A DNA stretch of 64,000 bases from the NCBI GenBank assembly GCA_016794425.1, contig JAEUHR010000004.1, positions 48,750 through 112,749 on the forward strand, read 5' to 3'. A program made the translations under genes and the position numbers. Source of the stretch: Planctomycetota bacterium (GTDB taxonomy: Bacteria > Planctomycetota > UBA1135 > UBA2386). The notes beneath the pieces were generated by a model. The model was not told the DNA's origin. It ran no database searches and saw only the letters and a program-made list of their open reading frames with translations. This document shows positions 1 to 64,000 of the stretch, one piece after another. Numbering within the stretch: position 1 is the first letter of the stretch; each line of letters starts with the position of its first letter.

Positions 1-779
1 CGCGCGTCGACGTGGCGCTGGCCGCGATCGAGGTCGTGGCGGGGCAGTTCGAGCAGTCGCTGCCGATGCGCGAGGCGGCGATCACGGCGATGCTGGCGCT
101 CTGCGCCGACTTCCCGGACCGCGTCGTCTACCGCCAGGAGGTCGACCTGATGCTGCACGACCTCGCCGTCGAACGGCAGCGCGCCGGCGACCCCGAAGGC
201 GCGCTCGAGGCGGCCAGCCGCGCGATCGCCGGCCACGAACAGCTGATCGGCGCGCGCACCGACGCGTTCGAGTACCTGTCGGAGCTCGCGATCTTCCTGC
301 ACCACCGCGGCTACCTGCGGGCGCAGACCGACGAGACCGAGGCCGGCGCCGACTTCACGCGGGCGGCCGAGCGGATCGAGGCGGTCGTGCACCAGCGGCC
401 GAACGACCTCGCGTTCCGCATGCAGGCCGGCCAGGTGCTGCAGTCGGCGGCGACCCACGCGGCGCGGCAGCAGCAGTGGCCGCGGGCCCGCGACACGTTC
501 CGGCGTGCGGCCCTGCACCTCGAGCACGTGCACGCGGCGGGTGGCCGGCGCGCGGCGGCGGCCGGACGCGTGCTGGCGCCGCTGTTGCAGAAGCGCGCGC
601 AGGCCGAGCTGCAGTGCCACGACTTCGACGGTGTGGTCGGCTGTCTGCGCCGGCTGCACGAACTCGCCGCCGTGCCGGTGCGCGAACTCGAGCGGCTCGG
701 GCGCGAGCTGCACGTCCTGGACCGCGAGGACTTCCGCACGCTGCTGCGTGACGCCGGTGCCAGCGGCAGCACGCGCTGA
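1..779 (+). CDS. C-terminal part of a TPR-repeat protein (5' end outside window)
   Basis: The reading frame is open to the left edge of the window, so this is the C-terminal part of a longer gene; the GTG at 12 is only the first possible start inside the window. About 255 residues are visible. They are almost entirely alpha-helical and alanine-rich, with spaced helix pairs such as ALEAASRAIAGHEQL and ARDTFRRAALHLEH that look like degenerate tetratricopeptide repeats. An ECF sigma factor gene starts 39 bp downstream on the same strand. In Planctomycetota, Ser/Thr protein kinases carrying C-terminal TPRs are commonly paired with ECF sigma genes, so this may be the tail of such a kinase. No kinase motif is visible here, so that identity is an inference. 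Confidence 0.7.
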   Translation, partial: RVDVALAAIEVVAGQFEQSLPMREAAITAMLALCADFPDRVVYRQEVDLMLHDLAVERQRAGDPEGALEAASRAIAGHEQLIGARTDAFEYLSELAIFLHHRGYLRAQTDETEAGADFTRAAERIEAVVHQRPNDLAFRMQAGQVLQSAATHAARQQQWPRARDTFRRAALHLEHVHAAGGRRAAAAGRVLAPLLQKRAQAELQCHDFDGVVGCLRRLHELAAVPVRELERLGRELHVLDREDFRTLLRDAGASGSTR

Positions 780-818
780 CCGCGGCAGCGGCCGGGTGCG
801 TGGTAGCATCCCGCCGCG

Positions 819-1388
819 ATGGCCGACGATCTGAACCAGTTGCTGCAGGCGGCCAGCCGCCACGACGCCGCCGCCGTGGCCACGCTGCTGCAGCAGCATC
901 TGCCAGCGCTGCGCGCGTTCGTGCGGCTGAAGGCCGGGCCGTCGCTGCTGGCGCGCGAGTCGTGCAGCGACCTGGCGCAGTCGGTGTGCCGCGACGTGCT
1001 GGAGAACGCCGACCGGTTCCGATTCGGCGGCGAGGCCGAGTTCCGCAAGTGGCTCTTCACGACCGCGATGCGCAAGATCGCCGACCGTGCCGAGCACTGG
1101 CGGGCCGGCAAGCGCGACCCGCGCCGCGAGCAGGGCGGCCTGGACGAGCAGGAGATTCAGGGCCTGCAGGGGCTGTGCACACCGAGCCGGCAGGCGGCGG
1201 CCCGCGAGGAGCTGGCGCGCGCCGAAGAGGCGTTCGCGACGCTCGCGCCCGAGAAGCAGGAGGTCGTGCTGATGGCGCGCCTGATGGGCATGAGCCACGC
1301 GCAGATCGCCGGCGAACTCGGCAAGACCGAGGTCGCGGTGCGGTCGATCCTCAGCCGGGCGCTGGCCGAACTGGCCGCGCGCCTGTGA
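819..1388 (+). CDS. ECF-type RNA polymerase sigma factor
   Basis: A 189-residue protein with the two-domain ECF sigma layout. A sigma-2-like segment lies at about residues 20-100 (SDLAQSVCRDVLENADRF, then FRKWLFTTAMRKIADR). A sigma-4 helix-turn-helix lies at about 125-185 (LAPEKQEVVLMARLMGMSH, then IAGELGKTEVAVRSILSRAL). It would direct RNA polymerase to a dedicated promoter set in the cytoplasm. The ATG at 819 gives the usual ECF length. It lies 39 bp after the TPR protein gene, probably in one transcript, which suggests that protein controls it. No anti-sigma gene is adjacent. lepA follows convergently. The family call is firm; the regulon is unknown. Confidence 0.92.
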   Translation: MADDLNQLLQAASRHDAAAVATLLQQHLPALRAFVRLKAGPSLLARESCSDLAQSVCRDVLENADRFRFGGEAEFRKWLFTTAMRKIADRAEHWRAGKRDPRREQGGLDEQEIQGLQGLCTPSRQAAAREELARAEEAFATLAPEKQEVVLMARLMGMSHAQIAGELGKTEVAVRSILSRALAELAARL

Positions 1389-1430
1389 CGGCGTGACGGC
1401 CGCGGCGGTCCCGCGCGAACGCGCGCGGCG

Positions 1431-3242
<1,812 letters not shown>

Positions 3243-3382
3243 GTTCGTTGCAGGCGACGCGGCGCGCCCGGCGGGCAAGAGGTCGGCCGGGGGCGCGCCA
3301 GGGTTGGCGGGCGGAGCATGTTAGCCCGGCGCCGGCACGGCCACCACGCCGGAACGCGCGGAACGGCGCCGCGGCGCGCCGT

Positions 3383-5029
3383 TCAGGCCGGTTCGCGCAC
3401 CAGCGAGTGCAGCCGCTGCCACAGTTCGCTCGGCGTGAACGGCTTCGGCAGCACCGGGATGTGCGGCGGCAGGCACGCGCCGCGTTCGGCATAGCCGGTG
3501 ACCAGCAGCACCGGCTGGTCCGGGACGAGATCGTGGATGTGGCCGACCAGTTCGACGCCGTCCATGCCGGGCATCAGCACGTCGCTGACGACCACGTCGA
3601 AGCGCCGTTGCGCCAGCGCCGCCAGCGCTTCGTCGCCCGAGCCCACGTCGACGACGTCGCAGCCCAGCGAACGCATGCCGGAGCCCATCGCGCGCCGAAC
3701 GGCGGTCTGGTCGTCGACCAGCAGCACCGTGGTCGGCCGGCCGTTCGCGCGCGGCGACGGGGCGTCGGCGACCGGTCGCGCGGCCTGCGGCTGCGCCGTG
3801 GTCACGGGCAGCGTCACGACGAAGGTCGAACCGCAGCCGGGCTGGCTGGTCACCGCGATGTCGCCGCCGAGGTGCGAGACGATGCCGTAGCAGATCGACA
3901 GGCCGAGGCCGGTGCTGCTCCCGTCGCGTTTGGTCGAGAACAACGGCTCGAACACGCGGGCGCGGACCTTGTCGTCCATGCCGATGCCGTCGTCGGTGAC
4001 CGCGAGCTCGGCCAGCCGGCCGCCGCCGGGCCGCGTGCGTTCGCCGACCGCGATCGTCAGGTGGCCGCCGCGCGGCATCGCATCGCGCGCATTGGCGACC
4101 AGGTTGCGCAGCACCTGCAGCAGCTGCGCGCGGTTCGCTTCGATCGGCAGCGACGCGGCCCGCTGGACGACCGCGAGCCGCACGTGTTCGCCGGCGAGGT
4201 GCGCCAGTGACTGGCGCGCCTCGGCGACCAGCGCGACCAGGTCGACGGCCTCGGTCTGCAGGGGCCGCGGCCGCGCGAAGTCGAGCAGCTGGCGCGTCAG
4301 GTCGCTGGCCTCACCGACCACGGCCAGCAGTTCTTCGGCCTGCGCGCGCACCGGCGAGCCGACCGGCGCCTCGAAGCGCAGCATGTCGGCATGCCCCATC
4401 ATCGCCGTCATCAGGTTGTTGAAGTCGTGGGCGATACCGCCGGCGAGCAGGCCGAGGCTCTCCATCTTGCGCGCCTGCAGCAGCCGCTGTTGGGTCGCCT
4501 CGCGCGACAGGAACGTGGCCAGCAGGTCGGCGACGGCGCGTGCGAACGGCAGCTCGGCGCGTTGCCAGTCGGTCGGCCGGTCGGCGTAGAGCATGAACTT
4601 GCCGAGCAGCCGGCCGCCCGCGACCAGCGGCAGGAATGCCAGCGCGGCGATGCCCTCGGCGGCGAACACCGCGGCCAGGTCGCACGTGACCGGATGCGTG
4701 CGCACGTCGTCGACCAGGATCTCGGCCGGCTCGAGGCAGTCCGGCGGCCACGGCGAATGCCCGTCGACGCGCGCCCGGTAGGTGTCGGACAGGCCGCGGA
4801 ACGCGCGGAACCGCATCGCGCCGGTCGGGTCGAGCGTCAGTACCGACGTGCGCTGCAGACCGGTGCCCTCGGCGAGTGCGTCGACGACTGCATCGAACAT
4901 CGGTTCGAGCCGGTCGGCGTTCGCCAGCGTGTGGCACAGCTGCACGATCCGCTGCAGTCGTTCGTGCTCGGTGGGCACGCCGGGCAGCAGGACCGTGCGT
5001 GACGACGCCGATCGGCCGGTCTCGGTCAT
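3383..5029 (-). CDS. Hybrid sensor histidine kinase: GAF, HisKA, HATPase, receiver
   Basis: A 548-residue soluble sensor kinase with no membrane segment. Residues about 25-175 form a GAF-type sensor domain. Residues 190-255 hold the dimerisation/phosphoacceptor helix with GGIAHDFNNLMTAMMGH, phosphoacceptor His201. The catalytic ATPase domain has its N box at NLVANARDAM (309-318), G1 at TDDGIGM and G2 at STGLGLSICYG. A C-terminal receiver domain (about 433-545) has the acidic pair Asp439/Asp440, phosphoacceptor Asp483 (VVSDVLMPGMDG) and Lys529 (LPKPF). The HDFNN motif places it with NtrB-like kinases that carry an attached receiver. No separate output regulator is adjacent, so the partner is unknown. 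The ATG at 5029 is the natural start. The domain architecture is certain; the stimulus is not. Confidence 0.95.
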   Translation of the reverse strand: MTETGRSASSRTVLLPGVPTEHERLQRIVQLCHTLANADRLEPMFDAVVDALAEGTGLQRTSVLTLDPTGAMRFRAFRGLSDTYRARVDGHSPWPPDCLEPAEILVDDVRTHPVTCDLAAVFAAEGIAALAFLPLVAGGRLLGKFMLYADRPTDWQRAELPFARAVADLLATFLSREATQQRLLQARKMESLGLLAGGIAHDFNNLMTAMMGHADMLRFEAPVGSPVRAQAEELLAVVGEASDLTRQLLDFARPRPLQTEAVDLVALVAEARQSLAHLAGEHVRLAVVQRAASLPIEANRAQLLQVLRNLVANARDAMPRGGHLTIAVGERTRPGGGRLAELAVTDDGIGMDDKVRARVFEPLFSTKRDGSSTGLGLSICYGIVSHLGGDIAVTSQPGCGSTFVVTLPVTTAQPQAARPVADAPSPRANGRPTTVLLVDDQTAVRRAMGSGMRSLGCDVVDVGSGDEALAALAQRRFDVVVSDVLMPGMDGVELVGHIHDLVPDQPVLLVTGYAERGACLPPHIPVLPKPFTPSELWQRLHSLVREPA

Positions 5030-5090
5030 CCCTGCATGTTACGCACCCGGTCGCCCCGGACATCGGCCCAGGCGTGGATCCGCGGCCGGC

Positions 5091-7109
5091 TCACGGTCCG
5101 AGGCGAAACGCGCGCGCCTCGATCGTCAGCGGCGCGTCGGCGTCGCTGTCGGCGTAGAGGCCGATGCGCGGGTCGCCGTTGTGCAGCAGCTTCGGGTCGA
5201 GTTTCAGCTCGGCGCCGGCACCGCGCAGCACGCAGCCTTGTGGCGTCCGGGCGAAGGCGATCGGCAGCCAGCCGTCCAGCTGCCACGCGTCGACCCGGAC
5301 CTTCACGCGGCGCAGTTCGGTCCACTTGCCCCCCGCGAACCTGTAGGCGTGCAGCCACAGGTCCTGGCGGTCGCGGCGCAGGAAGCCGGCCGCGTAGTCG
5401 TGCGGGCCGGCCGCGTCGAAGCACAGCCCGGCCGATGCCCCCGTCGCCGGCAGGCGCACGTGCACCGCGACTTCGGCCGGCGGCGGCATGTCGGCCTTGG
5501 ACATCAGCACGCTGAGCGAGCCTGGCGCGACGTCGATGCGTGCCGCCGGCCCTTCGACCGTCCATGCCGGGCTGCGGCTGTCGAGCAGCCGACCGTTCGC
5601 GAACCACTCGCGCAGCACCGCGCCGTCGTCGGCCGGCGGCGCCAGCTCGGCCGCGCGAGCGGTCGCCTGCGCGAGGTTCCACGCCTGCACGGCCTCGGTG
5701 GCGGCTTCGAGCCGCGCGGTCGTGCCGCCGGCGTCGAAGCGTGCGGCGGCCGCCACCAGCACGAAGGCCGCGCGTACCTGGCCGGCGGCGGCGTAGCGAT
5801 CGGCGAGCCCGACCAGCTGCGCCGCGGCCTCGAGCGCGGCCTTCTTGCGGCGGGCGGCCAGCGGGTCGGTCTGTTCGAGTTCCTGCTCGATCACCTTGTC
5901 GAGGCTGTCGCGCAGCCGGCCGGCGGGCATCTGGCGCACTTCGGCGAGGGCGCCGCGCAGGCGCCAGGCTGCCGCTTCGGCCTGCTTGTCGGCGCGCAGC
6001 TTCTTCGCGGCATCGACGGCACCGGCAATGGACTGCTGCAGCGCCGCGAGCCGCTGTTCGCGCAGTTCCTCGTCGGTGGGCTGGTCGGCGGGCAACGGAT
6101 CGATGCGCAGCGTGCGCAGCTGCAGCGCGCCGGCCGGCGTGTCGACGACGCCGATGCTGAGGCCGACGAGGCCGCGGGCCGGCTGCGGCCACGTCGCGGT
6201 GACCGCCGGCTCGCCGTCGAGCTGCAGCTGCACCTGCGTGCCGGCGACGCGCAGCGCGAGGCGGCGGAAGCCGTCGGTGGTCGCAGTCGGCCGCACCCAG
6301 TTGCCGGCCAGTTCGGTGACGGCCGGCGGCGGCGTGAACAGGCGCAGATAGTAGCCCTTCATCCGGGCGTCGAAGATGCACTCGGCGCGGGCGCCGTCGA
6401 CCGTGGCGTCGACGAAGCCGCCGAACACGATCGCGATGTTGTGCGGCTCGTCCGGCGCTTCGGGCCGGAACTCGAGCACGATCTCGTGGTCCTCGTGGCT
6501 GGCCTTCGTCATCCACATCGCCAGCGGTCCGTTGGCCGCCAGCGCCTCGGTCCGCAGCATCCCGTCGGCTTCGGTCCAGGTGCCGAACACGTGCAGCGTC
6601 GCGGTGCGCTGCAGCAGCGCCGCGGTCGCCACCTTCGGCGGCGCTGCCGGCACCGCCGGCGCGGTGGCGGCGGGCGTGGGCCGCGCAGCGAGCAACGCCG
6701 CTCGCGCCTTGTCGGCCTGGAAGCGGTCGTAGTGCTGCGCGACGTCGACGCGCGCGAGCGCCGTGTCGAACCACTTGCGGCCGCGGTAGGCCTGGGCGAG
6801 GTCGAGCTGCTGGCGGGCGATCGCCTCGAAGGCGCGGCGGCGGTCCGGCTCGATCGGGTCGACCTCGCGCAGCAGGTCCCACGCCGCCAGCCGCGTCGCG
6901 CCGCGCACCGGATCGTCGGCCAGCGTCGCCAGGGCCGCGAGGGCTTCCCAGGCCAGCAGCACGGCGGCCTCGCGGTCGCCCTTGCGTGCCTGTGCCTCGG
7001 CGCGAGCGACCAGCGGCACCGGGTCGGCCGCGGCCGGTTCGGCCGGAGCCTGGCCGACGAGCAGGGAACTTGCCGTCAACAGCATCGGGATCAGGCGGGC
7101 ACGCGGCAT
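5091..7109 (-). CDS. Secreted protein with two concanavalin/LamG-like domains and a helical linker
   Basis: Start ATG at 7109, preceded by a good Shine-Dalgarno (CAGGAGACGAACG before ATG). The 672-residue product begins with a signal peptide (MPRARLIPMLLTASSLLVG) followed by an Ala/Pro-rich segment with TPR-like helices. Two beta-rich regions, about residues 145-320 and 540-672, each look like a jelly-roll 'laminin G / 3-keto-disaccharide hydrolase' type domain (e.g. NIAIVFGGFVDATVDG, AGLCFDAAGPHDYAAGF, RIGLYADSDADAPLTIEARAF). They are joined by a charged helical stretch. It is probably a periplasmic or surface binding protein. Enzymatic activity cannot be claimed because no catalytic motif is evident. 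It is divergent from an ECF sigma gene across a 214-bp gap. Confidence 0.8.
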   Translation of the reverse strand: MPRARLIPMLLTASSLLVGQAPAEPAAADPVPLVARAEAQARKGDREAAVLLAWEALAALATLADDPVRGATRLAAWDLLREVDPIEPDRRRAFEAIARQQLDLAQAYRGRKWFDTALARVDVAQHYDRFQADKARAALLAARPTPAATAPAVPAAPPKVATAALLQRTATLHVFGTWTEADGMLRTEALAANGPLAMWMTKASHEDHEIVLEFRPEAPDEPHNIAIVFGGFVDATVDGARAECIFDARMKGYYLRLFTPPPAVTELAGNWVRPTATTDGFRRLALRVAGTQVQLQLDGEPAVTATWPQPARGLVGLSIGVVDTPAGALQLRTLRIDPLPADQPTDEELREQRLAALQQSIAGAVDAAKKLRADKQAEAAAWRLRGALAEVRQMPAGRLRDSLDKVIEQELEQTDPLAARRKKAALEAAAQLVGLADRYAAAGQVRAAFVLVAAAARFDAGGTTARLEAATEAVQAWNLAQATARAAELAPPADDGAVLREWFANGRLLDSRSPAWTVEGPAARIDVAPGSLSVLMSKADMPPPAEVAVHVRLPATGASAGLCFDAAGPHDYAAGFLRRDRQDLWLHAYRFAGGKWTELRRVKVRVDAWQLDGWLPIAFARTPQGCVLRGAGAELKLDPKLLHNGDPRIGLYADSDADAPLTIEARAFRLGP

Positions 7110-7323
7110 CGTTCGTCTCCTGCGAGAGCGGGCCATGCTAGGCAGCCGCGGGCACGGCAACCAGCCGCGCGGGAACAGGTTCGGGAGGGTGTCGGCGCCC
7201 GGACCGGAGTGGCGCGAGGGACTGGAACTGCCCTGCGACCGTGGCATCATCGCGCCGACGAGAAGAGGCCTGCTGAGATCCGGGCCTATTACCGACGCGC
7301 AGCCAAGCCGCGTCTCGCGACCC

Positions 7324-7890
7324 ATGACTGCGCCGGACCAACCAAAAGGGGACGAGGAGATCGTGGCGCTGATGCGAGCCGGCGAGCCGGGGGGCCTCGA
7401 GCTGCTGCTGACCGTGCATGGCGGCCGGGTCCGGGCGGTACTCGGTGCCATGCTCTGCATCGCCGACGACCACGCCGTCGAAGATGCAGTCTGCGATGCC
7501 GGTCTGGTGATGTTCCGACGTGCTCACAAGCTGGATCCGCAGCACAACCTGGGCGGCTACCTCTACGTGTCCGCGCGGCGCCTGCTGCGGCGACGCCTGA
7601 AGCGCACCAAGTGGTGGCACAAGCCACTCTGGGACGGCGCCGAAGAGCAGGTTGCTGCCCCGGCCGAGGGGATCACGCCGCCCGCCGGCCGGCTGGCCGA
7701 GCGCGTCCGCAAGGTGCTCGAGTGCCTGCCGACGGCCGAGCGCGAAGTCCTCGGCATCGACCTGGCGCACGACTTCCGGATCAAGGCCAAGGACGTCGCG
7801 CGGATGCTCGGCACCACGCAGAAGACCGTCTACTCGACTCGCAACCGCACCAAGGGCCGGCTGCAGCACCTGCTGCCGCCGCCCTCCTGA
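7324..7890 (+). CDS. ECF-type RNA polymerase sigma factor, short divergent member
   Basis: From the ATG at 7324 (MTAPDQPKGDEEIVAL) the product is 188 residues. A sigma-2-like N-terminal half (VEDAVCDAGLVMFRRAH, then LGGYLYVSARRLLRRRLKR) is followed by a sigma-4 HTH (CLPTAEREVLGIDLAHDF, then DVARMLGTTQKTVYSTRNR). Upstream in-frame starts exist but add sequence with no family resemblance. The gene lies 12 bp before a single-pass membrane protein with its own strong Shine-Dalgarno, so the two are likely co-transcribed and functionally paired. The divergent neighbour is the secreted lectin-like protein, a plausible target. The family call is good; the exact ECF group is undetermined. Confidence 0.88.
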   Translation: MTAPDQPKGDEEIVALMRAGEPGGLELLLTVHGGRVRAVLGAMLCIADDHAVEDAVCDAGLVMFRRAHKLDPQHNLGGYLYVSARRLLRRRLKRTKWWHKPLWDGAEEQVAAPAEGITPPAGRLAERVRKVLECLPTAEREVLGIDLAHDFRIKAKDVARMLGTTQKTVYSTRNRTKGRLQHLLPPPS

Positions 7891-7902
7891 CAGGAGGCTC
7901 GC

Positions 7903-8652
7903 ATGCACACTCCCGACGACGAACGGAACCACGCCGAGGCGATGCGCCGGCTGCTTGCCGACGCTGTGCCGGAAGTGCCGATCGCGGCGACCAAAGTGCG
8001 CGCGACCGCCGCGCGCGCCGTCGCCGAGGCGGCGGCCCGCCGCCGGTTCCGGCGCCTGGGGGCCGTGGCCGCCAGCGTCGCGGTCCTGGTGGCGCTGGTC
8101 GCTGGCTACCGCTGGCGTTGGAGCGGCGACCACATCGACGACTTGTCGTTCCGGCAGGCGATCGACATCACGCGCGTCGACGACGGGTACGAGAAGGGGC
8201 GGGTCCAGGCCGCCGCCGGCAAGGTCAGCATGGACATCACGCGCATGCTGTCGCGCTTGATCGAGCGGGGCGCGCTGACCGACGAACTGAAGGCGGCCAT
8301 GCTCGAGGCGCTGGACAGCCCCGTGCCCATCGCGGTGCCCTACGCATGGGGTGTGGAGGATCTGCGACGGAAGCTCGAGGCCGGCGTGGCCTTGATGCCC
8401 TCCGAAATGGCGCAGTTGAAGCAGGCCATCTACGCGGCGGTGCACACGATCCGTGCGCTCGGCGAACGCCGCGAGGACATGCGCGAAATCACGGATTCGA
8501 TCTGCTTCATGTTCCGCCGATACGTCACGGTCATCCCGATCGAGCGGGAGCAGGAACGGCTGCGCCAGAAGGAACCGCAGGCCGAAGGGGGCCTGCAGGA
8601 CCCGCAGAGCGTACGGGACCCGCAGGACCACGAGGACAAGAAGGACCTGTAG
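7903..8652 (+). CDS. Single-pass membrane protein paired with ECF sigma factor (candidate anti-sigma)
   Basis: 249 residues, ATG at 7903 with Shine-Dalgarno CAGGAGGCTCGC. A short Arg-rich cytoplasmic N-terminus of about 50 residues leads into one transmembrane helix (GAVAASVAVLVALVAGY, about 52-70). The rest, about 180 residues, would be extracytoplasmic and is helical, ending in a charged tail (QDPQSVRDPQDHEDKKDL). Position immediately behind an ECF sigma gene and this topology suggest an anti-sigma or regulator role. There is no zinc-binding HxxxCxxC motif, and the cytoplasmic part is short for a classical anti-sigma domain. The function is inferred from context only. Confidence 0.75.
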   Translation: MHTPDDERNHAEAMRRLLADAVPEVPIAATKVRATAARAVAEAAARRRFRRLGAVAASVAVLVALVAGYRWRWSGDHIDDLSFRQAIDITRVDDGYEKGRVQAAAGKVSMDITRMLSRLIERGALTDELKAAMLEALDSPVPIAVPYAWGVEDLRRKLEAGVALMPSEMAQLKQAIYAAVHTIRALGERREDMREITDSICFMFRRYVTVIPIEREQERLRQKEPQAEGGLQDPQSVRDPQDHEDKKDL

Positions 8653-8673
8653 CAGGCGCTGCCGGGGCGATCG

Positions 8674-9030
8674 CTACTGGATCGTCCGGAACTCGGGCGA
8701 GTGCCCCGGCGCCGTGAAGGTCGCGCTGCTCCAGCCGGCCGGCGGCATCCAGGTGATCGTCTGGCCGGCGGGGACCTCGACCGTGACCACTTGGCCGCCG
8801 GAGCCGGTGATCGTGACGGTCAGGTTGCCGGTGCCCGCGTGGCTGATCTTCGCGCCGACCCCCTGGCGGATGACGGCCGGCGGCTGGACGTCGAGGGTCG
8901 ACGTCGCGGGGCGCAGCACGAGGTCGCCGGACGTCGCCGCGGCCGGGTGGGCCAACGGCGCCGACAGCGCCACGCACAGCAGGGGAACGAACAGCTGCCG
9001 CAGCAGCGAGACAGTGATCTTGAGTTGCAT
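8674..9030 (-). CDS. Small secreted beta-rich protein of unknown function
   Basis: The ATG at 9030 was chosen over upstream codons because GGAGGAGG sits at ideal spacing before it. The 118-residue product has a signal peptide (MQLKITVSLLRQLFVPLLC... to about residue 33, AAATSG) and a compact Thr/Ser/Gly-rich beta domain (LTVTITGSGGQVVTVEVPAG, then ITWMPPAGWSSATF). The pattern resembles a small Ig-like or single-domain adhesive protein. No known family is recognised. It is convergent with the membrane protein gene of the ECF pair, 21 bp away. Confidence 0.75.
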   Translation of the reverse strand: MQLKITVSLLRQLFVPLLCVALSAPLAHPAAATSGDLVLRPATSTLDVQPPAVIRQGVGAKISHAGTGNLTVTITGSGGQVVTVEVPAGQTITWMPPAGWSSATFTAPGHSPEFRTIQ

Positions 9031-9073
9031 GTGTGCCTCCTCCGACTGCGTCGGAGTCACACCTGCAGGGGGC

Positions 9074-9103
9074 TGCCGCCGGGACCCGGAACCGGATTCG
9101 CGC
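9074..9103 (+). repeat. Intergenic 30-bp motif, copy 1
   Basis: A 30-bp stretch beginning TGCCGCCGGGAC and ending TTCGCGC that recurs with 27 of 30 identical positions at 26385-26414. Both copies are intergenic and lie upstream of a plus-strand gene. The function is unknown; it could be a shared regulatory site or a remnant of a small dispersed repeat. Confidence 0.5.
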
Positions 9104-9313
9104 GCCGGACCGTGGCGATTTCTTGTTGAGACCCGCGGCTATTGCCGGTGAAGACACGTTCTTCGCTCGGACTTCGGGACCGGCGGAAGAAGGAGAGTCA
9201 TCCTCGCGCGGGTGGGCGATCGCCCCCGCGCGAGGTCCGGCGCCGCGGGATTCGGTGTCGGCGATGGAACGGCTGGTCGTCGCTCGGTTGGCCGCTATCG
9301 TTCCGCCTCCACG

Positions 9314-11281
9314 GTGGCACCGAAGCACGCAGACGGATCGCAGACGGTGCTGCCGCCGCACGGTGTCGGCCGCCGCCGTACCTTGGCGCTGCTCGGCACC
9401 CTCGCGTTTGCCGCGGTCGCGGTGCGGCTCGCGTGGGTCGGCGACGACGCCTACATCACGCTGCGCAGCGTCGAGAACTGGGTGCAGGGCAACGGCCTGC
9501 GCTGGAACACCGCCGACCGCGTGCAGACCTTCACGCATCCGCTGTGGATGCTGCTGCTGGCGCTCGGCCGGCTGGTGTCCGGCGAGGTGTTCTACACCGC
9601 GATCGGGCTCGGCCTCGCCTGTGCGACTGCGGCGGTCGCATGGCTGCTGCTCACGGCGCGGTCGCTGGTCGGGCTCGGCTGCGTGGGCCTCACGGCGCTC
9701 TTGGCGCACGCGTTCGGCGACTACGCGACCTCGGGGCTCGAGACCTCGCTGACCTACCTGCTGCTGGTCGCCTTCGCCGGCGCAGCCACCGCCGGGCCGT
9801 CGCCGCGGCACTGGCTGCTGACGGCGCTGTTCGGCGCGCTGGCGGCGACCAACCGCATGGACCTGGCGCTGCTGTGTGCGCCGGGCGCGCTGTGGGCGAT
9901 GCGCGCGCTGCCGTGGCGCACGCGGTTCGCGCGCGGGCTGCTCGGCGCGCTGCCGTTCGTGCTCTGGCTCCTGTGCGCGGCGATCTACTACGGCTCGCCG
10001 CTGCCGGTCACGGCGCACGCGAAGGCGTTCGGGCTCGGCGTGCCGGCCGGCGAACTGGCGCTGCAGGGGCTGCGCTACCTGTGGCAGGCCTGCACGACCG
10101 ACCCCGTGCTGCCGGCGACGATCGGGCTCGGGTTCGGGCTCGGCGTGCGCGACCGCCGCCACCGCTGGCTCGCGCTCGGCATGCCGCTCTACCTCGCCTA
10201 CGTGGTCAAGGTCGGCGGCGACTTCATGCAGGGACGGTTCCTGCTGCCGCCGTTCGTGCTGGCGCTGTGGTGCATCGCGCGCTGCGAACGGCTGCCGGTG
10301 GCGTGGCTCGCGCTGCCGTGTGTCGGCGCGCTGCTGGCGCCGCCGCACTGGCTGCGGCCGCCGAGCTTCGACCCGCTGCAGTACACACCGGAGCAGATCG
10401 CCGCCGCGCACGGCATCGTCGACGAACGGCGCAACTACTACGGCACGCAGGGCCTGTTGAGCCCGCTGCGCAACGGCACGCTGCAGTTCGGGGCGATGAA
10501 CTCGTTCCCGGTGGTGTGGCCGGCGCCGCGCACCGAGCCGTGGCTCGCGGTCGGCGGCGCCACCGGCGCGTTCGGTTACGGCGCCGGTGGGCTCGGCCGC
10601 ATCGTCGACCCGCTGCTGTGCGATCCGCTGCTGGCGCGGTTGCCGGCGTACCGGCCGGACCAGTGGCGGATCGGCCACGTGCTGCGGCGCATCCCCGAGG
10701 GCTACCTCGAGAGCCTCGCGTCGGGTGAGAACCGCATCCTGCACCCGGGGCTGCACCGCTACTACGAGGCGCTGCGCACCGTGACGACCGCGCCGGTCTG
10801 GGACGCCGCGCGGTGGCGCGCGGTGGTCGCGCTGTGGAGCGGCGCGCTCGATGCCGACCTGCGCGCCTTCGTCGCCGAACACTACCGCACGCCGCCGCGC
10901 GTCGACGTGGCGCCCGCGGCCGCCATGCGGCCCGTCGCCGGCGGCGTCTACTGGTTCGACGAACCGGCCGCGATCCTCGTGCACGACGGCGGCGTCGCGG
11001 TGCGCTTCCCGGCGCCGACCGTCGCGAACGTGCTGCGCGTCTCGATCGCGGGGCTGTACGCGTTCCGCTTCACGTTCCGCCGCGAAGGCGCCGAACTCGG
11101 CACCGCGACCGCGCTGCCGACCGGCCATGCGCTCGAGATGCAGCGGTTGCAGGCGGTCGAGGTCGCGGTGCCGGCCGCGGCGATCGGCTTCGACGAACTG
11201 TGGCTCGACGTCGTCGAGCACGCGGCGTCGCACCTCGGCGTCACGCGGCCGGCGTTCGGCGGCCTGCAGCTGCCTCAGTGA
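9314..11281 (+). CDS. GT-C membrane glycosyltransferase, AftB-like (arabinofuranosyltransferase family)
   Basis: A large integral membrane protein of about 655 residues. The first extracytoplasmic loop has the GT-C signature DDAYITLRSVENWVQGNG followed by an FTHPLW motif, very like mycobacterial AftB-type terminal arabinofuranosyltransferases and their relatives. About nine to ten hydrophobic helices follow, then a soluble C-terminal beta domain of about 250 residues (from YTPEQIAAAHGIVDERR onward). Enzymes of this family transfer a sugar from a polyprenyl-phosphate donor on the outer face of the membrane. A DPPR synthase (decaprenyl-phosphoribose) gene lies elsewhere in this window, compatible with an arabinose/ribose donor. 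The start is uncertain (GTG 9314 chosen; GTG 9212 possible). It overlaps the convergent next gene by 7 bp. The precise substrate is inferred. Confidence 0.82.
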   Translation: MAPKHADGSQTVLPPHGVGRRRTLALLGTLAFAAVAVRLAWVGDDAYITLRSVENWVQGNGLRWNTADRVQTFTHPLWMLLLALGRLVSGEVFYTAIGLGLACATAAVAWLLLTARSLVGLGCVGLTALLAHAFGDYATSGLETSLTYLLLVAFAGAATAGPSPRHWLLTALFGALAATNRMDLALLCAPGALWAMRALPWRTRFARGLLGALPFVLWLLCAAIYYGSPLPVTAHAKAFGLGVPAGELALQGLRYLWQACTTDPVLPATIGLGFGLGVRDRRHRWLALGMPLYLAYVVKVGGDFMQGRFLLPPFVLALWCIARCERLPVAWLALPCVGALLAPPHWLRPPSFDPLQYTPEQIAAAHGIVDERRNYYGTQGLLSPLRNGTLQFGAMNSFPVVWPAPRTEPWLAVGGATGAFGYGAGGLGRIVDPLLCDPLLARLPAYRPDQWRIGHVLRRIPEGYLESLASGENRILHPGLHRYYEALRTVTTAPVWDAARWRAVVALWSGALDADLRAFVAEHYRTPPRVDVAPAAAMRPVAGGVYWFDEPAAILVHDGGVAVRFPAPTVANVLRVSIAGLYAFRFTFRREGAELGTATALPTGHALEMQRLQAVEVAVPAAAIGFDELWLDVVEHAASHLGVTRPAFGGLQLPQ

Positions 11282-12984
11282 GCCGCCGCGCGGCGCACGC
11301 GCCGCGGCGCGCTGGCGGGCATCGCGTCGAGCCGTTCGCCGGCGCGCCAGTCGGGCACGCGCCGCAGCCGCAGCCACACGTCGCGGTCGGTCGGCAGGAA
11401 CGAAAAGGCGCCGTCGGGCAGCACGGCCTCGCTGCCGGCGAGCGGGAAGAACCACTCGTGCGACGCCAGCCAGACGCGGCCCGCGGCGTCGAACGCGTAC
11501 AGCGAGTAGCGCGCGTCCGGCGGCGCCGACGCATCGTGCCAGCGCAACTGCGGCGGCGCCGTCAGCGGCGCTGTCGGCGGCGGCGAGCGCCACTCGATGC
11601 CGTTGGCCTCTGCGTCGGGCGCGACGACGATGCCGTCCACCAGCGCCGCGTGGTGCGCGTCGGCCGGCGCCAGCGCGGCGTCGAACTGCGGCGCGAACCA
11701 GCCGAACAGCACCCAGGCCGCGACCGCGGGCGGCACCAGTGCCAGCGGCCACGCCGCGCGGCCGAGCCGCGCGACCGTGCCGAGGTGCACGAGGCCCGCC
11801 GCCAGCAGCATCGCACCGGGGCCGATCGCCGGGAACAAGAGCCGCGCCTGCGGCTGCGGCGACGACAGGTTGAACCAGGCGGTGCCGGCGAACACGAGCG
11901 CCGCGGCGGCGAGCAGCAGCGGCAACGGCTGCGGCCAGGTGGCGCGCACGGCGCCGAGGCGGTGCGCCGCGAGGCCGGCGCCGGCGAGCCCCACCGTCGC
12001 GGCGCCGGCGGCGACCAGCGCCGGGTGCGGCGGCAGCGCGAACCAGCCGAACGTACCGAACAGCGACGTGCACACCTGCGGCAGGAAGCCGCCCCAGAAC
12101 CACGGCCAGCGGTACTCGGCCGGGATGTTCGCGAACGCGGCATCGTGCACGCCCATTGCCAGCGGATCGCCGTACAGCAGCGCGTTGCGCCAGAGCACCG
12201 GCGCCGTAGCGGCAGCGGCCAGCAGCAGCGCCACGGCACCCGGCAGCGCCGCGCGGCGGTCGCGCGCGACCGTGACCGCGACGGTGCCGAGCGCCAGCAC
12301 ACCGAGGAAGCCGGTGGTCAGTTTGGTCAGCGCGGCGAGGCCGAGCAGCGCACCGAGCGGCAGCGCGCGGCGCCACGGCAGCGCCCGTTCCGTCAGCGTG
12401 CGCGCCAGCAGCACCAGCACGGCGGTGCTCAATGCGATCGCCAGCGCGTCGCTGTTCAGCACCGCGTGCAGGAACGACCACATCGGCAGACAGGCGACCA
12501 GCAGCGCCGCGACGTCGGCGACCAGCGGCCGGTCCGGGCACGCGATCGCGCCCAGCCGGTGCACGGCGACCAAAGACAGGAGCCCGAGCAGCAGCGACAC
12601 CGCGCGCAGCCACGCCAGCGTACGTTGCGCCGGCGAACGCGGCGGCAGTTCGTCGCCGCCGTGCTGCCAGCGCAGGTGGTTCTGCTGCTGGAAGGCCTCG
12701 CTGGGCACGGTCGAGAACACCGTGTCGCGGGCGCCGAGCGCCGTCAGCGCCGTGGCCAGCAACGCGTAGTAGAGCGGCGGATGGTGTGCCAGCACCGCCT
12801 CGTCGAGCTGCTGCGCGCCGTGGCCCGGCGCGACCGGCAGCGTGCGCGCGTTCGCGAGGTGCCAGGCGTACTGGTAGTGCGCGTTCTCGTCGGGGCCCTC
12901 GAAGCTCGGCGTCCGCAGCAGGTAGCCGAACGACAGGAGCAGGTGGCACGAGAGGGCGAGCCAGAACAGCGGGCGCCGCGTCAC
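11275..12984 (-). CDS. GT-C family membrane glycosyltransferase (DUF2142/GT39-like)
   Basis: 569 residues, ATG at 12984. An N-terminal helix is followed by the acidic loop motif SFEGPDENAHYQYAW, typical of GT-C transferases of the DUF2142/PMT-like group, where acidic residues serve as catalytic base. About ten further hydrophobic helices follow and then a C-terminal beta-rich extracytoplasmic segment (YSLYAFDAAGRVWLASHEWF). It would use a polyprenyl-phosphate sugar to glycosylate an envelope glycan or protein. It is convergent with the AftB-like gene (7-bp overlap) and nearly back-to-back with the beta-lactamase-fold gene (29 bp). The acceptor is unknown. Confidence 0.82.
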   Translation of the reverse strand: MTRRPLFWLALSCHLLLSFGYLLRTPSFEGPDENAHYQYAWHLANARTLPVAPGHGAQQLDEAVLAHHPPLYYALLATALTALGARDTVFSTVPSEAFQQQNHLRWQHGGDELPPRSPAQRTLAWLRAVSLLLGLLSLVAVHRLGAIACPDRPLVADVAALLVACLPMWSFLHAVLNSDALAIALSTAVLVLLARTLTERALPWRRALPLGALLGLAALTKLTTGFLGVLALGTVAVTVARDRRAALPGAVALLLAAAATAPVLWRNALLYGDPLAMGVHDAAFANIPAEYRWPWFWGGFLPQVCTSLFGTFGWFALPPHPALVAAGAATVGLAGAGLAAHRLGAVRATWPQPLPLLLAAAALVFAGTAWFNLSSPQPQARLLFPAIGPGAMLLAAGLVHLGTVARLGRAAWPLALVPPAVAAWVLFGWFAPQFDAALAPADAHHAALVDGIVVAPDAEANGIEWRSPPPTAPLTAPPQLRWHDASAPPDARYSLYAFDAAGRVWLASHEWFFPLAGSEAVLPDGAFSFLPTDRDVWLRLRRVPDWRAGERLDAMPASAPRRVRRAAAH

Positions 12985-13013
12985 GGCGCGAACTCTACGC
13001 CGCGCCGCGTAGG

Positions 13014-14387
13014 ATGCGCCGCGTGAACTCCGTGTCCCTCGTGCGCTGCGTCCTCGTCCCCCTGCTGGCCCTCGCCGTCCCGGCGCAGGCGCCGAACCCC
13101 GACTGGCTGCCTGCCGTCGACGCGCTGGCCGCCGAACACCTGGCCCGCCCCGGTGCGGTCGGTTTCTCGGTCGGCATCGCCCGCGGCGGCCAGGTGCTGC
13201 TCGAGAAGGGTTACGGCCTGGCCGAGGTCGAACACCGCGTGCCGGCGGCGCCGTGGACGCGGTTCCGCATCGGTTCGGTCACCAAGCAGTTCACGGCCGC
13301 GCTGGTGATGCGCCTCTGCGAGCAGGGCAAGGTCGCGCTGGACGACCCGCTCGAGAAGTTCGTGACCGACCTGCCGCTGCAGGGCAAACGCGTGACGGTG
13401 CGCATGCTGCTCGACCACACCAGCGGCATCCCGAGCTACACCGACCTCGGCGAGCCGTGGCAGAAGGTCTGGCCGATCGAGCTCTCGCACGCGGAACTGC
13501 TCGCGCTGGTCCGCGACAAGCCGTTCGACTTCGAGCCCGGCACGGACTGGCACTACAACAACACCGGTTACTACCTGCTCGGCATGCTGCTCGAGCGCGT
13601 GCACGGCGAGCCGTTCGCGGCGGTCGTGCAGCGCGAGATCGCGGCGCCGCTGGCGCTGCGCCACACGCTCTACGACAGCCAGCGCGACCTGATCGAAGAC
13701 CGCGCGCAGGGCTACGGCTTCGAGAACGGCAAGCTGTGCAACGACCTGCACCTCGGCATGAGCCAGCCCGGTGCGGCCGGCGCCCTGCTGTCGACCGGCG
13801 GCGACCTGGTGCGCTGGTCGATGGCGCTGGCGGCCGGGAAGGTGGTGTCGGCGGAGTCGTACCGGCGCATGACGACGCCATGCGTGCTGCCGAACGGCCG
13901 CAACACCGGCTACGGCTTCGGCCTGATCCTCGGCGAGATCGAGGGGCGGCCGGCCGTGCACCATGGCGGCGGCATCTTCGGCTTCAACTCCGAACTGCTG
14001 CACGTGGTCGGCGACGACCTGCACATAGCCGTGGTCAGCAACGCCGAAGAGGTCAGCGCGCAGAAGCTGGCCGAGGCCATCGTGCGCGAGGTGCTGGCGA
14101 TCCCCGCGTTCACGCCGAAGGACCTGCCGCTGCCGGCCGAACTGCGCGACGCGCTGGTCGGCGACTACGAGCTCGACCTCGGCATGGTGCTGGCCGTCAG
14201 CGTCGACGGCGAACGGCTGCGCGCGCAGGGCAAGGCCGAGGGCCAGGCCGCGTTCCAGCTGCTGTGGCAGGGCGAACGCGAGTTCCGCGCCGCGTTCGAC
14301 CCGAGCGTCAAACTGGTGTTCGCGGCCGATGCGCAGTCGCTGACGCTGCACCAGGGCGGCGGCGTGTTCGCGGGCCAGCGCCGGTGA
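13014..14387 (+). CDS. Secreted serine hydrolase, beta-lactamase class C / penicillin-binding fold
   Basis: 457 residues from the ATG at 13014 (GTG at 13023 also possible). The signal peptide is RCVLVPLLALAVPAQA. The beta-lactamase/D-alanyl-D-alanine carboxypeptidase fold is shown by the nucleophile motif SVTK (in RIGSVTKQFTAALVMRL), the YNN motif (WHYNNTGYYLLGMLLERV) and HHGG in place of KTG. About 100 C-terminal residues form the beta-barrel domain often attached to these family S12 esterases/peptidases. It acts in the periplasm, but the substrate could be a peptide, ester or beta-lactam. HHGG argues for the esterase/peptidase branch over a true resistance enzyme. Confidence 0.92.
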   Translation: MRRVNSVSLVRCVLVPLLALAVPAQAPNPDWLPAVDALAAEHLARPGAVGFSVGIARGGQVLLEKGYGLAEVEHRVPAAPWTRFRIGSVTKQFTAALVMRLCEQGKVALDDPLEKFVTDLPLQGKRVTVRMLLDHTSGIPSYTDLGEPWQKVWPIELSHAELLALVRDKPFDFEPGTDWHYNNTGYYLLGMLLERVHGEPFAAVVQREIAAPLALRHTLYDSQRDLIEDRAQGYGFENGKLCNDLHLGMSQPGAAGALLSTGGDLVRWSMALAAGKVVSAESYRRMTTPCVLPNGRNTGYGFGLILGEIEGRPAVHHGGGIFGFNSELLHVVGDDLHIAVVSNAEEVSAQKLAEAIVREVLAIPAFTPKDLPLPAELRDALVGDYELDLGMVLAVSVDGERLRAQGKAEGQAAFQLLWQGEREFRAAFDPSVKLVFAADAQSLTLHQGGGVFAGQRR

Positions 14388-14445
14388 CGCAGCCCCGCGC
14401 GCGCCGGCTTGACCGCCGGACGGCCGCCGATAGCGTCCGCGCACC

Positions 14446-15675
14446 ATGAGCGCGCCGCCGAACGCAGGGTCGAACACGCGCGTCGGTTGGCGCGAGATCG
14501 CCTTCGCGCTGGTGGTCGGTGCGATCGCCTACGCGGTGTCGTGTGCCCTCGTGTGGCCGGATCCGGCCACCAAGGGCTTCGGCGCGCAGTTCCAGCTGAT
14601 GTCGACGGCGCCGTTCGACCTGCTGGGCCAGTTCCCGCACCGCATCCTGGTGTCGCTGCTGGCCTGGGTGTGCGGCCTCGGCGGACCGGTGCCCGGGTCC
14701 GGCGAGCCGGAGCGATTCCTCTACTTCATGCGCGGCCTGTACGTCGTGCTGCTCGCCTGTGTCTGCCTCTACGCGCGCTGGCTCGGCGCGCGGCACCGCG
14801 ACGGCCTGCTGATCGCGCTCGCGGTCGCCGTGACGGCGCCGGTGCAGATGTACAAGCAGCACTGGGTCGGCCTGTGCGACCCGCTGGCCTACGCGCTGGC
14901 GCTGGTGGCGGCGATGTGCGTCCGCAACCGACGCGTGTTCTGGCTGTTGTTCCTGGCCAACCTGCTGACGCACGAACTGGCGATCTTCCTCGCGCCGTGG
15001 TTCTGGTTCCTGCGGCGCCAGGTCGACGACCGTTGGCGGGGCGACCTCGTCTGGTTCGCCGCCGTCGTCGCGGCCTACGGCGCCTTCTACCTCCTGGTGC
15101 GGTCGATCGCGCAGCCGACCTACGCGGTCGACTTCTTCCTGGCGAACCCGCTGTTCCCGTGGGGTGCGCTCGGCTGCTGGATGATGGCGCTGACGCACCT
15201 GCTGCTGGCCTACGGGCCGGTGCTGGCCGTGCTCGGCTGGCACTGGCACTCGCGGCAGTACGGCCGCGAACGGTGGCAGCTGTGGCTGGTGGTCGCCGGC
15301 ATCGGGATGATCCTCGCGATCGCGTTCGACTTCATGCGCCACGCGAACCTGGTGCTGCTGCCGTTCGTGCTGGCGTCGGTGCGCTTCCTGACCGCAGGCC
15401 ACCGGCTGCTGTATGCGGGCCTGGTCGTCGCGTCGGCGGGCCTGCTGCTGTGGGTGCCACCCTGGAGCGGCCACGCGCCGCCCACCTACGAGCTGTGGGG
15501 GGCGATCGACGAACACGTGATCGCGGCGCGGGACTTCTCACGCGTCGTCACGCACTGGATCCCGGCCGTCTGGCCGACGCTGGCCGTGATCTACGCCCTG
15601 CTCGCCGCGGTCTGGCTGCTCGGCTTCGCCATCGCGCGCTGGACGCGCCGTGCGGGCCAGCTGCCGGCGGCGTAG
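14446..15675 (+). CDS. Multi-pass integral membrane protein of unknown function
   Basis: 409 residues with about ten hydrophobic helices (e.g. IAFALVVGAIAYAVSCAL, LLIALAVAVTAPVQMY, FWLLFLANLLTHELAIFLA). Conserved-looking polar features inside the helices include the motif YKQHWVGLCDP and a His-Glu in TNLLTHELAI-type context. The motif order (first loop with a phenylalanine-rich segment, then HWVG and a THE-like motif) resembles uncharacterised bacterial membrane proteins predicted to be glycan-related. No acidic GT-C loop signature is obvious. The ATG at 14446 follows the hydrolase gene by 58 bp. No specific function is claimed. Confidence 0.8.
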   Translation: MSAPPNAGSNTRVGWREIAFALVVGAIAYAVSCALVWPDPATKGFGAQFQLMSTAPFDLLGQFPHRILVSLLAWVCGLGGPVPGSGEPERFLYFMRGLYVVLLACVCLYARWLGARHRDGLLIALAVAVTAPVQMYKQHWVGLCDPLAYALALVAAMCVRNRRVFWLLFLANLLTHELAIFLAPWFWFLRRQVDDRWRGDLVWFAAVVAAYGAFYLLVRSIAQPTYAVDFFLANPLFPWGALGCWMMALTHLLLAYGPVLAVLGWHWHSRQYGRERWQLWLVVAGIGMILAIAFDFMRHANLVLLPFVLASVRFLTAGHRLLYAGLVVASAGLLLWVPPWSGHAPPTYELWGAIDEHVIAARDFSRVVTHWIPAVWPTLAVIYALLAAVWLLGFAIARWTRRAGQLPAA

Positions 15676-15690
15676 CGCCGGGCGCGGATG

Positions 15691-16716
15691 CTATCGCGCG
15701 AACACGTCGTCGAGCGTCGCGGCGTCGAGCACACGGTCGACCCAGCGGTCGAGTTCGGCCTGCGAGCCGCCGGCCACGCGCGCCGTGACCGCATCCGGCA
15801 GTTCGCCGAACCGCCGCCGCAGCAGCTGCAGCAGCACGGTCGTGGCGCCCTCGATCCGGCCCTCGATCCGGCCCTCGAGCTTGCCCTCGGCCTTGCCCTG
15901 CACGACGCCCTCGCGCTTGATGCGATCCCAGGTGCTGACGAACTTCTTCTTCATCGAACCGGCTCCGATGTGCTGCTCGAACAGCACGACCAATCGCTCG
16001 CGGCCGAGCCGAGTGGTCTTCAGGATGTAGGAGGATAGCGTCTCGAACGCGGCCTGTCCGGTCGGTGCCAGCAGCAGGCGGCGCACGACGTCGGCCCATT
16101 CGGCGATTGCGTTCGCGGCGGCATCGTCGTCGTCGCCGACCGGGGCGAGGAACTGCTGCGCCGCCACGGTCCACAGACCCATCAGCGACAGCCCCATCGC
16201 GCGCACCTCGGTCGGCGTGCGCCCGACGAAGTCGTGGGGTTCGAACCGGAACTGCGGCAGTGCCGGCAGCAGCGCTGCACGCTGTGCCGCGGTGAGACCG
16301 CCGAGGTCGAGCAGCGCCTGCAGGTCGGTCGCCGCGCGCCACCGGCGACGGCCGAACGACACCACGACGGGCAGGATCGGCGGCAACAGCCTCGGCGCCG
16401 GGCGAGTGCGCCGCAGGCCCTTCCAGATGCCGACCATGTAGGCCAGCACGCGCAGCGACAGCCAGCGGTCGGGCCGGGTCGTGTGTTCGAAGACGACGTG
16501 CAGCAGCGCCGGGCGACGACCGAGCCGGACCGCGAACAGCGCGTCGGTCTGCTGCGTCTCCTGCTGCTCGTCGACTTGGGGTGTCGGCCGCGGTTCGAGC
16601 GAGTCCCAGTCGATCGCTGCTGCCAGCACCGGTGGCAGCAGTGCGCGCAGCAGGGGGCCGGCGTGCTCCGCCTTGCCGAACGTGTCGCGGAACAGGCTGT
16701 CGTGAGGTGTGCCCAT
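15691..16716 (-). CDS. Rpn/YhgA-family PD-(D/E)XK nuclease (putative recombination-promoting nuclease)
   Basis: The ATG at 16716 has a Shine-Dalgarno GAGGTGG and starts MGTPHDSLFRDTFGKAEHAG, the diagnostic N-terminus of the Rpn family (also annotated as transposase_31). The 341-residue product has the PD-(D/E)XK core (DALFAVRLG...LLHVVFEHTTRPD) and the typical C-terminal linker of repeated E-G-[KR] triplets (KAEGKLEGRIEGRIEGA, about residues 270-288), then a helical tail. Escherichia coli RpnA-type proteins are DNA endonucleases that increase recA-independent recombination, and newer work links Rpn families to phage defence. No inverted repeats of a transposon flank it. The upstream leader carries a perfect hairpin. 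Confidence 0.88.
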   Translation of the reverse strand: MGTPHDSLFRDTFGKAEHAGPLLRALLPPVLAAAIDWDSLEPRPTPQVDEQQETQQTDALFAVRLGRRPALLHVVFEHTTRPDRWLSLRVLAYMVGIWKGLRRTRPAPRLLPPILPVVVSFGRRRWRAATDLQALLDLGGLTAAQRAALLPALPQFRFEPHDFVGRTPTEVRAMGLSLMGLWTVAAQQFLAPVGDDDDAAANAIAEWADVVRRLLLAPTGQAAFETLSSYILKTTRLGRERLVVLFEQHIGAGSMKKKFVSTWDRIKREGVVQGKAEGKLEGRIEGRIEGATTVLLQLLRRRFGELPDAVTARVAGGSQAELDRWVDRVLDAATLDDVFAR

Positions 16717-16717
16717 G

Positions 16718-16737
16718 GCCCCACCTCGAAGTGGGGC
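16718..16737 (-). promoter_or_regulatory. Hairpin overlapping the Rpn gene ribosome-binding site
   Basis: Seven-base perfect inverted repeat GCCCCAC / GTGGGGC with a six-base loop, immediately upstream of the Rpn start codon. The right arm as read on the minus strand contains the Shine-Dalgarno GAGGTGG, so folding would hide the ribosome-binding site and could limit translation of the nuclease. A GCCGGC-rich tract lies just upstream at about 16758-16782. The structure is visible; its regulatory effect is an inference. Confidence 0.5.
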
Positions 16738-16809
16738 ACCGGGGGCATCGGTCACCTGCAGCCGGCGGCCGGCGGCCGGCGGTGATCCACGCAAGTCATC
16801 AGTTCGGGG

Positions 16810-18963
16810 TCACAGCAGGCCGCGGCGCTGCAGCAGTGCCTTGGTGTCGAGGTCGCGGCCGCGGAACGCCGCGAACATCGACATCGGCTCCTGCGTGAGC
16901 CCGCGCGACAGCACCGCCGCGCGGAACGCGGCGCCGTTCGCCGCGGTCATGCCGCCGCGCTCCATGACGGCGGCGAACGCGTCGGCCGCCAGCGCCTCGC
17001 TCCACAGGTAGGCGTAGTAGCCCGCCGAGTAGCCGCCGGGCCAGACGTGCGCGAAGTAGGCGCTGCGGTAGCGCGGCGGCACCATCGGGTGTGCGACGCC
17101 GGCCTGCGCCAGCGCCTCGGCCTCGAACGCCTCGACGTCCGCGACCTTCGCGCCGGCCGGCAGTGTGTGCCACGCCATGTCGAGCAGCGCCGCGGCGATG
17201 TACTCGAGCGAGGCGAAACCCTGGCCGAACGTGCGCGCGCGACGGACCTTGTCGACCAGCTCCTGCGGCATCGGCGCGCCGCTCTGCCAGTGCACGGCGC
17301 AGCGCTGCAGCACCGCCGGGTCGAACGCGAAGTCCTCGTGGAACTGGCTCGGGAACTCGACGAAGTCGCGCGGCACGTTGGTGCCCGAGATCAGCGGGTA
17401 GCGCACCCGGCTGAACAGGCCGTGCACGCCGTGGCCGAACTCGTGGAACAGCGTCGTGACCTCGTCGAACGAGAGCAGCGTCGGCTGGCCCTGGCCGGGT
17501 TTGCCGATGTTCATCACGTTGACGACGACCGGCAGCGTGCCGAGCAGTTCGCTCTGGTCGACGAACTCGCTCATCCAGGCGCCGCCGCGCTTGCTGGGCC
17601 GCGCGTAGTAGTCGGCCAGGAACACGCCGACGGCGCTGCCGTCGCGGTCGAACACCTCGAACACGCGCACGTCGGGGTGGTAGACCGGCAGGTCCTTCCG
17701 CTCGCGCAGCGTGATGCCGTAGAGCTGCTGCGCCATGAAGAACAGGCCCTTCTGCAGCACCGAGTCGAGCTCGAAGTACTGCTTCACGACCGCCTCGTCG
17801 ACGTCGTAGCGCGCCTTGCGCACCTGCTCGGCGGCCCACGCCCAGTCCCACGGTTGCAGCTTCGTGCCGGGCGCCGCGCCGTCGAGGTGGCGCTGCAGGT
17901 CGGCCGCTTCCTGGTTCGCCTTGGCGACGATCGCCGGCGTCATGTCGCGCAGCATCTTCAGCACCGCCTCGGGCGTGCCGGCCATCTGGTCGGCCAGCAC
18001 GTAGGCGGCGTGGTTCGGGTAGCCGAGCAGCTGCGCGCGCTCGGCGCGCAGCTCGGCGAGGCGCAGCACCAGGGCCCGCGTGTCGTGCGCGTTGCCGCGG
18101 CTGCAGCGCTGCAGCGAGGCTTCGTGCACGCGGCGGCGCGTGTCGCGGTCGTCGAGCGACGACAGCACGCCCTGCGAACTCGGCAGCTGCAGCGGCAGCA
18201 GGAACTTGCCGGCATGGCCGGCGGCCTTGGCGGCGTCGGCCGCGGCCGACACGCCGCTGTCGCCGAGGCCGGCGAGCCCGGCCGCGTCGTCGACCAGCAC
18301 CGCGAGGTCGTTGGTGTCGGCCAGCAGTTCGTCCTGGAACCGCGTCGTCAGCTTCGACGACTCCTCGTTGATCGCGCGCAGCCGCTGCTGCGCCGTGGCG
18401 TCGAGCAGCGCGCCGTTGCGCACGAAGTTGAGCCGGTAGCGCTCGACCAGCCGCACGGCCTGCGGGTCGCTCAGTTCGTGGCGCCGCGCGTGCACGGCCT
18501 CGATGCGCCGGAACAGCGCCGCGTCCAGCCAGATCTCGTCCTGGTGCGCCGCGAGCTTCGGCGCGACCTCGGTCTGGATCGCCTGCCGCGCGTCGTTCTT
18601 GTCGGTGCCGATCAGGTTGAAGAACACCTTGCTGGTGCGGCCCAGCAGGTCGCCGCTGCGCTCGAGCGCCTCGATCGTGTTGGCGAACGTCGGCGGCGCC
18701 GGGTCGTTCGCGATCGCCTTCACCTCGGCCAGGTGCCGGCGCATGCCGGCCGCGAATGCCGGCAGGAAGTGCTCGTCGCGGATGCGGTCGAACGGCGGCA
18801 TCCGGTACGGCAGGGTGCTCTCGGCGAAGAACGGGTTCGTGGCCGGGTCCAGGACCTCGGCGGTGGCGGCGGTGGCGGGCGGCATGGCGTTCGGGGTGCT
18901 GTTCGGCGTGGAGCAGGCCGCGAGGGCCGCGGCGACGACGGCGCAGGGAGGTATCGGTCGCAT
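16810..18963 (-). CDS. M3-family zinc metallopeptidase, Dcp/oligopeptidase A type, lipoprotein
   Basis: 717 residues. The zinc site HEFGH is at about residues 507-511 (LFHEFGHGVHGLF), with the third ligand Glu536 25 residues later in VEFPSQ, which is the M3 arrangement. The N-terminus has a hydrophobic signal and a lipobox ending AALAACS, so the enzyme is probably an outer-membrane or periplasmic lipoprotein instead of the cytosolic form usual for OpdA. The region FDRIRDEHFLPAFAAGM and the length match peptidyl-dipeptidase Dcp/oligopeptidase A. It would trim short peptides. The ATG at 18963 is the only start that retains the signal. The tail is separated from the Rpn gene by about 90 bp. Confidence 0.94.
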   Translation of the reverse strand: MRPIPPCAVVAAALAACSTPNSTPNAMPPATAATAEVLDPATNPFFAESTLPYRMPPFDRIRDEHFLPAFAAGMRRHLAEVKAIANDPAPPTFANTIEALERSGDLLGRTSKVFFNLIGTDKNDARQAIQTEVAPKLAAHQDEIWLDAALFRRIEAVHARRHELSDPQAVRLVERYRLNFVRNGALLDATAQQRLRAINEESSKLTTRFQDELLADTNDLAVLVDDAAGLAGLGDSGVSAAADAAKAAGHAGKFLLPLQLPSSQGVLSSLDDRDTRRRVHEASLQRCSRGNAHDTRALVLRLAELRAERAQLLGYPNHAAYVLADQMAGTPEAVLKMLRDMTPAIVAKANQEAADLQRHLDGAAPGTKLQPWDWAWAAEQVRKARYDVDEAVVKQYFELDSVLQKGLFFMAQQLYGITLRERKDLPVYHPDVRVFEVFDRDGSAVGVFLADYYARPSKRGGAWMSEFVDQSELLGTLPVVVNVMNIGKPGQGQPTLLSFDEVTTLFHEFGHGVHGLFSRVRYPLISGTNVPRDFVEFPSQFHEDFAFDPAVLQRCAVHWQSGAPMPQELVDKVRRARTFGQGFASLEYIAAALLDMAWHTLPAGAKVADVEAFEAEALAQAGVAHPMVPPRYRSAYFAHVWPGGYSAGYYAYLWSEALAADAFAAVMERGGMTAANGAAFRAAVLSRGLTQEPMSMFAAFRGRDLDTKALLQRRGLL

Positions 18964-19154
18964 GGCCGCAGTCTACGGAGCGCCGTGGTGCGCCGAGAAC
19001 CGGCAACCGGCCCGGCGGCGCGCGGGCGGCGGAAATCCGCGGTCGCGGCTGCATCGGATTCGGCGGCTCGCGCCAGTTGTGCGTGGACCTGCACCGCGCG
19101 CCCACCGCGGTCGCCGTGGTCCGTCGCCCGCCAACGCCGAACCTCCCGATCCGC

Positions 19155-20438
19155 ATGGACCTCCGCCGCCTCCCCGCCCCGTTCGCGCTCGCCGTCGCCC
19201 TGGCTGCCCAGGTGCCGAACGACAGCGTGCTCGTGCTGACCACCCAGAGTGCGTTCTCGCCGCCCGAATGCGCGCTCGTGGACCCGTTGGGCGGCGGCGT
19301 CACGCCGGTGCCGCTGCTGTTCGGGCCGCTGGCCTTCGTGCCGCCCGCCGGCATCGCGGCCGACCCGGTCGATGCACAGTACCTCTGGTTCCTGAACGGC
19401 GAGACCAGCCTCGAAGCCGGCATCCGACGCGTGCCGATCGGCACGCTGGCGCTCCCGTCCGGCCCGTCGGCCGGCGCGGCCTGGACGCAGGTCGGCGGCA
19501 CGCGGATCCGCGTCGGTGCGAACCGGGTCTTCACGCTGCGCGCCGGCGGCATCGTCGAGGCGACGCCGAAGACCGGCGGGGCGCCGTTCCAGCTGCTGGT
19601 GCGGCCCGACGCGGTCGACATCGCGGTGCTCGGCAACCTGCTCTACGTCGCGTGCCGCGACGCGGCCGATCCGACCAACCCGGCGCCGCTGCTCGAACTC
19701 GACCTGCAGACCGGCGTGCAGCGCACGGTCGGCAGCTACGCCGACGTGCGCCGCGTCGCGGCCGCGGACTCGTTCGGCCTGATCGCGCTGGCGATCGACC
19801 TGCCGGGTGTGCTCGAGGTCGACGCCGTCAACGGTGCGATCGTCGGTGGCTTCCCGACCCCGGGTCCGGTCGAGGCGGTCACCTACGGCCGCTTCGGCAC
19901 GCTGGTCTACGGCATCACGCGGCCGGGCGGCTGCGACGTCTACAGCGTGCTGCGCAGCACGCCGGTGTTCTCGAGCACACAACCGGTGCTGATCGACCTC
20001 GACGCGACGCTGGCCAGGACCGCGTCGGTGGTGCCGTACGGCGCCGGCTGTGGCGCCGCAGCGGCGACCGCCTGGGTCGCGCCGACCAGCCCGCGGCTCG
20101 GCAACACCGGCTTCACGCTCGGCCTCGCCGGTGCGCCGGCGAATCTGCCGATCGGCCTGTTCCTCGGCGAGAGCCGCCTGTTCGCGTCGCTGCTCGGCGG
20201 CGCCTTGCCGATCACGCTGCAACCGCTCGCGAACGGCTGCGAACTGCTGGTCGACCCACTGGTGCCGGTGACCCTGGTCGCCGACGCTGCCGGCACGGCA
20301 TCGCTGCCGATCCCGATCCCGCTGGCGGCGACGCTCGCCGGCGTCGAGTGGGTCGGCCAGGCGTTCGTGTTCGATCCGACCGTCGGCCCGCTGTCGTTCG
20401 CCGGCACGGCCGGCGTGGCGCTGCGGCTGGACTTCTGA
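19155..20438 (+). CDS. Secreted protein, tandem paralogue A, with lineage C-terminal domain
   Basis: 427 residues from the ATG at 19155. Signal peptide: RRLPAPFALAVALAAQ. The body is beta-strand rich with a motif series like a beta-propeller or bulb domain (LYVACRDAADPTNPAP, LQTGVQRTVGSYADVRR). The last 130 residues begin at PYGAGCG and continue through LGNTGFTLGL, NGCELLVDP and LAGVEWVGQAFVF. It is clearly paralogous to the next gene: the same TVGSYADVR string and the same C-terminal motifs occur in the same order. It is the first of four same-strand genes with gaps of 30, 26 and 9 bp. The function is unknown; an exported or surface protein is likely. Confidence 0.85.
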   Translation: MDLRRLPAPFALAVALAAQVPNDSVLVLTTQSAFSPPECALVDPLGGGVTPVPLLFGPLAFVPPAGIAADPVDAQYLWFLNGETSLEAGIRRVPIGTLALPSGPSAGAAWTQVGGTRIRVGANRVFTLRAGGIVEATPKTGGAPFQLLVRPDAVDIAVLGNLLYVACRDAADPTNPAPLLELDLQTGVQRTVGSYADVRRVAAADSFGLIALAIDLPGVLEVDAVNGAIVGGFPTPGPVEAVTYGRFGTLVYGITRPGGCDVYSVLRSTPVFSSTQPVLIDLDATLARTASVVPYGAGCGAAAATAWVAPTSPRLGNTGFTLGLAGAPANLPIGLFLGESRLFASLLGGALPITLQPLANGCELLVDPLVPVTLVADAAGTASLPIPIPLAATLAGVEWVGQAFVFDPTVGPLSFAGTAGVALRLDF

Positions 20439-20468
20439 TCCCCTCTCCCTGCTTCCCGGAGCCTCGCG

Positions 20469-21725
20469 ATGAACTCCCTGCGTTGCCTCGTCCTGCTCGG
20501 CCTGACCGCGGCGCCGACCGTCGCCCAGATCCCGCACGACACCGCCGTCGTGCTCGAGACGTCCGTGCCGCAAGGCCTCAACTACACGTTCGTCGACGTG
20601 TTCGGCCGCGGCATCACGCCGGTGCTCGGGCAGAACGTGTTCCTGACGCCGCCGCCGGTCAGCGTCGCCACCGATCCGGTCGGTGCCGACTACTACTGGT
20701 TCCTGTCGACGGTCGGGCTCGCCGGCACCTGGCGCAGCAGCGTCGGCGCGCTCGGTCGGATCCAGCAGTCGGTGTGGGGCGCCTGGCTGCGCCTGCCGGG
20801 CCAGCGCCTCGAGGTCGGCGCGTCGCAGGTGTTCAGCCTGCGCGGCGATCTGGTCGAGGCGTGCCCGAAGCCGTCGACCGGACCCGGGCAGCCGGTGACG
20901 CTGTTCCAGCTCGCCGGTGCGGTCGATCTCGCGGTGGTCGGCACCAACCTCTACGTCGCGAGCTGGAACGGCGGCGCCCCGGCGCCGGTGGTCGAGTACC
21001 ACCTGCCGACCGGCCAGCAGCGCACGGTCGGCAGCTACGCGGACGTGCGGTGCATCGCCGCGTCGCCGCTGGTGCCCGAGCTGTGCCTGGGCCTCGCCAA
21101 CGGCACCGTGCAGCGCGTCGACGTCGCCACCGGTGCCGTCACGGCGACGACGGCCACCGGCCTCGGCAGCCTGGTCGCGGTCGGCTACACGCGCTTCGGC
21201 ACGCTGCTCTACGCCGATGGGCAGCAGCTGTGGAGCGAACTGGTGCCGACGGCGCCGATCCACGTCAGCACCAGCTCGATCGTCGACTTCGGCGTCGCGA
21301 CGCACCTGGTCGCCACGGCGACGCCGTTCGGCGAAGGCTGCGGCCGCGGCCGGCTCGCCGAGTGGGTGGCCAACGGCGTGCCGTCGCTCGGCAATGCGAC
21401 GTTCTCGATCGGCGTGCGCAACGCGGTGCCGACGAGCTTCGCGGTGCTGGCGATCGGCGCCGACCGGGCCGCCACGTCGGCCGGCGTGCCGCTGCCGCTG
21501 GACCTGCAGCCGATCGGCGCGCCGGGCTGCAAGCTGCTGGTCGATCCGGCGGTGCTGGCGCTGTGGCCGACGAACGTGTTCGGCGATGCCGACCAGCCGC
21601 TGCCGATTCCGAGCAACCCGGCGTTCGCCGGCATCGAGTGGAGCGGCCAGTGGATCGTGCCCGACCCGCTGGTCGCGCCGCTGGGCCTGGCGATCACGCG
21701 CGGGCTGGTCTGCGCGATCCGCTGA
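20469..21725 (+). CDS. Secreted protein, tandem paralogue B
   Basis: 418 residues. Signal peptide: MNSLRCLVLLGLTAAPTVAQ. It aligns along its whole length with the preceding protein: PVSVATDPVGADYYWFLS matches the upstream DPVDAQYLWFLN region, QRTVGSYADVR is shared exactly, and the C-terminus carries PFGEGCG, LGNATFSIGV, GCKLLVDP and FAGIEWSGQWIV. The two genes therefore arose by tandem duplication and have since diverged. It lies 26 bp upstream of the membrane-tethered sigma factor gene. No enzymatic motif is seen. Confidence 0.85.
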   Translation: MNSLRCLVLLGLTAAPTVAQIPHDTAVVLETSVPQGLNYTFVDVFGRGITPVLGQNVFLTPPPVSVATDPVGADYYWFLSTVGLAGTWRSSVGALGRIQQSVWGAWLRLPGQRLEVGASQVFSLRGDLVEACPKPSTGPGQPVTLFQLAGAVDLAVVGTNLYVASWNGGAPAPVVEYHLPTGQQRTVGSYADVRCIAASPLVPELCLGLANGTVQRVDVATGAVTATTATGLGSLVAVGYTRFGTLLYADGQQLWSELVPTAPIHVSTSSIVDFGVATHLVATATPFGEGCGRGRLAEWVANGVPSLGNATFSIGVRNAVPTSFAVLAIGADRAATSAGVPLPLDLQPIGAPGCKLLVDPAVLALWPTNVFGDADQPLPIPSNPAFAGIEWSGQWIVPDPLVAPLGLAITRGLVCAIR

Positions 21726-21751
21726 GGCTCTGAGCGAACGCGGGAGCGGCG

Positions 21752-24283
21752 ATGACCGAGAACGAGATCCACGACCTGCTGGGCGACGTGCACTGGCTGC
21801 GGGCCCTGGCCCGGCGGCTGGCGCGCGACCCCGACACCGCCGACGACCTGGTGCAGGAGGCCTGCGCGATCGCGCTGCGGCAGGACCCGCCGCCGCAGCA
21901 CTGGCGGTCGTGGCTGGTCGGCGTGCTGCGCACGCTGGTGCGCGCCGAGCGGCGCGGCACGGCCGTGCGGCAGCAGCGGCACGCGGCCGCCGCGCGCGAT
22001 GCCGAAGCCGAAGCGACCGAGACGCTGGTGCAGCGCGCCGAAGTCCAGCAGCTGCTGGCGCAGGCCGTGCTGCAGCTCGACGAGCCGTACCGCGCCACCG
22101 TGCTGCTGCGCTACTTCGAGGGCGAGCCGCCGCGTCGCATCGCCGCGCGCCACGGCGTGCCGGTCGCGACCGTGCACAGCCGCCTGCAGCGCGCCGTGCA
22201 GCAGCTGCGCGAACGGCTCGACCGCGACGCCGGCGGCCGCGCGCGGTGGCTCGCGCTGACCGTGCCGTTCGCCTGGCCGCGGCGCGCTCCGGCCCCGACT
22301 GCGGCCGCTGCCGGCACGCTGCGGCTGTCGTTCGCGGCGGTGCTGGTGCTCGCGGTCGGCGGCGCCGTGTGGTGGTGGCGCACCGCGCCGGCGCTGCCGG
22401 CGCCGGCGCCCGCAACGACCACCGCGGCCGTGCCCGCAGCCGCGCCGGTGCCGCCGCCGGCGGCACCCACGGTGGCCGCCGAACGCACGGCCGTGCCGCC
22501 GCCGGCAGTCGATGCGGCTGCGCCCGCACTGCACGCGGTGCGCGGCCGGGTCGTCGATGCCGACGGCCGCGCCGTCGCCGGCCTCGCGATCTCGGCGCTG
22601 CTGTCCTCGTCGCCGGCGGTCGCCGACGCGCGCGAGCTGCGCGCGCGCTTCGCCGAGAGTGGCGCCGACGGTGGGTTCGTCGGCGAGCTGCCCGGGCCGG
22701 TGGCGTTCCTGATGGTGCAGGACCGGAACCTCGCGAACGTGATGATCGGCACCTGGACGCCCGGTTCGACGGTCGTGCCGCTGCTCGTCGTCGCGCCGCG
22801 CCTGCGGCTCGCCGGTCGCGCCAGCACGGCCGACGGTCGCCCGCTGCTGTCGGGCCGGATCCAGCTCGAGCTGCCCGAGGACTTCTGGACCCGGTTGCCG
22901 GCGCGCGTCGACCGCGCGCAGGCGCTCGACTGCGCGACCGAGATCGCCGCCGACGGCGCGTTCGCGTTCGACGAAGTGCCGCTGGTGGCCGGCGCCGGGC
23001 TGGTGGCGACCGCCGCCGGGTGCACGCCGCTGCGGCTGCCGCTGCCGCCGGCGTCGACCGCCGACCTGCGGCTCGTGCTCGACGTCGCCGAAGCGCCGCG
23101 CGATGCGGTGCACGGCCGTGTGCAGGACGCCTTTGGCCGGCCGGCGGCCGGCGCGATGGTGGCCTGCGGCGCCGAGGCGACGCGCAGTGGCAGCGACGGC
23201 ACGTTCGTGCTGTTGCGGCCCCGCGCCGGCGCCGCCGCCGCCGTCGTCGCCGCGGTGCCGGGCTTCGCGCCGGCGCACGGCACGCTGCCGGCGCCCGGCG
23301 CAACCGACTTCGTGCTGCAGCTCGGCGCCGAAACCGCGACCCTGCACGGCCGCGTCGTCGATGCGGCGGGTCCGGTGGCCGGCGCGCGGGTCTGGATCGC
23401 CGATCCGACGCCGTTCGGCGCCTGGGCCGGCAGCGCGATGCTGCTCGAGTACTTCGTCGGCGGTGCCCCGCTCGCGGCCGGCGTCGAGGAAGCGCGCAGC
23501 GCGCCGCCGGCGGCCGAACGCAGCCTCGGCACGAGCTGGACGTTCGCCAGCGCGCCGACGGCGGCGTTCGCGTTCGCGACCACCGACGGCGACGGCCGCT
23601 TCACGGTGCCCGGCCTGCTCGACCGCGCCTACGTGCTGCGCGCATTCGATCCGCGCACCGGCCGCTTCGGCGAACGCGCGGCGGTCCGCGCCGCGACCGA
23701 CACCACGCTGGTGCTCGACGACGGCATCGTGCGCGACCTGCGCGGCCGCGTCGTCGCCGTCGACGGCACGCCGATCGCCGCGGCGCGGCTGCGGCAGCGA
23801 TTCGAGCTGTTCCGCCACCGTGCGCGGCTGCCGGCCGGCACGCGCGAGACGATCCACATGCTCGACGGCCCGTCGGCCGCGACCGACGCCGACGGCCGCT
23901 TCGCGCTGCTCGGCGTGCGGCTGCCGGAATCGATGTTCGTCGTCGAAGGCGACACGATCCTGCCGACGCAGCACTCGGTCACGGCCGCCGGGCAGGAGCT
24001 GCAGGTCACGGTCGAGCGGCGCTGCGCGGTCGAGGTCGTGCTGCCCGCTGCCGGCGAGGCCGACGCGGTCCGGTGCCGCGACGCTGCCGGCAAGGCCGTG
24101 TGGCTCGCGCGCGTGCACGGCGGCGGCATGGACGCGCAGCCGGTGCTGCCGCTGCACGACGGCCGCAGCGGCGTGTTCGTCGTCGGCGAACGGGCCGCGA
24201 CGCTGGTGCTGATGCGGTCCGACGTGCCGGTGCGCGAAGTGCCGATCGTGCCCGATCCGCAGCGCACGACCTTCGTCCAGTAG
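21752..24283 (+). CDS. ECF sigma factor fused to a membrane helix and carboxypeptidase-regulatory-like domains
   Basis: 843 residues in one frame. Residues 10-70 are sigma-2 (LRALARRLARDPDTADDLVQ, then WRSWLVGVLRTLVRAERR). Residues 98-157 are sigma-4 (LDEPYRATVLLRYFEGE, then RIAARHGVPVATVHSRLQRA). A transmembrane helix follows at 190-207 (LRLSFAAVLVLAVGGAVWW), then a Pro/Ala linker to about 258. At least four CarboxypepD_reg/SpaA-like beta-sandwich repeats begin near residues 261, 451, 531 and 661 (e.g. VRGRVVDADGRAVAG, VHGRVQDAFGRPAAG, LHGRVVDAAGPVAGA). The sigma part faces the cytoplasm and the sandwich domains the outside, so sensing and promoter selection are in one polypeptide. Release of the sigma domain, perhaps by proteolysis, is inferred. 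ECFs with C-terminal extensions are known in Planctomycetota. It lies between secreted protein genes, its likely targets. Confidence 0.9.
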   Translation: MTENEIHDLLGDVHWLRALARRLARDPDTADDLVQEACAIALRQDPPPQHWRSWLVGVLRTLVRAERRGTAVRQQRHAAAARDAEAEATETLVQRAEVQQLLAQAVLQLDEPYRATVLLRYFEGEPPRRIAARHGVPVATVHSRLQRAVQQLRERLDRDAGGRARWLALTVPFAWPRRAPAPTAAAAGTLRLSFAAVLVLAVGGAVWWWRTAPALPAPAPATTTAAVPAAAPVPPPAAPTVAAERTAVPPPAVDAAAPALHAVRGRVVDADGRAVAGLAISALLSSSPAVADARELRARFAESGADGGFVGELPGPVAFLMVQDRNLANVMIGTWTPGSTVVPLLVVAPRLRLAGRASTADGRPLLSGRIQLELPEDFWTRLPARVDRAQALDCATEIAADGAFAFDEVPLVAGAGLVATAAGCTPLRLPLPPASTADLRLVLDVAEAPRDAVHGRVQDAFGRPAAGAMVACGAEATRSGSDGTFVLLRPRAGAAAAVVAAVPGFAPAHGTLPAPGATDFVLQLGAETATLHGRVVDAAGPVAGARVWIADPTPFGAWAGSAMLLEYFVGGAPLAAGVEEARSAPPAAERSLGTSWTFASAPTAAFAFATTDGDGRFTVPGLLDRAYVLRAFDPRTGRFGERAAVRAATDTTLVLDDGIVRDLRGRVVAVDGTPIAAARLRQRFELFRHRARLPAGTRETIHMLDGPSAATDADGRFALLGVRLPESMFVVEGDTILPTQHSVTAAGQELQVTVERRCAVEVVLPAAGEADAVRCRDAAGKAVWLARVHGGGMDAQPVLPLHDGRSGVFVVGERAATLVLMRSDVPVREVPIVPDPQRTTFVQ

Positions 24284-24292
24284 CTTCCTGCC

Positions 24293-26374
24293 ATGGTCCC
24301 GCTCCGCCTGTTGTCGTGGTTCTTCGGCGCACTGCTGCTCGCCGCGTCGCCGCTGCGCGCGACCTGGTCGATCGTGATCGTCGACCTCGCGACCGGCGAA
24401 GTCGCGATCGGCATCGCCACCTGCCTGACCGGTTTCGACCTGCGGCCGGCGACCATCGTCGTCGTGCCGGGCTACGGCGCCGCGGCCGCGCAGTCGTTTA
24501 TCGGGCCGCTGGCGCTGCGCGAACTGATCCGCAGCGGCCTGCTCGCCGGCACGCCGGCGGCGCAGATCCTGGCGCAGCTGGCCGCGGCCGACGTCGGCCA
24601 CCAGGGCCGCCAGTACGGCATCGTCGGGCTCACGCACGGCGAGGTCACGTTCACCGGCAGCCAGGCGTTCGCGTGGGCCGGCGGCGTCACCGGCCAGGTC
24701 GGCTCGCTGCGCTACGCGATCCAGGGCAACGTGCTGACCGGCCAGCCGGTGGTCGCCGCGGCGGAACTCGCGCTGCAGACCACGCCGGGCTCGATCGCCG
24801 ACCGGCTGATGGCGGCGATGGCCGCGGCGCGCCAGTACGGCGGCGACGGCCGCTGCTCGTGCTCGGTCAGCCAGCCGACAGCGTGCGGCTCGCCGCCGGC
24901 CAGCTTCACGAAGTCGGCGCACATCGCGCAGATGGTCGTCAGCCGGCCCAGCGACGTCGATGCGCCGTGCACCACCGCGCTGGGCTGCGGCGCCGGCCAG
25001 TACTGGCTCGACCTCAACGTCGCCAACCAGCCGGCGACGGCGCTCGATCCGGTGCTGCAGCTGCAGGCGCTCTACGCGAACTGGCAGGCGCAGCAGGTCG
25101 GCCGCGCCGACCACTTCGCGTCGGGCGTCGCGCTGAGCACGAGCACGCTGCGCAGCAACGGCAGCGACACGCTCTACGGCACCGTCACGCTGCGCGACGC
25201 GAGCGGGGCCCCGATCGCCGGCACGCCGACCGTCACGGTGGGCCTGCGCGCGGGCTCGACCGCGACCGGCGTGGTGTTCTCGCCGGTCACGCCGCAGGCG
25301 AACGGCACCTACACGTTCACGATGCGCGCCGGCTTCGGCGCCGGGCAGGCGATCCTCGACGTCGCCGCGGTCGACGCGGTCGGCCGCGTCGGCATCTGGC
25401 CGCAGCCGGTGGTCGCGATCGGCGATCCGTTCGGTCCGTGCGGCCGCGGCGCGATCGCCGACGGTGCCGGCGGCGTGTTCGACGCGCTGTCGGTGTCGGG
25501 CAGCGGCGGCAGCAACCGCGTCGTCGAGGTCGGCTACGGCCAGCCGTTCTCGCTGGCGCTGGCGCCGCCGGTCGGCGTGCCGACGGGCTTCCCGGTCGGC
25601 CTGTTCGCGCTGTGGCTGCACGTCGGCGCCAACCCGGTCGGCTTCGAGGTGCCGCTCGGTGCCGGCAACGGCGCGCTGTGCTTCACGCCGGCGCCGTTCG
25701 TGCCGGCGCCGACGCTGGTGCTCGCCGACACGTTCGGGCTCGGCGGTCTGCTGCCGGCGGTGCCGGCGCCCTGGTCGCTGAACCTGCCGGGTGTGCCGGC
25801 GGTGTTCGACGCGGTGCTGCAGGCGGTCATGGTCAGCGATGCGGCGGCGACGTTCGCGGCGACCAATGCCGTGCTGCTGCGGTTCGTGCCGCTGCCGGCG
25901 CCGGTGATCACGCAGGTGCTGCCGATCGCGGCGGTCGCCGGGCAGACCGTGACCGTGACCGGCACGAACTTCGTCAGCGGCATGCAGGCGACGCTGGCCG
26001 GCAGTCCGCTGGCGCTCGGCCCGGTCGCGCCCGTGCAGACGTCGTTCGTGATGCCGCCCGGCGTGCCGTGCGACGCGCCGCTCGTGCTCGTGAACCCGGG
26101 CTCGGGGCCGGCGCAGCGCGTCGTCAATCCGACGCCGCTGGTGACCAGCGTGCAGCCGGCGTCGGGCACGCGCTTCGGCGGCACGACGGTCGTGCTGGTG
26201 GGGCAGAACCTGCTCGGCACCACGGTGACGTTCGGCGGCGTGCCGCTGCAGGTGGTGGCGCAGACCGCGACCACGATCGTCGGCACGACGCCGGCCGGCG
26301 CACCGGGCGCGGCGGCGGTGCAGGTCGTGCATCCGAACGGCTGCCAGAGCGCGGCGACGTTCACGTACTTCTGA
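24293..26374 (+). CDS. Secreted DUF1028 (Ntn-hydrolase-like) protein with Ig-like and IPT/TIG domains
   Basis: 693 residues, ATG at 24293, 9 bp after the sigma fusion gene. The signal peptide (LLSWFFGALLLAASPLRA) is cleaved just before the DUF1028 start ATWSIVIVDLATGEVAIGIAT, which fits the family's habit of an N-terminal nucleophile-like fold. DUF1028 covers about residues 23-230 (GGDGRCSCSVSQ near its end). An invasin/bacterial Ig-like domain follows at about 270-370 (LYGTVTLRDASGAPIAGTP). Next comes a region related to the lineage C-terminal domain (about 385-540), and then two IPT/TIG repeats (VITQVLPIAAVAGQTVTVTG and LVTSVQPASGTRFGGTTVVL). The activity of DUF1028 proteins is unproven. 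Co-expression with the sigma gene is inferred from the spacing. Confidence 0.88.
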   Translation: MVPLRLLSWFFGALLLAASPLRATWSIVIVDLATGEVAIGIATCLTGFDLRPATIVVVPGYGAAAAQSFIGPLALRELIRSGLLAGTPAAQILAQLAAADVGHQGRQYGIVGLTHGEVTFTGSQAFAWAGGVTGQVGSLRYAIQGNVLTGQPVVAAAELALQTTPGSIADRLMAAMAAARQYGGDGRCSCSVSQPTACGSPPASFTKSAHIAQMVVSRPSDVDAPCTTALGCGAGQYWLDLNVANQPATALDPVLQLQALYANWQAQQVGRADHFASGVALSTSTLRSNGSDTLYGTVTLRDASGAPIAGTPTVTVGLRAGSTATGVVFSPVTPQANGTYTFTMRAGFGAGQAILDVAAVDAVGRVGIWPQPVVAIGDPFGPCGRGAIADGAGGVFDALSVSGSGGSNRVVEVGYGQPFSLALAPPVGVPTGFPVGLFALWLHVGANPVGFEVPLGAGNGALCFTPAPFVPAPTLVLADTFGLGGLLPAVPAPWSLNLPGVPAVFDAVLQAVMVSDAAATFAATNAVLLRFVPLPAPVITQVLPIAAVAGQTVTVTGTNFVSGMQATLAGSPLALGPVAPVQTSFVMPPGVPCDAPLVLVNPGSGPAQRVVNPTPLVTSVQPASGTRFGGTTVVLVGQNLLGTTVTFGGVPLQVVAQTATTIVGTTPAGAPGAAAVQVVHPNGCQSAATFTYF

Positions 26375-26384
26375 GCTCGGCCTC

Positions 26385-26414
26385 TGCCGCCGGGACGCGG
26401 ATCCGGGTTCGCGC
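26385..26414 (+). repeat. Intergenic 30-bp motif, copy 2
   Basis: Second copy of the 30-bp intergenic motif, 27 of 30 positions identical to 9074-9103. It lies between the DUF1028 gene and the small membrane protein gene at 26473. No inverted symmetry strong enough to call an operator is seen. Confidence 0.5.
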
Positions 26415-26472
26415 TTGCGCCGGCGGGCGCGCGGCGTCCAATGCGGCGCGCCACACACGGCGAGGTATTCGC

Positions 26473-26937
26473 ATGACGGAAGGAAAGCGCCCCGGCGGAC
26501 TCACGGCCCTTGCGGTCATCAACCTGATCTGGGGCGGTTTGAGCGCGTTCGGCGCCGCGGGCATGCTCGCGATGCCGAAGCTCGCGCAGATGATGAAGGA
26601 CTCCGGCGACGCGGCGGCTGCCGAGCAGGCGGACCAGATGCTGCAAGGCATCGAACAGGCGGGCAGCGTCTGGTCGCTGATCATTGCGCTGACGTTCGTC
26701 TCGGCGCTGCTGCTGATCACGTCCGGCATCGGCTACCTGAAGCAGAAGCGCTTCCTCGGCCGCACGCTCGGCAACGCCTGGGCGATCCTGTCGATCCTGG
26801 GTTCGGTCGCCAGCGCCGTGATGCTCGCGGCGGCGGTCGGCGGCGGCTTCCACTTCGGCACCATCATCGGCCTGGTCTACCCGGTGCTGACGCTGGTGCT
26901 GCTGAACGGCACCTTCAAGGAAGACTTCGTCCGCTGA
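26473..26937 (+). CDS. Small four-helix membrane protein of unknown function
   Basis: 154 residues. The ATG at 26473 has GAGG nine bases upstream. A short charged N-terminus (MTEGKRPGG) is followed by four hydrophobic segments (LTALAVINLIWGGLSAFGA; VWSLIIALTFVSALLLITSG; GNAWAILSILGSVASAVMLA; GTIIGLVYPVLTLVLLNG), with a helical amphipathic loop between the first two (KLAQMMKDSGDAAAAEQ). This resembles DUF4064-type small membrane proteins but no family is firmly recognised. It lies 5 bp before an ABC permease gene, so co-transcription with the transporter is likely. Confidence 0.82.
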   Translation: MTEGKRPGGLTALAVINLIWGGLSAFGAAGMLAMPKLAQMMKDSGDAAAAEQADQMLQGIEQAGSVWSLIIALTFVSALLLITSGIGYLKQKRFLGRTLGNAWAILSILGSVASAVMLAAAVGGGFHFGTIIGLVYPVLTLVLLNGTFKEDFVR

Positions 26938-26942
26938 CGCGC

Positions 26943-27869
26943 GTGAAGCTCCGCCACGTCCAGTTGATCGCCGGCTACTCCGCGCGCCACTCGGTGCGCG
27001 GCGGCATCGGCCTCGTGTTCCTGCTGCTGTCGCTGACGTTCGGCTTGATCGTCGCGCACACGATGCTGCAGCCGGTCGAACTGGCCGCGGCGCAGTTCGC
27101 CAAGCACGGCCGCGAGGCCGATCGCGCGCAGGCCACCGAACGCGCGCTCGCGGCGATCACCGACCAGGCGCACCCGGTCGTCAGCTGGATGCTGACGCCG
27201 GGCGGCAGCGCCGAACCCGACGCGGACGCGAAGGCCGCGGCCGAGCGCTGGGCCAGCTACCTGCTCGACGACCAGCCGGCGCTGCTGTCGGCGATCTTCC
27301 TGATCCTGCTGTTCGGCTGGCCGTTCGTGCTCGCGTTCGGCGCCTTCGACCTGTTCGCCGGCGACATCGGCTCGCGGCAGCTGCGCTACCAGCTGCTGCG
27401 CGCCGACCGCAGCAGCATCTACTTCGGCCGTCTGCTCGGGCTGGTGCTGACCTTCGTGCTGGTGCTGCTGCTGCTCGGCGCGACCGTGACGCTCTACATC
27501 GGCCTGAAGCTGTCGCTGTACCCGTGGTCGGCGCTGCTGCTGTGGGCCGCCTACGGCACCGCCGCGCTGATCGTCGTGTCGCTGCCGTACGTCGCGCTCT
27601 GCGCGTGGCTGTCGACCGCCGTCGGGTCGTCGTTCGGCTCGCTGACGTTCGCGTCGCTGGCGATCGGCGGCGTGCCGCTGCTGGCGATGTTCGGCCGCGC
27701 GCAGCACGAGGCGGTCGGCTACGTCAACTACGTGCTGCCGTGGGGCTTCCAGACGCGCCTGTTCCACGACGATCCGCTGCAGGTCACGCTGGCGGTGGCC
27801 GGCTGCGCGCTGCAGACCGCCGTCTACACGTGGCTCGGCCACCGCACGTTCACCCGCCGCGACCTGTGA
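26943..27869 (+). CDS. ABC-2 type transporter permease
   Basis: 308 residues from the GTG at 26943, 5 bp after the preceding stop. The first helix (GGIGLVFLLLSLTFGLIVA) is followed by a soluble loop of about 100 residues, then five to six helices (IFLILLFGWPFVLAFGAFDL; YFGRLLGLVLTFVLVLLLL; LLLWAAYGTAALIVVSLPYV). The segment DIGSRQLRYQLLRADRSSIY is the typical 'dominant loop' of ABC-2 permeases such as those of Nos or Gld-type exporters. The ATPase gene follows after 4 bp. The substrate is unknown. Confidence 0.88.
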   Translation: MKLRHVQLIAGYSARHSVRGGIGLVFLLLSLTFGLIVAHTMLQPVELAAAQFAKHGREADRAQATERALAAITDQAHPVVSWMLTPGGSAEPDADAKAAAERWASYLLDDQPALLSAIFLILLFGWPFVLAFGAFDLFAGDIGSRQLRYQLLRADRSSIYFGRLLGLVLTFVLVLLLLGATVTLYIGLKLSLYPWSALLLWAAYGTAALIVVSLPYVALCAWLSTAVGSSFGSLTFASLAIGGVPLLAMFGRAQHEAVGYVNYVLPWGFQTRLFHDDPLQVTLAVAGCALQTAVYTWLGHRTFTRRDL

Positions 27870-27873
27870 GGCC

Positions 27874-28827
27874 ATGAGCGAACCCGCCCTGCGCATCCAG
27901 AACCTGAGCAAGTCGTTCGGCACGACGAAGGCGCTCGACGACGTCGGTTTCGACGTGCCGCAGGGGTCGATCTTCGGCCTGCTCGGCCCGAACGGCGCCG
28001 GCAAGACGACGCTGTTCTCGATCGCCGCCGGCTTCCTGCGCGCCGATGCCGGCTCGCTGCGCGTGCTCGGCGTCGACATCGCGCACATCGCCGAACTGCA
28101 GGGCCGCATGACGATCCTGCCGCAGGACGCGTCGTTCCAGAAGAACGTGCCGATCCTCGACCAGCTGGTGTTCCTGCGCCAGCTCGACGGCAGCGACCGC
28201 GCGACCGCCGAACGCGAGGTCACCGAGGCGCTCGAGGCGGTCGGCATCGCGCAGTACCGCAAGCGCGGCATCCACGCGCTGTCGCACGGCATGCTGAAGC
28301 GCATGGGCATCGCGCAGGCGTTCCTCGGCCGGCCCGAGGTGATCCTGCTCGACGAACCGACGTCGGGCCTCGATCCGAAGAACGCGAGCCAGATCCGCGA
28401 ACTGGTGCGCGAGCTGCAGCGCTCGCGGCGTGTGACGACCGTGATCAGTTCGCACTACCTGCTCGAGATCGAGGAGCTGTGCGACCACGTCGCGATCCTC
28501 GACAAGGGCAAGGTCGTCGTCAGCGGTTCGCTCGACGAGATCCGCGCGCAGGGCCGCGTGCTGAAGCTGGAACTGCCGCGTGTGCTGACGGAGGCCGAAG
28601 TGGCGCGGATCGCGGCGGTGGCCGGCGTGGCCGCGGTCGTGCCGCGGCACGCGCGGCGCTACGAGCTGACGCTGGCGAGCGGCGACGACGCCGTCGTGAG
28701 GGACGCCCTGCGCGCGCTGCTCGACCTCGGCATCGCGCCGCGGTCGCTGTCGCAGGGGAATTCGCTCCTAGACTTCTTCCTGTCGGTGACCGGCGACGGC
28801 GCGGCCACCGCGCCGGTCAGTGCTTGA
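27874..28827 (+). CDS. ABC transporter ATP-binding protein
   Basis: 317 residues. Walker A GPNGAGKTT lies near residue 42, the Q-loop is at ILPQDASF, the signature is LSHGMLKRMGIAQAF, Walker B is VILLDEPTSGLD, and the H-loop is SSHYLLEIEEL. The signature reads LSHGM where LSGGQ is usual, a common degeneracy in ABC-2 exporters. A C-terminal regulatory segment of about 80 residues follows the nucleotide-binding domain. It pairs with the permease 4 bp upstream. Its 3' end overlaps the convergent lipoprotein gene by 11 bp. Confidence 0.96.
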   Translation: MSEPALRIQNLSKSFGTTKALDDVGFDVPQGSIFGLLGPNGAGKTTLFSIAAGFLRADAGSLRVLGVDIAHIAELQGRMTILPQDASFQKNVPILDQLVFLRQLDGSDRATAEREVTEALEAVGIAQYRKRGIHALSHGMLKRMGIAQAFLGRPEVILLDEPTSGLDPKNASQIRELVRELQRSRRVTTVISSHYLLEIEELCDHVAILDKGKVVVSGSLDEIRAQGRVLKLELPRVLTEAEVARIAAVAGVAAVVPRHARRYELTLASGDDAVVRDALRALLDLGIAPRSLSQGNSLLDFFLSVTGDGAATAPVSA

Positions 28828-29206
28828 TCGGCACCGCGCAGCCGCCCTTGCCCTTGCAGCTGTTCTTGGCCTTGCAGCCGTTGTCGCCGGAACCGCAGCC
28901 GCCGAGCCCCTTGCAGGTGTTCTGACCCTTGCACGAGTGGTGCGCGACCGTCGCGCAGCCGCCCTTGCCCTTGCAGGAGTTCTTGCCGGCACAGCCGTTG
29001 TCGCCGGCCTTGCAGCCGCCCTGGCCCTTGCAGGCGTTGTGGCCCTTGCAGGCGTTCTTGGCGGCGTCCGCGACCGGCGTCGGGTTGGCGGCCGGCGCAT
29101 TGGTCGGCGTGCTTTCCTTGCTGCACGAGGTCAGCGTGGTCGCGGCGGTGCCGAGCAGCAAGCCGGACACGGCGGCGGAGAGAAGGACGGACTTGGTGGT
29201 CTTCAT
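28817..29206 (-). CDS. 12-cysteine tandem-repeat lipoprotein, bufferin-like
   Basis: 129 residues, ATG at 29206. The signal peptide has a lipobox L-T-S-C with Cys28 as the lipidated residue. After a short Pro/Thr linker come two tandem units, each with six cysteines at identical spacing: Cys53, 59, 65, 72, 78, 84 and Cys92, 98, 104, 111, 117, 123 (gaps 6, 6, 7, 6, 6). The unit theme is NACKGxNxCKGxGGC, rich in Lys, Gly and Asn. This 6+6 pattern resembles the 12-Cys class of bufferins, Cys-rich secreted copper-binding RiPPs matured by MNIO (DUF692) enzymes, whose operons often contain DoxX proteins. A DoxX gene is divergent here. No MNIO gene lies in the window, and a lipid anchor would be unusual. 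Metal binding is inferred. Confidence 0.85.
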   Translation of the reverse strand: MKTTKSVLLSAAVSGLLLGTAATTLTSCSKESTPTNAPAANPTPVADAAKNACKGHNACKGQGGCKAGDNGCAGKNSCKGKGGCATVAHHSCKGQNTCKGLGGCGSGDNGCKAKNSCKGKGGCAVPIKH

Positions 29207-29399
29207 GCGAGGTTGCGACGGTCGGGAGTGGCCGCGCCGGAGCGGCGCGGCGCGCGGATTACGAGCCGCGGTTGCGGACGATCCGTGCAGTCGCGGATTC
29301 TGCGATGGTGGCCGCGCGATTGCACGCGGCTCGGCGCGTCGCAGTGGAACGGCGCCGGCGGGGGCGAGTATCAGCCGCGCCTTTCGCCGCCACACCCTC

Positions 29400-29864
29400 A
29401 TGCCCAGCACGCCGTTCGCCGCCCGTCTCGTCGCCCTGTATCCGCTCGCCGATCGCTTCGTGACACCGCTCGCCCAGCTGGCGACGCGCATCGTGTTCGG
29501 CCAGGCGTTCCTGCTGACCGGCCTCGGCAAGCTGCGCAACCTCGCCGACGTGACGGCCTTCTTCGAGAGTCTCGGCATCCCGCTCGCGCAGGTGCAGGCG
29601 CCGTTCGTCGCCGCGGTGGAGTTCGCCGGTGGTGCGCTGCTGCTGCTGGGCCTCGGCACCCGGCTCGCGTCGGCGCTGCTGGCGTCGACGATGGTGGTCG
29701 CGCTGCTGACGGCACACCGCGGCGACTTCGCGTTCGACGCGAGCCTCGCCGACATCGCGCCGCTGCCGTTCCTGGTCGCCGTGCTGTGGCTGCTCGCCAA
29801 GGGCGCCGGCCGCTTCAGCGTCGATCACCTGCTGGCGCGGCGCGCGCCGCGCGTGACCGACTGA
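29400..29864 (+). CDS. DoxX family membrane protein
   Basis: 154 residues, ATG at 29400, four hydrophobic helices. The DoxX signature appears as ARIVFGQAFLLTGLGKLRN, followed by FFESLGIP and AAVEFAGGALLLLGLGTRL. DoxX proteins are small quinone- or thiol-linked membrane proteins; in bufferin operons the DoxX-type subunit is thought to support oxidation or energy for peptide maturation. It is divergent from the 12-Cys lipoprotein across 193 bp, which would hold both promoters. The family call is firm; a functional link with the lipoprotein is inferred from proximity. Confidence 0.92.
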   Translation: MPSTPFAARLVALYPLADRFVTPLAQLATRIVFGQAFLLTGLGKLRNLADVTAFFESLGIPLAQVQAPFVAAVEFAGGALLLLGLGTRLASALLASTMVVALLTAHRGDFAFDASLADIAPLPFLVAVLWLLAKGAGRFSVDHLLARRAPRVTD

Positions 29865-29866
29865 GT

Positions 29867-30649
29867 TCAGCAGGGCGCCGCGGTGGTGGCCGGCTGGAAC
29901 AGCGCGAACACCGCGCCGGCCGGGTCAGCGAGCAGCGAGAACGCGCCGATGCCGGGGATCGGCTGGTTCGCCATCATCACGCGGGCACCGAGCTGCGCCG
30001 CGCGCTGCGTCGAGGCCGCGAGGTCCGGCGCCAGGAAGTAGGCCAGCCAACTGCTCGGCGCGCCGTTCTCGGGGTTCTTCATGATGCCGCAGGCCTGCTT
30101 GCCGCGCTGCGTCTGCACGCGGTAGGTGCCGAACGGTCCCATGTCCTTCGGCGCGTCGCGCCAGCCGACCAGCGACGAGTAGAAGCGCTGCGCGGCGAGG
30201 TCGTCGCCGGTCAGCAGTTCGTTCCAGCAGATGCGCCCCGGCACCGCGAGGTCCGGATCGCAGCCGGGCGACTCGGGCCGACCCTGGAACAGCGACACGT
30301 AGGCGCCCTGCGGATCGGCGACGACCGCGAATCGGCCGGTCGCGGGGATGTCGGTCGGCGGCACACAGACGGCGCCACCGAGCGTCTGCACCTTGTTGTG
30401 CGTCGCGTCGACGTCGTCGACCGCGAGGTACGGCATCCAGTGCGACGTCGGGATCGCCTTCTCCTCGACGATGCCGCCGATCGGGCCCGGCCCGCAGTGG
30501 ATCATCCGGTAGACGAAGCCGGCCATCGGCCGCTCCTCGAGCCGCCAGCCGAACAGCGCCGTGTAGAACGGCACCACGCGCGCCGCGTCGGTCGTCATCA
30601 GGTCGTGCCAGACGAAACGGCCCGGCCACGGGCCCTGCACGGTGGACAT
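29867..30649 (-). CDS. VOC family protein with two glyoxalase-like domains
   Basis: 260 residues, ATG at 30649 with GGGAG upstream. Two consecutive vicinal-oxygen-chelate beta-alpha-beta-beta-beta modules are visible. Residues 12-122 start FVWHDLMTTDAARVVPFYTA and end VVADPQGAYVSLFQG; residues 140-255 start ICWNELLTGDDLAAQRFYSS and end LADPAGAVFALFQP. The duplicated layout matches cytosolic glyoxalase/bleomycin-resistance-type proteins such as CFP32-like hydroxylases. Potential metal ligands (His15, Glu143) are present. The substrate is unknown. It is convergent with the DoxX gene, with 2 bp between the stop codons. Confidence 0.9.
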   Translation of the reverse strand: MSTVQGPWPGRFVWHDLMTTDAARVVPFYTALFGWRLEERPMAGFVYRMIHCGPGPIGGIVEEKAIPTSHWMPYLAVDDVDATHNKVQTLGGAVCVPPTDIPATGRFAVVADPQGAYVSLFQGRPESPGCDPDLAVPGRICWNELLTGDDLAAQRFYSSLVGWRDAPKDMGPFGTYRVQTQRGKQACGIMKNPENGAPSSWLAYFLAPDLAASTQRAAQLGARVMMANQPIPGIGAFSLLADPAGAVFALFQPATTAAPC

Positions 30650-30705
30650 CGCGTTCTCCCGAAGAGGTGCGCCGATGCTACCGCGGGGTCGGCGCGGCGG
30701 TGGGG

Positions 30706-30735
30706 CGATCGTCGGTGGGCCGATCGTCGGTGGGC
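30706..30735. repeat. Perfect 15-bp tandem duplication
   Basis: The unit CGATCGTCGGTGGGC occurs twice in direct, adjacent repeat between the VOC gene and the tRNA-Pro gene. It may be a replication-slippage product. No regulatory role is visible. Confidence 0.8.
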
Positions 30736-30747
30736 CGCTTCTGACGC

Positions 30748-30775
30748 TTGTCCGAAGCGAGGCGCCTGCTACCAT
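30748..30775 (+). promoter_or_regulatory. Predicted housekeeping-type promoter of tRNA-Pro
   Basis: TTGTCC, 16-bp spacer, TACCAT: four of six matches to both the -35 and -10 consensus, placed about 45 bp upstream of the mature tRNA 5' end. The leader between them contains a GGGCCCCC/GGGGCC-type inverted repeat. This is prediction by eye only. Confidence 0.4.
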
Positions 30776-30821
30776 TCCGGGCCCCCTGGGGCCTGCCGGC
30801 CCCGAACGTCGGTCCTTCGGT

Positions 30822-30898
30822 CGGAGCGTAGCGCAGCCTGGTAGCGCACCTGCATGGGGTGCAGGGGGTCGGAAGTTCAAATCTTCTCGCTCCGACCA
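30822..30898 (+). tRNA. tRNA-Pro (anticodon GGG)
   Basis: A complete 77-nt cloverleaf can be drawn. The acceptor stem is CGGAGCG/CGCTCCG; the D stem is GCGC/GCGC with loop AGCCTGGTA. The anticodon stem is CCTGC/GCAGG with loop ATGGGGT (anticodon GGG at 30856-30858). A five-base variable loop follows, and the T stem is GGAAG/CTTCT with loop TTCAAAT. The discriminator is A and CCA is encoded. The CGG start of the acceptor is characteristic of bacterial tRNA-Pro. It reads CCC codons (and CCU by wobble). Its 3' 21 bases are duplicated 108 bp downstream. Confidence 0.97.
30878..30898 (+). repeat. tRNA-Pro 3' end, 21-bp direct repeat copy 1 (possible att site)
   Basis: The 21 bases from the T loop to CCA are repeated exactly at 30986-31006. 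Duplication of a tRNA 3' end is the classic footprint of site-specific integration by tyrosine recombinases. Confidence 0.75.
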
Positions 30899-30901
30899 TC
30901 T

Positions 30902-30922
30902 TCCACCGCGTTCCGCGGCGGA
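30902..30922 (+). terminator. GC-rich hairpin after tRNA-Pro, terminator-like
   Basis: Nine-base arms TCCACCGCG / CGCGGCGGA with a three-base loop TTC and one A-C mismatch, starting four bases after the tRNA CCA. No T-run follows, so intrinsic termination is only possible, as usual in such GC-rich genomes. Confidence 0.4.
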
Positions 30923-30985
30923 GATGGCAGGAGCGAGAGCTTTGGGTATGTCGCCCTCGCGGCTGCGCCGCGACGGCTCCAACGG

Positions 30986-31006
30986 CAAATCTTCTCGCTC
31001 CGACCA
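30986..31006 (+). repeat. 21-bp direct repeat copy 2 of the tRNA-Pro 3' end
   Basis: Exact copy of 30878-30898, without the rest of the T stem or any tRNA body, so it is not a second tRNA gene. Together with copy 1 it brackets 87 bp with no gene. It lies at the border where base composition drops. Confidence 0.75.
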
Positions 31007-31429
31007 GTTTCTCGCGTCGGGAGGCAGCTCGTGCGCCGGGGCCTGGACGGTGCGCATAGGGCCGATGGATCCCGAGTCGGCTCCACGTTGCGCCCTGCTT
31101 TGGCAGCATGACGCGTGCTGGCGGCCACTCGGGGATGTCGTGCGGCCTGCTGAGGTTGCGTTGTTGCGGGGAGCGGCACCCATCCCGGCGCCCGACAACT
31201 GAGCCTAGCCGCGCCGAAGGACTGATGCCCCATCCGTCGACGCACAGGCTCCCCCGGCTTCCCCACAGGCGGCTGGCTCGTTCACGACATCTCGTGCTGC
31301 TCCGCTTCCCCCGGGTCCCCAGCGGGCGGCGCGAGATTTTGTGCAACGCTGTGAGCCCTTGCGAGAAGAGCCGCGTGCAAGGGCAGGCCAAGGTCTTGCG
31401 GCTGCCCTGGTCCAGACCACCTGATTCCC
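31007..31429. other. Intergenic region upstream of the beta-propeller gene
   Basis: About 420 bp with no credible coding frame. It contains an inverted repeat CCCTTGC (31356-31362) / GCAAGGG (31377-31383) with a 14-base loop, 47 bp before the next start codon. This could be a leader hairpin or regulator site. A preferred -35/-10 pair was not found by eye. Confidence 0.5.
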
Positions 31430-33919
31430 ATGACGAAGCCGACAGTCTGTCTGATGCTCCTGGCCGCCCTCGTGACCAGCGCCCTGGTGCCTGCCCAGTG
31501 CTCTCTCCACTACACTAACAACGCGCCGCTTGCGGCCTCGGACGGAACAGTGGCAGCTGTATTCGAGTGGGATTCGGATGGTCCTGGGACTGCCACGCCA
31601 ATCCTCGTCTTCGGCGGCGCGTTCAGCAGGATCGGCCACATCGCAGCCAACAACGTCGCGACCTTCGATCCGGTGACCGGCGTCTGGTCGCCAATGGGTG
31701 CGGGAATCCCGGGTTCACCGAATTACCCAGCGGTGTTCGACTTCACGGTCTACCAAGGCAATCTGATTGCTTGCGGAGCGTTCTCCGGCGGATTCAGTGG
31801 CATCGCTGAATGGAACGGCTCTTCGTGGCTTCCGTTCAACGGAGGGGTCTCTTCGGGAGGGGCTCCCGGGGTGGGCCAGGCAATTGTAGTGGCTCCGAAC
31901 GGAGATCTCGTGATTGGAGGAGTATTCGACAATGCTGGCGGTGTCCCCGTCAACAACATCGCGCGCTGGACCCCGACAGGGTGGGCTGCCATGGGCAACG
32001 GCCTTCCGGGCAGTGTGTTGGGGCTTACGATAGACATCAACGGTGATGTCGTGGCTTGCGGCAATTTCGGTGCAGCCGTTCGGCGGTGGAACGGTGCGAC
32101 TTGGGTCTCCGTTGGCGCTGCCGGCAGTCCGGTCGAGAGCGTGGCGACATTGCCTAATGGTGCCGCAACGCTTGTTATGGCGGCCGGAGGCCACGTCTTT
32201 GCTTATGGTGCCGGCGCATGGACGCAGTTGGGCACAATCGCGGGAGTGAAGAAGATCGTCACCATGGCAAGTGGACTCGTAGCCATGGGCACCTTCCCCG
32301 GTGGCGGGATGGCACAATGGAGCGGTGTCGCGTGGACACCGCTCAACACGCCAGATGACGCAACGACCGCGGTAGTGCAATCGCAGGCCATGGGAACCAT
32401 GGTGGCCATCGGATCGCACTACGGGCTTTCGTCCGCGTACGACACGATCCGGGTGCTTCGCGGGACCTGGGATCCACTGATTGATGGCGGTACGAACGGC
32501 GCCATTCACGACATGGTGACCTTGCCCAACGGTGACGCCGTTGCTGTTGGTGACTTCACGGTGATTGGTGGTGTCGACGCTCGGTTCGTAGCTCGATACG
32601 ACGGTACGGCGTGGCATGCACTCGGCGCTGGCCTGAACGGGGCTGCCTTGACGGCCGTTGTCCTGTCGAGTGGTGATCTGGTGGTCGGCGGTGCCTTCAG
32701 CAAGGCTGGTGGAGCATTGGCCAATCACATTGCCCGTTGGGATGGCTCGGCGTGGTCAACATACGGTTCAGGCTTCAACGGTTACGTCTACGCGCTCGCT
32801 CGTTCTCATACCACGGTATACGACTTCCTGATCGGTGGCGACTTCACTACAGCCAATGGCTTCAGCGCGCCGTATTTCGCATTCGCAAGTGGAACAGCGA
32901 TTGGCGGAGTCGGCCTGAACTCCGTCAATGGAATTGTGCGCGCCATCCTGCCTCTCGCCAACAACACCGCCTTGGTGGGTGGTGATTTCACTGGCGCTGG
33001 AGCATCAGTTGCAAGTCACGTCGCGCAGTTCAGTGGCAGTGCCTTCTACGGCTTGGGCAGCGGCATCAATGGCAGTGTCTACGACCTGGCCTTGCTGAAC
33101 AACGGTGATGTAGTGGCGGGGGGGCTGTTCACGGTTGCCGGTGGTGTGGCCGCGGACAAGGTTGCTCGTTGGAACGGGAGCTCGTGGTCTGCTATGGGCT
33201 CGGGTTCGAGCCCGTCCGGAATACCGGGGGCTGGATGGGTGCAGGACTTGCACGTCCTTCCCGGCGGAGATCTGCTTGCTGGCGGTCTGTTTGCGAGTGC
33301 TGGCGGTGCGGCGGGGAGTGCCAATGTGGCTCGCTGGAACGGACTTGCGTGGTCGGCGTTGGCGACGAACGGAAGTGTAGAGGAGCCGCATCTGCCATAC
33401 ATGGCTGCTCCAATAGCCATCGCTCCTCTGGCGAACGGCCGCCACTTGCTGGGGGGTGGTTTCGCCGGGGTTTCCGGTGCAGTCGCAGGCTACATGACCG
33501 AGATCGAGTCGACCTGTCCTGCCGCCTCCATTACCTATGCTGCCGGTTGTCAGAGCTCTGGCGGCGCCAATCTGCTCCGTTCGGTGACGCTGCCATGGGA
33601 GAACACTGATTGGGTGACGGAGGCATCGGGACTGCCTTTTGGGGCAAGTGTATTCGCGTGCATTGACATGATCGTAGGGGGTCCAGTCGACTTGGCATCG
33701 GCCTTCCCCGGCTCTGGGACAGCCGGATGCAACTTCTACGTGGGAGCTTCCATTGTCCTGCCGTTCTTTCCAGTCTACGAAACAGTCAGGTCTTCACTCA
33801 GGGTTAACCCTACACCGTCACTGGTCGGTGTGAGCTTCTACGAGCAGATGCTGGTGTGGGATTTCGCTGGACCACTCACTGCAACCAACGTGTTGCAGGT
33901 TACAGGCGGCGTATTCTGA
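31430..33919 (+). CDS. Large secreted beta-propeller protein with lower-GC composition
   Basis: 829 residues, ATG at 31430. Signal peptide: LMLLAALVTSALVPAQC. The body is at least eight repeats of about 45-50 residues with the theme GGxFxxAGGxxANxIARWDGSAWSxxGxGxNG (e.g. VVGGAFSKAGGALANHIARW, LVGGDFTGAGASVASHVAQF), a kelch/delta-60-like propeller blade pattern. The end (AAGCQSSGGANLL ... SLVGVSFYEQMLVW ... TATNVLQVTGG) matches the C-terminal domain of the other secreted proteins of this window. The coding DNA has visibly more A/T at third positions (many GGA, AAT, ACT, GTA codons) than all neighbours. It lies next to a tRNA with a duplicated 3' end. Recent acquisition from a relative, or relaxed codon selection, could explain this. 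A surface or exported binding protein is inferred. Confidence 0.88.
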   Translation: MTKPTVCLMLLAALVTSALVPAQCSLHYTNNAPLAASDGTVAAVFEWDSDGPGTATPILVFGGAFSRIGHIAANNVATFDPVTGVWSPMGAGIPGSPNYPAVFDFTVYQGNLIACGAFSGGFSGIAEWNGSSWLPFNGGVSSGGAPGVGQAIVVAPNGDLVIGGVFDNAGGVPVNNIARWTPTGWAAMGNGLPGSVLGLTIDINGDVVACGNFGAAVRRWNGATWVSVGAAGSPVESVATLPNGAATLVMAAGGHVFAYGAGAWTQLGTIAGVKKIVTMASGLVAMGTFPGGGMAQWSGVAWTPLNTPDDATTAVVQSQAMGTMVAIGSHYGLSSAYDTIRVLRGTWDPLIDGGTNGAIHDMVTLPNGDAVAVGDFTVIGGVDARFVARYDGTAWHALGAGLNGAALTAVVLSSGDLVVGGAFSKAGGALANHIARWDGSAWSTYGSGFNGYVYALARSHTTVYDFLIGGDFTTANGFSAPYFAFASGTAIGGVGLNSVNGIVRAILPLANNTALVGGDFTGAGASVASHVAQFSGSAFYGLGSGINGSVYDLALLNNGDVVAGGLFTVAGGVAADKVARWNGSSWSAMGSGSSPSGIPGAGWVQDLHVLPGGDLLAGGLFASAGGAAGSANVARWNGLAWSALATNGSVEEPHLPYMAAPIAIAPLANGRHLLGGGFAGVSGAVAGYMTEIESTCPAASITYAAGCQSSGGANLLRSVTLPWENTDWVTEASGLPFGASVFACIDMIVGGPVDLASAFPGSGTAGCNFYVGASIVLPFFPVYETVRSSLRVNPTPSLVGVSFYEQMLVWDFAGPLTATNVLQVTGGVF

Positions 33920-34090
33920 GCCATGTGACTCGCCGATAGGCAATGTGCGTCAGCAAGGAAGTAGCCGTCGCGTGACGCACATATGTGTCACCGGATCGAT
34001 CTGGGGCCATGGCACTGGCCACAGAGCCCAAGGCGCGTCCCACGGTCACGCTCGAGTGAGTGCGCGAACGTCACCTAGTCTGAGCGCCGG
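33920..34090. other. Intergenic stretch with a near-palindromic site
   Basis: No gene seen. It holds an imperfect inverted repeat around the perfect ten-base palindrome CACATATGTG near 33978-33987, flanked by GTGA...TCAC, which could be a regulator site. Composition is still lower in GC than the flanking genes. Confidence 0.35.
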
Positions 34091-34303
34091 ATGGCTGCGA
34101 GCTTCGATTGCGCATCACCCGCCGCGACGAACAGCGGCGCCTACTACGGACCCGCCGCGAACGCCGCGCAGATCACCGGCGTCGTCTGCGGTGTGCGCGT
34201 CGAGACGATCGCCGACGCGACGACGCGCAAGATCCGCTGCATGGACAAACTGATCGACGAACTCGCCAAGGGCAGGCCGATGGCGAAGATCCTGCGCAGC
34301 TGA
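34091..34303 (+). pseudogene. Probable gene remnant, 70 codons
   Basis: Open frame [20 protein letters not shown]... ending [12 protein letters not shown]. The last 50 residues look like a real protein C-terminus ([19 protein letters not shown]), while the first 20 look like random out-of-frame sequence. An in-frame TAG sits 15 bp before the ATG. I do not recognise the family. The simplest reading is the 3' end of a gene whose 5' part was lost at the boundary with the lower-GC segment. A genuine small protein cannot be excluded. Confidence 0.4.
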
Positions 34304-34315
34304 CCGCTGCACTCC

Positions 34316-34948
34316 ATGCACCCTGGTTCGATCCACGTGCTGCCCTGTCCCGGCCCGCTGCGCGCCAGTGTCGTGCTGCTGCACGGCTACGCGTCGCGCG
34401 CCGCCGTGCACCTGGGCGAGGCCGAGGCGTTCGTGTCGCGCCACGTCGAGGTCGTGCTGCCCGATGCGCCGGGGCACGGCGTGCGCGACGACGGGCGGTT
34501 GGCGCGCATCGGCGCGCTGGCCGAAGCCGAACGGCCGGCGGCGATCGTCGCGATCGCGCGCGAATGGTGCGGCGAACTGCCGGCGCTGGCGGCGGCGTGC
34601 CGCGCGCGCGGCGCGCACCACGTCGGCCTCGTCGGCATCTCGATGGGCGGGTTCGCGGCGCTCGGTGCGCTGGCGACGCCGACCGCGGTCGACGCGGTGG
34701 CCGCGCTGCTGGCCGCGCCGCTGCTGGCCGATCCGGCGCGGCTCCGGCGGCCGCTGCCACCGCTGCTGCTCGGCCTCGCCGGCCGCGATCAGGCCGTGCC
34801 GCCCGAGCCGGGACGCGCGTTCGCGCGTGCGCACGGCGCCGAACTGCACGAGTACCCCGCGTCGGAGCACGTGATGCGCGGCGAGGACTGGCGCGACTTG
34901 TGGGCGCGCACCGCGGCGTTCCTGCAGCGCCACCTGGCCGCCGGTTGA
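34316..34948 (+). CDS. Alpha/beta hydrolase
   Basis: 210 residues, ATG at 34316. The alpha/beta hydrolase fold is shown by the oxyanion region VVLLHGYASR, the strand-turn DAPGHG, and the nucleophile elbow GISMGG (Ser about residue 112). The acid is in LLGLAGRDQAV and the catalytic His in ASEHVM. Small cytosolic esterase or thioesterase-like enzymes of this size (YjfP-like dienelactone-hydrolase relatives) match. The substrate is unknown. A sirtuin gene follows 31 bp later on the same strand, so they may be co-transcribed. Confidence 0.9.
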   Translation: MHPGSIHVLPCPGPLRASVVLLHGYASRAAVHLGEAEAFVSRHVEVVLPDAPGHGVRDDGRLARIGALAEAERPAAIVAIAREWCGELPALAAACRARGAHHVGLVGISMGGFAALGALATPTAVDAVAALLAAPLLADPARLRRPLPPLLLGLAGRDQAVPPEPGRAFARAHGAELHEYPASEHVMRGEDWRDLWARTAAFLQRHLAAG

Positions 34949-34979
34949 ACGGCGCCGCGGTGCCGCTTCCGATGCCGGC

Positions 34980-35720
34980 ATGCCGACGAACCCGCACGTG
35001 TTCGTGTTGACCGGCGCCGGCGTCAGCGCGGACTCCGGCGTGCGCACGTTCCGCGACGCCGGCGGCCTGTGGGAAGGCCACCGCGTCGAGGACGTGGCGA
35101 CGCCCGAGGGCTGGGACCGCGATCCGCGCACCGTCTGGCGCTTCTACCAGGAGCGCCGCGCGCAGCTGCGCGAAGTGGCGCCGAACGCCGCGCACCGCGC
35201 GCTGGCGCTGATGGAGGGCGCGCTCGAGGAGGCCGGCCGCGGCTTCACGCTGGTGACGCAGAACGTCGACGACCTGCACGACCGCGCCGGCAGCACCGTG
35301 TTGCACATGCACGGCGAACTGCGCCGCCTGCGCTGCGAACGGTGCGAGCTGGTCGTCGAGGACACGCTGCACCTCGATCCGGGGCGCTTCGTCGAGTGTC
35401 CGGAGTGTGCGCATCCGCGGCTGCGGCCGCACATCGTCTGGTTCGGCGAAGTGCCGTTCCACCTCGACGCGATCGCCGCCGCGATCGCGCGCTGCACGCA
35501 CTTCGTCGCGATCGGCACCAGCGGCCAGGTCTGGCCGGCCGCCGGCCTGCTGGCCGAGGCGCGCGCACGCGGCGCCGCGACGTTCGTGCAGGCGCTGGAA
35601 GCGCCGGCCAACCTCGATCCGCGCGACCGCTTCCATGCGGGCCGGGCCGCCGACGTCGTGCCCGACCTGCTGGCCGCGATCGCGCGCGACATCGGCCTCG
35701 ATGGGCTGACGCCGAGTTGA
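34980..35720 (+). CDS. cobB: NAD-dependent protein deacylase, sirtuin (CobB, class III)
   Basis: 246 residues. The NAD-binding motif GAGVSADSGVRTFRD lies near the N-terminus, followed by TQNVDDLHDRAG, catalytic His in MHGEL, and four zinc cysteines in RCERC...ECPEC. The YxxR motif of class III sirtuins (FYQERR), which binds succinyl or malonyl groups, is present, so desuccinylase activity is likely as well as deacetylase. It removes acyl groups from lysines using NAD in the cytoplasm. The ATG at 34980 is the family start. Confidence 0.96.
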   Translation: MPTNPHVFVLTGAGVSADSGVRTFRDAGGLWEGHRVEDVATPEGWDRDPRTVWRFYQERRAQLREVAPNAAHRALALMEGALEEAGRGFTLVTQNVDDLHDRAGSTVLHMHGELRRLRCERCELVVEDTLHLDPGRFVECPECAHPRLRPHIVWFGEVPFHLDAIAAAIARCTHFVAIGTSGQVWPAAGLLAEARARGAATFVQALEAPANLDPRDRFHAGRAADVVPDLLAAIARDIGLDGLTPS

Positions 35721-35743
35721 GCGATCGCCGCGTCCTGCCCCGG

Positions 35744-36769
35744 TCAGCGAGTGCCGCGGCGCCGCAGCGCCTCGAAGCCGAACAGGCACGCGCCGACCGC
35801 CGCCAGCGCGGCCAGCACGCCGCCGACGCCGAGCGTCGCGCGTTCGCTGTGCAGCGTGCCGAACAGCTGGCCGACGCACAGCACCGCGACCACCGCCAGC
35901 GTCGGCTTGCGGCCGATCCGCGCGACCACGAAGGCGCCGAACGGCGCGCCGACCACGACCACCGGCGCCGCGGCGAGCCAGTGCGCGAACACACCCGGCT
36001 GCAGACCGCCGGTGGCGAGCTTGGTCACGAGGCCGACGACCGAGGCCCACGCCATCGCGCACACGGCGGTCGGGATCGCGATGCGCAGGTCCGCGCGGCC
36101 GAGCAGCACCAGCGCCGTGTAGAGCATCATGTCGGTGCCGACGCCGGCCACCGCGACCACGGTCGCGCCCGACAGCAGGCCGACCACGAAGCCGGCGCGC
36201 GGTGCCCACGCCGCGTCGGCGGGCACGGTCTCGGTCTGCGCCGCGATCGAACCGATGCGCCACAGGTGCAGCACGCCGAAGCTGCCCCACAGCGTCGCGA
36301 ACACCAGCTTGATCCACAGCGCGCTGACGTGCGGCGCGACCAGCAGCACGCCGATCGGCACGCCCAGCGTCGAGCCCGCCAGCGCGCCGCGCAGCGCCGG
36401 CCACGCCAGCGGCTGCCGGCGCGCCAGCACGAACAGCGTCGCGCTGACCATGCCCACCGACTGCGCGGCGAAGCTGAAGTCGCGGCCGAGCTGCGGCGAT
36501 TCGCCGAACAGCAGCACGAGGATCGGGAACGCGACGGTGCCGCCGCCCATCGGCGTCGAGCCCGCCGCGTAGCTGCCGGCCGCCATCGCGACCGCGATCG
36601 GCCAGTGCGCCAGCGCCGTCGCGGTGTGGCCGAGGCCGAACACGACGAATGCCCACGCCGCGTAGAACGCCGCCAGCCAGACGTACCAGGGCCGCAGGTT
36701 CGGCCGCGGTGTCGTCGCCTGCGGCAGCGACGGCGGCGCGGACCGCCTCGGCTCGGCGCGCGCAGCCAC
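35744..36769 (-). CDS. TSUP (TauE/SafE) family membrane transporter
   Basis: 341 residues, GTG start at 36769, 4 bp after the upstream stop. There are eight to nine hydrophobic helices in two halves. The hallmark of the family is seen in AAGSTPMGGGTVAFPILVLL, and the repeat half has LSGATVVAVAGVGTDMMLYTA. TSUP proteins export or import small sulfur or carboxyl anions (sulfite, sulfoacetate, taurine-related). The GTG start is weakly supported by the RBS but gives the usual length. It is probably translated with the preceding SGNH-like gene. Confidence 0.9.
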   Translation of the reverse strand: MAARAEPRRSAPPSLPQATTPRPNLRPWYVWLAAFYAAWAFVVFGLGHTATALAHWPIAVAMAAGSYAAGSTPMGGGTVAFPILVLLFGESPQLGRDFSFAAQSVGMVSATLFVLARRQPLAWPALRGALAGSTLGVPIGVLLVAPHVSALWIKLVFATLWGSFGVLHLWRIGSIAAQTETVPADAAWAPRAGFVVGLLSGATVVAVAGVGTDMMLYTALVLLGRADLRIAIPTAVCAMAWASVVGLVTKLATGGLQPGVFAHWLAAAPVVVVGAPFGAFVVARIGRKPTLAVVAVLCVGQLFGTLHSERATLGVGGVLAALAAVGACLFGFEALRRRGTR

Positions 36770-36773
36770 GGCG

Positions 36774-38000
36774 TCAGAAGAACCTGAGTTCGTGCGCGTC
36801 GGTGGCCGTGAACAGCGGATTGCCGCTGATCGAACTCGGCTGCCAGGCGATGCCCTGCGCCAGCAGCGACAGGCCCGGCCACGTGAACGGCAGCTGGTAC
36901 GACAGCACGAGCGGGCTGCCCAGCGTCAGGCCGGGGCTGATCAGCGACCGGCCGAGGTCGACGCGCACTTCCGGCCACAGCGGCTGCGGGCCCGGCGGCG
37001 CGGTGGTCGGGAACAGGTCGATCAGCAGCCAGCCGATCGCGCCGTCGTAGACGTGGTTCATCGACCGCATCCGCGCGCCGGTCAGCGTGCCGGCCGTGAT
37101 CGGCTTCACGGGATCGGCGGTCCAGGGGTCGGTGCCGGTCGCGGATTCGAGCAGCAGGTGGTCGCCCGAACCGGGGAAGCGGCGCTGCGCCGGGGCCGCG
37201 CACTGGTCGGCCAGGCCGGCCAGGTGGTTCCAGGTCGCGAGGCCGATGCCGTGTGGCGTCAGCATCTGCGACAGCGGGCTCGTCGGTGCGAAGTCCGGCA
37301 CGAGGTCGCAGACCCGCTGGCCGTAGATCGACGAGAAGATGCACATCGCCGCCAGCAGCGTCAGCGTCGGCCGCGGGTGCGACAGGTCCGGGTCGTACCA
37401 GACGGGATCCCACTCGAGCAGCGCCACCGCGTCGCCGACCGCGGCCTTGACCGCGGTGTTGGCGCCGTGGGCGGCGACGATGTCGGCGACCGCGAGGTCG
37501 TAGTTGCCGCGCACCGTCTGGTGCATCTGCAGCGGCGTCGCGAACGGCGTCGGGTAGTAGCCGTGGCCCCAGGCCCGGGCCCAGGTCTGGTAGAGCACCG
37601 CGCGCGCGTTCGGGCTGTGGCTGCGCACGTTGCCGACGATCGCGACCGCGGCGCTGCGGAACGTCGTCGGGTTGAAGCCGAAGTACGGCGTGGCCTCGAG
37701 CGAGTTGCCCTGGATCACCACGTGGTCCCACGACTGCCCGGCGGGCAGCGCGTTGGTGATGTAGGCGACCTGCGTCGCGTTGGTCGCGTGGTACTGCAGC
37801 TGCGACCCGCCGACCAGCGCCTGCACGATGACCGGCGCCGGGTTGCCGGCGTCGATCGCGAGGCGGCGCACGAGCTCCGGCACGCCGTAGCCGAACGAGA
37901 AGAACGAGTAGCTGTTGCCGTAGAACAGCAGGTTCTTGGCCTGCGCCGTGACGCCCGAAGCGAGCCACAGCAGGAACAGCGCGCGGACGAGTCGGAGCAT
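36774..38000 (-). CDS. Secreted SGNH-hydrolase-like protein
   Basis: 408 residues, ATG at 38000. Signal peptide: LRLVRALFLLWLASGVTAQA. The first block LLFYGNSYSFFSFGYG carries the Ser of the SGNH/DUF4886-type fold. DHVVIQGNSLEATP gives the oxyanion Asn, and WYDPDLSHPRPTLTLL supplies the Asp-x-x-His-like catalytic pair. The C-terminal 90 residues are beta-rich and end LLAQGIAWQPSS...ATDAHELRFF, reminiscent of the lineage C-terminal domain. It is probably an esterase or carbohydrate deacetylase on the cell exterior. It shares a 4-bp junction with the TSUP gene. Confidence 0.85.
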   Translation of the reverse strand: MLRLVRALFLLWLASGVTAQAKNLLFYGNSYSFFSFGYGVPELVRRLAIDAGNPAPVIVQALVGGSQLQYHATNATQVAYITNALPAGQSWDHVVIQGNSLEATPYFGFNPTTFRSAAVAIVGNVRSHSPNARAVLYQTWARAWGHGYYPTPFATPLQMHQTVRGNYDLAVADIVAAHGANTAVKAAVGDAVALLEWDPVWYDPDLSHPRPTLTLLAAMCIFSSIYGQRVCDLVPDFAPTSPLSQMLTPHGIGLATWNHLAGLADQCAAPAQRRFPGSGDHLLLESATGTDPWTADPVKPITAGTLTGARMRSMNHVYDGAIGWLLIDLFPTTAPPGPQPLWPEVRVDLGRSLISPGLTLGSPLVLSYQLPFTWPGLSLLAQGIAWQPSSISGNPLFTATDAHELRFF

Positions 38001-38183
38001 GGTGGGGCGAGGGCGGAGCGGGACGACGCCGAAGCGGCGCGACGGGCCGCGCGCGGGGGCGCGAAGCCTAGCGGCGTGACCGGGTCGGCGACAGCGACCG
38101 GCGGCAGGACCCGTGCGGCCGCGGTCCGGCTGCGCGTTACGGCCGAAGGTGCAAGCGCCGGCGAGCACCGCTAGAACGGCGCC

Positions 38184-38444
38184 ATGCAGGACCGCTCGCC
38201 GCCGTCGCCCCAACCGTGGTTCGTCGAACTGGTCGGCTGGTACGGCATGGCCGCGGTCCTCGCCGCCTACGCGCTGTCGACGTTCGAGGTGATCGAGCAG
38301 CGGTGGCTGTTCCAGTGCCTGAACTTCACCGGCGCGGCCGGTGTCGGCTGGGTCTGCTGGCGCAAGCGCACCTGGCAGGCATTCTGGCTCGAGCTGATCT
38401 GGAGCGCGATCGCGCTGGTCGCACTGGTGCGGCTGGCGCTCTGA
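38184..38444 (+). CDS. CBU_0592-family small membrane protein
   Basis: 86 residues with three hydrophobic helices: LVGWYGMAAVLAAYALST, QCLNFTGAAGVGWVC and LELIWSAIALVALVRLAL. The combination GWYGMxAVLxAYAL and QxLNxxGAxG...RxTWQAFWLE is the pattern of the small CBU_0592 family (role unknown), in which the second helix carries a conserved Asn-Gly. The ATG at 38184 is the only plausible start. It is convergent with the acetyltransferase-like gene. Confidence 0.85.
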   Translation: MQDRSPPSPQPWFVELVGWYGMAAVLAAYALSTFEVIEQRWLFQCLNFTGAAGVGWVCWRKRTWQAFWLELIWSAIALVALVRLAL

Positions 38445-38446
38445 CC

Positions 38447-39415
38447 TCAGCCCTGCCGCAGCAGCCAGGCGTCGAGCACGACCTGGGTCTCGGTCCACTG
38501 CAGTTTGTACTGCATCCTCGGTCCCATGTCGTACCGCTCGGCGCGCTCTTCGACGAGCCAGCGCAGTTGCTCGAGCTGCAGCAGATTGCCGATCGACAGC
38601 GCGGCGAGTTCGTCGTCGAACGAGAACTGCTGGCCGCGGTAGACCGCACCCGCCATGCCGCCGAACACGAAGCCGACGTCGCGTTCGCCGCGCCGCGCGA
38701 ACACCACGCGGCCGGCGCCCGCCACCGCGAGCCGCCGCAGCATCGCCGCGTAGAACTCGCGCGACGGCGACTCGGCCATGCCGCAGCGACCGATGCCCTT
38801 CCAGCTGCGCTGCTCGACGTCGAGCATGCGGCGGTAGACCGCGGCGCTCTCGGCCGCGCTGCGCGGCACGTGCCGCTCGAACCCGATGCCGTGCGCCGCC
38901 GCGCGCCGTTCGGCCTGCCGCAGGTTGCGGCGGAAGCGGCCGCTGCGCCGCGACCACCAGCCGTCGAGGCCGCCGTCCAGCGAGGCACTGCACACGACGA
39001 CCGGTTCGAGCCACCGCACGCGGCCGCGCGGCAGCAGCACCGCGGCGATCGCATCGCGGCGCTCGGCACTGGCCGGCAGGCCGCTGACCAGCACGCAGGG
39101 CCGTTCGCCGCGGGCCGCGAAGTCGTCGAGCAACTGGCCGAGCAGCGCCGGTGCGCCGGGGCCGAGCAACGGCGAACCGAACAGCCAGTGCGCCTCGACG
39201 GGCGCGAGCAGCGGCCCGAGCTGCGGCTGCTGCACTTCGGCCAGCGCGAGCAGGCTGCGGCCGTCGCTGCGCAGCCACAGCGGCCGTGCCGGCGCGAAGG
39301 TCTCGTGGAACGACAGCTGCCACTCGGTGCGGCAGCAGAACGGGTCGCCCTGCGGCTCCAGCGCCGCAGCGCGGTTCCAGACGGAGTCCGGGTGGTCGTG
39401 TTCGGCGGGGCTGAT
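38447..39415 (-). CDS. GNAT/FemAB-like N-acetyltransferase (Acetyltransf_6)
   Basis: About 320 residues. The region DDFAARGERPCVLVSGLP... WWSRRSGRFRRNLRQAERRA, FYAAMLRRLAVAGAGRVVFAR and QQFSFDDELAALSIGNLLQLEQLR is the BioF2/FemAB-type acyltransferase pattern, in which two GNAT modules pack together. The start is odd: no ATG, GTG or TTG lies in frame between the end of the next gene and the conserved N-terminus. The nearest standard start is GTG 39604, inside the neighbouring gene. I give the ATC at 39415 as the working limit. This could be a non-canonical start or an error. The aminoacyl or acyl donor is unknown. Confidence 0.75.
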   Translation of the reverse strand: MSPAEHDHPDSVWNRAAALEPQGDPFCCRTEWQLSFHETFAPARPLWLRSDGRSLLALAEVQQPQLGPLLAPVEAHWLFGSPLLGPGAPALLGQLLDDFAARGERPCVLVSGLPASAERRDAIAAVLLPRGRVRWLEPVVVCSASLDGGLDGWWSRRSGRFRRNLRQAERRAAAHGIGFERHVPRSAAESAAVYRRMLDVEQRSWKGIGRCGMAESPSREFYAAMLRRLAVAGAGRVVFARRGERDVGFVFGGMAGAVYRGQQFSFDDELAALSIGNLLQLEQLRWLVEERAERYDMGPRMQYKLQWTETQVVLDAWLLRQG

Positions 39416-39453
39416 GGCCGCCGTTGTAGCGCGGCCGCGCGGTGCGGTCGCGG

Positions 39454-40314
39454 TCAGACGTCGCGGCGCGCTTCGCCGGGGGCCGCGGGTGCGGCCGCGG
39501 GGACGCGCTTGCCGATCGGCAGCTGCACCTCGAAGTAGCGGCGGTCGTCGCCGACCGACGGGCTGTTGTAGGTCATGATGCGCAGCGGCGCCGTCGCCTG
39601 CCACTCGGGCGATGCCGCGAGCCAGGCCTCGAGCCGCGCGCGCATCGCGGCGAGGCGATCGGTCCGTTCGTAACCGCGCGAGCCCAGCGTCAGCACCGTC
39701 ATCGGCGGCACGTCGACCACTTCGGTGCGGCCGTCGCTGCCGAGCGGCCCGAGGTCCTGCGAACCGTACAGGAACGCCATCGTGTCCGGCCGCGCGCCCT
39801 CGGCGTCGTAGTCGACCTGCACCGGCGTGGTCATCGCGATCTCGCGCTGCGTGATGTGGCTCAGCAGCGGCCGGAACGCGACGAAGCTGCCGCGCCGCAT
39901 GCTGGCGCGGACCATCCGGTAGGCGGGGTAGGTGCGGATCTCGAGTTCGTCCAGCGCCGCGAAGCCGGGCACACCGTCCGGCAGGGGTGCTTCCTGGACC
40001 GGCGCGAACGTCAGGTCGGCCGCGAGGTCGCGCACGGCCGCGGCCAGGGCCGGGCCCACCGGCGGGTTCGCGACCAGCCCGGCCGCGCGCGTGTGGGCCA
40101 TCGATCCGACCGGCAGCCGTTCGGCGGCGGTCTGCAACGCGGCCAACAGCCCGGTGCGCGGTTCGCCGTCGGTCTGCAGCGCCGTGGTCAGTGCGGCCGT
40201 GGCGGCGCGGCGCTGCTCCAGGTCCTCCGGCTGCAGCACGCGGGCAGGCGGCGGCGGCTCCTGGGCCGGCATCGGGGCGAACAGAAGGACGAGGAGCGGC
40301 AGCAGCGCGTGCAT
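39454..40314 (-). CDS. SOUL-family heme-binding-like secreted protein
   Basis: 286 residues, ATG at 40314. The signal peptide is HALLPLLVLLFAPMPAQ. A helical N-terminal half is followed by the SOUL/HBP domain at about 120-270. The diagnostic strings are IRTYPAYRMVRASMRRG, HITQREIAMTTPV, VLTLGSRGYERTD and PLRIMTYNSPSVGDDRRYFEV. SOUL proteins bind heme or porphyrin in eukaryotes; bacterial members are uncharacterised. Export makes a role in heme or lipid handling at the envelope possible. Confidence 0.9.
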   Translation of the reverse strand: MHALLPLLVLLFAPMPAQEPPPPARVLQPEDLEQRRAATAALTTALQTDGEPRTGLLAALQTAAERLPVGSMAHTRAAGLVANPPVGPALAAAVRDLAADLTFAPVQEAPLPDGVPGFAALDELEIRTYPAYRMVRASMRRGSFVAFRPLLSHITQREIAMTTPVQVDYDAEGARPDTMAFLYGSQDLGPLGSDGRTEVVDVPPMTVLTLGSRGYERTDRLAAMRARLEAWLAASPEWQATAPLRIMTYNSPSVGDDRRYFEVQLPIGKRVPAAAPAAPGEARRDV

Positions 40315-40357
40315 GGCGCGATGCCGTTCGCCGGGGCCGCCGCAGCGGATGCGCCGG

Positions 40358-41440
40358 TCAGCGGGCCGCGGCGGTGCCGAGGCGGCAGCTCGCCGCCCAG
40401 CCGTCGGGCAGCGCCGTCAGCGCTGCGTCGGACACGACCAGTTCGGCGGGGTCGCCCTGCGGCCGGTGGCGCGTCGCGTCGAGCGGCTCGCCGGCGCCGA
40501 TCGCGCGCAGTGAATCGCCGGCCAGTTCGACGTCGAAGCCCGCGAACACCAGGCGCTGACGCCGCATCGCCCACAGCACCTCGTCGAGCCAGCGCGACAG
40601 CAGCTGGCCTTGGGTCGGCGCCGAGCAGGCGAACGCGACCTGCCGCGCGCGCCGCACGCGCGCCGGGTCGGCGACCACCTCGGCCAGCGCCAGCGCCAGC
40701 TGGCCGAACGCCTCGGCGCGTTCGGCGGCCGTCGCACGCAACACGACGCCGTGGGCGTCGACCGTGCGTTCGCGGCGCGGCGCCGGCTTCGCGTGCACGA
40801 ACGGCACGAAGCGGACCTCGAGCACGTCGCGCGTGTGCACGTCGCCGTGTGCGTCGCGCTGCACGTCGAGCAGGCGCTGGTCGTCGCGCGGCCCGACCGG
40901 CATCACGAGGTGGCCGCCCGGGGCCAGCTGCTCGAGCAGGGCCGGCGGCACCGCGGTGCCGCCGCAGGCGACCAGGATGCCGTCGTACGGGGCGTGTTCG
41001 GGCCAGCCGGCGCCGCCGTCGCCGCAGCGAACGTGCACGTTGGCGTGGCCGAGCGCGCGCAGCCGTTCGGCCGCGGTCGCGGCGAGTTCGGGCACCCGTT
41101 CGACCGTGTGCACGTCCTGCACCAGCCGACCCAGCACCGCGGCCTGGTAGCCGCTGCCCGTGCCGACCTCGAGTACGCGGTGGTGCCGCTGCGGGCGCAG
41201 CAGCGTCGTCATCAGCGCGACCAGGAACGGCTGCGAGATCGTCTGGCCGCAGCTGAGCGGCAGCGCCGCGTCGTCGTAGGCGCGGCGGCGCTGTTCCGGC
41301 GGCACGAACTCCGCGCGCACGGTCGCCGCGATCGCCGCCTCGACGCCGGGGCCGGGCGCGGCGAGGCCGGTCCGCGCCGCGGTGCGGGCGAACTGCTGCC
41401 GGATCGTGTCCAGCATGCGGTCACGTTGGCTCGGGTTCAT
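40358..41440 (-). CDS. pcm: Protein-L-isoaspartate O-methyltransferase fused to an archease-like domain
   Basis: 360 residues, ATG at 41440. Residues 1-215 are PIMT: substrate motif AYDDAALPLSCGQTISQP, SAM site VLEVGTGSGYQAA (89-101), then LEQLAPGGHLVMPVG. The enzyme methylates isoaspartyl residues to start repair. Residues 222-350 are unlike PIMT tails and match the archease fold: RTVDAHGVVLRA (canonical archease has HTAD), LLSRWLDEVLWAM, GEPLDATRHRPQGD. Archease is the cofactor that primes the RtcB RNA ligase. Several archease residues are changed (HTAD to RTVD; the canonical AVTYH block is absent), so it may have lost that activity. The fusion is seen directly; the biology is open. It is divergent from pdxH. 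Confidence 0.9.
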   Translation of the reverse strand: MNPSQRDRMLDTIRQQFARTAARTGLAAPGPGVEAAIAATVRAEFVPPEQRRRAYDDAALPLSCGQTISQPFLVALMTTLLRPQRHHRVLEVGTGSGYQAAVLGRLVQDVHTVERVPELAATAAERLRALGHANVHVRCGDGGAGWPEHAPYDGILVACGGTAVPPALLEQLAPGGHLVMPVGPRDDQRLLDVQRDAHGDVHTRDVLEVRFVPFVHAKPAPRRERTVDAHGVVLRATAAERAEAFGQLALALAEVVADPARVRRARQVAFACSAPTQGQLLSRWLDEVLWAMRRQRLVFAGFDVELAGDSLRAIGAGEPLDATRHRPQGDPAELVVSDAALTALPDGWAASCRLGTAAAR

Positions 41441-41541
41441 GCGGCGCGCGCCGAACGGGGCCGTGGTTGGGCCAGCGCGCCGCCGTGCGCAATACCGCAG
41501 CGCGGCCGCGCCGCGCCGGCCGGGCCGGTACGATCGGCGGG

Positions 41542-42189
41542 ATGCGCGACGACCTGTTCTCCTCGCTGCGCGTCGAATACGGCGACACGCCGCTGACCCG
41601 CGCCGAGATGCCGGCCGACCCGATCGACCTGTTCCGGCAGTGGCTGGCGGCAGCGACCGCCGCCGGCCTCGACGAGCCCAACGGCATGGCGTTCGCGACC
41701 TGCGGCGCCGACGGGCAGCCCCATTGCCGGGTGGTGCTGCTGAAGGTGCTCGACGCGCGCGGCTTCACGTTCTTCACCAACCGCGACAGCGACAAGGGGC
41801 GGCAGCTGGCCGAGAACCCGCGCGCCGCGGCGACCTTCTGGTGGCCGCGGCCGCGCAACCGGCAGGTCCGCGTCGCCGGCCGCGTCGAGGTCGCCGACGA
41901 CGCGGTGTCCGACGCCTACTTCGCCCGGCGCCCGCGCCGCGCGCAGATCTGCAGCGCCGCGTCGCCGCAGAGCCGCCGCATCGACGGCCGGGCCGAACTC
42001 GAGCAGCTGGTCGCGCAGCTCGCCGCCGAAGCCGGCGACCGGCCGATCGTGCGGCCGCCGCAGTGGGGTGGCTACGTGCTGGTGCCCGAGGTGGTCGAGT
42101 TCTGGCAGGGCCGCGATGGTCGACTGCACGATCGGTTCCGCTACCGCCGCGACGGTGCCGTCTGGCAGCTCGACCGCCTGGCGCCGTGA
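41542..42189 (+). CDS. pdxH: Pyridoxamine 5'-phosphate oxidase
   Basis: 215 residues from the ATG at 41542 (an upstream GTG would add unrelated sequence). FMN-dependent oxidase making pyridoxal 5'-phosphate. Family blocks: LTRAEMPADPIDLFRQWL, VVLLKVLDARGFTFFTN, SDKGRQLAENPRAAATFWW and the C-terminal RPPQWGGYVLVPEVVEFWQG followed by LHDRFRYRR. Length and every block match the family. It is divergent from the PIMT-archease gene and convergent with arsR. Confidence 0.97.
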   Translation: MRDDLFSSLRVEYGDTPLTRAEMPADPIDLFRQWLAAATAAGLDEPNGMAFATCGADGQPHCRVVLLKVLDARGFTFFTNRDSDKGRQLAENPRAAATFWWPRPRNRQVRVAGRVEVADDAVSDAYFARRPRRAQICSAASPQSRRIDGRAELEQLVAQLAAEAGDRPIVRPPQWGGYVLVPEVVEFWQGRDGRLHDRFRYRRDGAVWQLDRLAP

Positions 42190-42196
42190 CCGGTCG

Positions 42197-42544
42197 TCAT
42201 GCGCGCCCCCGGCGGCGCGCCGTCGTTCCGGCCTCGGCGGCGGCCAGTTCGCGGACGCGGTCGCACATCAGTTCGCACAGCGCGAACGTGCGCTCGTCGG
42301 CGAGCCGGTAGACGACGTTGAGCCCGTCCTTGCGGCGGGTGACCCAGCCGACGTCGTGCAAGAGGCCGAGGTGCTTGCTGGCGTTGGCCAGCGACAGGCC
42401 CGACGCGTCCGTGAGTTCGCCGACCGTGCGTTCGCCGTCGAACAGCAGGTTCATCAGCACCAGCCGCGACGGCTCGCCGAGCGCGCGGAACTGCTCCGCC
42501 ACGCCGGCCAGCATCGTCGGGGTCATCTTCGCGTGGCGTGGCAC
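42197..42544 (-). CDS. ArsR-family transcriptional regulator of the sulfur operon
   Basis: 115 residues with a winged-helix fold: FRALGEPSRLVLMNLLFDGE, recognition helix in ASGLSLANASKHLGLL, wing VTRRKDGLNVVYR. The last helix has two cysteines in CELMC (90 and 94). BigR/SqrR-type sulfur sensors use a Cys pair split between helix 2 and helix 5; here both are in the last helix, so sensing chemistry may differ. The GTG at 42544 lies 7 bp after the rhodanese stop; the ATG at 42526 is an alternative. It is the last gene of the operon. Its probable operator is the inverted repeat before the first gene. Confidence 0.92.
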   Translation of the reverse strand: MPRHAKMTPTMLAGVAEQFRALGEPSRLVLMNLLFDGERTVGELTDASGLSLANASKHLGLLHDVGWVTRRKDGLNVVYRLADERTFALCELMCDRVRELAAAEAGTTARRRGRA

Positions 42545-42551
42545 GAGCGCC

Positions 42552-43979
42552 TCACTTCTCGCCGGTGACGGCCGGCAGGTCGGCGCGTTCGGCCCACTCG
42601 GTCCAGGAGCCCTGGTAGTAGCGGACGTGCTCGTGGCCGAGCAGGTGGCGCAGCACGAACCAGGTCTCGGTCGCCGTGTGGCCGGTCCGGCAGTGCACGA
42701 CCAGCGGCTGGTCCTCGGTGATGCCGAGCGCTGCGTACTCGCGTTCGAGTTCGGCGCGCGGCCGCAGCCACTGGCCGTCGGCGGTGCGCGTCAGGTCCTT
42801 GCTGAAGACGCGGTTCTTCGCGCCCGGGATGTGGCCGGCGCGCGCTTCGGTCGTCTTCTCGCCGCGGAAGAACTCGGGCGGGCGCACGTCGAGGATCGGC
42901 GTGCCACCGGCCGCGACCTTGGCGGCCAGCTCGTCGATCTCGATCGCGAACGCGCTGGCGCCGGGCGCCGGCTCGTAGGTCGCGGGCTTCGGCGTCGTCG
43001 CCGCGGCGACGAGCGGCCGCCGTTCGGTGGCCCAGCGCAGGATGCCGCCCTCGAGGATCGCGAGCTTCTCGTGACCGAGCCGCAGCAGCGCGACCGCGGC
43101 CATCGTCGCGTCCTGGAACTTCGCGTCGGCGTAGATCACGACCGGCGTCGAGCGCGTGATGCCGAGCCCGCCGAAGTGCGCCGCGAGCTGTGGGTCGGGC
43201 ACGAAGAACAGGTCGCGGTCGCCGTGCTTCTGGCGGATCTTCGCCAGCGACAGCGGCAGCGCGCCCGGCACGTGCAGCGCCGCGTACTCTTCGGCGGAGC
43301 GCAGGTCCAGCACGACGGTGCGGTCGAGCCGTTCGTGCAGCCAGCGCGGCGACACCATCGTCGGCCGCGTCAGTTCGGCGGGGTCGGTGGCCCAGGCCGC
43401 GAGCGGATTCGGCTTCGGGTCGCCGAGGAAGAAGGCCTGCACCAGCGCCTGTTCCGGCGCCGCGGCCTTGCTGCCGGCTTCGGTCGCGCCTTCGCGCAGC
43501 GACGGCGGCGTCAGCACCTGCGCCTTGAAGTCGTCGAGGCCGCCGGCCAGCACCTTGACGTTGTCGCGGCCCTGCCGCTTCAGCTCGACCCAGGCCTGGC
43601 CCGGGTGCGCCGGGCCGTTGCTGTAGAGCACGACGAGCCGCGGGTTGGCCGCGAACAGCGCCTTGCCTTCGTCGCCGCACACCTGTGGCACGGTCAGGTT
43701 GACCGCGCCCGGCAGGTGGAAGCCGGCGAACTCCTCGGCCGGCCGTAGGTCGACCAGCACCAGGTCCTTCGGCGCCGCGAGGATCTCGCGCGCCAGTTCG
43801 CGCGGTTCGATGTGGTCCTGACCGGTCTCGACCGCCTGCAGCCAGGCCGGGGCAGAGGCAGCGGTGCCGGTTGCGGTCGTGGGGGCGAGGTTGCCGACGG
43901 CGAGCGCCGCGACCAGCGCGACCGCCATCACGCCGATGGCGACCACCTGCCTGCCGGATTCCGATTCGTGCAGATTCAT
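42552..43979 (-). CDS. Membrane-anchored protein with three rhodanese domains
   Basis: 475 residues, ATG at 43979 with GGAGG upstream. An N-terminal helix (VVAIGVMAVALVAALAV) anchors or exports it. There are three rhodanese modules: about 58-150 (DLRPAEEFAGFHLPGAVNL), 215-330 (DLRSAEEYAALHVPGALPLS) and 345-475 (DVRPPEFFRGE...PLVVHCRTGHTA). Only the third keeps the active-site Cys (Cys430, HCRTGHT loop). In the first two the position reads YSNGP and YADAK, so they are probably structural or binding units. The active module would pass sulfane sulfur to acceptors in the periplasm. Confidence 0.9.
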   Translation of the reverse strand: MNLHESESGRQVVAIGVMAVALVAALAVGNLAPTTATGTAASAPAWLQAVETGQDHIEPRELAREILAAPKDLVLVDLRPAEEFAGFHLPGAVNLTVPQVCGDEGKALFAANPRLVVLYSNGPAHPGQAWVELKRQGRDNVKVLAGGLDDFKAQVLTPPSLREGATEAGSKAAAPEQALVQAFFLGDPKPNPLAAWATDPAELTRPTMVSPRWLHERLDRTVVLDLRSAEEYAALHVPGALPLSLAKIRQKHGDRDLFFVPDPQLAAHFGGLGITRSTPVVIYADAKFQDATMAAVALLRLGHEKLAILEGGILRWATERRPLVAAATTPKPATYEPAPGASAFAIEIDELAAKVAAGGTPILDVRPPEFFRGEKTTEARAGHIPGAKNRVFSKDLTRTADGQWLRPRAELEREYAALGITEDQPLVVHCRTGHTATETWFVLRHLLGHEHVRYYQGSWTEWAERADLPAVTGEK

Positions 43980-43981
43980 CC

Positions 43982-44566
43982 TCAGGTCCTCCGAGACATG
44001 ATGTGTTCCACCTTGGTGGCGCCGGCGAACGCCAGCAGCGCCACGACCAGCAGCACGATCGCGCCGGTTGCGCCCGACACGCCGAGCTGTTCGGGCAACG
44101 AACCGATCGCGCAGGTGCCGGCGTGCAGGAAGTCGGTGATGCGCGGCTGCAGGCCCGCGAATGCCAGGCTGCCGGCGCCGGCGCCGAGCAGGAACACCAG
44201 CGCGTCGAGCTTGCCGCTGGCGAGGCCGACCGCGGCGGTGCCGGGGCACCAGCCGCCGACGACGAAACCGGCGCCGAACACGAGCCCGCCGACGAGCTGC
44301 GGCCAGACGATCGACTCGGGCACGTAGAGCGCGGCCAGGTCGACCTTGCCCAGCGCAGCCAGCAGCTGCAGCCCGAGCGCCGCCGTGACCATCGCCGAGA
44401 ACATCACCTTCAGCACGGCGAAGTCGCGCAGGTAGAAGATCGCGGTCAGCTTGCGGCTGCTGCCGAAGCCGGCGCGTTCGAGCCAGAAGCCGAAGCCCGT
44501 GCCGACCAGCAGCGACAGCAGGAGTCCGATCGGGCTCGACAGCAGGTCGTTCGCGTAGAGGTTCAT
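43982..44566 (-). CDS. YeeE/YedE-type transporter, second half (DUF6691-like)
   Basis: 194 residues, ATG at 44566. The start overlaps the previous gene's stop (ATGA), a translational-coupling arrangement, with AAGGAG just upstream. Five to six helices. The family signature FGFWLERAGFGSSRKLTAIF is followed by the cysteine motif VVGGWCPGTAAVGLASGK. YeeE/YedE proteins take up thiosulfate or sulfur species through conserved Cys-lined pores. Here the full-length protein is split in two adjacent genes. Confidence 0.92.
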   Translation of the reverse strand: MNLYANDLLSSPIGLLLSLLVGTGFGFWLERAGFGSSRKLTAIFYLRDFAVLKVMFSAMVTAALGLQLLAALGKVDLAALYVPESIVWPQLVGGLVFGAGFVVGGWCPGTAAVGLASGKLDALVFLLGAGAGSLAFAGLQPRITDFLHAGTCAIGSLPEQLGVSGATGAIVLLVVALLAFAGATKVEHIMSRRT

Positions 44567-45069
44567 CGCCACTCCTTCTGCACGATCGGTGCCAGTGCGA
44601 ACGCAGCCGCGAAGCAGGCGCCGGTGAACACGAAGCTGCCGGTCTGCAGCATCGCACCGCCCGACAGCGCCTGGCCGGACGTGCAGCCGAGCGCGAAGCG
44701 CGCCCCGAGGCCGGCGAGGCCGCCGCCGACCAGCGCCAGCGCGAGCCGCAGGGCCGCCGGTGCGGTCGGGCCGCGTTCGACGACGAAGGTGGTGCGTCCC
44801 GCTGCGAACGCGGACAGGAACCCGCCGACCAGCGTGCCGACGAACATCGTCACCAGGTAGTAGGCGAGCGGGTTGCCGTCGGCGAACCAGCCGCCGAGGT
44901 ACTCGTTGCGTTCGACGGCCGCGGGCGCCACCGCGTGCGCGGCGCTGGCGGCGAGGCGCGTGATGCCGCCGGAGGCGCCGAGGCCGGTGCCGAGCACGAC
45001 GTAGGAGACCAGCAGGGTCAGGCCGAGACCGATGCCGGCGAGGTAGGGGTTCCAGTAGGGCTTCTGCAT
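44563..45069 (-). CDS. YeeE/YedE-type transporter, first half
   Basis: 168 residues, ATG at 45069, 7 bp after the preceding stop. Four helices. The cysteine motif ARFALGCTSGQALSGGAML is the counterpart of the GGWCPGTA motif in the next protein. Together the two halves reproduce the pair of inverted repeats found in full-length YeeE. It is a probable thiosulfate/sulfide-derived sulfur importer in the inner membrane. Confidence 0.92.
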   Translation of the reverse strand: MQKPYWNPYLAGIGLGLTLLVSYVVLGTGLGASGGITRLAASAAHAVAPAAVERNEYLGGWFADGNPLAYYLVTMFVGTLVGGFLSAFAAGRTTFVVERGPTAPAALRLALALVGGGLAGLGARFALGCTSGQALSGGAMLQTGSFVFTGACFAAAFALAPIVQKEWR

Positions 45070-45076
45070 GGTTGCC

Positions 45077-47041
45077 TCAGCAGCCGGCGCTGCGCTTCTT
45101 GGCCGGAGTCGGGGTCTGGGTCGGCGGCGTGGTCGGGGTCGACGCGGGTGCCGCCGCTGGCATGGCGGCCGGCGGCGCGCCGCCGCCGAGCACGACCCCG
45201 CGGTGGAACGCGATCGCGCCGCCGAGCAGCACGCGCAGCACGCGGTCGGTGCGGCCGTTCATCAGCGCGCCGGCCACCGCGAACGCCAGCGTGCCGTCGC
45301 GGTCGACCAGCACGACGCGCGCGTCGGCCGGCAGGGTCGCCAGGTGGGCAGCGAGGTCGTCCGCGGCCACGTTCTTGGCGCCGGGCACCGTCCACTCGGC
45401 GAACTGCCACGCCGGCCGCAGGTCGACCACGGCGTAGGCGGCGGGCTGGTCGAGCAGCACCTTCGCCAGCAGCACCGCGTCGATCGGCTCGGGCAGCCGC
45501 AGCGCGCCACCGGCCACCGCGGTGGTGGTCGCCTTCGCCATGCGGCCGGTGGTCGGCAGGCCGGCGGCGACCCAGGCATCGAGGCCGCCGTCGAGCGAGC
45601 GCACGTCGACGAAGCCGAGCCGTTCGGCGAGGCCGACGGCCATGCTCGACCGGTAGGCGGAGTTGCAGACCATCACGATCGGCGCGTTGCGATCGAGCAC
45701 CTTCGCGAAGCGGTGGCTCTCGGTGACCGGGATGTTGCCGACGTCGCCGAGGCGCAGGTCCGCGTACTCGTCGGCCGAGCGCACGTCGACGATCAGCGGT
45801 TCGGTGTGCGCCTGCATCGCGGCGGCGAGTTCCTGCGGCGTGACGACCTTGCTGCTGCGCACCGGCAGGCCGGCCGCGCGCCAGCTGTCCGGGTCGGCCG
45901 TGAGCCGGCCGGCGATCCGGTCGTAGCCGATGCGACGCAGGCGGAAGGCGCCTTCGCCGACCTCGGCGTCGTCGCCGACCAGCAGCAGCGGGTCGGCGAA
46001 CGGCACCACGATGCCGGTCCAGGTGTCGAGCCGGCCGCGCAGCGCTATGTGGATCGCACCGGTCACGTGGGCCGCCGCGTAGGCGGGCTCCTCGCGCAGG
46101 TCGACGATCCAGGCGCCCGCCCCGAGCAGCCGCCGCAGTTCGGCCGTGGGCAAGACCGCCGGCAGCGCCACCTCGCGTTCGACCAGCGGCGGGCCCTTGC
46201 GGTTCAGTTCGACGTTGAACGCGAAGTAGGCCGGCGCGACCGGCTGGTGGCTGATCACGTTGGCGACGAACGTCGCTTCGCTGGCGATCCGCAGGTACGG
46301 GTTGGTCGCCTTCTCGCGGCCGATCGTCGACGTCGTCTCGGGGCTCAGGTGCGCGCCGCACAGCGATCCGGCGCCGTGTGCCGGCAGCACGATCGTCGCG
46401 TCCGGCAGCTGCTTCAGGCGCTGCACCGAACGCCACGACGCGGCCGCCAGTTCGGCGGGCGGCACGTCGAGCAGGTCGGGCCGGCCGATGCTGCCGACGA
46501 ACAGCGTGTCGCCGGTCAGCGCGAAGGCCGGTTCGCTGCGGCCCGGCACACGCAGCAGGAACGTCGTCGCGTTCGGCGTGTGGCCCGGCGTCGACCAGGC
46601 CTCGAACGACACGCCGCCGAACTCGACGCGGTCGCCGTCGCCGAGCGCGCGGTGCGGGAAGCCCGCATTCGCGAGCGCGCTGACCGCGATCTCGGCGCCG
46701 GTCCGGTGTGCGAGTTCGGTGTGGCCGGCGACGAAGTCGGCGTGCGGGTGGGTCAGCAGCACGTGTCTGACCTCGGCACCGGCGGCGGCGGCATCGCGCA
46801 GGTAGTGGTCGACGTCGCGCTGCGGGTCGACCACCGCCGCTTCGCCGCCGGCCGTGATCAGGTAGCTCAGGTGCGACAGGCAGCCGAGCTGGTACTGCCG
46901 CAGCGTCCAGCCGGGACCGCTGGCCTCGTAGGCGACTTGCGGCGTCGCGGCGCTGTCGGTGTGGGCGGCGCGTTCGGCGTCCTGGGCCGGCAGCGGCAGG
47001 GCGAGCAGCAGCGGGAGGAACCGGGCGACTGGCGGGCGCAT
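45077..47041 (-). CDS. Periplasmic persulfide dioxygenase-like MBL-fold protein with three rhodanese domains
   Basis: 654 residues, ATG at 47041. Signal peptide: VARFLPLLLALPLPAQ. The metallo-beta-lactamase domain (about 35-285) has the iron/zinc site THPHADFVAGH (His98, His100, Asp102, His107), then PGHTPNA and LTGDTLFVGSIGRPDLL, typical of ETHE1-type persulfide dioxygenases. Three rhodanese modules follow: about 300-395 (no Cys), 400-515 (active Cys459, VCNSAYRSS) and 525-625 (no Cys). Persulfide dioxygenases oxidise glutathione persulfide to sulfite; fused rhodaneses supply or remove sulfane sulfur. The predicted mRNA is leaderless: no Shine-Dalgarno is possible because the operator abuts the ATG. 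Confidence 0.93.
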   Translation of the reverse strand: MRPPVARFLPLLLALPLPAQDAERAAHTDSAATPQVAYEASGPGWTLRQYQLGCLSHLSYLITAGGEAAVVDPQRDVDHYLRDAAAAGAEVRHVLLTHPHADFVAGHTELAHRTGAEIAVSALANAGFPHRALGDGDRVEFGGVSFEAWSTPGHTPNATTFLLRVPGRSEPAFALTGDTLFVGSIGRPDLLDVPPAELAAASWRSVQRLKQLPDATIVLPAHGAGSLCGAHLSPETTSTIGREKATNPYLRIASEATFVANVISHQPVAPAYFAFNVELNRKGPPLVEREVALPAVLPTAELRRLLGAGAWIVDLREEPAYAAAHVTGAIHIALRGRLDTWTGIVVPFADPLLLVGDDAEVGEGAFRLRRIGYDRIAGRLTADPDSWRAAGLPVRSSKVVTPQELAAAMQAHTEPLIVDVRSADEYADLRLGDVGNIPVTESHRFAKVLDRNAPIVMVCNSAYRSSMAVGLAERLGFVDVRSLDGGLDAWVAAGLPTTGRMAKATTTAVAGGALRLPEPIDAVLLAKVLLDQPAAYAVVDLRPAWQFAEWTVPGAKNVAADDLAAHLATLPADARVVLVDRDGTLAFAVAGALMNGRTDRVLRVLLGGAIAFHRGVVLGGGAPPAAMPAAAPASTPTTPPTQTPTPAKKRSAGC

Positions 47042-47076
47042 TACTCAACTATGCAGTTGAGTAGTCGGAATTCCAA
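47042..47076 (-). promoter_or_regulatory. Operator and promoter of the sulfur operon
   Basis: A perfect 9-bp inverted repeat TACTCAACT-N4-AGTTGAGTA spans 47042-47063, the shape expected for an ArsR dimer site. On the minus strand TTGGAA (47071-47076), a 17-bp spacer and CATAGT (47048-47053) form a plausible promoter (4/6 and 4/6). The -10 box lies inside the repeat, and the predicted transcript would begin at or beside the ATG at 47041. Binding of ArsR would block the polymerase. The symmetry is seen; binding is inferred. Confidence 0.65.
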
Positions 47077-47107
47077 CTGCGCCGTTCGCCGGGGGCGGAA
47101 CTGGGTC

Positions 47108-47443
47108 TCAGGCCGGGAGGCGCGTGCCGTGCTCGGCCCCGTGTGGCCGGCGTCGCCGGTGTTCGTCCAGTTCGTCGCCGGCGCCGGCGACCGCCATCCG
47201 CACGTGCACCAGTTCGGTGGCCAGCAGGTCGCACTCGAGCTGCAGGTCGCGGCACCGGTCGAGCATCCGCTCGGCCGCGGCCGGCCGGGTCGCGCGCAGG
47301 AAGTTCGCCTCGCGTTGGCAGCACTCGAGGTCCTGCGACACCTCGGCGAGCAGCCGCACCATCGCCGCCTCCTGGGTGCGGAAGGAGCGCAGCAGGTCGT
47401 CGAGCCGCTGCGCGTGCGGGTCGCGGTCAAGCGCTCGCAGCAT
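47108..47443 (-). CDS. Small helical protein of unknown function
   Basis: 111 residues. The ATG at 47443 has an excellent Shine-Dalgarno (AAGGAGGGG). The sequence is heptad-like helix throughout (LRALDRDPHAQRLDDLLRS; LAEVSQDLECCQREANFLR; MLDRCRDLQLECDLLATELV) with three or more cysteines. No family recognised. It overlaps the upstream small gene by 17 bp, so the two are translated together. It is separated from the sulfur operon start by the 66-bp promoter region. Confidence 0.75.
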   Translation of the reverse strand: MLRALDRDPHAQRLDDLLRSFRTQEAAMVRLLAEVSQDLECCQREANFLRATRPAAAERMLDRCRDLQLECDLLATELVHVRMAVAGAGDELDEHRRRRPHGAEHGTRLPA

Positions 47444-47699
47444 GGTCCCCTCCTTGCGGCAGTCCGCCGAGCACGCGGCGCAACAGGCGCACCTGCTGCC
47501 GGCAGGCGAGCCGCTGCTCGAACACCGGGAACGGGATCGGCTGCTGGGCGCGGTGGGCGGCGGCCGTCGCCGCCTGCAGGTTGCGCTCGGCCTGTGCCAG
47601 GCGCCAGCTGGCCAGCGCCAGCTCCGCGTTCAGCCGCGCAGCGAGGTCCGCCGCCGCGCAGGCGGCCGACTCGCACGACTCGTAGGCATCGTGGTCCAT
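47427..47699 (-). CDS. Small helical Cys-containing protein of unknown function
   Basis: 90 residues from the ATG at 47699 (GGGAGC upstream). The helical protein starts MDHDAYESCESAACAAADLA. The tail overlaps the start of the next gene by 17 bp and includes an LRRVLGGLPQGGD segment. With its neighbour it forms a bicistronic pair of small helical proteins that could form a complex. No known function. Confidence 0.6.
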   Translation of the reverse strand: MDHDAYESCESAACAAADLAARLNAELALASWRLAQAERNLQAATAAAHRAQQPIPFPVFEQRLACRQQVRLLRRVLGGLPQGGDHAASA

Positions 47700-47773
47700 G
47701 CTCCCAGCATCGGCCAGGGTCGTGAACCCGTTGCAAAGCCGCCGAGAATCCCCCGTGCGCTGCGCCGCACGTC

Positions 47774-48895
<1,122 letters not shown>

Positions 48896-48989
48896 CCGTG
48901 CATCCTGGCGCGGCCGCGGCAGCGGGGCAACGTTCTGTGCGCCCGCCGTCGTCACGCCGGTGTCATGCGCCGCGTCCGCGGGGCCGCGG

Positions 48990-49427
48990 TCAGTTGCCGG
49001 CGATCTGGCCCATCGCGCCGCGCGGCGCGTCGAGCAGGCCGAGGAAGCGGCGCTCGTCGGGGCTCAGGTCGGGGCACAGGCGCAGGAACTCGTCGCGGTG
49101 GTGCTGCACGAACCGGCGCACGTGCTGCAGCAGGTGTTCGGGGTCGTCGACCTGCAGGAAGCCGGTCCGACCCAGCGCCTCGACGATGCGGCTGCGGTCG
49201 GCGCGGTCGTGTTCTTCGGGTGCGAGGCGCCGGTCGTCGAGCCAGAACTCCGCCCGTACCTGGAAGAACGACACGAGGTTGCGCAGGTGCGGCAGCGTGA
49301 TCGCCGACCGTCCCTTGCAGATGTCCGTCGCCGTCTGCGGCGACACCCCCAGTGCCCTTGCCAGATCTCTCTTCTTGAGGCGACGCTGCTCGAGCAGAGC
49401 AGAGATCTTCTCGTGGATGAGGACCAT
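48990..49427 (-). CDS. XRE-family HTH DNA-binding protein
   Basis: 145 residues, ATG at 49427. The N-terminal lambda-repressor-like HTH (ISALLEQRRLKKRDLARALG, then SPQTATDICKGRSAITLPHL) is followed by a helical domain of about 85 residues (FFQVRAEFWLDDRRL; VRRFVQHHRDEFLRLCPDL). This resembles antitoxin- or HigA-like regulators but no toxin gene is adjacent. It is divergent from a lipoprotein gene across 23 bp, which may be its target. Confidence 0.85.
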   Translation of the reverse strand: MVLIHEKISALLEQRRLKKRDLARALGVSPQTATDICKGRSAITLPHLRNLVSFFQVRAEFWLDDRRLAPEEHDRADRSRIVEALGRTGFLQVDDPEHLLQHVRRFVQHHRDEFLRLCPDLSPDERRFLGLLDAPRGAMGQIAGN

Positions 49428-49450
49428 GGGTTGCCTAGGATAGCTGCGGC

Positions 49451-50281
49451 GTGCGCGCTGCTCATCAACGAACCCTGAGAAGCTCGGCGTCGCCGGTCGC
49501 CGCGTCGCTGTTGCTGGTGCTCGGCGCGTGCACCAGCAGCGCGCTGCCGGAGTCGATCTGGCCGCCGGCGGACTTCGAACTGGTGGTCGAGGAGCGCGAT
49601 CTCGACGACCCGGCGGCCGCGGCCGTGCGGCGCTTCCGCGCGCTGGCCGACGGCGTCGTCACCTACGCGACCGCGGCGCGCACCGTCGCCGATGCCGCGA
49701 CCGGCACGGCGCTGCCGGTCTACGAACGCGCGTCGGTCTACCGGCTGGTGCCGACCAGCGTGCGTGCGCTGGCGCGGCGCATCGACCGCTGCGGCATCCT
49801 CGAACTCGACCGCGTGCAGGGCGAGCGAGGCGCGCTCAGCGGGCCGAGCCTGGCGCTGACCTGGCGGGCGTTCGGCCAGGAGCGCGTGATCACCGCGCGC
49901 GGTCGGCTGCACGGCGCGATGGCGGACGTGCTGGCGGTGGTCGCGTCGCACCTGCCCGAGGGTGAGGGGTTCGCGCTGCAGCAGGCCACCGGGCGCCCGG
50001 TCGTACCGGTGCTGCGCGGCGTGCCGGCGCCTTCGGCCGACGCTGCGGCGGCGCTGCAGGTCTTCCGGCAGCTGGCGGCCGAACGGCCCGACGACGACGG
50101 ACTGACGCTGGACGCGTTCGCGCTCGCCTGTGCGCTCGGTCAGCGCAGCGAGGCCGAGGAACTGCTGCGCGGCTGGCTCGAAGCCACGGCCGGCCGGCGC
50201 CGCCAGCAGCAGATGTTCCCCGAGCAGGAGCCGCAGCTCGAGGCGGCGATCCTGGAGCGCATGCTGCCGCCGACCCACTGA
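49451..50281 (+). CDS. Lipoprotein of unknown function
   Basis: 276 residues, GTG at 49451. Signal with lipobox L-G-A-C (VAASLLLVLGACTSS). Mature segment: mixed alpha/beta (FELVVEERDLDDPAAAAVRR; LALTWRAFGQERVITARGR) with a helical C-terminal third. No family recognised. The start is separated from the divergent XRE gene by 23 bp, so regulation by that protein is possible. Convergent with the DUF2911 gene. Confidence 0.75.
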   Translation: MRAAHQRTLRSSASPVAASLLLVLGACTSSALPESIWPPADFELVVEERDLDDPAAAAVRRFRALADGVVTYATAARTVADAATGTALPVYERASVYRLVPTSVRALARRIDRCGILELDRVQGERGALSGPSLALTWRAFGQERVITARGRLHGAMADVLAVVASHLPEGEGFALQQATGRPVVPVLRGVPAPSADAAAALQVFRQLAAERPDDDGLTLDAFALACALGQRSEAEELLRGWLEATAGRRRQQQMFPEQEPQLEAAILERMLPPTH

Positions 50282-50303
50282 GGCCGGCGGCGCCGCGCGG
50301 CGG

Positions 50304-50810
50304 TCACTTCGCCGAGTGCGGCTGGATCGACAGCATGCCGGACATCTTGCCGAACGACAGGTAGACGCCGGCGCCTTCCTCCTCGGCGTAGAGGCACAGC
50401 AGCAGGCGCTTGCTCTCGTGCTGGCTGTCGCTGATCTGCAGCTTCGTCGAGGTGACCTTCTCGCCCATCTTGAAGTTGATCGACCAGGTCATCTCCTCGT
50501 CGACCGTGAAGTAGACCTGGTACTCGCCGGCGGCGAGCACGGCGTCGCCGCACTTGACGTCGATCGAGGTCTTGAACGTCGCCAGCGGGCGGTTCGCCGA
50601 GCGCTCGTTCATCATCGCGCGCATCTCCTTGCCGCCCTCCTTGTCGAGCAGCATGCCGATGGTCTTGCCTTCGCCGTAGGACAGCGACGTGTAGTTCAGG
50701 GACATCTTCGTCTCGCCGACCGTGATGGTCTGCTCGAGCTTCGGGCCGCGCTGGGCGAAGACCGGCAGGCAGAGGGCGAGGGACAGGGCGACGGTGAGCA
50801 GCTTCTTCAT
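50304..50810 (-). CDS. Secreted DUF2911 family protein
   Basis: 168 residues, ATG at 50810. Signal peptide: LLTVALSLALCLPVFAQ. The family motifs are QTITVGETKMSLNYTSLSYG, ANRPLATFKTSIDVKCGD, LAAGEYQVYFTVDEEMTWSI and KRLLLCLYAEEEGAGVYLSFG. DUF2911 proteins are periplasmic beta-sandwiches of unknown activity found next to varied envelope genes. Not in an obvious operon here. Confidence 0.88.
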   Translation of the reverse strand: MKKLLTVALSLALCLPVFAQRGPKLEQTITVGETKMSLNYTSLSYGEGKTIGMLLDKEGGKEMRAMMNERSANRPLATFKTSIDVKCGDAVLAAGEYQVYFTVDEEMTWSINFKMGEKVTSTKLQISDSQHESKRLLLCLYAEEEGAGVYLSFGKMSGMLSIQPHSAK

Positions 50811-50855
50811 GGGTATCTGGTGGGTTGGACCGGTGGTTTCCCGGGGGGCGGGAGT

Positions 50856-52637
50856 CTACGCGCGGCCTGGCGGATTGGTCGTGTCCGGGCCGGATTCCCG
50901 GTCGCGCAGGCGCAAGAACAGCTCGTACGCCAGCAGCAGGTAGAGGCCGTGGCCGAGGTTGCTGCGGCCCGACCGGTGGCGGTCGACGGCGCCGGCGAGA
51001 CCGCCGGGCCGCAGGTGCGGCCGCCCGCGCGACCGCGGCTCGGCCAGCAGATCGAGCCACGGCGACGCGGCGCGGAACCAGCGGTCGAGCGGCAGCGCGA
51101 AGCCGCGTTTGGGTTGACGGAAGACCGCCGCGGGCAGGTGCGCCGCGAACGCGTCGCGCAGCCGTCGCTTGCCGAGCGCGTCGGCATCGTGCGCGTCCGG
51201 CAACGTGCCGTCGAGGAACGGGCAGCGGGCCTCGACGCCGGCAGCGAGCGTGGCGAGGTCGACCTTCGGCAGCAGGTCGAGCGGCAGGTAGGCGGCGAGG
51301 TCGTGTGCCTGCGCGAACGCGAGCCGGGCTGCGGCGGAGCGGCCGGCACAGCGCTGCGGCGCGTCGTCGCGCCAGCAGCGCCGCTGCGCGAGCGCCGGCG
51401 CCAGCACTTCGCTGCCGAATGCCGGCGGCGTCACCGCCAGCAGCGCGAGCCACGGCTCCGGCGCCGTCGCGGCGCGCAGCCACCGCGCGGCCGGGTGCAT
51501 CGACCAGCGCGGCGCCAGCGCGCGCAGCCAGCGCAGGTCCGGCAGCCGCGCGAAGGCGCGGTAGCGGCGGTAGCCGAGGTGGCGTTCGTCGGCGCCTTCC
51601 CCGCCGAGCAGCACGCGGACGCCGTCGGCCGCGGCCGCCACAGCGGTCGCGTGCACGGCGAGGACCGACGGGTCGCCGAGCGGTGTGCCGGCGAGCGCGG
51701 TCAGCCGCGGCAGCGCGTCGAGCAGTTCGGTGCCGCCGTCGACCGGGCGCAGGTCGAGGCCGCACCGGGCCGCGACGGCGCGTGCGACGTCGCGTTCGGC
51801 CGCCGGCTCGCCGTTGGCGCGGAACTGGTAGGCCGGCACCCGGCGGCCGAGTGCGCCGAGGCTCGCGGCGAGGCAGCTGCTGTCGATGCCGCCGGACAAC
51901 AAGAGGCCGACCGGCACCGGCGTGTCGACGCAACCGCGGACTGCGCCGACCAGCGCCGCCCGCAGGTCGGTCGCGGTTGCCGCGGCCGGCGGTGCCGCCG
52001 GGGCGTGGTGCGCGAGCACCAGGCGGCCCGGCAGCCGGCGCGGCAGCGGATCGTGGAAGCCGCAGCGGAACCACTCGGCGCGCCGCCGCGGCCGCCGGAG
52101 CGCCGGCACGCCGAACGCCGCCAGCGCCGGCGCGGTCGACGCGAACGCCAGCAGCGGGCGGCCGGCGGCGCCGGTGTCGTGCAGGCAGACCAGCGGCTTC
52201 TCGCCGTAGCGGTCGCGGCCGGTCACCAGTTCGCCGGTCACCGTGTCGACGACGGCGAAGGCGTGGTGGCCGCGCAGCGTGGCGAGCAGCGCCCGTTCGC
52301 CGCGCGCGACGGCCAGCAGCGGCAGCCAGGCGTCGTTGGGCAGCACGGCGCGGCGTTCGGCGCCCGGCAGGAGCCGTGCCCACAGCTCGCGCGCGTTGGT
52401 GATCGCCCCGTTCAGCACGCCGACGTGGCGGCCGGAGCGCTGCACGACCGGCTGCGCCGCGCGCGCCGGGCCGATCGCGAGCCGCGCGCAGCCGAGCCAC
52501 CAGGCGCCGGCGCGCACCACGCGCTGGCCGTCCGGCCCGCGCCAGCCGAGCGCTGCGACGGCGGCGTGCATCGCCGCCGCGGGCGGCAGTCCGCGTCGTC
52601 GCAGCCAGTCGTCGCGCGCGCCGACGATGCCGCACAT
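50856..52637 (-). CDS. asnB: Asparagine synthetase (glutamine-hydrolysing)
   Basis: 593 residues, ATG at 52637. The mature protein begins with the catalytic Cys (MCGIVGA), an N-terminal nucleophile glutaminase domain. The synthetase domain has the PP-loop motif LSGGIDSSCLAA near residue 245 and the terminal RFA-like segment KRRLRDAFAAHLPAAVFRQPK. It converts aspartate to asparagine. Asparagine synthetase-like enzymes also act in polysaccharide and antibiotic modification, and the N-terminal part is somewhat divergent (e.g. weak conservation around YNGEI). Nine bases separate it from the inositol-phosphate synthase gene upstream, so both are probably co-transcribed. Confidence 0.9.
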   Translation of the reverse strand: MCGIVGARDDWLRRRGLPPAAAMHAAVAALGWRGPDGQRVVRAGAWWLGCARLAIGPARAAQPVVQRSGRHVGVLNGAITNARELWARLLPGAERRAVLPNDAWLPLLAVARGERALLATLRGHHAFAVVDTVTGELVTGRDRYGEKPLVCLHDTGAAGRPLLAFASTAPALAAFGVPALRRPRRRAEWFRCGFHDPLPRRLPGRLVLAHHAPAAPPAAATATDLRAALVGAVRGCVDTPVPVGLLLSGGIDSSCLAASLGALGRRVPAYQFRANGEPAAERDVARAVAARCGLDLRPVDGGTELLDALPRLTALAGTPLGDPSVLAVHATAVAAAADGVRVLLGGEGADERHLGYRRYRAFARLPDLRWLRALAPRWSMHPAARWLRAATAPEPWLALLAVTPPAFGSEVLAPALAQRRCWRDDAPQRCAGRSAAARLAFAQAHDLAAYLPLDLLPKVDLATLAAGVEARCPFLDGTLPDAHDADALGKRRLRDAFAAHLPAAVFRQPKRGFALPLDRWFRAASPWLDLLAEPRSRGRPHLRPGGLAGAVDRHRSGRSNLGHGLYLLLAYELFLRLRDRESGPDTTNPPGRA

Positions 52638-52646
52638 GGCGCGCGG

Positions 52647-53882
52647 TCAGCGGCCGCCGGTGCGGCGCACGCGATCGAGGTAGTCGACCAGCGTGTGCCA
52701 CTGCCGGTGCAGGTCGTGTTCGGCGCCGTCGAGCGGCTGCTTGAAGAAGCACGCCAGCTGCGGCATCGGCCCGGACTCGCCGCGGCGCGCGGCGAGGTCG
52801 GCCAGCCGCACCATGTCCAGCACCAGCGGCGCCGCGAGGATCGAGTCGCAGCCCTGCCAGACGAACTGCAGCGCCATGCGGAAGCCCAGGAAGCCCTCGA
52901 AGTGCACGAAGTCCCAGGCGGTCTTCAGGTCGTGCAGCGACGGCACGTAGTCGATGCCGACGTGCGTGTGCAGCGGGTAGCCGAGGATCGACGGCAGCAG
53001 CGCGTCCTTGCTGCCGACCTTGGTCAGCTTGTTCTCGCGTTCGGCGAGCACGCGGCCGTCGCGGTCGCCGAGGATGTTGTAGCCCTGCCACGTCAGCACG
53101 CGCAGGTTGCGGTACTTGAACATCGGCGCCAGCGCCGACTTCACCAGGGTCTCGCCGGTCTTGCCGTCCGAGCCCATGTAAGGGGCGCCGGTCGCGGCGA
53201 ACAGTTCGCGGATCGCCGGCAGGAACGCGCTGTTGCTGGGCGTGAAGTGGATCAGCGGCAGGCCGAGGCTCGCCGCCGCGTACGCGTACAGAGCCGACGG
53301 CCGCACCGCCCGCACCAGGTCGCGGTCGAGCGCGCGGTCGAACGCGGCCAGCGACGCGTGCGCCGCGTGCGGGCGCAGCGCCGGTTCGGTCGAGGTCAGG
53401 TTGACGCAGACGATGCGGTCGAGGCGGTGGCGGCGCGCGAACGCCTGCAGGTCGGCCTGCACCTGTTCGACCTGCGCGCGCAGCTTCGGCGGGCGCTTCG
53501 GCCGCGCGTCGGCCAGCGCGGCGATCGCCTTGCCGGGGTTGGGCAGCACACCGGGCACGACGTTGCGGCTGGCGGCGGCGAGGTCGGCGCGCAGCCGCGC
53601 CAGCAGCGGGTGCGGGAACGTGGCGGTCCGCTGCTGGATCTCGGCCGCCTGCGCCGCGTAGTCGCCGGTGCGGATCTCGTGGCCACCGAACACCAGGCCG
53701 TCGATCGGCTGCAGCTCGATGCCGCGCGCGACGTCGGTCTCGGTCATCAGCCCGTGGGCAGGCGCGAGCCCGCGCGCGATCGCGCGGGCGCCGACGACCA
53801 GCGTCGTCGCGAGGCCGCCGTAGGCGCCGAAGAGCCACACGCCGAGGCGCGGGGCCGGGGTTCGCTTGCGTGAGCTGGCCAA
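52647..53882 (-). CDS. ino1: Myo-inositol-1-phosphate synthase
   Basis: 411 residues from the TTG at 53882 (protein MASSRKRTPAPRLGVWLFGA); an upstream start at 54074 would overlap the divergent gene. NAD-binding LGVWLFGAYGGLATT lies at the N-terminus. Substrate-site motifs: VCVNLTSTEP, HFTPSNSAFLPAIRELF, YMGSDGKTGETLVKSALAPM and NILGDRDGRVLAERENKLTK. The GSDGKTGETLVK block is the actinobacterial/archaeal-type signature. It makes inositol-3-phosphate from glucose-6-phosphate, the entry to phosphatidylinositol and inositol glycans. Confidence 0.93.
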   Translation of the reverse strand: MASSRKRTPAPRLGVWLFGAYGGLATTLVVGARAIARGLAPAHGLMTETDVARGIELQPIDGLVFGGHEIRTGDYAAQAAEIQQRTATFPHPLLARLRADLAAASRNVVPGVLPNPGKAIAALADARPKRPPKLRAQVEQVQADLQAFARRHRLDRIVCVNLTSTEPALRPHAAHASLAAFDRALDRDLVRAVRPSALYAYAAASLGLPLIHFTPSNSAFLPAIRELFAATGAPYMGSDGKTGETLVKSALAPMFKYRNLRVLTWQGYNILGDRDGRVLAERENKLTKVGSKDALLPSILGYPLHTHVGIDYVPSLHDLKTAWDFVHFEGFLGFRMALQFVWQGCDSILAAPLVLDMVRLADLAARRGESGPMPQLACFFKQPLDGAEHDLHRQWHTLVDYLDRVRRTGGR

Positions 53883-53949
53883 AGCAGGGCGCGGAGGATA
53901 CCGCACTGGTGCGCCGCTGCCGACGGTCCGGCCGAGGTTCCGGCGCGCG

Positions 53950-55302
53950 ATGGACAGCGCCCGTGCCACCGGCCATAACGGCGCCGTGCGCACGTCGCGG
54001 TTGTGGTGGTTGCCGTTGCTGCTGGCCGTCATGGTGTTCGGCAGCTGGTGGTCGCGCGACCGGGCCGGCAGCAACGACCGCGAGTTGCCGGTCTACGTCA
54101 CCGGCGGCGAACGCATGGCTGCGGGCGAGGAGATCTACCGCCGCGGTGCCGACGCCAAGCCGTTCACGTACCCGCCGTTCGCGGCGCTGCCGTTCGTGCC
54201 GTTCGCGCGGTTGCCGGCCGACTGGCAGGTGCCGGCGTGGTTCTGCCTGAACTTCACGATCGTGCTGCTGGTCGTGCGCTGGCTGCACGCGTTCGGTCGC
54301 CGCGACGTGCCGGGTGCGCCGCCGCCGCGGCTCGTGTGGTTCTGGGGGCTGACGCTGCTGCTCGGCCTGCACCACGTGCTGTCGGTGTTCGCCAACCAGA
54401 GCCACGACCTGCTGATCCTCGGCACCGTCGTGCTCGCCGCGGCCGCCTGGTGCCGCGGCCGGTCGACCGCGGCGCTGTGGGCTGCCGTCGGCGCCGCGAC
54501 GAAGGCGACGCCGCTCCTGTTCGTCGGGCTGTTCGCGCTGCGGCTGCGGCTGCTGGCGGTGACGCTGCTGCTGGCGGCGACCGCGGGATTGACGTGGCTG
54601 CCCGACTGGTGGTTCCCGCGCGGCGACGGCCGCAGCTGGGTCGCCGTCTGGTACGACGTCAACCTCGCCGGCCTGCAGGTCGGCGGCACCGCCAGCGCCG
54701 ACGGCGCGTGGAACGCGCACAGCTGGCTCAACCAGAGCCTGTCCGGCACGCTGACGCGGCTGCTGACGGCGCCGCGGATCCCGGGCGCCTTCGTCGACGA
54801 GCAGGTCGCGCTGGTGCACTGGTCCGATGCGGCCTGCAAGGTCGCGACGCTGGTGGCGCAGGGTCTGGTGCTGGCCGTGATCGCGCTCGGCGTGCTCTTT
54901 GCCGCCCGCGCGGTGCGGGCGGCGACCGACCGCGCCGCGATGCAGCGCACGGTCGGTCTCGGCGAGGTCGCCGCGATCGCCTGCGGCATGGTGCTGCTGT
55001 CGCCGCAGAGCAGCAAGTCGCACTTCTGCGTCTGGCTGCTGCCGGCTGCGTTCCTCGCCGACCGGCTGCTGCGCGGTCGCCGCGATGGCTGGCTGTGGCT
55101 GCTGCTCGGCCTCGCCCTGCTGCTCGGGCCGCTGACCGGCAAGGACCTGGTCGGCAAGCGGTTCGCCAACGCGCTGAACGCGTGGGGCAACGTGACCTGG
55201 TGCACCGTGGCGCTGCTGGCGGCGACCGTGCGCGGCCTCTGGACCAGCGGTCAGCCGCCGACGGGCATCACGCGCAGCAGCACGACGACCAGCGCCGCGT
55301 AG
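53950..55302 (+). CDS. GT87/DUF2029-family membrane glycosyltransferase
   Basis: About 450 residues from the ATG at 53950 (GTG 53986 possible). Roughly ten hydrophobic helices. GT-C-type first loop: ELPVYVTGGERMAAGEEIYR followed by TYPPFAALPFVPFARLP. HHVLSVFANQSHDLLILG is the conserved second block seen in DUF2029/PimE-like mannosyltransferases that use polyprenyl-phosphate mannose. The last 17 codons overlap the convergent DPPR synthase gene by 52 bp. Acceptor and sugar unknown; located in an envelope glycan cluster. Confidence 0.85.
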   Translation: MDSARATGHNGAVRTSRLWWLPLLLAVMVFGSWWSRDRAGSNDRELPVYVTGGERMAAGEEIYRRGADAKPFTYPPFAALPFVPFARLPADWQVPAWFCLNFTIVLLVVRWLHAFGRRDVPGAPPPRLVWFWGLTLLLGLHHVLSVFANQSHDLLILGTVVLAAAAWCRGRSTAALWAAVGAATKATPLLFVGLFALRLRLLAVTLLLAATAGLTWLPDWWFPRGDGRSWVAVWYDVNLAGLQVGGTASADGAWNAHSWLNQSLSGTLTRLLTAPRIPGAFVDEQVALVHWSDAACKVATLVAQGLVLAVIALGVLFAARAVRAATDRAAMQRTVGLGEVAAIACGMVLLSPQSSKSHFCVWLLPAAFLADRLLRGRRDGWLWLLLGLALLLGPLTGKDLVGKRFANALNAWGNVTWCTVALLAATVRGLWTSGQPPTGITRSSTTTSAA

Positions 55303-56156
55303 GCCAGCCCCGACACGACCAGCGGCAGGTCGCGGAACAGGAGTTGCGCCGGATCGCCGCCTTCGCTGCGGCGGTAGACCAGGAACAGGTAGCGGAACAC
55401 GCCGTAGGTGACGATCGGCACCGTGAACATCAGGCGGTCCGAGCCGTGTGTCGCGACTGTCTCGGGGCTGACGGTGTAGAGCGAGTAGCTGAGGATGCTC
55501 AGCGCGGCCAACGGGCCGATCAGCATGCTGAGGAACGACGCCGAGTACTCGGACATCGTCGCGCGCGTGCGACCGCTGGCTTCGGCCTGGCGGCTCAGTT
55601 CCTCGTAGCGTTTGCAGAACGCGAGGAACAGCGAGAAGAAGAACGTGCACAACAGCAGCCAGTGCGACGCGTCGACGTCGATCGCCGCGGCGCCGGTCTG
55701 CACGCGCAGCTGGAAGCCCAGCGCGATGCACATGCAGTCGATCACGACCAGCCGCTTCAGCCAGAACGAGTAGGCGAGGTTCAGCGCCAGGTAGGCGAGC
55801 GGCCAGACGACGAACGGCACGCCGGCCGTGGTCGGCGGCACCAGCCAGCCGAAGCCGAACGCGCCGGCCAGCAGCCCGAGCAGCTGCACGCGCGCGACTC
55901 CGACGGGCAGGCGGCCCGACGCGATCGGCCGGCTCTTCTTCTTCGGGTGCCGCGCGTCCTCCACGCGATCGACGATGTCGTTCAGCAGGTAGATCGACGA
56001 CGCGGCGCAGCAGAACGCCGCGAAGGCGAGCAGCACCTGCAGCCACGCCGACGGCTGGTAGAGCAGGCCCTGCGGCGTGAACAGCAGCGGCGCGAGAACC
56101 AGCAGGTTCTTCACCCACTGGTGCGGTCGCATGGCTTCGATGAACGGTGGCATCAT
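55251..56156 (-). CDS. UbiA-family polyprenyl-phosphate phosphoribosyltransferase (DPPR synthase-like)
   Basis: 301 residues, ATG at 56156 (56153 possible). Eight to nine helices, UbiA family. Motif FIEAMRPHQWVKNLLVLAPL at the start, then YLLNDIVDRVEDARHPKKKSRP, the NDxxDxxxD prenyl-diphosphate/metal site, and SFWLKRLVVIDCMCIALGF. This form is typical of decaprenyl-phosphate phosphoribosyltransferase (UbiA/Rv3806c-like), which makes decaprenylphosphoryl-5-phosphoribose, the precursor of DPA. No phosphatase or DprE1/DprE2 gene lies in this window, so the arabinose step, if any, is elsewhere. The overlap with the GT87 gene is on the 3' side. Confidence 0.88.
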   Translation of the reverse strand: MMPPFIEAMRPHQWVKNLLVLAPLLFTPQGLLYQPSAWLQVLLAFAAFCCAASSIYLLNDIVDRVEDARHPKKKSRPIASGRLPVGVARVQLLGLLAGAFGFGWLVPPTTAGVPFVVWPLAYLALNLAYSFWLKRLVVIDCMCIALGFQLRVQTGAAAIDVDASHWLLLCTFFFSLFLAFCKRYEELSRQAEASGRTRATMSEYSASFLSMLIGPLAALSILSYSLYTVSPETVATHGSDRLMFTVPIVTYGVFRYLFLVYRRSEGGDPAQLLFRDLPLVVSGLAYAALVVVLLRVMPVGG

Positions 56157-56249
56157 CGGACGGGGATCATGGTCGCGGCGTCGGCGCAGGCAAGCACGGC
56201 ACGGACGTTCCGCTCGCCGGTCGGCGTCGCTACGCTCGCGCGCAGCACG

Positions 56250-58355
56250 ATGACGACGGTCCGCACTCGAGGGTTGGATGGCATCTTCCGGCCGCGTTCG
56301 GTCGCCGTGATCGGCGCCAGTCGACGAGAAGGATCCATCGGCCGACAGGTGGTGGCGAACTTGATCGCCGGTGGCTTCCAGGGGCCGGTCTATCCGGTCA
56401 ATGCGCGCGCCGAGGTCGTGCTGTCGATCCCCGCGTTCGCCAGCGTGCTGCAGATCCCCGGGCCGGTCGACCTGGCCGTCGTCGTGGTGCCGCCGGACGC
56501 GGTGCTGCAGGTGGCGCAACAGTGCGGCCGCAAGGGCGTCAAGGGCCTGGTGGTCATCACGGCCGGCTTCCGCGAGATCGGCGGCGTCGGCATCGAACGC
56601 GAAGAGAAGCTGCGCGCGATCGCGGACCGCTACGGCATGCGCGTGATCGGCCCGAACTGCATGGGCATCGTCAACACCGACCCACGCTTCGCCTGCAACG
56701 CGAGCTTCTCGGCCACGCCGCCGCCGATCGGCAGCGTGGCGATGGTGTCGCAATCGGGTGCGCTCGGCGAGGCGATCCTGGCCGACGCCGCGCAGGCCGG
56801 CATCGGCGTCGCGATGTTCGCGTCGGTCGGCAACCGCGTCGACGTCACCGCCGCCGATCTGGTCGCCTACTGGGGCGACGACGATCAGGTCAAGGTGATC
56901 CTGCTCTACCTGGAGAGCGTCGGCGAGCCGCAGGAGTTCCTGCAGGTCGCGCGCGCGGTGGCGCGCAAGAAGCCGATCATCGCCGTGAAGTCGGGCCGCA
57001 GCGACGCCGGCGCGCAGGCTGCCAGCTCGCACACCGGCTCGATCGCCGGGGCCGACGTCGCCGCCGACACGCTGCTGCAGCAGTGCGGCGTGCTGCGCGT
57101 CGACAACTTCCGCGACATGTTCACGCTGGCGCAGGCGCTGCTGCACCAGCCGCCGCCGCAAGGCCGCCGGATGGCGGTGGTGACCAACGCCGGCGGGCCC
57201 GGCATCCTCGCCACCGACGCGCTGGTGTCGGTCGGTCTCGAGATGGCATCGATCACGGAGGCCAGCGCGAAGGCGCTGCGCAAGGTGCTGCCGCCCGAGG
57301 CCAGCGTGCACAACCCGATCGACCTGATCGCGTCGGCCGACGCCGGCCGCTACCGCGCGGCGCTGCGCGTCGTCGCGCGCGATCCGGGCATCGACGGGCT
57401 GGTCGTGCTGTTCGTGTCGCCGATCATGATCGACGCTGCGGCGGTCGCGCAGGCGATCGTCGACGAGACGCGCCGGCTCGCCAAACCGGTGCTCGCCTGC
57501 GTGATGGGCCGCCAGCGCGGTGACGAAGCGCTGGCGATCCTGCAGCGCGCCGGCATCCCGGTGTTCCGCTACCCCGAGGACGCCGCGACCACGTTGCGGC
57601 TGATGGCGCGCCGGTTCCGCTGGCTGCAGCGTCGCCCCGCGAAGACGCCGAAGCTGCGCGTCGACCGGGCCGCCGCGGCGCGCGTGCTGCGCGCGCACCG
57701 CGCGTCCGCCTGGCTGCCGGCCAGCGCCGCCGAAGCGGTGCTGCAGGCCTACGGCGTGCCGTTCGCGGTCAGCCGCCGCGTGCGCGACGCCGGCGACGCG
57801 GTGGTGGCGGCGCACAAGGTCGGCTTCCCGGTCGTGCTGAAGGCGGAGGCCGCCGACCTGCTGCACAAGAGCGAACACCGCGCGGTCCGTACCGGGCTGC
57901 GCACCGGCGACGAGGTGCTCGCGGCGGCGCAGGACCTGCTGGCGCGGCTGCGGCCGCACTTCCCGGACGTCGCGCTGCAGGTGCAGCGGCACGCCGAAGG
58001 GCACCGCGAAGTGCTGCTCGGCATGACGCGCGATGCGCGCTACGGGCCGCTCTACGCGGCCGGTCTCGGCGGCGTGCAGGTCGAACTGCTGCGCGACGTC
58101 GTGGTGCGGATCGGGCCGCTGGACGGCCGTGATCCGGGCGAGATGTTCGCGGCGCTGAAGGGGGCCGCGCTGCTCGGCGAGTTCCGCGGCAGTCCGGCCG
58201 TCGACGTCGACGCGGCGATCGAAGTGTTGTTGCGCCTGCAGCAGCTGGTCGGCGACTTCCCGCAGGTGCAGGAGGTCGAGGTCAATCCGTTCATCCTCGC
58301 GGCCACGGGCCGCGGCAGCGTGGCCGTCGACGCGCGGCTGAGGATCGGGACGTGA
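56250..58355 (+). CDS. ADP-forming acyl/acetyl-CoA synthetase (fused alpha-beta)
   Basis: 701 residues from the ATG at 56250. N-terminal CoA-binding domain (SVAVIGASRREGSIGRQVV, then VVVVPPDAVLQVAQQCG). Succinyl-CoA-ligase-like domain with the phospho-His region VSQSGALGEAIL and KSGRSDAGAQAASSHTGS. Finally the ATP-grasp domain (VLQAYGVPFAVSRRV; VGFPVVLKAEAADLLHKSEH; VQEVEVNPFIL). Known as acetate-CoA ligase (ADP-forming) or Pat-like protein without the acetyltransferase domain. Makes ATP and acetate from acetyl-CoA, or the reverse. Followed by a GTG overlap with GT2. Confidence 0.93.
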   Translation: MTTVRTRGLDGIFRPRSVAVIGASRREGSIGRQVVANLIAGGFQGPVYPVNARAEVVLSIPAFASVLQIPGPVDLAVVVVPPDAVLQVAQQCGRKGVKGLVVITAGFREIGGVGIEREEKLRAIADRYGMRVIGPNCMGIVNTDPRFACNASFSATPPPIGSVAMVSQSGALGEAILADAAQAGIGVAMFASVGNRVDVTAADLVAYWGDDDQVKVILLYLESVGEPQEFLQVARAVARKKPIIAVKSGRSDAGAQAASSHTGSIAGADVAADTLLQQCGVLRVDNFRDMFTLAQALLHQPPPQGRRMAVVTNAGGPGILATDALVSVGLEMASITEASAKALRKVLPPEASVHNPIDLIASADAGRYRAALRVVARDPGIDGLVVLFVSPIMIDAAAVAQAIVDETRRLAKPVLACVMGRQRGDEALAILQRAGIPVFRYPEDAATTLRLMARRFRWLQRRPAKTPKLRVDRAAAARVLRAHRASAWLPASAAEAVLQAYGVPFAVSRRVRDAGDAVVAAHKVGFPVVLKAEAADLLHKSEHRAVRTGLRTGDEVLAAAQDLLARLRPHFPDVALQVQRHAEGHREVLLGMTRDARYGPLYAAGLGGVQVELLRDVVVRIGPLDGRDPGEMFAALKGAALLGEFRGSPAVDVDAAIEVLLRLQQLVGDFPQVQEVEVNPFILAATGRGSVAVDARLRIGT

Positions 58356-59086
58356 GCGGCGCCGGGCCACTGCGCTTCTCGTTGGTCGTGCCGATCTACA
58401 ACGAGGAGGAGAACGTCGCAGCGCTGCTCGCCGAGGTCGCGGAGGTGCTGGCGCCGCACGGGCCGTTCGAGGTGCTCGCGGTCGACGACGGCAGCCGCGA
58501 CGCGAGCCTCGCGCGCATGCGCGCGTGGAAGGCCGAGCGGCGCGCCGACTGGCTGCGCATCGTCGTGCTGGCGCAGAACGCCGGCCAGAGCGCTGCGGTC
58601 ATGGCCGGCGCCGAACAGGCGCGCGCACCGATCGTGGCGACGATCGACGGCGACATGCAGAACGACCCGCGCGACCTGCCGGCGATGCTGGCGATCGTCG
58701 AAGCCGGGCAGGCCGATGCCGTGGTCGGCGTGCGGCGGCACCGCCGCGACACGTGGACGCGGCGCATGTCGTCGCGGATCGGCAATGCGGCGCGCAACTG
58801 GCTCACCGGCGATCGTGTGACCGACGCGGCCTGCGGCATCAAGGTGATCCGGCGCGACTACTTCGTGCGCGCCCCGCACTTCAAGGGCATGCACCGCTTC
58901 ATGGCCACGCTGGTCCGCTACCAGGGCGGCACCGTCGTCGAGCGCGACGTGAACCACCGGCCGCGCGCCGCGGGCACGGCCAAGTACGGCATCGGCAACC
59001 GCATCTGGCGCGGCCTGCGCGACTGCTTCGCGATGCGCTGGCTGCGCACCCGCATCCTCGGACACCGTGTACGGGAGGAACTCTGA
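58352..59086 (+). CDS. Glycosyltransferase family 2, polyprenol-phosphate sugar synthase-like
   Basis: 244 residues, GTG at 58352, overlapping the preceding stop by 4 bp (GTGA). GT-A fold: SLVVPIYNEEENVAALL, VDDGSRDAS, and the acidic motif TIDGDMQNDPRDLPAML, followed by GxxVxDxxCGIKVIRRD (residues VTDAACGIKVIRRDY). Matches dolichol/undecaprenol-phosphate mannosyl- or glucosyltransferases without a C-terminal membrane domain. It would make the lipid-linked sugar donors used by the GT-C enzymes. Confidence 0.93.
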   Translation: MSGAGPLRFSLVVPIYNEEENVAALLAEVAEVLAPHGPFEVLAVDDGSRDASLARMRAWKAERRADWLRIVVLAQNAGQSAAVMAGAEQARAPIVATIDGDMQNDPRDLPAMLAIVEAGQADAVVGVRRHRRDTWTRRMSSRIGNAARNWLTGDRVTDAACGIKVIRRDYFVRAPHFKGMHRFMATLVRYQGGTVVERDVNHRPRAAGTAKYGIGNRIWRGLRDCFAMRWLRTRILGHRVREEL

Positions 59087-59424
59087 TGCTCGCGAACGTC
59101 GTCGTCGAGGCGGTGGACCAGGGCACGCCGTGGGGCTGGCTGGCCCTCGGCTACGGCGGCCAGATCGTGTTCGGCAGCCGGTTCTACGTGCAGTGGGTCG
59201 CCAGCGAACGGCAGCGCCGCAGCGTGATGCCGGTGGTGTTCTGGTGGCTCAGCCTCGCCGGCGCCCTGATGACGCTGGCCTACGCGATCTACCGCATGGA
59301 CGGCCCGTTCATCATGGCGAACCTCGGTGGTCCGCCGATCTACGCGCGCAACCTGTGGCTGATCCACAAGGCGCGGCGGGGCGAACTGCCGCCGCCGACG
59401 CCACCGATCGCGCCGGGTGCCTGA
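59086..59424 (+). CDS. Lipid-A-disaccharide synthase N-terminal-like small membrane protein (LAB_N)
   Basis: 112 residues; ATG at 59086 shares a base with the preceding stop (TGATG) and has GGGAGGA upstream. Three helices: WGWLALGYGGQIVFGSRFYV, MPVVFWWLSLAGALMTLAYA and GPFIMANLGGPPIYARNLWL. FYVQWVASERxRRSVMP...YRxDGPFIxxN is the signature of the LAB_N family, small membrane proteins commonly found next to dolichol-phosphate-mannose synthase-like GT2 and ArnT-like genes, probably acting in lipid A or glycolipid modification. Confidence 0.93.
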   Translation: MLANVVVEAVDQGTPWGWLALGYGGQIVFGSRFYVQWVASERQRRSVMPVVFWWLSLAGALMTLAYAIYRMDGPFIMANLGGPPIYARNLWLIHKARRGELPPPTPPIAPGA

Positions 59425-59462
59425 AGCTTCCCCTGGCGCGATCCGTAGGTAGCCTGCGCAGC

Positions 59463-60983
59463 GTGCTGGCCCGAGCCCTCGCACTTGCCTGCCTCACGAT
59501 CGTCGGCGCGCTGCCCGCGTGGTGGCTCGACGGCTGGACCGGCACCGAGGGGCGCCGCGTGCAGATCGCGCTCGAGATGCTGCGCGCCGGCGAGTGGATG
59601 GTGCCGACGCTCGGCGGCGAACCGACCTGGGCCAAACCGCCGCTGCACTACTGGCTGCTGCGGCCGATGCTGGATTGGTTCGGCGTCGTGCCGTGGGCCG
59701 CGCGGCTGCCGTCGGTGCTGCTGACCGCCGTGACCGCGGTCACGGCGATGGAACTGCTGCGCCGCTGGTTCGGGCGCGGGGCCGGCTGGATCGGCGGGCT
59801 CGGCATCGCGCTGTCGCCGCTGGTGCTGTTCGAGTGGCCGACCGCGGAGATCGATCCGGTGTTCGCGTGCTTCACGGCGATGTCGCTGTGGATGCTGGCG
59901 ACCGGCGTCGGTCGGCAGAGCCGCGGGCTCGTGGTCGCTTCCGGCGTGCTGGCCGGTCTCGCGCTGCTCAGCAAGGGGCCGCCGTTCTTCCTGTTCGCGG
60001 TCGGCGCCTACCTGGTCTGGTGGCGCCGGCGTGGCCTGCGCTTCGCGCTGGCGCACTTCGCGCCGATGCTGGCGGTCGTGGCGGCCTACTTCGCGCCGTT
60101 GTGGCTGTTCCACGTCCCGCCGTCGAGCATGCTGGCGGTGGCGAGCGACGAATCGGTCGGCCGGCTCGCCTACCTCGACTGGGACCACGTCGTGTCGATC
60201 CCGAGCTACTGGTTGCGCGCGGTGGCGGTGCAGGCGCCGTTCGTGTTCTGGTGCTTCTGGGAGTGGCGCGGCGCGCGCGACGCGCGCATGGACGACGGCG
60301 ACCTGACGCTGCGCATGTGCAGCGGCGCCGCGGTCGTCGCGGTCGTGCTGCTGACGTTCTTTCCGGGGCGGCCGACGCGCTACCTGCTGCCGAACGTGCT
60401 GCTGTTCACGTTCGCGGTCACGCCGGCGGTCGCACACTACGCGCGGCTGCCGATCCCGGTCGGGCCGGTCGCGCGGCGCTGCGTGCGCGGGGTCGGCATC
60501 GCGGCGGCGGTCGCGATGCTGGTGCTGCCGTTCGTGCCGGCCGTGGGCGTCGGCGCCGTGGCGCTCGCTGCGGCCACCGCCCTGGCAGCGGCCTTCGTGG
60601 CGCGGCCGTGGCACGTCGTCGCGCTGTGCCTGGCGGTGCCGCTGGTCGCGGCGTGGACGGTCGGGCTCGAGCGCGCCTGGTCGCGGCCCGACAACCGGCG
60701 TGCGCAGGAGCCGGCGGCCGTCGTGCTGCGCCGCGAACTGGACGCCCTCGGCGCGACGCCTGGGCTCGGCATGCACGGGCACGTCGAAGGACCGCTGCTG
60801 CTCGCCGCCGACCTGCTGCCGCGCGGCGACGAGTCAGGGCGCACCGTGCCGACCGCAGCGTGGGTCATCGCCGAGGTCCCGCCTGGCAACGAACCGGTGC
60901 CGGGTCCGTACCGCGCGCGGCTGCGGCTGTGCCTGCCGACGAAGACGTTCGTCGTCGCCGAACGCGTCGACGCGCCACGGTGA
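59463..60983 (+). CDS. ArnT/GT39-like GT-C glycosyltransferase
   Basis: 506 residues, GTG at 59463. The first loop is like that of ArnT (GTEGRRVQIALEMLRAGEWM, then PTLGGEPTWAKPPLHYWLL), with the motif YxKPPLxYWL nearly intact (WAKPPLHYWLL), followed by about ten helices and the mid-chain LSKGPPFFLFAVGAYLVWW. ArnT transfers aminoarabinose to lipid A from undecaprenyl phosphate; relatives transfer other sugars. Placed between LAB_N and GT9 and overlaps the latter by 4 bp, so it is part of the glycolipid operon. Confidence 0.93.
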   Translation: MLARALALACLTIVGALPAWWLDGWTGTEGRRVQIALEMLRAGEWMVPTLGGEPTWAKPPLHYWLLRPMLDWFGVVPWAARLPSVLLTAVTAVTAMELLRRWFGRGAGWIGGLGIALSPLVLFEWPTAEIDPVFACFTAMSLWMLATGVGRQSRGLVVASGVLAGLALLSKGPPFFLFAVGAYLVWWRRRGLRFALAHFAPMLAVVAAYFAPLWLFHVPPSSMLAVASDESVGRLAYLDWDHVVSIPSYWLRAVAVQAPFVFWCFWEWRGARDARMDDGDLTLRMCSGAAVVAVVLLTFFPGRPTRYLLPNVLLFTFAVTPAVAHYARLPIPVGPVARRCVRGVGIAAAVAMLVLPFVPAVGVGAVALAAATALAAAFVARPWHVVALCLAVPLVAAWTVGLERAWSRPDNRRAQEPAAVVLRRELDALGATPGLGMHGHVEGPLLLAADLLPRGDESGRTVPTAAWVIAEVPPGNEPVPGPYRARLRLCLPTKTFVVAERVDAPR

Positions 60984-61996
60984 ACTCGATCCTGCTGGTC
61001 CGGCTGTCGGCGATGGGCGATCTCGTGCAGGGGATCGGCGCCGTGCGCGCGCTGCATGCCGTGCGTCCCGACCTGGCGATCACGATCGTCACGCAGGCGC
61101 CGTTCGCGCCGCTGTTGGACGGTCTGCCGGGTGTGCGCCGCGTCGTGCCGTTCCGCCGCGACGGTGGCCTCGCGGCACTGTGGCAGGTGCGCGCGGCGCT
61201 GCGCGCCGACCGCTACGACCTCGCGCTCGATCTGCAGGGCAACTGGAAGAGCGCGCTGGTGGCGCGCCTCAGCGGGGCGCGGCGCCGGATCGGTGCCGAG
61301 GCGGCGGCGCGCCAGGAGCCGGCCAGCCGGATGCTGCTGCACCGCACCGTGGCGGTGGACGGTCCACCGCACCCGGCGCGGATCGCCTGGCACCTGGTGC
61401 GCGAGGTGGCGCCCGGCGCGCCGTTCCTGCCGCCGCGGCTCGTGGCCGCACCCGCCGAACTCGCCGCCGAGCGCGCCGCGGTGGCGGCTGCGGGCATCGA
61501 CCCGGCGCGCCCGTTCCGCGTCGTCGTCGCCACCGACCCGGCCGATCCGCGCGCGCTGCGGCCGGCGGTGGTCGACCGGCTGGTGCACGCGGCCACTGGC
61601 CCCGCGCTGCTGTTGGTCGGGCCGGCCGAAGCCGGCCTCGTGCTGCCGCCCGGTGTGCCGGTGCTGCGCCACGGGCGCGGCGAACCGCGCCGGCTCATCG
61701 CGCTGGGCGCGGTGATTGCCGCCGCCGACGGGCGCGTCGTGGCGCCGGACACCGGCGCGGTGCACGTGCTCGCGGCTGCCGGCGCGGCGTGCGAGGTCCG
61801 GTTCGGCTCCGAGGATCCGCGGCGGACCGCGCCGCCGACCGCCACGGCGCTGGTCCACGCGGCGCCGCCGGGTTGTGCGCCGTGCCGGCAGCGCCGCTGC
61901 ACGCACGCGAACGGTCCCGTCTGCATGGAGTTCGATGCCGCCAACGCGCGCATCGTGCCGCTCGGCCTGCCGCCGTCGTCGCCCGGCGCGGCCTGA
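60980..61996 (+). CDS. Glycosyltransferase family 9 (heptosyltransferase-like)
   Basis: 338 residues, GTG at 60980 overlapping the preceding stop (GTGA). N-terminal ILLVRLSAMGDLVQGIGAVR, then RYDLALDLQGNWKSALVARL and in the C-terminal half VVAPDTGAVHVLAAAG. These are the GT9 (ADP-heptose:LPS heptosyltransferase) motifs DxQG and (P)DTGxxHxAaa. A cysteine-rich region near the end (PPGCAPCRQRRCTHANGPVCM) follows the usual GT9 tail pattern. Acts on the cytoplasmic face, adding a core sugar to an envelope lipid. Confidence 0.93.
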   Translation: MNSILLVRLSAMGDLVQGIGAVRALHAVRPDLAITIVTQAPFAPLLDGLPGVRRVVPFRRDGGLAALWQVRAALRADRYDLALDLQGNWKSALVARLSGARRRIGAEAAARQEPASRMLLHRTVAVDGPPHPARIAWHLVREVAPGAPFLPPRLVAAPAELAAERAAVAAAGIDPARPFRVVVATDPADPRALRPAVVDRLVHAATGPALLLVGPAEAGLVLPPGVPVLRHGRGEPRRLIALGAVIAAADGRVVAPDTGAVHVLAAAGAACEVRFGSEDPRRTAPPTATALVHAAPPGCAPCRQRRCTHANGPVCMEFDAANARIVPLGLPPSSPGAA

Positions 61997-62056
61997 CCGC
62001 CGGCGATCGCGCGCTGCGGCTTGCCCCGTCGCACCGTTCCTGCTTTCGTGCGGCGG

Positions 62057-62425
62057 ATGCCGCTGCCGCCGCCGAAACCGCACGATGCCGCCGTGCTCGA
62101 GACGTTCCCGAATCCGAAGCCCGGGCGCGACTACGAGATCGCGTTCGAGTGCCCGGAGTTCACCTGCGTCTGTCCGAAGACCGGCCAGCCGGACTTCGCG
62201 ACGATCCGGATCGAATACGTGCCGGGTGCGACGTGCGTCGAGCTGAAGAGCCTGAAGCTCTACCTGTGGAGCTTCCGCGACGTCGGCGCCTTCCACGAGC
62301 GCGTCACCAACGACATCTGCGACGACCTGGTGGCGCTGCTGGCGCCGCGGCGACTGGTCGTCACCAGTGAGTTCCGCGTGCGCGGTGGCATCACGACGCG
62401 GGTCGTCTGCCGCCACGGGACCTGA
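62057..62425 (+). CDS. queF: NADPH-dependent 7-cyano-7-deazaguanine reductase
   Basis: 122 residues from the ATG at 62057 (a TTG at 62021 would add 12 poor residues). Unimodular QueF fold. The catalytic Cys39 is in [15 protein letters not shown], with the supporting Asp46 next to it. [16 protein letters not shown] holds the QueF-specific E-(S/L)-K-(S/A)-x-K block with Glu62. Reduces preQ0 to preQ1 in queuosine biosynthesis. No other queuosine gene is adjacent. Confidence 0.96.
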
Positions 62426-62463
62426 CGCTTTCGCATAGCCGTCGGCGGGGCTACAAGGTCCGC

Positions 62464-63747
62464 GTGAAGGCCAAGTGGTGGCGCCGTGGGCTGTGGCTGG
62501 CCGGGTTCGGCTGCCTGTGGATCCACGCGTTCGACGATCCGCCGCTGGCGACCGGCGCCTACGTGCAAGACGTGCGCGGCGATGCCGCGACGCTGGCGAT
62601 GGTGACCGCCGCGCCGCAGCGGGTCGGCGGCACCGTGCGCGACGATGCGGGCGCGGTGGTCGCCGAGCTGGCGGCGCCGTCAGCGCGCCGCCGCCACGCA
62701 CTGCGGGCCGAGGGCCTGCGCGCCGGGCGCAACTACACCTACGAGCTGCGCGACGCCGGCAATGGCGCGCTGCTCGATCGCGGCGGCTTTCGCACGCCAC
62801 CGGCGGACGACCGGGCGCCGGTGCGATTCGCGTTCCTGGGCGATTCCGGCGGGCTGCCGGGCTGGATCTGGCTGCAGCGCACGGCACTGCTGCAGCTGCC
62901 CGCGCGTCTGGGTTGGCTCCCGGACGGTGCCGAGGTCACGGCGATCGGGGCCGCCGTGGCCGCCTGGCGGCCGGACTTCGTGCTGCATCTCGGCGACGTC
63001 GTCTATCCGAAAGGACAGCACGCGCACTACGCCAGCGGCTTCTTCCGGCCATTCGCGGGCGTGATGCGCGACGCGCCGCTCTACGCGGTGCTCGGCAACC
63101 ACGACCAGATGGACAGCGCCGGGCTGCAGATGCTGGCGAACCTGCGGCTGCCGCCGTCGGACCAGACCGGCGACGGACGCGGGTTCTCGTTCGCGTGGGG
63201 GCCGGTGCGCATCGTCGGCCTCGACTGCAACATCGACCGCATCGGCGACCACTTCGCGGCCGACCATCCGGCGCTCGAGTTCCTGGCGGAGCAGCTCGCG
63301 GTGGCGACCGAGCCCTGGATCGTGGTGGCGAGCCACTTCCCGCTGCGCAGCCAGTCGCGGCAGCGCAACCGCGGCGACCTGCTGCTGCACCTGTTGCCGT
63401 CCCTCCGCGACCATCAGGTGAGCCTCTACCTCAGCGGCCACGACCACTGCTACCAGCGGCGCGACGCCCTGCCGCCGGCCGGCGAGCCACCCTTGGTGGT
63501 CAGCGGCGGGGGTGGCAAGAGCCTCTACGAGGTGCGGCCCGGCGAAGGCTTCGTCGTCGAGTCGGCCTACCACTGGTGCAGTGCCGAGGTGCGCGGCGAC
63601 CGGCTGCGCGTCGAGGCGCACGGCATCGACGGCCGGCAGATCGACGCCTTCGAAGTGGGGTTGCCGGACGGGGAGCAGCTGGCTGCGCTGGGGCGCAGCC
63701 ACCCCGCGCGGGCGGCTCGGATCGCCGCGCTGGGGCGCGGCCGCTGA
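62464..63747 (+). CDS. Metallophosphoesterase, purple-acid-phosphatase-like
   Basis: 427 residues, GTG at 62464. After an N-terminal hydrophobic helix (WRRGLWLAGFGCLWIHAF) comes a fibronectin-like domain (YTYELRDAGNGALLDRGGF). The calcineurin-type metal motifs then follow in order: FLGDSGG, HLGDVVYP, LGNHDQM, ASHFPL and SGHDHCYQR. These motifs match purple acid phosphatase-like secreted or membrane-anchored phosphatases. Substrate unknown. The last gene in the window. Confidence 0.95.
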   Translation: MKAKWWRRGLWLAGFGCLWIHAFDDPPLATGAYVQDVRGDAATLAMVTAAPQRVGGTVRDDAGAVVAELAAPSARRRHALRAEGLRAGRNYTYELRDAGNGALLDRGGFRTPPADDRAPVRFAFLGDSGGLPGWIWLQRTALLQLPARLGWLPDGAEVTAIGAAVAAWRPDFVLHLGDVVYPKGQHAHYASGFFRPFAGVMRDAPLYAVLGNHDQMDSAGLQMLANLRLPPSDQTGDGRGFSFAWGPVRIVGLDCNIDRIGDHFAADHPALEFLAEQLAVATEPWIVVASHFPLRSQSRQRNRGDLLLHLLPSLRDHQVSLYLSGHDHCYQRRDALPPAGEPPLVVSGGGGKSLYEVRPGEGFVVESAYHWCSAEVRGDRLRVEAHGIDGRQIDAFEVGLPDGEQLAALGRSHPARAARIAALGRGR

Positions 63748-64000
63748 ACGATCCCGTCGCCGTCGACGATCGGCTGCAGCGTCGACGTAACCATCCGCAA
63801 GAAGGCAGTTTGCACCTTCGGTGAAAAATCATGAACGAGCGCTTGCAGGGCTTCGGGCAGCTCGCTACTGTCTCCCGCCCCTCACACGGCAGAGTTCGCG
63901 TCCGGAAGGACAGTGGACGAGCTGGAGTCGAGGCGATCTTTGGCATTCTGGGTGGCCTCGAAAGAAGCGTGTGAGCGAGGGTTGGCCTGATTTTGCGAGC
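63748..64000. other. Terminal intergenic region
   Basis: About 250 bp after the phosphatase gene, noticeably less GC-rich around GAAAAATCATGAACG. An in-frame ATG at 63831 opens 47 codons, too short and unsupported to call. Upstream control of a gene beyond the window is likely. Confidence 0.35.

Follow-up and report, generated by a model that had tools for sequence, protein, structure and literature searches.

Many of the ECF sigma factors encoded in Planctomycetota carry extensions that have so far found no explanation, and the locus described here raises the question of what such an extension may sense and which genes it may control. In the window, a stretch of 64,000 nucleotides of planctomycete DNA, four plus-strand genes follow one another with gaps of 30, 26 and 9 bp, and the ORF coordinates agree with the array as originally predicted. 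The genes are P1 (19155..20438, 427 aa), its paralogue P2 (20469..21725, 418 aa), an ECF sigma factor predicted to be membrane-tethered (21752..24283, 843 aa), and a DUF1028/Invasin_D3/TIG gene (24293..26374). The start of P1 was taken as 19155, which fits the signal peptide of its family; the gene caller chose 19083.

Predicted architecture of the ECF protein and its propeller neighbors

The N-terminal 158 residues of the ECF protein (21752..22225) comprise sigma2 and sigma4, with matches to PF04542 (Sigma70_r2) and PF08281 (Sigma70_r4_2) over the Pfam cut-offs at residues 15-68 and 100-152, a TIGR02937 score of 63.7 bits (cut-off 42.9), and a match to M. tuberculosis SigL (6dv9, E 4.8e-08) in a PDB sequence search. 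In the AlphaFold model the first helix begins at residue 3, leaving no N-terminal extension before sigma2, and only about 26 residues separate the last sigma4 helix from a predicted transmembrane (TM) helix at residues 187-209 (22310..22378). This helix is modeled at low confidence (block pLDDT 42-57), and the protein has a hydrophobic stretch at 184-202. A juxtamembrane helix is predicted at residues 163-174 (22238..22273), and its conserved W166 is a tryptophan in 46 of 48 homologues. In the same homologues, the best 19-residue hydrophobicity in the TM region is at least 1.6 in 45/48 and at least 1.3 in 48/48; support from the positive-inside rule is modest, as K/R residues are more numerous ahead of the TM segment than behind it in 28/48 and equally numerous in 8.

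Residues 259-843 (22526..24280) make up a predicted ectodomain of carboxypeptidase-regulatory-like beta-sandwiches, which was mostly modeled with confidence. CarboxypepD_reg (PF13620) scores 70.6 bits over the whole protein (cut-off 32.3), in four stretches that each have, taken alone, an E value of up to 1. Pfam, hydrophobicity and the model thus agree with the proposed fusion of an ECF to a (predicted) TM helix and four such stretches, and place the sigma domain, predicted anchor and predicted ectodomain in a single polypeptide, as had been suggested. That the locus has no separate anti-sigma factor also agrees with the Pfam search, which found no anti-sigma, zinc-finger or FecR-type domain in the ECF protein at E up to 1 and no anti-sigma match in the two genes adjacent to it.

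The ECF is therefore predicted to be anchored in the membrane with its repeats outside. The repeats might instead act inside the cell, or the uncleaved ECF might work as a membrane-bound holoenzyme partner, a reading favored by the low model confidence of the TM helix. We consider this very unlikely, since a survey of 94 loci gave 84 sigma proteins with a length of 450 aa or more, and 82 of these have, no further than 200 residues past sigma4, a TM-like segment with a 19-residue mean hydrophobicity of at least 1.5 (two ECFs of one locus are counted twice in this survey, L163 being equal to L253).

P1 and P2 are 40-42% identical and have signal-peptide-like N-termini that end ahead of AQVP/AQIP, in keeping with the prediction of tandem paralogous secreted proteins. 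Across a P-family alignment of 55 rows, Q20 and P22 are identical in 55/55 and A19 in 52/55, and 50/55 are hydrophobic at the N-terminus by a crude rule. Scanning P1 (from residue 11) and P2 against Pfam and NCBIfam retrieved no family over its cut-off. The predicted structure of P2 has an NHL/YWTD-type propeller fold at residues 20-281, followed by a C-terminal domain at about 281-418, and P1 is predicted to share this composition by homology to the P2 model. This type of C-terminal domain is reused on many proteins. Foldseek matches that liken P2 to G-beta were set aside, their rmsd being high. In PknD of M. tuberculosis (1rwi for the extracellular domain), propeller and kinase are joined in one protein, whereas P1 and P2 are separate proteins and also carry the C-terminal domain.

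Conservation of the propeller-ECF pair

Scanning named species genomes (best 80 of 349 candidates) yielded 14 full-length relatives, L151-L164. Together with the window, those with at least 40% identity form a clade of seven distinct loci, with L155 lying on the same contig as L091. In five of the seven, including the window, a P-family gene lies directly upstream of the ECF gene on the same strand, at a distance of 9-26 bp. The order is P1-P2-ECF in the window (26 bp from P2 to the ECF) and in L151 (gaps of 27 and 9), P2-ECF in L152 (gap of 18) and in L160 (gap of 12, at a contig edge holding the 3' end of an apparent further P-family gene), and P1-ECF in L155/L091 (gap of 19). The P gene is absent from the loci of the sister ECFs L153 and L154 and from eight more distant loci (L156-L159 and L161-L164), and none of the other tethered ECFs in the 94-locus survey has a P-family gene directly upstream. 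Judged by these sequence comparisons, the paralogue-ECF unit is specific to this ECF clade and is not general to tethered ECFs.

A general rule by which tethered ECFs adjoin secreted genes was not supported, as no enrichment was seen. A secreted gene lies upstream in 27/82 cases versus 212/656, upstream on the same strand within 100 bp in 13/82 versus 84/635, and likewise downstream in 7/74 versus 85/625, as counted from custom gene calls, with signal peptides judged crudely by hydrophobicity and with the ECFs of L163/L253 entering the 82 twice.

The product of the fourth gene matches DUF1028 (PF06267) with 92.4 bits against a cut-off of 26.2, as well as Invasin_D3 and TIG over their cut-offs (TIG in two stretches), so that its assignment to the DUF1028/Ig/IPT type was correct. 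Its membership in a conserved unit was rejected: none of its 7 close orthologues (53-65% identity over its length) adjoins an ECF, and the gene was not found in the four other linked loci within the sequence available there. The proposed operon and conserved neighborhood are thus supported in part, by comparison of loci, for the P genes and the ECF but not for the DUF1028 gene, which neighbors the ECF in the window alone. Looser arrangements were seen elsewhere: an ECF about 7 kb from a DUF1028 gene (L102), a tethered ECF that follows a DUF1028 homologue after about 4.5 kb and two intervening genes (L158), and a P-family gene 174 nt downstream of a tethered ECF (L088).

To compare the flanks, we matched gene calls from all seven loci against one another at E 1e-8, using positions 9-36 kb of the window. 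The matches common to the five linked loci were the P and ECF genes, save for a 25% ABC-ATPase pair found at different places in the window and L151, and a short ECF in L091 that matches the ECF genes of L160. A single 30% gene match was found between the window and the unlinked L153, and L153 and L154 have flanks common to both.

In a tree of 46 rows, a single 100/100 branch takes in all 11 ECFs that were scored as linked, together with 13 further rows (24 in total) that belong to neither the linked nor the unlinked group; the two unlinked rows, the only such rows known, lie in a sister group (85/75). Label shuffling produced equally tight clustering in 22/500 trials. Five of the linked rows were read from loci, and the linkage of the other six (P0002, P0003, P0005, P0006, P0007 and P0020) was inferred from P-family and ECF matches on contigs of equal size (12238, 6702, 9960, 26223 twice, and 7213), a criterion that under-detects, as the linked L151 and L152 were missed by it among the P-family matches listed. 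A single origin of the linkage fits this tree. One origin would need no repeated selection, and the adjacency could thus be inherited gene order with no functional link, much as the DUF1028 gene looks like a chance neighbor of the ECF. Against this, the pair persists in the window, L091, L151, L152 and L160, whose ECFs are 38-45% identical (64% for L151-L152), with other neighbors differing, and we regard the explanation as extremely improbable.

A search of 154 genomes placed the clade ECF at 8 or more positions (one a partial gene) in 7 genomes, as delimited by score (849 bits or more, the next being 632), and P-family genes in at least 16 genomes, 15 of these 16 belonging to the family of the window. 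Among the matches listed, 6/7 genomes with the clade ECF have a P-family gene, versus 16/154 overall; part of this co-occurrence comes from relatedness, because nearly all P genomes belong to that one family. In two genomes of the same genus, neither the ECF nor a P gene was found at the cut-offs used. For each genome, these searches scored a limited number of the candidates (11 in the P-family search, 6 in the clade-ECF search and 31 in another).

This distribution bears on whether P1 and P2 could be sensing subunits. In that reading, the secreted propellers would take up a ligand or attach to a surface and then associate with the ectodomain of the ECF, and the switch would read ligand-loaded propellers instead of simply producing them. 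Such a role is possible, if somewhat unlikely: 10/16 P-family genomes are without a clade ECF (among the matches listed), and a common fold proves no function.

A putative promoter element upstream of the unit

Upstream of P1, on the plus strand, lies a putative promoter or regulatory element (19031..19059) composed of a GGAAA box and the 9-mer GCATCGGAT (19051-19059). The 9-mer precedes the first gene in 4/4 propeller-first operons with upstream sequence (the window, L151, L152 and L155), a count that excludes L160, whose upstream region is cut off by the contig edge. Random sets of four upstream regions, drawn from small pools of the same genomes (240, 12, 30 and 29 regions), share any 9-mer in 55/200,000 draws. 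Conservation of the −35-like half is poor: this half is weak in L151, L152 and L155, at distances of 18 to 22 nt. Among the clade ECFs devoid of a P gene, L153 has no copy of the 9-mer upstream, and L154 has GGAACC...GCATCGGAA 40 nt before the ECF, in a genome with 4 sites of this pattern in total and 2 for the reversed-pattern control. Before P genes that do not adjoin a clade ECF (12 genes, 11 of them with sequence to test) a site within one mismatch of the 9-mer was found in a single case, L239, whose genome also has a clade ECF. We take the 9-mer element to be a likely autoregulatory promoter.

Scanning six genomes for GGAA-N13-18-GCATCGGA retrieved 20 sites, as compared to 4 for the reversed pattern. 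Eleven of the 20 fall inside called genes, and 4 lie within 200 nt before a same-strand start, two of which are clade operons (the window and the contig of L154). The sites of L151, L152 and L155 were missed by this pattern because their −35-like half differs. The window's own genome has 2 full sites, one of them at the P1-P2-ECF operon, a count in which weaker sites would be missed; a wider regulon is therefore not evident.

It is nevertheless conceivable that the ECF is driven by some other signal and that P1 and P2 are adhesin-like cargo among many targets. The genome contains about 20 loci matching the ECF (21 matches including the ECF itself, with one ORF matched twice; in C41 the match is confined to the repeats), and tethered ECFs have varied neighbors, so that neighboring genes may be ordinary targets. 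Given the two full promoter-like sites, we find this wider-regulon reading distinctly unlikely.

The related pattern GCATC[GC]GA occurs before 7/76 tethered ECFs (one of the clade, L154) versus 6/517 control genes, and the element is therefore not specific to the propeller unit. No two-box pair at fixed spacing was found in as many as five upstream regions across the whole family. The six-mers CGATTT and CGGCAT are enriched upstream of tethered ECFs.

Known TM-fused sigma factors and a possible one-component switch

TM-fused ECFs are already known, and the window ECF differs from them in that no zinc-finger or FecR-type domain was found in its sequence. PMC8999054 describes IutY of Pseudomonas putida (ECF243), a sigma factor fused to a membrane anti-sigma, activated by Prc and RseP cleavage, and active without its signal when truncated. 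It also describes the actinobacterial groups ECF48, ECF52 and ECF53, with a C-terminal extension that has a TM helix and a zinc-finger anti-sigma-like domain; SCO4117, an example from these groups, additionally has a stretch rich in proline and, outside the cell, a domain that binds carbohydrate. As in IutY, the window ECF has sigma, a predicted membrane segment and a predicted outside part in a single chain; unlike IutY, whose anti-sigma belongs to iron cell-surface signaling, it has no FecR-type match and a predicted carboxypeptidase-regulatory-like rod. With the actinobacterial groups it shares a C-terminal extension with a TM helix (predicted at low model confidence), but it comes from a different phylum and their zinc finger was not found in it.

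Planctomycete ECFs with WD40 repeats, and the expansion of ECF paralogues, are described in PMC8567305. The present proteins resemble these in paralogue expansion and beta-rich extensions. They differ in that the propeller-type proteins of the window have genes of their own and predicted signal peptides, and in that beta-sandwiches make up the repeats fused to the sigma factor. The N-terminal extensions of ECF87-89, described in PMC8103513, have no counterpart before sigma2 in the window ECF. Our literature search, which covered neither the large classification of ECFs nor the key papers on planctomycete genomes, found no report of ECFs with carboxypeptidase-regulatory-like repeats. The present analysis offers, for one ECF subgroup, a prediction of topology, a candidate promoter and a partner gene family that is conserved, and what fused ectodomains sense becomes a testable question.

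We give roughly even chances to a one-component, membrane-tethered ECF switch that forms a unit with the upstream propeller genes, drives its own operon and supplies the propellers. Control of its own operon and of the propellers appears likely because relatives keep the pairing while the surrounding genes differ. In the off state, the sigma domain would be held at the membrane and kept off RNA polymerase, a role we assign to tethering because no built-in or adjacent anti-sigma was found. A change at the surface may be sensed by the beta-sandwich rod, perhaps via bound propellers, and cleavage near or within the membrane would free a sigma fragment. The freed fragment could then start transcription at the conserved upstream element and raise P1, P2 and the ECF together, with the DUF1028 gene presumably riding along in this genome only.

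A more far-reaching version, which we think unlikely, would be a new class of envelope signaling in which the membrane-held sigma factor serves at once as receptor and as anti-sigma to itself, with the rod reading the propellers and release re-expressing them in a closed surface-inventory loop, and with the parallel tethered sigmas of the genome each reading a different input. The release step of the proposed switch is suggested by its likeness to IutY and to the actinobacterial ECFs with a fused TM helix, and by an M50 site-2-type protease encoded elsewhere in the genome, as a split domain in a 677-aa frame.

A C-terminal domain shared by P2 and otherwise unlike proteins

The second of the two paralogous propeller-family proteins, P2, ends in a domain of about 130 residues (21309-21722 of the window) that also occurs on proteins from many loci. 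Pfam and NCBIfam scans of P2 gave no match over the cut-off. Among the loci scanned, many of which had been chosen for matching P2, the domain was found on 36 distinct proteins, many of them otherwise unlike each other, and in all 36 it ended within 46 residues of the C-terminus. The window's own genome holds 19 matches to P2, with up to 57 in another searched genome (G016). This domain may serve in export or anchoring.

Neighbourhoods of P-family and tethered ECF genes

At two loci, L088 (2826-7364) and L235 (4706-9218), P-family genes adjoin a long sigma protein of a different kind. The P-family gene lies 174 nt downstream of the sigma protein gene on the same strand in L088, and is convergent with it across a gap of 22 nt in L235.

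The two sister tethered ECFs without a P gene (L153 and L154) have a neighbourhood of their own, common to both, as expected for close relatives (70% ECF identity). The record of L151, a clade locus with the P1-P2-ECF arrangement, is titled Candidatus Kuenenia stuttgartiensis (CAMAUH010000039.1); a contig matching it in length and content is found in G151, a genome of the window's family, and the title may be wrong.

Upstream six-mers and a small repeat protein

In the 130 nt preceding each tethered ECF gene (loci L088-L280), the best among 2581 six-mers compared were CGATTT, present in 11/76 regions versus 8/517 control regions, and CGGCAT (18/76 versus 33/517), both enriched.

Elsewhere in the window, the sequence at 28817-29206 (-) encodes a small protein that begins like a lipoprotein and contains repeats resembling CKGxxxCKGxGGC. 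A protein at locus L127 has a similar N-terminal stretch, the comparison covering the start only.
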